The translations under genes and the position numbers were made by a program. Below are positions 1 to 21,701 of a stretch of DNA of 21,701 bases, piece after piece. The notes under the pieces were generated by a model. The model was given only the letters and a program-made list of their open reading frames with translations, did no database searches and had not been told where the DNA came from. Within the stretch, counting starts at the first letter, position 1, and every line of letters begins with the position of its first letter. This DNA is from a virus, in IMG/VR virus record IMGVR_UViG_3300047478_000036, positions 1 to 21,701 of that record. One strand, 5' to 3'.

Positions 1-1244
1 CTAGTATTGAAGTACACGACATAATGTGTATGGTAGGTGAGATTGTTGTGGTAGGTGGGGTACGTCGTAGTGCTCTAATCTCCCTCTCTAATCTTACAGA
101 TCGTCGTATGCGTGAAGCTAAAATGGGAGCATGGTACAATGATAATCCACACCGAGGACTTGCTAACAACTCAGTTGCCTACACAGAACGACCAGATAGT
201 GAGACTTTCATGGAAGAATGGTTATCTTTGGTTAAATCAAAGTCAGGTGAACGAGGAATATTTAATCGTGTTGCTGCTCAAACTCAGGCTGCTAAATGGG
301 GACGACGTTCTAAAGATCACAGCTACGGAACCAATCCATGCTCAGAGATTATCCTACGTGATAAACAGTTCTGCAATCTTACGGAAGTGGTTGTACGGAA
401 CGGGGATACACTTGAATCTCTCGAACGTAAAGTTAAGTTAGCCTCTATCTTAGGTACTGTTCAATCTACTCTTAATAAGTTTAACTTCTTGAGTGAAGAG
501 TGGGTAGAGAATACTTCAGAAGAGCGTTTACTTGGTGTTAGTTTGACAGGTATTATGGACGCAGAGATTACCTCTAATCCTGATCCTCGATTACTAGAAT
601 ATTTACGTGGTATTGCTCGGAGAACTAATGAGGAACTTGCTGAAAAACTTGGTATTCCTGCTTCTGCTGCTATCACTGCTGTTAAGCCTTCAGGTACAGT
701 CAGTCAGTTGGTGGACAGTGCTAGTGGCATTCATGCTCGACACAATGACTATTACTTACGACGTATTCGTATGGACAAAAAGGATCCAATCTACGAGTAT
801 CTAAAAAGTAAAGGTGTTCCCGTAGAAGATGAAGCATTTAGACCTGATTCAACTGCTGTCTTTGGTTTCCCAATGAAGGCTCCAGTTGGTGCTATTACTC
901 GTAACTCTAAGTCAGCTATTGAACAGTTAGAGTTGTGGTTAATCTATCAGCGTCACTGGTGTGAACACAAACCCTCAGTCACTATCTCTGTAAAAGATGA
1001 AGAGTGGGTTGAAGTAGGTGCTTGGGTTTGGAAATACTTTGATGAAGTGAGTGGTGTATCTTTCTTACCTCACTCAAACCATACTTATGTACAGGCTCCT
1101 TATGAAGATATCGATGAAGAGACTTACAATAAGTTATTAAGCGAAATGCCAACAGATATTGATTGGAGTGATTTTATAGAACTCGATGATAATACTGAAG
1201 GTGCTCAACAATTAGCATGTGTATCGGGGGTATGTGAAATATGA
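1..1244 (+). CDS. nrdJ: Adenosylcobalamin-dependent (class II) ribonucleoside-triphosphate reductase, 3' part
   Basis: The enzyme reduces ribonucleotides to deoxyribonucleotides for phage DNA synthesis. The frame is open to the window edge (first full codon at base 3), so the N-terminal part lies outside; about 413 residues remain of a family whose monomers are about 740. The sequence shows NPCSEI followed eleven residues after its Cys by QFC. This matches the radical-carrying Cys, the catalytic Asn and Glu, and the second redox Cys of Lactobacillus RTPR (406/408/410/419 in that numbering, from memory). The extreme C-terminus has CVSGVC, the swinging redox Cys pair with the same spacing as 731/736. 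The block GGVRRSA and the later AVKPSGTVSQL also fit this family. The closest alternative is a dimeric class II NrdJ, but the C-terminal CxxxxC and the motif spacing favour the monomeric type. The stop overlaps the next start (ATGA). Confidence 0.93.
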   Translation, partial: SIEVHDIMCMVGEIVVVGGVRRSALISLSNLTDRRMREAKMGAWYNDNPHRGLANNSVAYTERPDSETFMEEWLSLVKSKSGERGIFNRVAAQTQAAKWGRRSKDHSYGTNPCSEIILRDKQFCNLTEVVVRNGDTLESLERKVKLASILGTVQSTLNKFNFLSEEWVENTSEERLLGVSLTGIMDAEITSNPDPRLLEYLRGIARRTNEELAEKLGIPASAAITAVKPSGTVSQLVDSASGIHARHNDYYLRRIRMDKKDPIYEYLKSKGVPVEDEAFRPDSTAVFGFPMKAPVGAITRNSKSAIEQLELWLIYQRHWCEHKPSVTISVKDEEWVEVGAWVWKYFDEVSGVSFLPHSNHTYVQAPYEDIDEETYNKLLSEMPTDIDWSDFIELDDNTEGAQQLACVSGVCEI

Positions 1245-1402
1245 TAGAATTTACGTGGGAAACACTAGGTGGTTTAGTCTTTGGTGCAGAACTTATGGAT
1301 AACCCTGAGTTCGATGTCAAAGAAGATAATCTAAAATGGGTACTAGTTCTTCATCTAGGTATACTGAGGTTAGTATTCAGTAAATACATTATAGAAAACT
1401 AA
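1241..1402 (+). CDS. Small protein (53 aa) translationally coupled to the RNR gene
   Basis: The ATG at 1241 overlaps the TGA of the reductase gene in the sequence ATGA, the usual sign of translational coupling. The frame then runs 53 codons to TAA at 1400-1402. The peptide begins MIEFTWETLGG, has an acidic middle (NPEFDVKEDN) and ends with a hydrophobic stretch, LKWVLVLHLGILRLVFSKY, that could be an amphipathic or membrane-associated helix. I do not recognise a family. Phage operons often place tiny accessory genes behind RNR genes (glutaredoxin-like or regulatory), but there is no CxxC here, so a redox role is not supported. It is the last gene before an intergenic region of about 135 bases that precedes the pqqA-like gene. 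Confidence 0.6.
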   Translation: MIEFTWETLGGLVFGAELMDNPEFDVKEDNLKWVLVLHLGILRLVFSKYIIEN

Positions 1403-1421
1403 TACTTTTACGTAGTGCTAA

Positions 1422-1461
1422 AAGCTTATACTATGCTATAATACTAGTATAGTATAAGTTT
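1422..1461. repeat. Inverted repeat surrounding a -10 box
   Basis: The 13-base arms at 1422-1434 and 1449-1461 are complementary at 12 of 13 positions, and the thirteenth can form G-U in RNA. The 14-base centre contains the TATAAT at 1437-1442. It could be an operator for a regulator of the downstream promoter, or a weak AT-rich terminator hairpin for the reductase operon. No run of T directly follows the right arm (ATGCTATTTT comes next), so I favour an operator, with low certainty. Confidence 0.55.
1434..1442 (+). promoter_or_regulatory. Extended -10 sigma-70 promoter upstream of the pqqA-like gene
   Basis: The sequence TGCTATAAT is a perfect extended -10 element. No good -35 box lies 16-18 bases upstream, which extended -10 promoters tolerate. 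The surrounding 12-mer TATGCTATAATA recurs exactly in the plus-strand promoter at 21540-21551. Transcription would start near 1449, giving a leader of about 90 bases before the pqqA-like ATG. Confidence 0.55.
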
Positions 1462-1464
1462 ATG

Positions 1465-1515
1465 CTATTTTGTGTGTAATAAATCAATAAATATTACAGA
1501 CAAACTATTTTGTGT
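1465..1515. repeat. 11-bp direct repeat pair at a 40-bp interval
   Basis: CTATTTTGTGT occurs at 1465-1475 and again at 1505-1515, exactly 40 bases apart, close to four helical turns, so both copies face the same side of the DNA. They lie between the -10 element and the ribosome binding site of the pqqA-like gene. The arrangement resembles a pair of protein binding sites, but nothing in the sequence identifies the protein. Confidence 0.5.
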
Positions 1516-1537
1516 AGTATATATTAAGGAGTATGTT

Positions 1538-1609
1538 ATGTGGAAATCACCATCAGCAACAGAAATGCGCTTTGGCTTTGAAGTTACAATGTATGTAATG
1601 AATAAATAG
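1538..1609 (+). CDS. pqqA: PqqA-like peptide, precursor of pyrroloquinoline quinone
   Basis: A 23-codon gene, ATG 1538 to TAG 1607-1609, preceded by AAGGAG at 1526-1531 with 6 bases of spacing, an excellent ribosome binding site. The peptide starts MWKSP and carries RFGFEVTMY followed by VMNK. PqqA peptides are 22-24 residues, start MW.KP, and hold the conserved R-x-G-x-E-V-T-x-Y block. Glu15 and Tyr19 here fall at the positions of the Glu and Tyr that the radical SAM enzyme PqqE, with chaperone PqqD, cross-links to build PQQ. All the key residues I know of are present. PQQ is the cofactor of periplasmic methanol, glucose and alcohol dehydrogenases. No pqqB-E gene is in the window, so the peptide would depend on the host's enzymes. 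The chance of this motif arising at random, with a good ribosome binding site, is small. The match is from memory of family sequences and was not searched. Confidence 0.88.
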   Translation: MWKSPSATEMRFGFEVTMYVMNK

Positions 1610-1638
1610 GGTCAAATCTTCATAGACACTACTAGAAG

Positions 1639-1708
1639 GGGCTACAACGAGTTTAGAGTATATTTTGATAGCAGTACATCAACCTATAATTTAAATGCGT
1701 TGTAGCTC
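1639..1708. other. 70-nt long imperfect hairpin at the convergent junction
   Basis: Bases 1639-1708 fold on themselves almost completely. The outer stem is 11 bp (GCTACAACG against CGTTGTAGC plus two more pairs). After one A/G mismatch come seven pairs (1651-1657 with 1690-1696), a G/A mismatch, four pairs (1659-1662 with 1685-1688), two mismatches, then TTGAT against ATCAA, with an 8-base loop at 1670-1677. That is about 27 pairs, three of them G-U. It lies 29 bases after the pqqA-like stop and 17 bases beyond the end of the minus-strand virion block. A bidirectional terminator or processing hairpin is the simplest reading. The plus-strand side is followed by ATTTTA, so a U tract is weak. 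The remaining bases of this gap (1610-1638 and 1709-1725) show nothing else. Confidence 0.6.
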
Positions 1709-1725
1709 GATTTTAGAGGTCACTT

Positions 1726-4700
1726 TTACATGTAATCGTCAAATAAACCGAACAATCTACCTCTTTTAGCTTTTGTTGCTTCTAAAGCTGCTTTCTCTTG
1801 TAAATTCTCAGCTCTAGTTTCTGCACGAGCCCTTCTTTCTTTTTCTACATCTACAGGATCTCTTAAATTAGCATTTGGTTTACCATAAATTGGGAACCCA
1901 GCAGAAGAATAAAGAATCCGTTTTGTCGCTTCACCTTCTGGAGCTTGTAAAGCAGAGCCTACAGAGAAAGGTAATCCTAGTTTAGCAACAGCTACAGCTT
2001 TATCTAGATAATTTCCATTTCTTTTATCCATTATCTCCATACCTGCTTTAGGAACAAAACCTAATTTACCTTGAAGTGTTGAACCAAAGTCCATCATCCA
2101 GTGTACAGACTCCATAGAGTGTTTAGCTAACTGTTGAGTTGTACCATCTTCATGTAGAATACGAGTTGGATCCTCATTCTCCCATATGTATTGACCTGCA
2201 GTATACATATTGATACCATTAAGAAGAGTTAGATACAAGAGACCTGTATTTATTACATATCTACGAGCTAAATCACCCTTATTCATAGGCTTCATTATAC
2301 CCTTAACACCACCCTTAATATCCCAAGCTTTAGGATTAAGCATCTCTTTAGGTAAACCACTAGTAAATGCTCTTAAAGTAGATGTAGTCCAATCAGGGGC
2401 AAACAATGCAATCTGTGCCCAAGCTCTATTCTCTATTCCAGAAGCTTTAATAGCTTGATTTCTAAGGAATCTATTCTCAATAGAGTTTGCTGCTTGTAAC
2501 CATTGCAAACCACCCATAGTATCATTTACAGATGTAGCAATTTCTTTAGCTACAGCATCTCTAGCTACATTCCACTCAGGATTAACTGTATTATCAGGAA
2601 GATACTTCTCTACCTTAAGGTTGCGTTCAGCATTAGATAGAAGGTGATTAAAGAGTAAGAGTTTACCACCAGTATGCATGTAATCCCAAGTAAATGTATT
2701 CATTTTCTCAAGAATATACTTATCTAAAGGATGTGTTATTCTTTGAAGTAACTTGCCTTCTTTGTTGCCTAGAATCTTAGAGTCAGCCCAAGCAGATATA
2801 TCAGCAATTACAGAACGATTAATATCCTCAGTACCTAGTTTAACACCAGACTTCATGGCATAGTTAACTTCAGGATCCATGTCTGCTTTCTTAAACTCAG
2901 CTACAGCTTTACGGATACCACTACCTGCAGTAATTATTTCTTTAAAAGCCAACTTAGGTGAAGCACCTGCTACAGCCCAAGCTAAAGATGGAGCATGGAA
3001 CAAAGACCCAGCAACGTTAAGAGCTTTTGTAAGCATAGCAGTCTCAAGCATAGCACTCTTAACAGTACCTATGTCTGATCTTTGGAACATATGGTCTAGT
3101 ACAGGAGCTATACTTGGATGTACAAACTGACCTTCTATTTGTTTATTTCCAGGACCATTGTAAGTTACATACTTATTCTGAAAAGCAATAGCAGGATCAG
3201 AAGTAACCAAAGGATTACCCTTAAAGTCTTTAGTAGCCTTAAGTTGATCTACAATACCTTTCTGAGCAATAGAAGTAGTGATAGCCTTGTGATAAGCCTC
3301 AAATACTAAAGCTGCATCTGTATGAACGTAAAGGTTAGCACCAATGGAGTTCAAACGATCTTGTAAATCTCTAGCTGTCTTATAGATACGAGTATTAGAA
3401 GAGTCTGTTTTAAAGATCTCAGGCTTCTCTTTGTATAGGTTCTCTATAATCTTAGCTGTAGCTTCTTTAGGTAGATTACTTTTAGATGAGTCAATCAAGT
3501 GAGTAAAGTAGTTGTACACTAGACCTTGAGTAACACCTGCATCACGAGCAGCAACACCATCTTTAAATAGGAGTTCACGTAGTTTATTAGCAGGTTCTAT
3601 TAAATGTTCTTGAGATCCAGACTTAAGTTTCTCAAGGTAATACTCTTGGTTCTTAATAGTCTTAAAGATAGGATTACTTGAGTCACCTTTAACAGTCTCA
3701 GACATAATCTTCTTAGCAGTAAGAGACTTCTCTAGATTAGTGATTCTTTTTAATCTTTCTGCATCTGTAAGAAGTTTAGTGTAAGGTCCAGGTTCATCTA
3801 TAGATCTAAAGATATCCTTTAAAGACTCTTCTTTGTTACCTGTAATAACACGAACAGCATCTGATATCTTTTTGGCTTTGAGAGCCTCGACATCAATCAT
3901 GTTCTGAGCTTCACTTACTTTATTAGCAACATCTCTAGGTAAATCTTCAGCCATAACCTCAGCTTCAGCTGCAGTCTTAAACTCTTCTTTAGGTTTAACC
4001 TCTACTCTAGAAGGTCTAACAGCCTCTCCTACTGCTTTAGCTAGACCAGCAAATGCACCAAACTGAGCAGCAGTATTAGTAGCAGCTTGTGTATCAAATT
4101 GAGAACGCTCACCTCTAGCCATCTCAGCAGATTGAGCAGCAAGTTCAGCACCGCCACCAATAGCAGCAGCTCTAGCAGCTTTAGTAGAAACAGCAGCAGC
4201 TTTTCCTGCAATAGGAGCTACCTTAGCAGCAGCAGTTATATACTTAGAACTAAGAGCAGCTAACTTAGCAGGAGTAGCCTCCCAAAGTCCAGGAATCAAC
4301 ATCCAAGGGTCTACTATAATACCTGTGTATAGATCTTGAACCACACCCATAGGATGCTCTTTAGCTGCAGTAACTAATGCACCAAAGGATTCAGATACAG
4401 AAGGAGTGTTAGCATCAGGTAGGATTTCTTTACCTTTACCAGTTAAGATACGACCAGCAAACCCAGCTTTAAAGTCTTCCTTAGAAGGAATAAATTGAAA
4501 TGGTTTATCAGTAGAACCTACTTTAGGTATCTCAGCTGAAGTATCAGTAACTGGAGCAGTACTCCAATCTACTACTCTATTAGCAATAGGAGCAGTATTC
4601 CAGTCAATACTAGAAGCAGTTTTAGGAGGAGCACCCATAGCTGAGTAGTCCTCACCTCTTTCTGTAACACTAGATACTTCAGTATTTTGTTTAAACTCAG

Positions 4701-4773
4701 GTACAGCAAAGTCTTCCTCAGTCAAAGGATTACTAGAAGCAATTGGTGCGGTACTCCAATCTACTGTTGCCAT
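1726..4773 (-). CDS. Large putative internal virion (DNA ejection) protein
   Basis: This 1015-residue protein is the last gene of the virion block, the place T7-like phages use for the gp16-type core protein that is ejected into the host with the DNA. The N-terminus holds three copies of an eight-residue motif, (V/I)DW(S/N)TAP(I/V), at residues 4-11, 56-63 and 68-75, in an otherwise disordered acidic stretch. An Ala-rich segment follows at roughly 160-255. The central part (about 285-540) is charged and helical. The last 400 residues include several hydrophobic helices, for example LYLTLLNGINMYTAGQYIW, compatible with membrane insertion. I see no lysozyme or transglycosylase motif at the N-terminus, unlike T7 gp16. 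The ATG at 4773 follows the previous stop by one base. The function rests on position, size and composition, not on a recognised domain. Confidence 0.7.
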   Translation of the reverse strand: MATVDWSTAPIASSNPLTEEDFAVPEFKQNTEVSSVTERGEDYSAMGAPPKTASSIDWNTAPIANRVVDWSTAPVTDTSAEIPKVGSTDKPFQFIPSKEDFKAGFAGRILTGKGKEILPDANTPSVSESFGALVTAAKEHPMGVVQDLYTGIIVDPWMLIPGLWEATPAKLAALSSKYITAAAKVAPIAGKAAAVSTKAARAAAIGGGAELAAQSAEMARGERSQFDTQAATNTAAQFGAFAGLAKAVGEAVRPSRVEVKPKEEFKTAAEAEVMAEDLPRDVANKVSEAQNMIDVEALKAKKISDAVRVITGNKEESLKDIFRSIDEPGPYTKLLTDAERLKRITNLEKSLTAKKIMSETVKGDSSNPIFKTIKNQEYYLEKLKSGSQEHLIEPANKLRELLFKDGVAARDAGVTQGLVYNYFTHLIDSSKSNLPKEATAKIIENLYKEKPEIFKTDSSNTRIYKTARDLQDRLNSIGANLYVHTDAALVFEAYHKAITTSIAQKGIVDQLKATKDFKGNPLVTSDPAIAFQNKYVTYNGPGNKQIEGQFVHPSIAPVLDHMFQRSDIGTVKSAMLETAMLTKALNVAGSLFHAPSLAWAVAGASPKLAFKEIITAGSGIRKAVAEFKKADMDPEVNYAMKSGVKLGTEDINRSVIADISAWADSKILGNKEGKLLQRITHPLDKYILEKMNTFTWDYMHTGGKLLLFNHLLSNAERNLKVEKYLPDNTVNPEWNVARDAVAKEIATSVNDTMGGLQWLQAANSIENRFLRNQAIKASGIENRAWAQIALFAPDWTTSTLRAFTSGLPKEMLNPKAWDIKGGVKGIMKPMNKGDLARRYVINTGLLYLTLLNGINMYTAGQYIWENEDPTRILHEDGTTQQLAKHSMESVHWMMDFGSTLQGKLGFVPKAGMEIMDKRNGNYLDKAVAVAKLGLPFSVGSALQAPEGEATKRILYSSAGFPIYGKPNANLRDPVDVEKERRARAETRAENLQEKAALEATKAKRGRLFGLFDDYM

Positions 4774-4774
4774 A

Positions 4775-6031
4775 TTATTTTACAATCCCGTTAGATCTTG
4801 CCCATTCAGTAAGTGCTTTCTGTTTTGCAGGATTACCTTTAAGAGCAGCAAACTCTTTTGTATACCTATCATAGTTAGATAGAGTACCTTGAGGTTGAGG
4901 AGTAGCTCCTGGAGTAGGACTATATGCCTGAGCATTAGTAGAAATAACATCATTAAACTGTTGTCTAAAGGAAGAGTTTTGTGACTCAATCTCAGACTTA
5001 GTAGCCATGATTGTTTTTTTCTTAGCTTCAAGAATATTTATATTTGCTTGAACTGTCTCTTTATCTTCACCCGCAAAGTTAATCTTAGTTCTAAAGTTAT
5101 CTAAAGATCTATCAATCTGTTCTATATCATCACTTAATTGTTTAACCTGATCATCACCAGCTTTAACACGAGCCTCAATATCTTTACGAGCAGCTACAGA
5201 TTTACGGAATGCTAAGTTTGAATACTTAAATCCAAGTTCTTTATCTAATTTAGCCATATTTGCTTTAGCTCTAATACCAGCTCCCTCTACTACAGCAGCT
5301 GCTTTAATTATAGCATTATCTTTAGAAGCTTCTATTGTCTTAAGTTGACGTTGTTCCATAGAAGTAGTAGCAGCAGTCTCAGCACCATTAATATCATTAT
5401 TTAACTGCGCTTCCCAGGCAGTCTCAGGTAAAGCACGAAGTTTATCTGCCTCTTCCTTACCCATAGCTTGTTCATACTTAGCCACATAGTTATCCCAGAA
5501 CTGTTTCTTAAGTTCAGGTCTATCTTTAGATACTGTTTTAAATGCTTCTAAAGTACCATTAGCTTGTGAACCTATGTATTTAGCAGCTTGTATATTCTGA
5601 GTTAGAGTATCTAATCTACCTTTATTATTCTTAGTAATAATATCTTGAGCTACAGCTTGAGCTTTCATTCTGTAGTTAATTGCTTCTTTTGTATGACCTC
5701 TTGCAGCTAGTTCGTCAGCTACCTTATTTAAAGCAGCTGCAGGATCTTTAATATCTTCTTCTGAAAGAGATTTAAATATAGAATCTAAGTCATTAGCTTT
5801 ACGTAACTCTGGATCAGCAGCTTGTCCACCAAATAAAGTAGTAAGACCATTAGTAATAGAACGATCTAACTTACCTTTATAGTAACCTTCAGCTGCTCTA
5901 GGATCCATGTTACCCATAGCAATAGCTTCTTTAAGATAAATGTTTTCTTTATCTTGTTTGTACTGACTAGCATAAGTACCTAGATCTTGTATTTCCCACT
6001 CACCAGGCATTAATTGATTTGCTTGTGCCAT
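4775..6031 (-). CDS. Putative internal virion protein, coiled-coil rich
   Basis: A 418-residue protein in the gp15 position of a T7-like order, between the S74-containing protein and the large ejection protein. It is almost entirely charged and helical, without a signal peptide or membrane segment. Ala- and Lys-rich helices fill residues about 100-290, a strong coiled-coil-like stretch (DIEQIDRSLDNFRTKIN and neighbours) covers about 290-355, and a Pro/Gln-rich linker (SPTPGATPQPQG) precedes a short C-terminal helix. The ATG at 6031 has GGAG nine bases upstream; this overlaps the end of the preceding gene. No enzyme motif is seen. The role in the core or ejection complex is inferred from location and composition; a tail-associated structural protein is the alternative. 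Confidence 0.65.
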   Translation of the reverse strand: MAQANQLMPGEWEIQDLGTYASQYKQDKENIYLKEAIAMGNMDPRAAEGYYKGKLDRSITNGLTTLFGGQAADPELRKANDLDSIFKSLSEEDIKDPAAALNKVADELAARGHTKEAINYRMKAQAVAQDIITKNNKGRLDTLTQNIQAAKYIGSQANGTLEAFKTVSKDRPELKKQFWDNYVAKYEQAMGKEEADKLRALPETAWEAQLNNDINGAETAATTSMEQRQLKTIEASKDNAIIKAAAVVEGAGIRAKANMAKLDKELGFKYSNLAFRKSVAARKDIEARVKAGDDQVKQLSDDIEQIDRSLDNFRTKINFAGEDKETVQANINILEAKKKTIMATKSEIESQNSSFRQQFNDVISTNAQAYSPTPGATPQPQGTLSNYDRYTKEFAALKGNPAKQKALTEWARSNGIVK

Positions 6032-6035
6032 GTAT

Positions 6036-7214
6036 TTAAACTCCTAGTAAAGCATAATTAACTGCTTTATACCCATTAATCAATCTAACAGCTTCAGGCA
6101 TTACTTTCTCTACCTCATCAGCCATTACACCAGTACCTTTTTCATTCCAAACATAATCCCAAGAGTATTTATTTAAACCATTTTTATACTTACCTATTAG
6201 TTTAATATTCTTTTTGAGTCGTTTATCTGAGTACATCCAATCAGCTTTACCACCTGCATACTCATTACCTGATCCAGTACCACCAACAGATCCACCAAAC
6301 AAACCACCCCAATCCATGTTACTTGCACTATTAATCAAATCACCCCATTGGTTAGCCTTAGCATTAGATTTATAAAGGGCATTTAAGTAATTAGTTTGAT
6401 TAATACCAGCATTGATCTGACCTGCATTTTGATTAGCAGTAGTAGATAGATTACCAAAGTTCATACCAGCAGTCATAGTATTGGCACCTAAAGTCTCAAT
6501 ATTGCTTCCATAACCAAACAGAGTATTAGCTGTTTCATAAGGTTGCGTAGCATATGATTGACCTAGACCATATAAAGCACCTGCTTGAGTAAGAGTATCT
6601 GCTTGGATAGAACGAGCTCTATCTTCTGCTCCTACAGCTAAAGCTGCATTCTGTTGTTCACGAGCCATTGCTAGTGCATATTGTTGAGGGTTAACATAAC
6701 CACCACCCATACCAACACCTTGACCCAAGGTCCCACCACTAAACTGAAGATCATTTAAACGACTAGATTCTTGAGCACGACCTGGTTCTAATAGATTTAT
6801 TTGACTACTTAAGTAGTCTTGAGTCATAGCACCAATGTCCATATTGGTAGCTTGATCAAACAATCCCTTACCATAATCTGATACTTGTGCAGCATAAGCT
6901 AACTGATCAGCAGAGGGCATAGCACCTGTAGCACCTGCATAAAACTTATCTCTGAATGCTTTCATTTCAGGAGTTAGTTCATATGTAGCAGTCTTATTAG
7001 TCTCATCTATAGTAGATGTACCATAACCTGATTTTATACTATAAGGAGTAAACCCAGGAACATTGGGAGATTGACCACTACCTCCACCTCCGCCTCCACC
7101 ACTAAGAAGACCTTGAGCACCTCCTGCAACTGCACCCCAAGGATTACCACCAGAGGTAACAAAACCTTTAACAGCTCCTTTAAGACCCTTACCTATTTTT
7201 TTAAGTAATCCCAT
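6036..7214 (-). CDS. Virion protein with C-terminal peptidase S74 intramolecular chaperone domain
   Basis: A 392-residue protein in the T7 gp14 position. It begins with a cationic amphipathic helix (MGLLKKIGKGLKGAVKGF) and a glycine run (about 39-48). Residues 50-320 are rich in Gln, Asn, Ala and Gly. The last 64 residues are a clear S74 chaperone domain: SDKRLKKNI at 329-337, GVMADEVEKVMPEAV in the middle and VNYALL near the end. In this family the Ser of SD and the Lys five residues later (Ser329, Lys334) form the self-cleavage dyad, and the domain is released after helping a trimer fold. S74 domains are best known on tail spikes and fibres, so this could be a spike-like protein. Position and the amphipathic start suggest a small core or membrane-active virion protein. 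The ATG follows AAGG by about ten bases. Confidence 0.75.
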   Translation of the reverse strand: MGLLKKIGKGLKGAVKGFVTSGGNPWGAVAGGAQGLLSGGGGGGGSGQSPNVPGFTPYSIKSGYGTSTIDETNKTATYELTPEMKAFRDKFYAGATGAMPSADQLAYAAQVSDYGKGLFDQATNMDIGAMTQDYLSSQINLLEPGRAQESSRLNDLQFSGGTLGQGVGMGGGYVNPQQYALAMAREQQNAALAVGAEDRARSIQADTLTQAGALYGLGQSYATQPYETANTLFGYGSNIETLGANTMTAGMNFGNLSTTANQNAGQINAGINQTNYLNALYKSNAKANQWGDLINSASNMDWGGLFGGSVGGTGSGNEYAGGKADWMYSDKRLKKNIKLIGKYKNGLNKYSWDYVWNEKGTGVMADEVEKVMPEAVRLINGYKAVNYALLGV

Positions 7215-7234
7215 TTTATTTTACCTTATAATAA

Positions 7235-7900
7235 TTAAGCAGTACGTTGCCACATATAAACTACAACATATGGTTGTAAGTTAGCATTAGTACCACTTAC
7301 ACCATCAGTACTATTAGCTACTGTAATTCCTGTTGTTTTTGATCCTGTATTTACAGTTGAATTAGGAGTTGGTTGTCCTTGAGCACTTAAATTATTTGCA
7401 GGTTGTAATCCACTAGCCCATAAAGGTACAGTATGAACGTGTCCTGGGTCTGTTACTGTTGCAGTATGCGTATGACTTACTACAACTGCATCAGCACTAC
7501 CACCAGTAGCGCCAGCACTAAATGATCCTCCATTACCAATTAGAACACGACCAGCTCCAAAAGCTACCCAGGTACCTATACCAAAGAGTGTTGCAGGATT
7601 AGTAGAAATAGTTGATGTATAAATTGAACCTACTGGATAGATAAGTAATAAAGCTGCTGATATAGCTGTAGTAATAAAAGCAGTTGTAGCTATTTGAGTA
7701 GTATTATTTCCAGCACTAGCAGTTGGAGCAATAGGAGTCCCAGTAAATGTAGGTGAAGTAGTATCTGCTTTACTTGCTACAGCAGTTGCAATAGCATTAA
7801 ACTCATCATCTATTTCACTACCCTTAATAATCTTTGCAGGATTACCTGTAAGCAAGGCATCCTTTGTATAGAAGTTTGTTGCTTTCACATAGTTTGCCAT
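7235..7900 (-). CDS. Short tail fibre/collar-domain protein
   Basis: This 221-residue protein is probably a trimeric receptor-contacting tail appendage. The N-terminal part (MANYVKATNFYTKD..., about 1-45) resembles virion attachment segments. The middle has the common fibre repeat TTSPTFTGTPIAPTA and TTAFITTA. Then comes the collar-type block: YPVGSIY at 88-94, GTWVAFGAGRVLIG at about 109-122, two His-x-His pairs (143/145 and 154/156) of the kind that bind metal ions along the trimer axis in T4 gp12-like fibres, and the terminal LQPYVVVYMWQR (208-219). It lies between the gp12-like tube protein and the S74 protein. Its ATG overlaps the upstream TAA by one base (TAATG), so it is translationally coupled. 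The exact role in adsorption is inferred. Confidence 0.82.
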   Translation of the reverse strand: MANYVKATNFYTKDALLTGNPAKIIKGSEIDDEFNAIATAVASKADTTSPTFTGTPIAPTASAGNNTTQIATTAFITTAISAALLLIYPVGSIYTSTISTNPATLFGIGTWVAFGAGRVLIGNGGSFSAGATGGSADAVVVSHTHTATVTDPGHVHTVPLWASGLQPANNLSAQGQPTPNSTVNTGSKTTGITVANSTDGVSGTNANLQPYVVVYMWQRTA

Positions 7901-9489
7901 TATACCATCTTCCCTGTTTTCAAATAGATTGTTAGTTGTTGTAAGCTAACTGGAGCACCTTCAATAGGAACCTCCACACCAAATTGTAATACTTTCCCTG
8001 ATCCACCTAGGTGCATTGTAATATCTTGAATTGCACTACCAGCCGTAAACTCACCTATATTATATTCAGAGATATTATACTCAGCTGTACCTCCTACGAA
8101 GTCTTTTGTATATGTTCTACTTGAGTATGCATTTTGATAATCAAAACTATACTTAAAAATAACATCTTGAGTTCCAGAAGCAATTACAACCATACTAGCT
8201 TTCTTTAAAAACTTAAGACTAAAAGGCTCACCAGCATCTATATTAGAAGTATAGTATTCTAACCGATAAGTAGCAGTATTGTCTAAGTATCCAAAGTATC
8301 TACCTATACCTCCAGCCATACCAAGATATAAGTTTCTATCTCTAGTCTTGCAAAGAGCCTTAGGTATAAACCCTTCCCATGTTGTTACACGAGCTGCTCC
8401 ATTATCTAGTGCTTGTCTTAAATCAAAATAAAAAGATTTTTTTAAATTAGGAAATACTAATAGATAAAAAGCATCTCTTTCAAAATAAACACTTCTAATA
8501 TTATTAAGAACTTCACCTGATATATACGTAACTAAATCATCTCTTATATTAGCCGATAAATCACGCAGCGGCATACTTTTTTCTTGAACAACACGATTAA
8601 AACTTCGTACCCCACTATTACTTAGGAATATTAAATCTGTACCTGTTTGTTGTATGGTGTCGCGAGCAATACATCCAACACCTGTTACTACATCAGCAAG
8701 AGTAAGATTAGTAGGATCATTTGGTGATTGATAGATTACAATATTATTACGGCAGAATATAATAAGATAATTATTATGTGAGGATATACCTACAATCTCA
8801 TCACTACTACCAACAACAGATTCAATATCAATTAAACCTGAACCTGTACCTGTAAATAAAGCACCATCTAATAATTGACTATAATAAACTGTTGTTTTAG
8901 CACCCGTCACACCTGCTACCCAATGACGACCAAAGGCTGTATGTGAACAGTCAGGATCAAAAGTAGTTACACCTGTAGGTTTAGTACCATAGTCACCAAC
9001 ACGTTGCCAAATAAAAGCACCTGTATGATTTGTTTTACGATAAACAAGAAGTGGATTACCTGTCTGTGCAGCAAACCCATACATACTATTACCATAACCA
9101 GCACCTTCTGCTAGTTGAGAGAATTGCCACCTATTACCAGTAAAAGTAATTGTAAGGTTAGTTGTTTGATCTGCTTGTTTAACTGGAGATTCTGTAAGAG
9201 TAGTAGAACCAGTATACATCTTACCACCACCACAAGATAAGATAGTAGGTGTTAAATCTGTACCAATAAATTCAAATAAACTCTCAAGATAATCTGTATC
9301 ACTTAATGAACCATTATTTGTTGTAACAGGTGTCCAACCTCTACGGCTGCCTAAACGACCAAACTTATCTATAATACAGTTAGTAGCTTTTGTAGCATAA
9401 CCACTCTCTAACGTAACACCACTCTCTTGAGTATTTAACCCAAGAAAGCCAAGTGCAGCATTACTAAGTGCTTTTAATTGACCAGCCAT
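7900..9489 (-). CDS. Tail tubular protein B (T7 gp12-like nozzle)
   Basis: A 529-residue protein that would form the distal tail tube or nozzle of a short-tailed phage. The start MAGQLKALSNAALGFLGLNT, then GYATKATNCIIDKFGRLGSRRGW (about 30-53), is the usual opening of this family, in which a conserved Gly-x-x-x-Arg-x-Gly-W motif precedes beta-propeller-like repeats. The rest is beta-strand rich, with many Tyr, Thr and Asn. I chose the ATG at 9489, whose A is the last base of the upstream TAA (TAATG). A TTG at 9504 would add five residues inside the previous gene and looks less likely. The gp11-like gene lies immediately upstream, as in T7, which supports the call. Confidence 0.83.
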   Translation of the reverse strand: MAGQLKALSNAALGFLGLNTQESGVTLESGYATKATNCIIDKFGRLGSRRGWTPVTTNNGSLSDTDYLESLFEFIGTDLTPTILSCGGGKMYTGSTTLTESPVKQADQTTNLTITFTGNRWQFSQLAEGAGYGNSMYGFAAQTGNPLLVYRKTNHTGAFIWQRVGDYGTKPTGVTTFDPDCSHTAFGRHWVAGVTGAKTTVYYSQLLDGALFTGTGSGLIDIESVVGSSDEIVGISSHNNYLIIFCRNNIVIYQSPNDPTNLTLADVVTGVGCIARDTIQQTGTDLIFLSNSGVRSFNRVVQEKSMPLRDLSANIRDDLVTYISGEVLNNIRSVYFERDAFYLLVFPNLKKSFYFDLRQALDNGAARVTTWEGFIPKALCKTRDRNLYLGMAGGIGRYFGYLDNTATYRLEYYTSNIDAGEPFSLKFLKKASMVVIASGTQDVIFKYSFDYQNAYSSRTYTKDFVGGTAEYNISEYNIGEFTAGSAIQDITMHLGGSGKVLQFGVEVPIEGAPVSLQQLTIYLKTGKMV

Positions 9490-10130
9490 TATTGTGCTGT
9501 CCAAATCATTTCATCAAGACGTTGACTAGACTCTACTGCAATAAGATCTGCAGCCATAGAGCGATAGCGTTGCTCTTGTTCCGCATATCCACCATCATCA
9601 CCACGCTCACTAATCGCACGGGCTAAAGCACCCTCTACTAAAAGATTACCTGGAATTAGTATTTGTGTAGAATCAGTAGTTAATTCATCTTGAGGAACAA
9701 CACAGTTAATACGAATATTATATACACCATCAGGAATAGGAAAGAAATCTACTTGAGAATCACCATTAGAGTCTACACCATTGAAGTTGTAGTACATAGG
9801 AGAACCTTTAGGTGAGTCATAAGTTAAGTAAACCTTATCAAACCACTTAGTACCCTTCTGCTCTATAATATAGTTATCTGTATCATTGAAGACATCAAGA
9901 ACACGAATACGTGTACCTGATCCTACTAGTACATAGTTAAATAAAGAATCAGTTGTATTAGCCGTAAGAGTAGTACGAAGAGCTGACCAATTCCAACTAT
10001 CTTCTACTTCTACTTTCACAACATTAACTAAATCTCCTATTAGTTTGGAGTATGGAGTTTCATTGACAGTAGTAACTTCGTTTTCACGAAGTCGTCTTAA
10101 AACTCTATTTACACATTCTAAGTATGTCAA
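9489..10130 (-). CDS. Tail tubular protein A (T7 gp11-like adaptor)
   Basis: A 213-residue protein of the gp11 adaptor family that joins the portal to the tail nozzle. The N-terminal helix (LECVNRVLRRLRENEVTTVNE) and the following VKVEVEDSWNWSALRTTLTAN are typical. A conserved beta part with PKGSPMYYNF and FFPIPDGVYNIRINCVVPQ sits in the middle (about 110-150), and the C-terminal helical part carries LVEGALARAISERGDDGG. The start is TTG at 10130 with AAGGGA seven bases upstream; no in-frame ATG exists near the beginning, and the start fits the length of relatives (about 200). A near-perfect promoter (10156-10184) lies just upstream, so this gene heads a transcript for the tail and ejection genes. 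It overlaps the gp12-like gene by one base. Confidence 0.85.
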   Translation of the reverse strand: MTYLECVNRVLRRLRENEVTTVNETPYSKLIGDLVNVVKVEVEDSWNWSALRTTLTANTTDSLFNYVLVGSGTRIRVLDVFNDTDNYIIEQKGTKWFDKVYLTYDSPKGSPMYYNFNGVDSNGDSQVDFFPIPDGVYNIRINCVVPQDELTTDSTQILIPGNLLVEGALARAISERGDDGGYAEQEQRYRSMAADLIAVESSQRLDEMIWTAQ

Positions 10131-10155
10131 TTTAAAATCCCTTAATTATAATACA

Positions 10156-10184
10156 ATTATACCACAATAGACTTCATTTGTCAA
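10156..10184 (-). promoter_or_regulatory. Sigma-70 promoter for the tail tube/ejection genes
   Basis: Read on the minus strand: TTGACA (10184-10179), 17 bases, then TATAAT (10161-10156), with TGG directly before the -10 box, giving an extended -10. Both boxes are perfect consensus. Transcription would start near 10149, about 20 bases before the TTG start of the gp11-like gene. Confidence 0.85.
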
Positions 10185-10192
10185 GGTATTTA

Positions 10193-10465
10193 TTACCACT
10201 TGACTTTGTCTGCCCAATATGCAGCACTCATCTTACCCTTAGCTATGTTAGATGCGTGACGAGCTTTGAATGACTTTTGTCTAGCCTTCTCAGCAGGAGT
10301 CTTAGGATTAGATCCAGCACCACTTACACCTTGTTGACCAAAGCGTATTAACTTCTCTTTGTCACCTTCTTTAGCTAATACAGCATGAGATTTAGTTGGG
10401 TGACCAGGAGTGCGCTTAGGTTTATTGTAACCTTCAAATGTTTCTTGTCCTTTCTTAATAGCCAT
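10193..10465 (-). CDS. Small basic phage protein of unknown function
   Basis: A 90-residue, strongly basic and hydrophilic protein with no membrane segment. It begins MAIKKGQETFEGYNKPKRTP and has GKMSAAYWADKVKW at its end; the middle carries KLIRFGQQGVSGAG and KARQKSFKARHA. Proteins with an RFG...KARQKSFKARH-like core are recurrent in aquatic phage genomes beside structural genes, but I know of no established function. A nucleic-acid binding or minor head role is possible from its charge. It lies between the 3-TM-like holin and the tail tube genes. The ATG at 10465 has AAGGAA about eight bases upstream, overlapping the end of the previous gene. The promoter for the downstream genes lies just after its stop. 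Confidence 0.7.
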   Translation of the reverse strand: MAIKKGQETFEGYNKPKRTPGHPTKSHAVLAKEGDKEKLIRFGQQGVSGAGSNPKTPAEKARQKSFKARHASNIAKGKMSAAYWADKVKW

Positions 10466-10467
10466 AC

Positions 10468-10842
10468 TTATTTCCTTAAAGTTAGATACATTCTTTCACC
10501 AATAACAAAGCTCATACAAGCTCCACTTAGGTCAAGCATAATAAGAGTAATAGGTTCAGGAACAGTAGAAGTAAATACAGCACCTACTGTTGCTAACCAT
10601 ATAATGATAATTGCGATATACCTAAAGCTAGACCTTAAATTATTCACCCAAAGAGAAGGTTCACCTGCTGGTTTATCTATCTCTGCTAGTGCTTGTAAAC
10701 GAGCTGTCTCTGCTTGCATAAGTTGTATGCGTTCAGCTACATTGACAGGATTACCACCTGCCCCTTTAGTGAACTTAGCAAAGATACCACGGACACCATC
10801 TGTTAGTGCTGGAAGAAGTGCTGGAAATAAAACTGACCACAT
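10468..10842 (-). CDS. Holin-like membrane protein
   Basis: A 124-residue protein in the lysis cluster, directly after the endolysin gene and overlapping it by one base (TAATG). A hydrophobic N-terminus (about 2-14) is followed by an amphipathic charged helix (34-58), the segment PSLWVNNLRSSFRY (62-75), and two strong hydrophobic helices at about 75-92 and 97-114, ending in a short basic tail. The layout resembles the three-TM holin family found in gene transfer agents and phages, where a Trp/Arg segment precedes the first long helix. Its likely role is to permeabilise the inner membrane so that the peptidase reaches the wall. Sequence similarity to that family is my impression, not a search result. 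Another membrane protein with a holin-like layout lies at 11260-11469, so which one is the holin is open. Confidence 0.7.
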   Translation of the reverse strand: MWSVLFPALLPALTDGVRGIFAKFTKGAGGNPVNVAERIQLMQAETARLQALAEIDKPAGEPSLWVNNLRSSFRYIAIIIIWLATVGAVFTSTVPEPITLIMLDLSGACMSFVIGERMYLTLRK

Positions 10843-11258
10843 TATACAATCCCCTTTACGTATTTACCTTTACCCTTGAGTGTGAGAATATTCCCACGCA
10901 TACGAGGATCAAAGGATATATGAACCCAAGTCTTTTCATAAATCAATTGGTCAAACTTTAGATTACTCTTACTTAAGATATTAGATATAGTAAGTGGTGT
11001 GTGCCCATAGGCTGTAAAGTCTACAGCATAACCATGAGTGTGTGACGAGTTGCTAGTACCACCAACTGCACGGTTTACATCAGGGCTGCGGTAGCCACTA
11101 TTGATAGTGATAGCTACATTACCTAGTAACTCTCTTACCTTTTCCATATAGAAGGCAGTAGTACGTAACACTTCTATTACTTCTTTAGATGGAGTATTAT
11201 CTATCTTTTGATTAGTAACTGTAAGTTCAGCAAGAGAAAAGTGAGGTGTCAGTTGCAA
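10842..11258 (-). CDS. Endolysin, peptidase M15 (D-Ala-D-Ala carboxypeptidase-like)
   Basis: A 138-residue zinc peptidase expected to cut the peptide bridges of peptidoglycan at lysis. It has the M15 signature S-x-H-x-x-G-x-A-x-D at 71-80, giving zinc ligands His73 and Asp80, and the third ligand His113 in WVHIS. The SGYRS motif (54-58) with Arg57 is also characteristic. The protein is a bare catalytic domain without a wall-binding module or signal peptide, so a holin would be needed for export. The start is TTG at 11258 with AGGA eight bases upstream. The next in-frame ATG would remove the N-terminal third, including the conserved HFSLAELT, so TTG is preferred. The gene lies between two small membrane proteins. 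Confidence 0.92.
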   Translation of the reverse strand: MQLTPHFSLAELTVTNQKIDNTPSKEVIEVLRTTAFYMEKVRELLGNVAITINSGYRSPDVNRAVGGTSNSSHTHGYAVDFTAYGHTPLTISNILSKSNLKFDQLIYEKTWVHISFDPRMRGNILTLKGKGKYVKGIV

Positions 11259-11259
11259 T

Positions 11260-11469
11260 TTAGTGTCCTACAATATACCTAGAGATATAAGAGATAACAG
11301 CTCCTACAAGAGAAGCTATCATCATGCCAGCCCAAAAGCCACCACGACCTTTGTTAGCTAAGGCAAGCAGTTCATCAAGCGCACTCTCCATCTTATCTAT
11401 CTTCTTCTCAAGCATTTCTACTTTAGCTATGAGTTTGCCATATTCAACTGAGTCTAGGATTTCTGACAT
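11260..11469 (-). CDS. Small membrane protein with coiled coil (XhlA/class-III-like holin candidate)
   Basis: A 69-residue protein. Residues about 8-40 form a heptad-patterned coiled coil (KLIAKVEMLEKKIDKMESALDELL in parts), and residues 45-66 form one transmembrane helix (FWAGMMIASLVGAVISYIS). This layout, an N-terminal cytoplasmic coiled coil and one C-terminal helix, is that of XhlA-type lysis proteins. It precedes the M15 endolysin by one base, so participation in lysis, as holin or antiholin, is likely but inferred. The ATG at 11469 has AAGG upstream, next to the end of the previous gene. Confidence 0.7.
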   Translation of the reverse strand: MSEILDSVEYGKLIAKVEMLEKKIDKMESALDELLALANKGRGGFWAGMMIASLVGAVISYISRYIVGH

Positions 11470-11479
11470 TATCTAACCT

Positions 11480-11704
11480 TTATTGTAATAAATCCAAAAC
11501 ATCAGGATTAAGGGATAAAAACATTTTTAGTTTTTCTGCAGGGTCAACTACTTCTTCTAGTACTACTTCAGGTGGCAAAGGCCAGTTGTCTGTTATATCT
11601 AGTAATCCTGCATCAATCTTTTCTTGCATAAAAGGTAGCTGTGTTTCATCTGTTTCATCAAACCCAAATACTTCGCCAGTAGATTCATTTTTATAATATT
11701 TCAT
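11480..11704 (-). CDS. Small acidic protein after the tail fibre, possible fibre assembly factor
   Basis: A 74-residue acidic protein that begins MKYYKNESTGEVFGFD and contains ITDNWPLPPE in the middle and a short C-terminal helix. It directly follows the tail fibre gene (11 bases) with AAAGG before its ATG. Small acidic proteins with an N-terminal KYYKN-x-x-TGEVFGFD-like strand pair commonly sit next to fibre genes and are often named tail fibre assembly proteins. The match is by general resemblance and position only, so I leave the function unproven. Confidence 0.65.
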   Translation of the reverse strand: MKYYKNESTGEVFGFDETDETQLPFMQEKIDAGLLDITDNWPLPPEVVLEEVVDPAEKLKMFLSLNPDVLDLLQ

Positions 11705-11715
11705 AACTTAACCTT

Positions 11716-14220
11716 TTATCTTAATTCAGACCATTGATTTAAAGCCATGCTTCCTGACGGGGTGAACAAATATGTTGCGCCAGCAGGGATAATATAAGTG
11801 CCACCAGCATATACTGTTAAACCCCAACTTCCTAAACGACCATAAACCGTTCCATTTATAGAAACTGTGCATGAAAAAATACCATTTGATGCCGTTCCGC
11901 GAATTGTTACAAAAAGCATTATTGAACGACCAGTTGAATTTGTATAGGTGGTTGATAATGCCCTACTAGCGGTAACATCTTGCCAAGTTTGCCCAACACC
12001 GATTGCGTTTGATGCTGTTGTTGCCGTTGCCGCGTTGCCTGAACAAGCAGATGATGTTCCTGAAGTTGTAGCGTAATTTACACTAAAGTTTGATGGGTTA
12101 TACACATACATATTTGAACCATCACTACCACCCCATAACCAAGGTGGCTGACCACTTTGCCCAGACCAGTTAAAGTTTAAATCTACACCACCAACACGAT
12201 AAGGATAAGCGCGACCTGCTGTTGTTGCGTAAGTAGCCGTTGCCGCATTGCCTGAACTTGTAATAAACCCAGCGCCATTGGTTAGTTGGTTTGTATTGGT
12301 TACATTGGTTGCGCCAGCCGCTATGCCATCAAGTTTGCTTGCATAAGTGCTAGTCATATACCCATTGACCGATGCAGTTGCAGCCGCCATGCTTATTGCA
12401 GGTGTTGCGCCACCACTTGAAACAACGGGTGCTGTACCTGTAACGGATGTTACTGTTCCTAAACCTTTGCTGTTAAATGTGTTCCAATCTGTGCTAGTTA
12501 AATACCCTGAAACACTTGTTGTTGCGGCTGGCATTGAAATAACTGGTGCTGTGCCACCACTTGATGCTACTGGACTAGTTGCTGTAACACCAGTAACTGT
12601 ACCTGTATTACTTGTATATCCATTTGGATTTGATGCTAGATAAAAAGCAGAAGCGTGATTACCATCTAGTAAATCTGCATTAAGATTAGTATTTAATGTT
12701 GTTGATGTTAGTGTAAATGGTGCTGTGCCAGATGCAAGTGTTGATGTAATAACACCTGATGCTGCCAATGTACCAATAGATATATTAGGAGTTCCAGTTA
12801 AACCACCAGCAGTACCACTAATATTGGTTTGATCACCTGTATTAGTCCCACTAGATGTCCCACTAAAAGTACCTGATTGAGTAGCAAGTGTACCAAGACC
12901 TAGATTAGTTCTAGCAAGAGTAGTACTTACTAAATCACTTAAGTTATTTGCAGCAAGTAATGCCCCTGTTACAGAAGCATAAGCAGATAACCAAGTTGTA
13001 CCATTATATACACTCATAGTATTAGTGGAAGTATCGAAATACAAAGCACCTGTTAATAAAGCATTACCATCATTATCTACAGTGGGTGCTGAACTTTTAG
13101 GACCTAAGTATCTATCATCAAATGCATCATAACTAGCTGCTGCATTAGAGGCTGATGTTGCTGCATTAGATTCACTTGAAGCTGCATTTGTAGCAGATGT
13201 AGATGCTATACCAGCTTGTGTAGTAGCTGTTGTAGCTGATGTTGCTGCATTTGTAGCACTTGTAGAAGCATTTGAAGCTTGTGTGGTAGCTGTAGTAGCT
13301 GAACCTGCTGCAGAAGTTGCACTAGAAGATGCATTTGTTGCTTGTGTAGAAGCAGTTGTTGCTGATGCTGCAGCATTAGTTGCACTAGTACTAGCCTCAC
13401 TTGCCTTTGTTGTAGCAGTAGATGCAGATGTAGAAGCACTTGATGCCGAACTAGTAGCATTAGTAGCTTGTGTAGAAGCAGTAGTTGCTGATGTAGCAGC
13501 TTCTCCAGCTTTTGTTGTTGCTATACCAGCTTGTGTAGTAGCTGTTGTAGCTGAACCACTTGCACTAGTAGCACTAGAACTAGCATTAGTGGCTTGAGTA
13601 GTAGCTGTTGTAGCAGAAGCAGCTGCATTAGTTGCAGAAGTAGAAGCACTAGAGGCTGAACTACTAGCTGCTGTTGCACTAGAACTAGCATTAGTAGCTG
13701 AAGTAGCAGCTTCACTTGCTTTTGTTGTTGCTATACCTGCTTGAGTAGTAGCAGTAGAGGCACTACCTGAGGCAGACGTAGCACTTGTAGAAGCATTAGA
13801 GGCTTGAGTTGTTGCTGTTGATGCACTACCTGAAGCTGAAGAGGCACTTGATGCTGCATTAGTTGCAGAAGTAGAAGCTCCACTAGCACTTGCTGCCGCA
13901 TTAGTAGCAGATGTAGATGCCTCAGAAGCTTTTGTTGTTGCAGTAGAAGCACTTGTAGAAGCAGAAGATGCAGATGAAGAGGCACTAGAAGCACTTGATG
14001 AAGCATTAGTTGCAGAAGTAGCTGCATTGGTAGCTGCAGTTGATGCCTCAGAAGCACTATCTCCTATTGTATCAGCAGCATTTACGGCAGTAGTAGCACT
14101 CGCAGCTGCAGCTAAGGCACTTGCTTCTGCAGCACTAGCAGCAGCAATTGCTGTTATAGAGTTATTTGAGGTATCTGCCGTAGCATCCCCACTACCTCCT
14201 GGTCCTCTATATATAGCCAT
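11716..14220 (-). CDS. Tail fibre protein with long Ala/Ser/Thr heptad shaft
   Basis: An 834-residue fibre expected to bind the host surface. The start [14 protein letters not shown] is the standard N-terminus of many podovirus fibres that anchors to the tail. Residues about 30-360 form a long run of seven-residue units of the form xAxxAxx (for example [21 protein letters not shown]), consistent with a thin trimeric alpha-helical shaft. A neck follows ([16 protein letters not shown] and [18 protein letters not shown]), then fibre repeats with [17 protein letters not shown]-type strands, and a C-terminal domain from about 690 that should contact the receptor. The C-terminal quarter (roughly 11716-12640) uses GCG, ACG and GGC codons that are rare in the rest, and looks acquired. 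No S74 domain is present. The ATG has AAGGA upstream, overlapping the end of the preceding gene. Confidence 0.88.
13130..14130 (-). repeat. 21-bp-period coding repeat in the tail fibre shaft
   Basis: About 45 consecutive units of seven codons encode xAxxAxx with x mostly Ser, Thr or Asn, and Lys, Gln or Glu at a few fixed places. Longer units recur, such as [11 protein letters not shown](S/G)EAAT twice. Ala codons are almost only GCA and GCT. The repetitiveness at DNA level makes this a likely place for length changes by slippage or recombination. Confidence 0.85.
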
Positions 14221-14222
14221 AA

Positions 14223-14405
14223 CTAGTCCTTATTGAATACTGATTTTACACTAACTGTCTTTTCTTTTACTAAACTCTCTGTTGCTTTTTTAGCTGGAGT
14301 TTCATCTACAAACACATACTGAGGATGCTTATGCATTTCAACAATATCATGTTCATGCTCAAAGGAAACTACTGTACCTGATACCAAACATTTAAATTGT
14401 GCCAT
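14223..14405 (-). CDS. Small conserved phage protein (60 aa) between capsid and fibre
   Basis: A 60-residue protein beginning [20 protein letters not shown], with [12 protein letters not shown] in the middle and a lysine-rich tail. Short proteins of this pattern (a beta strand pair with an x-x-H-P-x-Y segment) are frequent next to phage capsid genes; no function is known to me. I start it at the ATG of 14405, which has GGAG seven bases upstream, and not at a possible upstream ATG (14450), because that extension would run through the terminator hairpin at 14433-14466. It lies downstream of the terminator and so may be expressed at a lower level than the capsid. Confidence 0.72.
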
Positions 14406-14432
14406 TTTATTCTCCGTGGTTAAATAATTATG

Positions 14433-14466
14433 CAAAAACCCCCTACCCAATTAAGAGTAAGAGGTT
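14433..14466 (-). terminator. Rho-independent terminator after the capsid gene
   Basis: On the minus strand a 12-bp stem pairs 14466-14455 with 14448-14437, fully complementary when G-U pairs are allowed, closes with a six-base TTAATT loop and is followed by a run of T (14438-14434). It begins 17 bases after the capsid stop codon. This would set the ratio between abundant head transcripts and the following fibre and lysis genes. Confidence 0.85.
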
Positions 14467-14482
14467 TAAACCTAATTACTTA

Positions 14483-15394
14483 TTAGGCTGGAACAGCTAA
14501 TGCAAAGCAAGCGTTGTCACGTAGCTCTTTAACACCGTACAATGTATCAGCAGTGTATAGAGTACCTAAGTATTCTTGTTTGTATTGAGTTTGTGAACGA
14601 ACACCTTGTTGTTCAACCAACACGGCAGCATCTTTGTGACCTAGTAAAGCAATACGAGCACCTCCAGTAGCAGTATCACAGTTGCTTGATACAAATACAG
14701 GGATACCATACAAGTTACCGATTTCACCATTGCGGATTGTGTTGCCATTACCAACTTCACCAACGAAGGCTTGTTCAGTGTAGCGAGATAAACCCATCAA
14801 TGTGTTACGAGCTGAAGGAGGAATCAAGAAGAAACGACCATCCATAGGAACATCGTTGTCATCTAAACGTTGGATTGTACGACGGATAGCAGCATCAGTT
14901 AATGCAGAAGCATTGCTTGAACCTGATGTGTAAGCAGTAGTACCGTCACCACCGATGTAAGCACCACCGTAAGTTACGCCTGAACCACCGTTGAAAGTAC
15001 GACCCAATTGGATCAATGAGCTATCAACTTGTTTAGATAAAGCATAACCAGCATCTTCTGTGTAGAAGCGACGTAGAGAAGATAAAGCTTGTACTTCTGT
15101 AATATCTTCAATCAAACGTGAGTACTCGTAGTGTTTGTCTACTAGTACTTGTACTTCTGTTTCAGTAGCTGCTTGTAGTGTTACTTGTGTTTCTGTTGCT
15201 TTAAGAGATGCTACACCACGAGTAGGTGAAGGGATATGGATTGTATCACCTTTCTTACCAGTGAAAGACATTTTCTTAAATAGGTTAGCTGCTACAAGAG
15301 ATTTCTTATAAGCAGCAAGAATCTCATCACTCCAAATTTCTGGAATAAAGGATGCGCCTGTAGTATTTGTTACGTGATTTGAGCCTAAAGCCAT
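14483..15394 (-). CDS. Major capsid protein (HK97 fold)
   Basis: A 303-residue capsid subunit. The N-terminal MALGSNHVTNTTGASFIPEIWSDEIL, then GDTIHIPSPTRG (about 49-60) and a long spine helix region (YSRLIEDITEVQALSSLRRFYTEDAGYALSKQVD, around 90-123), are typical of phage capsids of this class. The A-domain region has VPMDGRFFLIPPSARNTLM (about 182-200) and GEIGNLYGIPVFVSSN (about 224-239), a recurrent capsid motif. It is preceded by the scaffold gene and followed by a terminator, and its ribosome binding site (AAAGGA, 8 bases) is strong. Codon use is more C-rich than in the neighbours, as expected for a highly expressed gene. There is no decoration or cleavage domain that I can see. Confidence 0.92.
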   Translation of the reverse strand: MALGSNHVTNTTGASFIPEIWSDEILAAYKKSLVAANLFKKMSFTGKKGDTIHIPSPTRGVASLKATETQVTLQAATETEVQVLVDKHYEYSRLIEDITEVQALSSLRRFYTEDAGYALSKQVDSSLIQLGRTFNGGSGVTYGGAYIGGDGTTAYTSGSSNASALTDAAIRRTIQRLDDNDVPMDGRFFLIPPSARNTLMGLSRYTEQAFVGEVGNGNTIRNGEIGNLYGIPVFVSSNCDTATGGARIALLGHKDAAVLVEQQGVRSQTQYKQEYLGTLYTADTLYGVKELRDNACFALAVPA

Positions 15395-15420
15395 TTTGTA
15401 AATCCTTTTCTAAATTGTTT

Positions 15421-16215
15421 TTATATTACCCTGTTCTCTCGATAAGCAATCATAATTTCGTTTGCCATACTATCGTATCGATCAGGATCAGTTTGCATAA
15501 GTTTAATAATATCGCTTCGACGATATTTCTTTTTTGATGTAGATTCAGTTGCACCTGATGTCCCCATATCTGCCGATTTAAGTTGTTGCTCTCGGTCTAA
15601 TTTAGAGGTATCAGTTACTTTCTTAGTGTACTCTTGACGTTCAATCCAAGTAGAAAGTAGTTCATCAGCAGAGTCAAAATCATAATCATTCTGTGCCCTG
15701 TTGTATAACTCCACTCGTACTTTTGATCCATTAACCCACTTACCAAAGTCTTCGCTTGATGCAATCTCACGGAAGTTAGGATATTTAGAAGCAATCTGAT
15801 TTTGCACAGTTGCTTGCTTCATAGCTATGGCTTGTTGTTTAGCATCCTGAATTGCTGGATGTTTATCAATAGCCCTTTTAGTAGCGTTTACTGGATCAGA
15901 GTAAAAATCATCATCACTGAGATCTGGTTCTACATCTGTCTGTAAGTTTCTAGAAGTTTGAGTCTTAATAAAGTCATCTACTGTTCGACGTAGTTCGCCA
16001 ACTTCATTGCCTTGCTTACCAATCAACTTCTCACTCTCTTGGTGCATTGCAATAATGTCTTGTAGCGATTTATTACGGTATTTCTCTGGTAGATTGTCTA
16101 CAACCTCATCTGCAGGTTTAGCAGGTGTGGTATCTAAAGTTTCCGAGTTGTCAATACTATCAATTGAGTCAGTCTCTAGATCATTAATTAAAACTTCATC
16201 TATTACTTGTGCCAT
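15421..16215 (-). CDS. Capsid assembly scaffolding protein
   Basis: A 264-residue acidic, hydrophilic and helical protein, immediately upstream of the capsid gene, as is usual for scaffolds. Acidic residues dominate the first 50 residues and the region around 105-120 (DVEPDLSDDDFYSDP), while the C-terminal 45 residues are basic (KKKYRRSDIIKLMQTDPDRYD) and could bind the capsid shell. The starting ATG at 16215 has AGGAGA six bases upstream; a longer reading from 16233 would place the ribosome binding site inside the gene. It would be lost or expelled during DNA packaging. The identity depends on order and composition rather than on a specific motif. Bases 16216-16275 upstream hold no other feature that I can see. 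Confidence 0.82.
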   Translation of the reverse strand: MAQVIDEVLINDLETDSIDSIDNSETLDTTPAKPADEVVDNLPEKYRNKSLQDIIAMHQESEKLIGKQGNEVGELRRTVDDFIKTQTSRNLQTDVEPDLSDDDFYSDPVNATKRAIDKHPAIQDAKQQAIAMKQATVQNQIASKYPNFREIASSEDFGKWVNGSKVRVELYNRAQNDYDFDSADELLSTWIERQEYTKKVTDTSKLDREQQLKSADMGTSGATESTSKKKYRRSDIIKLMQTDPDRYDSMANEIMIAYRENRVI

Positions 16216-16275
16216 ATTAAGTCTCCTGTGCATATAAGCATTTTAGGAAAGGAACTAGTTACTTGGCTATCGTAG

Positions 16276-16497
16276 CTAATCTCTTGGGGTAGCAGCCATT
16301 CTGTGCTTTTTTTCCCAAGCGGCTGCTGCACCTGGAAAGCTACCTGAGTATCCTTCTAATGAAATAGTAGGTGTGCCAACCATACGAGCGGCTTTACCAT
16401 TACATATAGAACACTCAGTGTATTCTGTTTTGTTATCTATGTATCTCTCTTCGACGTGGTCGCAAGCGGTACACTTAAAATCAAGTATTATCCGCAT
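16276..16497 (-). CDS. FmdB-like zinc ribbon protein
   Basis: A 73-residue protein with two CxxC pairs, Cys9/Cys12 (CTAC) and Cys29/Cys32 (CSIC), spaced as in a single zinc ribbon of the FmdB regulatory protein family. The C-terminal part (GTPTISLEGYSGSFPGAAAAWEKKHRM) is the version seen in phage head gene clusters, where its role is unknown. It overlaps the preceding gene by 17 bases and lies between the portal and the scaffold. A DNA, RNA or protein binding role is possible, but nothing in the sequence selects one. Confidence 0.78.
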   Translation of the reverse strand: MRIILDFKCTACDHVEERYIDNKTEYTECSICNGKAARMVGTPTISLEGYSGSFPGAAAAWEKKHRMAATPRD

Positions 16498-16723
16498 TTA
16501 GCAATTCCTCATACGTTTGTTCAGAGACCTGTTTTAGTGAGAGAATCCACTGTAAGATATCTAGTTGACCCTTACGCTTGTGGAACCCCTCAAAGTTATC
16601 TGTACTGCTAATCTGGTTTGTTGAATCATACATCGCTTGTACATCCTCTATCAGGTCTTTCCACCCTTTAGAGGACATCGTACTGAAGCGTTCTTCATAA
16701 TAATCTTGTAATTCTCTATCCAA
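16481..16723 (-). CDS. Small conserved phage head-cluster protein
   Basis: An 80-residue helical protein beginning MDRELQDYYEERFSTMSSKGWKDLIED in register, with the later GFHKRKGQLDILQWILSLKQVSEQTYEEL. Homologous small proteins with a KRKGQLDILxWLLxLxxxSExxYxEL core are recurrent beside phage portal genes; I do not know a proven function. The start is TTG at 16723 with AAAGG about 11 bases upstream. An internal ATG at 16678 would remove the conserved YYEERF segment. It is the first gene after the promoter at 16775-16803 and overlaps the zinc ribbon gene by 17 bases. Confidence 0.72.
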   Translation of the reverse strand: MDRELQDYYEERFSTMSSKGWKDLIEDVQAMYDSTNQISSTDNFEGFHKRKGQLDILQWILSLKQVSEQTYEELLNADNT

Positions 16724-16774
16724 ACTATTGCACCTTTCATAAGAATGTGTTATAATAGCTCTACTTATACAATG

Positions 16775-16803
16775 ATTATACCATAAGATTATTTAAATGT
16801 CAA
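16775..16803 (-). promoter_or_regulatory. Sigma-70 promoter for the head genes after the portal
   Basis: On the minus strand: TTGACA (16803-16798), 17 bases, TATAAT (16780-16775), with TGG just before the -10 box. Both hexamers are perfect. The -35 box overlaps the TGA stop codon of the portal gene. Transcription would start near 16768 and serve the two small genes, scaffold and capsid, ending at the terminator at 14433-14466 or reading through it. Confidence 0.87.
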
Positions 16804-18788
16804 GCGTTATTTTTACTAGCCATCTGCATCTTGACAATCTCTCTGTTCTGTGCACTATCTACTGCTTTTAGATTAAGAGTTTTCTCTTTTAGTAGGAGAT
16901 CTGCAACCTTGACACGACGCTCAAACTCTTTGTCATCACCTTCACCTGCTTGTAGGTTAGTAGATAGAGCAGCAACTAGTTTAGCTTTCACTACTTCTGG
17001 TTCTAATTGAGTTTCAACTGCAATTTGTTGAGCTTCTGCTTGTTGTTTACCAGCCTTAGTATTAAGATCTGCAGTTTGTGCTGCTACTAAGCCCATTTGA
17101 AGCTGCATTTGCTGTTGTTGCATTTGTTGTGCTTGTGGATCAGGCTGTTGAGACTGTGCTAATTGCTGTAATAACTGCGTTTTATTAGCTAAATTAGAGG
17201 TCTCTAGCACACCTTGCATCAAGATTGGTAGTAAAGGACTATCTGGACCTAGAGTTTTCATTAGATTGATGAATTGTTGCTGTTCAACCTCACGAGCAAG
17301 CATACCTAATGTAGAACTAGGGATAAACTTCCAGTCTTGTGTCTTAAAGTGCTCAGGATCAAACTGCATGAACCTCCAAGCTGCCTTCTCTACGAATGGA
17401 ATGAGGAATTGGTCCTGGAAATTGACTAAAGTACGTTTGTTCTTCTTGATAATAGCAGAAAGAGCAAACGACATGTTAGCACCTTCAGGTTGAGACTGCA
17501 ATGCAGCAGTATCCATAGTACCTGTAGCCTGTAAAAGCATCTGTTCGAACTGTTGAGCAGTCTGAATGTTAGCACCATCTACTGAACCAAACTTAAATGG
17601 CATCAGAATTTCAGCTGGATTACCATTAGTAAGGATAGTTTTACCTGGTCTTACTTCAAACTTACTACCACGAGGTAGTCGAGTAGCATCCATAGCCATC
17701 ATAGGCACGGTTGCAAGGGCTAAACTATCTAAGTGGCTACGTAACTGTGCATCAATTGCTTTCTGCATGTTGTAGCCCTTCTCTGCAACTCCACGACCCC
17801 AGAATCTGTTAGGGATTGAGTCATCTTGATATGCAACTACAGGACGATCTTTCATCATGTAAGGAGATTTCTCTGCCTTAAGAAGAGAAGACTCATTAGC
17901 AATAACTACTACTGCTTCTACTAAGTCACCATACTCTTCCATTAAATCACTTAGATTCTCATCTTCGCTTTCTTCGTCTCCAAATAAACTTACGATCTCA
18001 CCATCTTCTTTGATAGCAGATTCTAATAAGCGTTTAGGAACTAGACCATAGTAACGAAGTACTCGGATCTTATCATCATCATACTCAGTATCTATAAAGC
18101 TTGCTTCTAGATCACTATCTGGAGTAGAGTCATCTCCTAGATCTTTTACATCACGATATATACCTTGAGAGATAGCTTGAGCTACTGAGTGAGCAGATAC
18201 AAACTCCTCAATCGCTACACCCATAGCATCTTCAATAGAAGTAGCATTAGGATCTATAAGGAAGTTCTGAGGACTGATTGGACGTAGAGCTACTCGTACC
18301 TTCTCTACTTCTTGTACACCAATAGCAGATACATCTAAACCTTCAATAGGTTGAGTACTTGGGAATAGTTCTTTAGTTTTCCTTACTGTAATCTCACCAA
18401 TACCAGTACCATAGATAGAAGCTAGAAGGATCACATCTCCTACTGCTTTACGAACCTTATTCTTCTTGAAGCACTCTTTCATATAGTTTTTCATGTATTC
18501 TACATCTGATGGATCATTGTCTTCCATGTCATCTTCGATGTCGAATAGATAATCACCTTGACCAAAGACTGCTTCTTCTATCTCTGCAGTGTGATTCTCA
18601 ATAGCCTGTTGTAGAGCAGGAGAAGTGATACGACTACGTTCTGAGTTACGAGTAGTGTCCTCTGCTGCCCAGATACCACGCCATAAGCGTTCGTATTCTT
18701 TCCAATCAGAGAGATAGTTATCATCACGATGATCTCGCCAATCAGTAACGCTATCATTAATCCAATCTACTAGTTTATTAGAACTCAT
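16800..18788 (-). CDS. Portal protein (head-to-tail connector)
   Basis: A 662-residue portal that forms the dodecameric ring through which DNA is packaged and ejected. It has the family layout: an N-terminal helix with LSDWKEYERLWRGIW, a conserved SRITSPALQQAIENHTAEIEEAVFG (about 52-76), an acidic domain around 80-100, the segment VALRPISPQNFLIDPNA (about 166-182), and the DRPVVAYQDDSIPNRFWGRGVAEKG segment near 317-341 that is typical of large podovirus portals. The last 120 residues are Gln-rich and helical (QQPDPQAQQMQQQQMQLQ), probably the barrel. Length agrees with relatives (500-750). The ATG at 18788 has GAGGA upstream and follows terL by 14 bases. Confidence 0.9.
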   Translation of the reverse strand: MSSNKLVDWINDSVTDWRDHRDDNYLSDWKEYERLWRGIWAAEDTTRNSERSRITSPALQQAIENHTAEIEEAVFGQGDYLFDIEDDMEDNDPSDVEYMKNYMKECFKKNKVRKAVGDVILLASIYGTGIGEITVRKTKELFPSTQPIEGLDVSAIGVQEVEKVRVALRPISPQNFLIDPNATSIEDAMGVAIEEFVSAHSVAQAISQGIYRDVKDLGDDSTPDSDLEASFIDTEYDDDKIRVLRYYGLVPKRLLESAIKEDGEIVSLFGDEESEDENLSDLMEEYGDLVEAVVVIANESSLLKAEKSPYMMKDRPVVAYQDDSIPNRFWGRGVAEKGYNMQKAIDAQLRSHLDSLALATVPMMAMDATRLPRGSKFEVRPGKTILTNGNPAEILMPFKFGSVDGANIQTAQQFEQMLLQATGTMDTAALQSQPEGANMSFALSAIIKKNKRTLVNFQDQFLIPFVEKAAWRFMQFDPEHFKTQDWKFIPSSTLGMLAREVEQQQFINLMKTLGPDSPLLPILMQGVLETSNLANKTQLLQQLAQSQQPDPQAQQMQQQQMQLQMGLVAAQTADLNTKAGKQQAEAQQIAVETQLEPEVVKAKLVAALSTNLQAGEGDDKEFERRVKVADLLLKEKTLNLKAVDSAQNREIVKMQMASKNNA

Positions 18789-18802
18789 TTATCTATCCTC
18801 TA

Positions 18803-20062
18803 TTAAAATCCACTAATACTATCTAAGGGTTCGTACGTCTCATCACTATCGTAATCGTGAAAGTATTCTACTATCTGTATCTGATCTATGTATGCTACGG
18901 CATCTATCAAGTCATCGTGTAACTGTGAGTTAGGGAAGTTGACTAGTTGATCAATGAACTCATTGTTCCAAGACCCATAGTTTAACGAGACCTTTCCGTG
19001 TTCAAAGCGACCTTGGAGAGCCCAGACGATTCGATCTGTTTTCTTTTGGTTACCATGAGTAACGTCATCAATCCTAAAGTAGTGATTGTGCCTACGCATA
19101 AGGTCAGTAAGGTAAGGTAATGCTGCATTCTTTAAGCTCCCTTTTTCAATGCCAACTGCAACAGGTTCGTACTTAACAACTGCAGACATTATCTGAGAGC
19201 AAGTCTCTTTAATATCCCACCTACCATGGAGTACATCAGCAATCCACCACCCACCATCGTGTACCTTAACTACAGCAATGGCTGTCTCATCTAGTTTTTT
19301 ATTCTTATTACCAGACTCTTTATCCACATTGATAAAGCCAGCCAAGTCAACAGCAACGAAATAACGACCTTCCGAAGGTTCTTCTTCATCTATATGTACC
19401 CACTCTTCTTTAAATAAATCTCGTGATGCTGCTTCAAATGAAGCCATAAACTCTTGTCTAAACGCAAAGCTAGACATAGACAACTTAGCTGCTTCAATCT
19501 CATCTTTTGGAAGAAGAGGATTATCATATGAAGTATAGTGGAATGCCTTCCAGTCAGGATCCTTTTCACCCTCTGAGTATTTGAATAACTCGTAGAAGTG
19601 GTTCCTACCTTTAGGAGTACCAATAAATAAAGCACCACCTCGAACATCGGCTAGAGCTGGTCTTAGGATCTGTTCGAATACCTGAGGTTTCATGTCAGCG
19701 TACTCATCGATCACTACATATGCTAAACCTACACCCCGAAGAGTATCAGGTCTATCTGAACCCTTAAGATAAATCTTACGTCCATTCACAAGAGTTAACA
19801 CCGAAGTGTTCTCATGAGCAGAAGCTGTTACATCTCGAGCTATCTCTTTAAGAAGAGACCAGAGAATATCTCTTGCTTGTTGATACGTAGGAGCTACATA
19901 GAATACATCTTTCTCTGTACTCTTTAAAGCCTCTATAATCAAAGTCCAAGCAGCTAGACGAGACTTACCAAAGCGTCGTCCTGCAGCAACTACTTTAAAT
20001 CTATGTGGATCGTTGAATATCTCTAACTGTTTCTCGTGTAGCTTTACCTGTAGATTTGCCAT
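18803..20062 (-). CDS. terL: Terminase large subunit (ATPase and nuclease)
   Basis: A 419-residue motor protein that translocates DNA into the prohead and cuts it. The ATPase has Walker A AGRRFGKS at 27-34 with Lys33, Walker B AYVVIDE at 114-120 with Asp119 and catalytic Glu120, and the coupling motif GTP at 148-150. The RNase H-like nuclease shows Asp239 in FVAVDLAG, Glu306 in VGIEKG and Asp383/Asp384/Asp387 in LHDDLIDA, the expected metal-binding acidic residues. Length is in the normal range. The ATG at 20062 follows the previous stop by three bases and has no Shine-Dalgarno sequence; the bases before it are a T/C-rich stretch, so translation probably depends on coupling with the upstream gene. 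Confidence 0.96.
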   Translation of the reverse strand: MANLQVKLHEKQLEIFNDPHRFKVVAAGRRFGKSRLAAWTLIIEALKSTEKDVFYVAPTYQQARDILWSLLKEIARDVTASAHENTSVLTLVNGRKIYLKGSDRPDTLRGVGLAYVVIDEYADMKPQVFEQILRPALADVRGGALFIGTPKGRNHFYELFKYSEGEKDPDWKAFHYTSYDNPLLPKDEIEAAKLSMSSFAFRQEFMASFEAASRDLFKEEWVHIDEEEPSEGRYFVAVDLAGFINVDKESGNKNKKLDETAIAVVKVHDGGWWIADVLHGRWDIKETCSQIMSAVVKYEPVAVGIEKGSLKNAALPYLTDLMRRHNHYFRIDDVTHGNQKKTDRIVWALQGRFEHGKVSLNYGSWNNEFIDQLVNFPNSQLHDDLIDAVAYIDQIQIVEYFHDYDSDETYEPLDSISGF

Positions 20063-20065
20063 AGA

Positions 20066-20635
20066 TTAAAAGGAGAATCCACCTTGTAACATAAGTTCAT
20101 AACCTTTAGAAGTTAGTCTACCAGATGCATCTACAAACCCATTATCTGAGAGTTGTCTGTGAAACTGCCCATAGACTTCAGGAGTCTTAGAGTAAGCATC
20201 ATACTTAAACCCTGCAGTCATATCATTACTTTTGTCAACCATAGGTATTTGGAAAGAAGTATCTAAAGATTTATCTGTAGCATTCACTTGGAACCCATCT
20301 CCCGTGTAACTACCATAGTAATTACCTTTAGTATCAGTTCCCATATTATAGGGACCAGTTGAATAGTTTACATTGTTAACACCGTTTACTGTACCAGATG
20401 CAGATAACTCACCATCAGGTGTATAGTAAGAACCTCTAAGATTAGTAGAGTTACTTACTAGATCTCGAGAAGCACCCACTGAACCATACTGTCCATCATA
20501 AGATACATCACCTTTAAGAACTCTATTAGTAAGATCCCCAAGAACAGAGAGAGACATATTACCTAACCGTTTAGATAGGTTTAGTGGTCCAGAGGGAACT
20601 AGACCATACTGGGTGAAACCATTACTCTCATCCAT
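20066..20635 (-). CDS. Beta-repeat protein of unknown function between the terminase genes
   Basis: A 189-residue protein lying between the small terminase candidate and terL, coupled to both (8-base overlap upstream, 3-base gap downstream). After a short start (MDESNGFTQYGLVPSGPLNL) it consists of alternating strands and turns: GDVSYDGQYGSVGASRD, LRGSYYTPDGELSASGTV, GNYYGSYTGDGFQVNAT, and so on, each strand with small, polar and aromatic residues in turn, and it ends GGFSF. The pattern and the terminal Phe resemble outer membrane beta-barrels, but there is no signal peptide, so a periplasmic or membrane role would require cell lysis or another route. A rigid beta structure in the virion is an alternative. 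I recognise no family. Coding density and overlaps support that it is a real gene. Confidence 0.75.
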   Translation of the reverse strand: MDESNGFTQYGLVPSGPLNLSKRLGNMSLSVLGDLTNRVLKGDVSYDGQYGSVGASRDLVSNSTNLRGSYYTPDGELSASGTVNGVNNVNYSTGPYNMGTDTKGNYYGSYTGDGFQVNATDKSLDTSFQIPMVDKSNDMTAGFKYDAYSKTPEVYGQFHRQLSDNGFVDASGRLTSKGYELMLQGGFSF

Positions 20636-21095
20636 TCTCTATTACTTCCTCTTCTACATAGTCATCCGTACTTACGTACTCTGCTTCAATCGGTTCTTCA
20701 TCATTCTCTTTAATACCAACCTCACCTACACCCATGATCTGAATAGTAATTCCCTTGTTACCCTTATTCTCTTTCTCAAAATAAGATGTAGGGATCATTC
20801 GATCTATGAGTAGCTTGAGACAAGCCATCTGATCTTGATCGTCATCATCTAAAGCTTTGTCCATCACCTTCTTAACTACAAGTGTACTCTTACCCTGCAA
20901 CATAGCTGCAAGTAGTTCTTGTGATTTAGCTTTAGACTTCTCAGGTAGAATTGCAGGAGGACGATAGTCTTTCTTAGGTGGAGCAACCTTAACGGTTAAC
21001 CCAAGAGAAGCTCTAATCTTATTTGTTTCCTCTCTACTTCTACGTCCTTTTCTACGAGGCTTGGTAGCCTTTGCCGTATCTAGTGCTTCTTCCAT
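20628..21095 (-). CDS. terS: Putative terminase small subunit
   Basis: A 155-residue protein with the position of TerS, one gene before the terL pair. The N-terminus is basic and disordered (KPRRKGRRSREETNKIR, about 12-28), then a Lys/Pro segment and a helical core (SQELLAAMLQGKSTLVVKKVMDKALDDDDQDQMACLKLLIDRMIPTSYFEKE, parts of 58-108), and an acidic C-terminal tail (about 130-155). The basic N-terminus could bind DNA, and the acidic tail could contact TerL. The core resembles phage proteins annotated as small terminases, though the family is poorly conserved, so the assignment is moderate. It overlaps the HNH gene by one base (TAATG). Confidence 0.68.
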   Translation of the reverse strand: MEEALDTAKATKPRRKGRRSREETNKIRASLGLTVKVAPPKKDYRPPAILPEKSKAKSQELLAAMLQGKSTLVVKKVMDKALDDDDQDQMACLKLLIDRMIPTSYFEKENKGNKGITIQIMGVGEVGIKENDEEPIEAEYVSTDDYVEEEVIENG

Positions 21096-21364
21096 TAGTT
21101 ATTCCCTGGTTTAGACCTCTTACGTTTTACTTCTTTCATTGCATTTGCTTTAGCCGAGACGACACGTACATTAGACTTCTTAGTGGATCCACCTGAATCT
21201 AAAGGCTTCTTGTGATCTGCTTGACGAGGATCCCCTACTTTAAGTCCCACTTCTTTACGAGCTTTGTTACGAGCAGCACGGTCTTTGACACGCTTCTTGC
21301 TCTGCTCATGCTCCCAGTCTAACTCTTTTTTATAATCTCGTTTGCCGTTCGTCATGTATGGCAT
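21095..21364 (-). CDS. HNH endonuclease
   Basis: An 89-residue basic protein. The HNH core is at about 49-77: ADHKKPLDSGGSTKKSNVRV with Asp50-His51, then Asn65 and Asn74 (SAKANAMK), the H-N-N form seen in small phage enzymes. The rest is Lys/Arg rich and no other domain is present. Such genes next to terminase genes are known (HK97 gp74 is an example) to help the terminase cut DNA, so a packaging role is plausible; a homing endonuclease is less likely because the gene is free-standing and in a conserved place. The ATG at 21364 has GGAG about nine bases upstream. It is the first gene behind the promoter at 21423-21451. Confidence 0.82.
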   Translation of the reverse strand: MPYMTNGKRDYKKELDWEHEQSKKRVKDRAARNKARKEVGLKVGDPRQADHKKPLDSGGSTKKSNVRVVSAKANAMKEVKRKRSKPGNN

Positions 21365-21383
21365 GTCACTCGCTCCGCTCGTT

Positions 21384-21397
21384 CCACTAAAGAGTGG
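21384..21397 (-). other. Small leader hairpin upstream of the HNH gene
   Basis: On the minus strand CCACT (21397-21393) pairs with AGTGG (21388-21384) across a four-base loop, between the promoter and the ribosome binding site. It might stabilise the 5' end of the message. The stem is only 5 bp, so this could be chance. Confidence 0.3.
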
Positions 21398-21422
21398 TAA
21401 ATAATTTACTAACTATGTAATC

Positions 21423-21451
21423 ATTATAACACAGAAGATTCTAAAAGTCAA
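21423..21451 (-). promoter_or_regulatory. Sigma-70 promoter for the packaging operon
   Basis: On the minus strand: TTGACT (21451-21446), 17 bases, TATAAT (21428-21423), with TGT before the -10 box. Only the last base of the -35 box differs from consensus. It lies about 59 bases from the HNH start and drives the minus-strand virion block. Confidence 0.86.
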
Positions 21452-21521
21452 GCATTTTCTGCTCACCAGGGTTCGCAATTTAAGAAGAAAGATTTATTTT
21501 AAGAGTTTGCTATGTCTGATA

Positions 21522-21550
21522 TTGACTTTTATAGAAAAGTATGCTATAAT
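21522..21550 (+). promoter_or_regulatory. Divergent plus-strand sigma-70 promoter
   Basis: TTGACT at 21522-21527, 17 bases, TATAAT at 21545-21550, with TGC before the -10 box. It points away from the packaging operon and reads toward the right edge of the window. Together with the minus-strand promoter 70 bases away it forms a divergent control region, probably for early genes outside the window. Confidence 0.86.
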
Positions 21551-21701
21551 AGAACTATATAGTAAACACAAAGTAAAACTCTTTCTAAATTCAGATTTTA
21601 GATTAAGCGTTACTTTGAGTAATGTCTCAGATCTATATAGTCTCTAGTCAATTCCCTTCTTTATTGCCCATCAGTACCACATTATGCGGGTACGTTCTTT
21701 C
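21551..21701 (+). other. Transcribed leader without a certain gene
   Basis: The 151 bases downstream of the plus-strand promoter hold no gene with a convincing ribosome binding site. One frame is open from an ATG at 21622 to the window edge (begins MSQIYIVSSQ) but has no Shine-Dalgarno sequence, so I do not call it. The segment may be a long 5' leader. The 70 bases between the two divergent promoters (21452-21521) show no further feature. Confidence 0.4.
21554..21563. repeat. 10-bp palindrome over the predicted transcription start
   Basis: ACTATATAGT is a perfect palindrome beginning three bases after the plus-strand -10 box, where transcription should start. This is a typical place for a repressor site; its half-site ACTAT also occurs in the dyad at 1422-1461. 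It is short and AT-rich, so chance is possible. Confidence 0.35.

Follow-up and report, generated by a model that had tools for sequence, protein, structure and literature searches.

The S74/ICA domains of known structure, from fibres and from MyRF (3GUD, the GA-1 neck appendage; 6F45; 7DC3), share a PF13884 core and a Ser–Lys dyad. According to the accessible text of the MyRF paper (PMC8326128), the domain works as a trimer in the solved families; trimerization of the MyRF ICA is driven mainly by the C-terminal helix, and only trimers undergo cleavage. The ejection proteins of podoviruses form a second point of comparison. In SU10, the accessible part of PMC9509320 assigns the nozzle to gp17, the needle to gp18, and the ejection proteins to gp20–24. 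The record of P22 gp7 states that its N-terminal 20 residues are removed by a host protease, a processing precedent for this slot, and a review, in its accessible portion, describes the partial structure published for ejected T7 gp14 as a hexameric helical channel that neither excludes nor shows threefold contacts.

Annotation already places S74 domains on ejection proteins, as with pfam13884 on the ‘putative ejection protein’ gp17 of H6/1 and with phrog_4287. We found no discussion of them in the open-access full texts searched, and the term S74 has a count of zero in the accessible portion of the ejection-protein review. In the open-access literature searched, neither the short form of the domain considered below nor its polyprotein form is described.

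Gene order and position of the S74 protein

The structural genes of the 21.7 kb viral window (the whole stretch of DNA analysed here) lie on the minus strand (Table 1) and run in the order terminase, SU10-type portal, capsid, 834-aa tail fibre, SU10-type adaptor, and 534-aa nozzle candidate, followed by a 221-aa Gp10_C protein, the 392-aa S74 protein, and proteins of 418 and 1015 aa. Judged by sequence, this gene order is of the SU10/phiEco32/P22 podovirus type; a T7-like order is ruled out, the portal and adaptor both being SU10-type. The 392-aa gene sits between the tail-hub region and two larger putative ejection genes, the same succession as that around P22 gp7 and T7 gp14. The preliminary description had assigned the protein to an internal-virion (gp14) position; the slot is retained, by synteny, as that of a first ejection protein, within an order that is SU10/P22-like rather than T7-like.

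Table 1. Features of the 392-aa S74 protein and of the surrounding structural genes (positions in the window)
Feature	Position	Strand	Evidence
SU10-type portal protein	16800..18788	-	PF23899 5.2e-20; phrog_1216 1.2e-41
Major capsid protein	14483..15394	-	phrog_267 4.5e-56
834-aa tail fibre, separate gene filling the fibre role	11716..14220	-	phrog_38058 1.1e-43
SU10-type adaptor	9489..10130	-	PF24175 1.2e-11
534-aa nozzle/tail-hub candidate	7900..9504	-	phrog_5107 8.3e-34 (label: amidase); phrog_578 head closure Hc3 3.9e-9
221-aa Gp10_C protein, collar/short fibre or needle candidate	7235..7900	-	PF21939 1.2e-21
392-aa CDS, first-ejection-protein slot, C-terminal short S74	6036..7214	-	ORF; Pfam S74; synteny; homologues
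Host core, residues 1–306, common to S74-less homologues	6297..7214	-	Predicted mostly helical, low confidence
Gly-rich linker, residues 307–328	6231..6296	-	Translation; replaced in S74-less relatives
Short S74 domain, residues 329–392, without C-terminal helix	6039..6230	-	PF13884 at 329–377
Ser329, expected catalytic serine, first residue of putative released tag	6228..6230	-	Invariant in 47/47 aligned segments
Lys334, expected catalytic lysine (Ser+5)	6213..6215	-	Invariant in 47/47 aligned segments
Recombination footprint around the S74 tail, high-identity tract common to L002	5754..6414	-	93–100% in 60-base steps
418-aa protein, next gene downstream; candidate for second ejection protein by slot	4775..6031	-	Synteny
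1015-aa protein, candidate third ejection protein by slot	1726..4773	-	Synteny

Neither P22 gp7 nor T7 gp14 has an S74 motif, and hhalign comparison of these proteins with the window core returned probabilities of 0.6% and 0.2%, respectively, that is, no detectable homology. The ejection slot of the window protein therefore rests on synteny, and we regard the protein as occupying the gp7/gp14 slot without counting it as a gp7/gp14 homologue. Across the wider comparison with P22 gp7, T7 gp14, phiEco32 gp23/gp24, and the other S74 hosts, hhalign did not support homology of the core to any of them (best probability 5%, APDY group). Searches of Pfam and PHROGs with the 418-aa and 1015-aa proteins downstream gave no convincing or informative family match. 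Elsewhere in the window, a Peptidase M15 lysin candidate (10842–11258, minus strand; PF08291 3.3e-21) lies in the group of small genes that separates the tail fibre from the adaptor. The only large plus-strand ORF (3–1244), which is cut by the window end, has a weak match to a ribonucleotide reductase barrel (27.2 versus a Pfam cut-off of 23.9 bits) confined to residues 97–179.

A short S74 domain lacking the C-terminal helix

In the 392-aa protein, PF13884 matches residues 329–377 over the whole 58-position model (E 7e-9; 36.3 bits, curated cut-off 22), and the GVMADEVEKVMPEAV block begins at residue 362. This match and a residue check bear out the earlier assignment of an S74 domain with a Ser329/Lys334 dyad and that block to the C-terminal 64 residues. 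Positions 6036–6230 span exactly Ser329 to the stop, because codon 329 lies at 6228–6230. Shuffling the protein 20000 times produced the motif SD.RLK once. Modelled alone, the S74 segment gave a confident prediction (mean pLDDT 91.9), residues 24–73 of which superpose on residues 606–676 of the MyRF ICA (7DC3) with an rmsd of 2.4 over 50 residues and 26% identity, at a Z score of only 3.1. Foldseek returned no match for this model at E <= 0.001, and GA-1 3GUD is absent among the VIA-align matches listed for it. In profile comparison, the window domain matches the N-terminal half of the fibre and MyRF domains. With GA-1 3GUD the match covers residues 1–70 of the 129-residue chain, which continues for 59 residues further, whereas the window domain stops where the C-terminal helix begins. 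Also unlike the fibre domains, it follows a Gly-rich linker instead of a fibre stalk, and its host is probably no fibre.

The remainder of the protein is less readily classified. Every PHROG match of the 392-aa protein extends into the S74 tail, and PDB sequence and profile searches with the core gave chance-level matches only. Structure prediction of residues 1–328, proposed as a check in the preliminary description, yielded a helical rather than beta-rich core, but with a mean pLDDT of only 50; Foldseek found nothing for it at E <= 0.001, returning generic long helices only.

A search with the window S74 domain identified 198 relatives, of which 80 were kept and 79, besides L018, were measured; a fibre control set was drawn with a 113-aa Vibrio phage fibre query (best 80 of 583 kept). 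The distance from the catalytic serine to the end is 63–76 residues in the short type (62 distinct) versus 86–118 in the fibre type (63 distinct), whose long tails are partly built in because the patterns of the 113-aa query include the helix and the best 80 of 583 were kept. These counts were limited to tails of 55–125 residues; with an upper limit of 170, the short type still had none above 76. Fibre-type tails end in a long helix-like segment. Independently of the fibre-query bias, the helix occurs in 0 of 79 short-query loci, and a C-terminal helix of the triple-coiled-coil type is absent from the window domain (64 residues from the serine inclusive) and from all 62 distinct relatives. Any trimerization must therefore come from the host protein; moreover, since MyRF cleavage needs trimers and the trimerizing helix is missing here, the short form might be inactive.

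The short type nevertheless keeps the Ser–Lys dyad, which was found at all 79 loci, including 70 that carry only query patterns without it. Across the 47 aligned short-type segments, the Ser, Asp, and Lys do not vary, nor do two Tyr and two Gly residues. The 25 residues preceding the serine are richer in Gly/Ala in the short type than in the fibre type (medians 0.40 versus 0.24; Mann-Whitney p ~1e-13) and less charged. In the window itself, this stretch has a hydrophobicity of -0.30 and a charge of 0.12, versus short-type medians of 0.40 and 0.04.

Exchange of the S74 tail among core homologues

Homologues of the window core were collected in a first search (16 loci) and a profile search (94 loci, 80 kept). 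Among the 80 kept, 71 of the 72 3'-complete homologues lack S74, the sole carrier being L018, from the same contig as L002. The S74-less sisters reach 92.5% identity over residues 1–306 and end ~20 residues past the core. At the DNA level, collinearity extends to roughly codon 307–312 and resumes near the stop; in between, the window has ~255 bases and L004 ~62. Compared with L002, which carries S74, the tail is 99.2% identical (258 bases), the core 90.0%, and the downstream gene 80.7%; identity outside the high-identity tract (Table 1) is 80–97% upstream in the core and drops to 55–88% downstream. The core tree joins the window to L003 and the group around it, and L002 to L007 (support 0.978); L003 and L007 both lack S74. 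The tail identity, the ~650-base tract, and the core tree thus indicate that the S74 tail moves by recombination, and on these nucleotide and tree comparisons the tail of the window protein is a recent exchange.

More broadly, the last 20–60 codons of the window-family protein are a site of exchange at which, apart from S74, several recurring and mutually unrelated tails occur: the 72 3'-complete homologues comprise four other recurring types (13, 12, 8, and 6 members), one S74, and 32 unclassified tails. Because S74-less relatives end at the same place with unrelated tails, processing and the tag appear dispensable for function. A self-cutting tag in this slot, with natural S74-plus and S74-minus sisters whose cores are more than 90% identical, makes directly testable how ejection proteins are kept soluble and harmless until packaging and what switches them. 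In PHROGs, 0 of 10 S74-less relatives have an ejection-protein label; tblastn with two distant core relatives against named phages and a core profile search of bacterial genomes each found nothing.

Short S74 domains on ejection-slot proteins of other phages

Turning to other phages, tblastn with the window protein matched 51 named phage records. Among 17 named phage regions examined, S74 lies on the protein in the first ejection position in 13 (H6/1, PVA1, ct7L0027, AH02, 7-11, PAE2, RHph_I3_18, Mwe-JY13, DB2, 199E37-1, phiM5, RHph_Y1_10, and ppBeUSDA76-2), with the slot assigned from gene order in PAE2, Mwe-JY13, ppBeUSDA76-2, RHph_I3_18, and DB2; it lies on a fibre in three (phiKSUM, PG216, and PA5oct), and CRP-212 is ambiguous. 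Of the 13 proteins in the first ejection position, eight are themselves annotated as ejection, injection, or internal virion proteins or have a neighbour that is. Tails measure 62–85 residues in the 12 ejection-type proteins with a C-terminal S74 and 89–110 in the three fibres. The gene for a named DNA injection protein in Vibrio phage PVA1 comes immediately after a 273-aa ORF that has a short S74 but no annotation (L172:5398-6219).

With S74 removed, the 65 distinct short-type host cores match phrog_6121 (virion structural) in 39 cases and the DNA-ejection families phrog_4287 and phrog_598 in five and four, respectively, and none of the 65 matched a tail-fibre family in the PHROG scan; the same kind of scan gave many fibre-family matches for the 63 fibre-type cores. 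Of 58 next-gene proteins, 17 belong to phrog_2534, labelled ‘released from the phage upon host infection’, one to phrog_917 with the same label, and one each to three tape-measure families. At least three groups can be told apart among the host cores (the window family, the APDY group, and the phrog_598 matches), with no homology detected between them. The statement in the preliminary description that S74 normally serves spikes and fibres is accordingly too narrow, as the domain recurs on ejection-slot proteins in all of these groups.

Individual phages resemble the window protein to differing extents. Salmonella phage 7-11, which is phiEco32-related, encodes a ‘DNA ejection protein’ (gp20, phrog_4287) with a C-terminal S74, whereas its core is unrelated to the window core by hhalign; phiEco32 gp24, to which 7-11 gp20 is annotated as similar, ends without S74. 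Sinorhizobium phage phiM5_27 has a short S74 (78 residues), with internal virion proteins in the next three positions, and its record states ‘detected in phage particle proteome’; unlike the window protein, it is 468 aa long and labelled tailspike/chaperone of endosialidase. In ct7L0027, the ‘internal virion protein D’ UOF80297 and its relatives share the slot and the short S74, which in this family is internal instead of C-terminal.

S74 domains within ejection polyproteins

UOF80297 (MW202675.1, L173:5179-8736) is 1185 aa long, with S74 at residues 277–327 and a transglycosylase SLT domain at 601–694. In 38 of 42 related loci, the protein continues for 146 residues or more beyond the serine, and 23 of the 38 are complete, with 884–1182 residues after it. 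The family (UOF80297 and loci L272–L309) comprises proteins of 1150–1480 aa with an internal short S74; in 20 that were scanned, S74 was found in all 20, SLT in seven, and Phage_lysozyme2 in two, with SDRRLK invariant and the dyad present in 20 of 20. In eight loci read, the preceding ORF encodes 161–169 aa, at the place where ct7L0027 has an annotated acetyltransferase gene. The most telling hint of retained cutting activity in the short type is this position of S74 amid a polyprotein; here, it would separate the two halves of a fused ejection protein.

Possibly, podovirus ejection proteins widely use the helix-less S74 as a self-clipping cassette that is gained, lost, and swapped and that in one family splits a polyprotein internally, a generalization we hold to be plausible but doubtful. 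By analogy with the ICA in MyRF, the polyprotein would be split into a first ejection protein and a cell-wall-cutting part. Confirmation of the polyprotein form would place S74 among the proteases that build the DNA-delivery channel; were the wider generalization true, S74 would be a general protease of the DNA-delivery machinery, beyond its role as a fibre chaperone.

Proposed role of the S74 tag

For the window protein, we tentatively propose, with confidence a shade below even, a modular first ejection protein bearing a short S74 self-clipping tag, possibly gated by assembly. The short S74, a beta core with the Ser–Lys dyad and no trimerizing helix, carried at the C-terminus of the ejection protein, would ride along through synthesis and assembly and cover the Gly-rich C-terminal end. 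Upon crowding of several copies at the portal vertex, or under some other constraint on them, the dyad would cut just before Ser329, the 64-residue tag would drop off, and the processed ejection protein would stay in the virion. Autocleavage, its trigger, and the covering role of the tag are inferred; in favour of the proposal are the conservation of the dyad, the ejection slot, the host-core families, the phrog_2534 neighbours, the short form itself, the Gly/Ala-rich stretch before the serine, the particle-proteome record of phiM5_27, and the processing of P22 gp7. Weighing against it are the missing helix, the S74-less relatives, the lack of core homology to gp7/gp14, and the uninformative downstream genes. 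The window's own stretch before the serine, less hydrophobic and more charged than the group, likewise counts against a proposal already finely balanced.

Alternatively, although we consider it unlikely, the domain may be an uncut docking tail: a stable C-terminal S74 module that tethers the ejection protein to the portal, to the nozzle, or to the ejection protein after it and gives way to other tails when the partner changes, the dyad being a structural relic. Such a module would fit the C-terminal swap site of the window family (72 homologues, several tail types), the recombination tract centred on the tail, and the missing trimerizing helix. However, the invariance of Ser and Lys (47/47) and of the dyad (79/79) is more than a relic would need, and S74 also occurs within polyproteins, where a cutter makes sense.

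The preliminary description had offered as one possibility an ejection protein that trimerizes with an S74 helper. S74 is indeed borne by an ejection-slot protein, but the trimerizing helix is missing. In a modified form, the ejection protein would be a trimer (or a multiple of three) whose folding S74 assists before cutting itself off, the host and not an S74 helix supplying the trimer contact. The core and dyad are the same as in fibre S74 domains, and the solved families act as trimers, as far as the accessible text of PMC8326128 describes; yet the stretch upstream is Gly/Ala-rich, in contrast to the stalk-like sequence before fibre S74, and homologues fold without S74, leaving this a distinctly improbable explanation. 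The other possibility raised in the preliminary description, that the genes are rearranged and the protein is a tail spike, or else a fibre, recalls the tailspike or tail fibre labels on some short-S74 proteins (e.g., phiM5_27 and DB2 gp18), apparently given because of S74 itself, and is highly improbable given a fibre-family match in 0 of 65 host cores without S74, the predicted helical rather than beta-rich core (mean pLDDT only 50), the presence of an 834-aa tail fibre and a 221-aa Gp10_C protein encoded by genes of their own, and the homologues without S74, so that the host protein is probably not a spike. The same labels carry a warning for annotation: a call of ‘tail fibre’ or ‘tailspike’ is often made from S74 by itself, and ejection proteins are mislabelled as a result.

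Other features of S74-encoding loci

A common acylated Met-Gly start was considered for these proteins and is unsupported: the choice of start had favoured Met-Gly in the window family and the polyproteins, and once it no longer did so, Met-Gly was found in 15 of 74. An acyl/acetyltransferase gene lies just before or near the S74 ejection protein at L092:4726-5160, L173:4685-5179, L177:4836-5240, and L179:4343-4699. Finally, in two loci (L130:1549-6240 and L140:1552-6240) a short S74 follows a hydrophobic Trp/Phe/Gly segment on a protein of 1563 or 1564 aa, which we presume may be a baseplate protein; some short-S74 hosts may thus not be ejection proteins.
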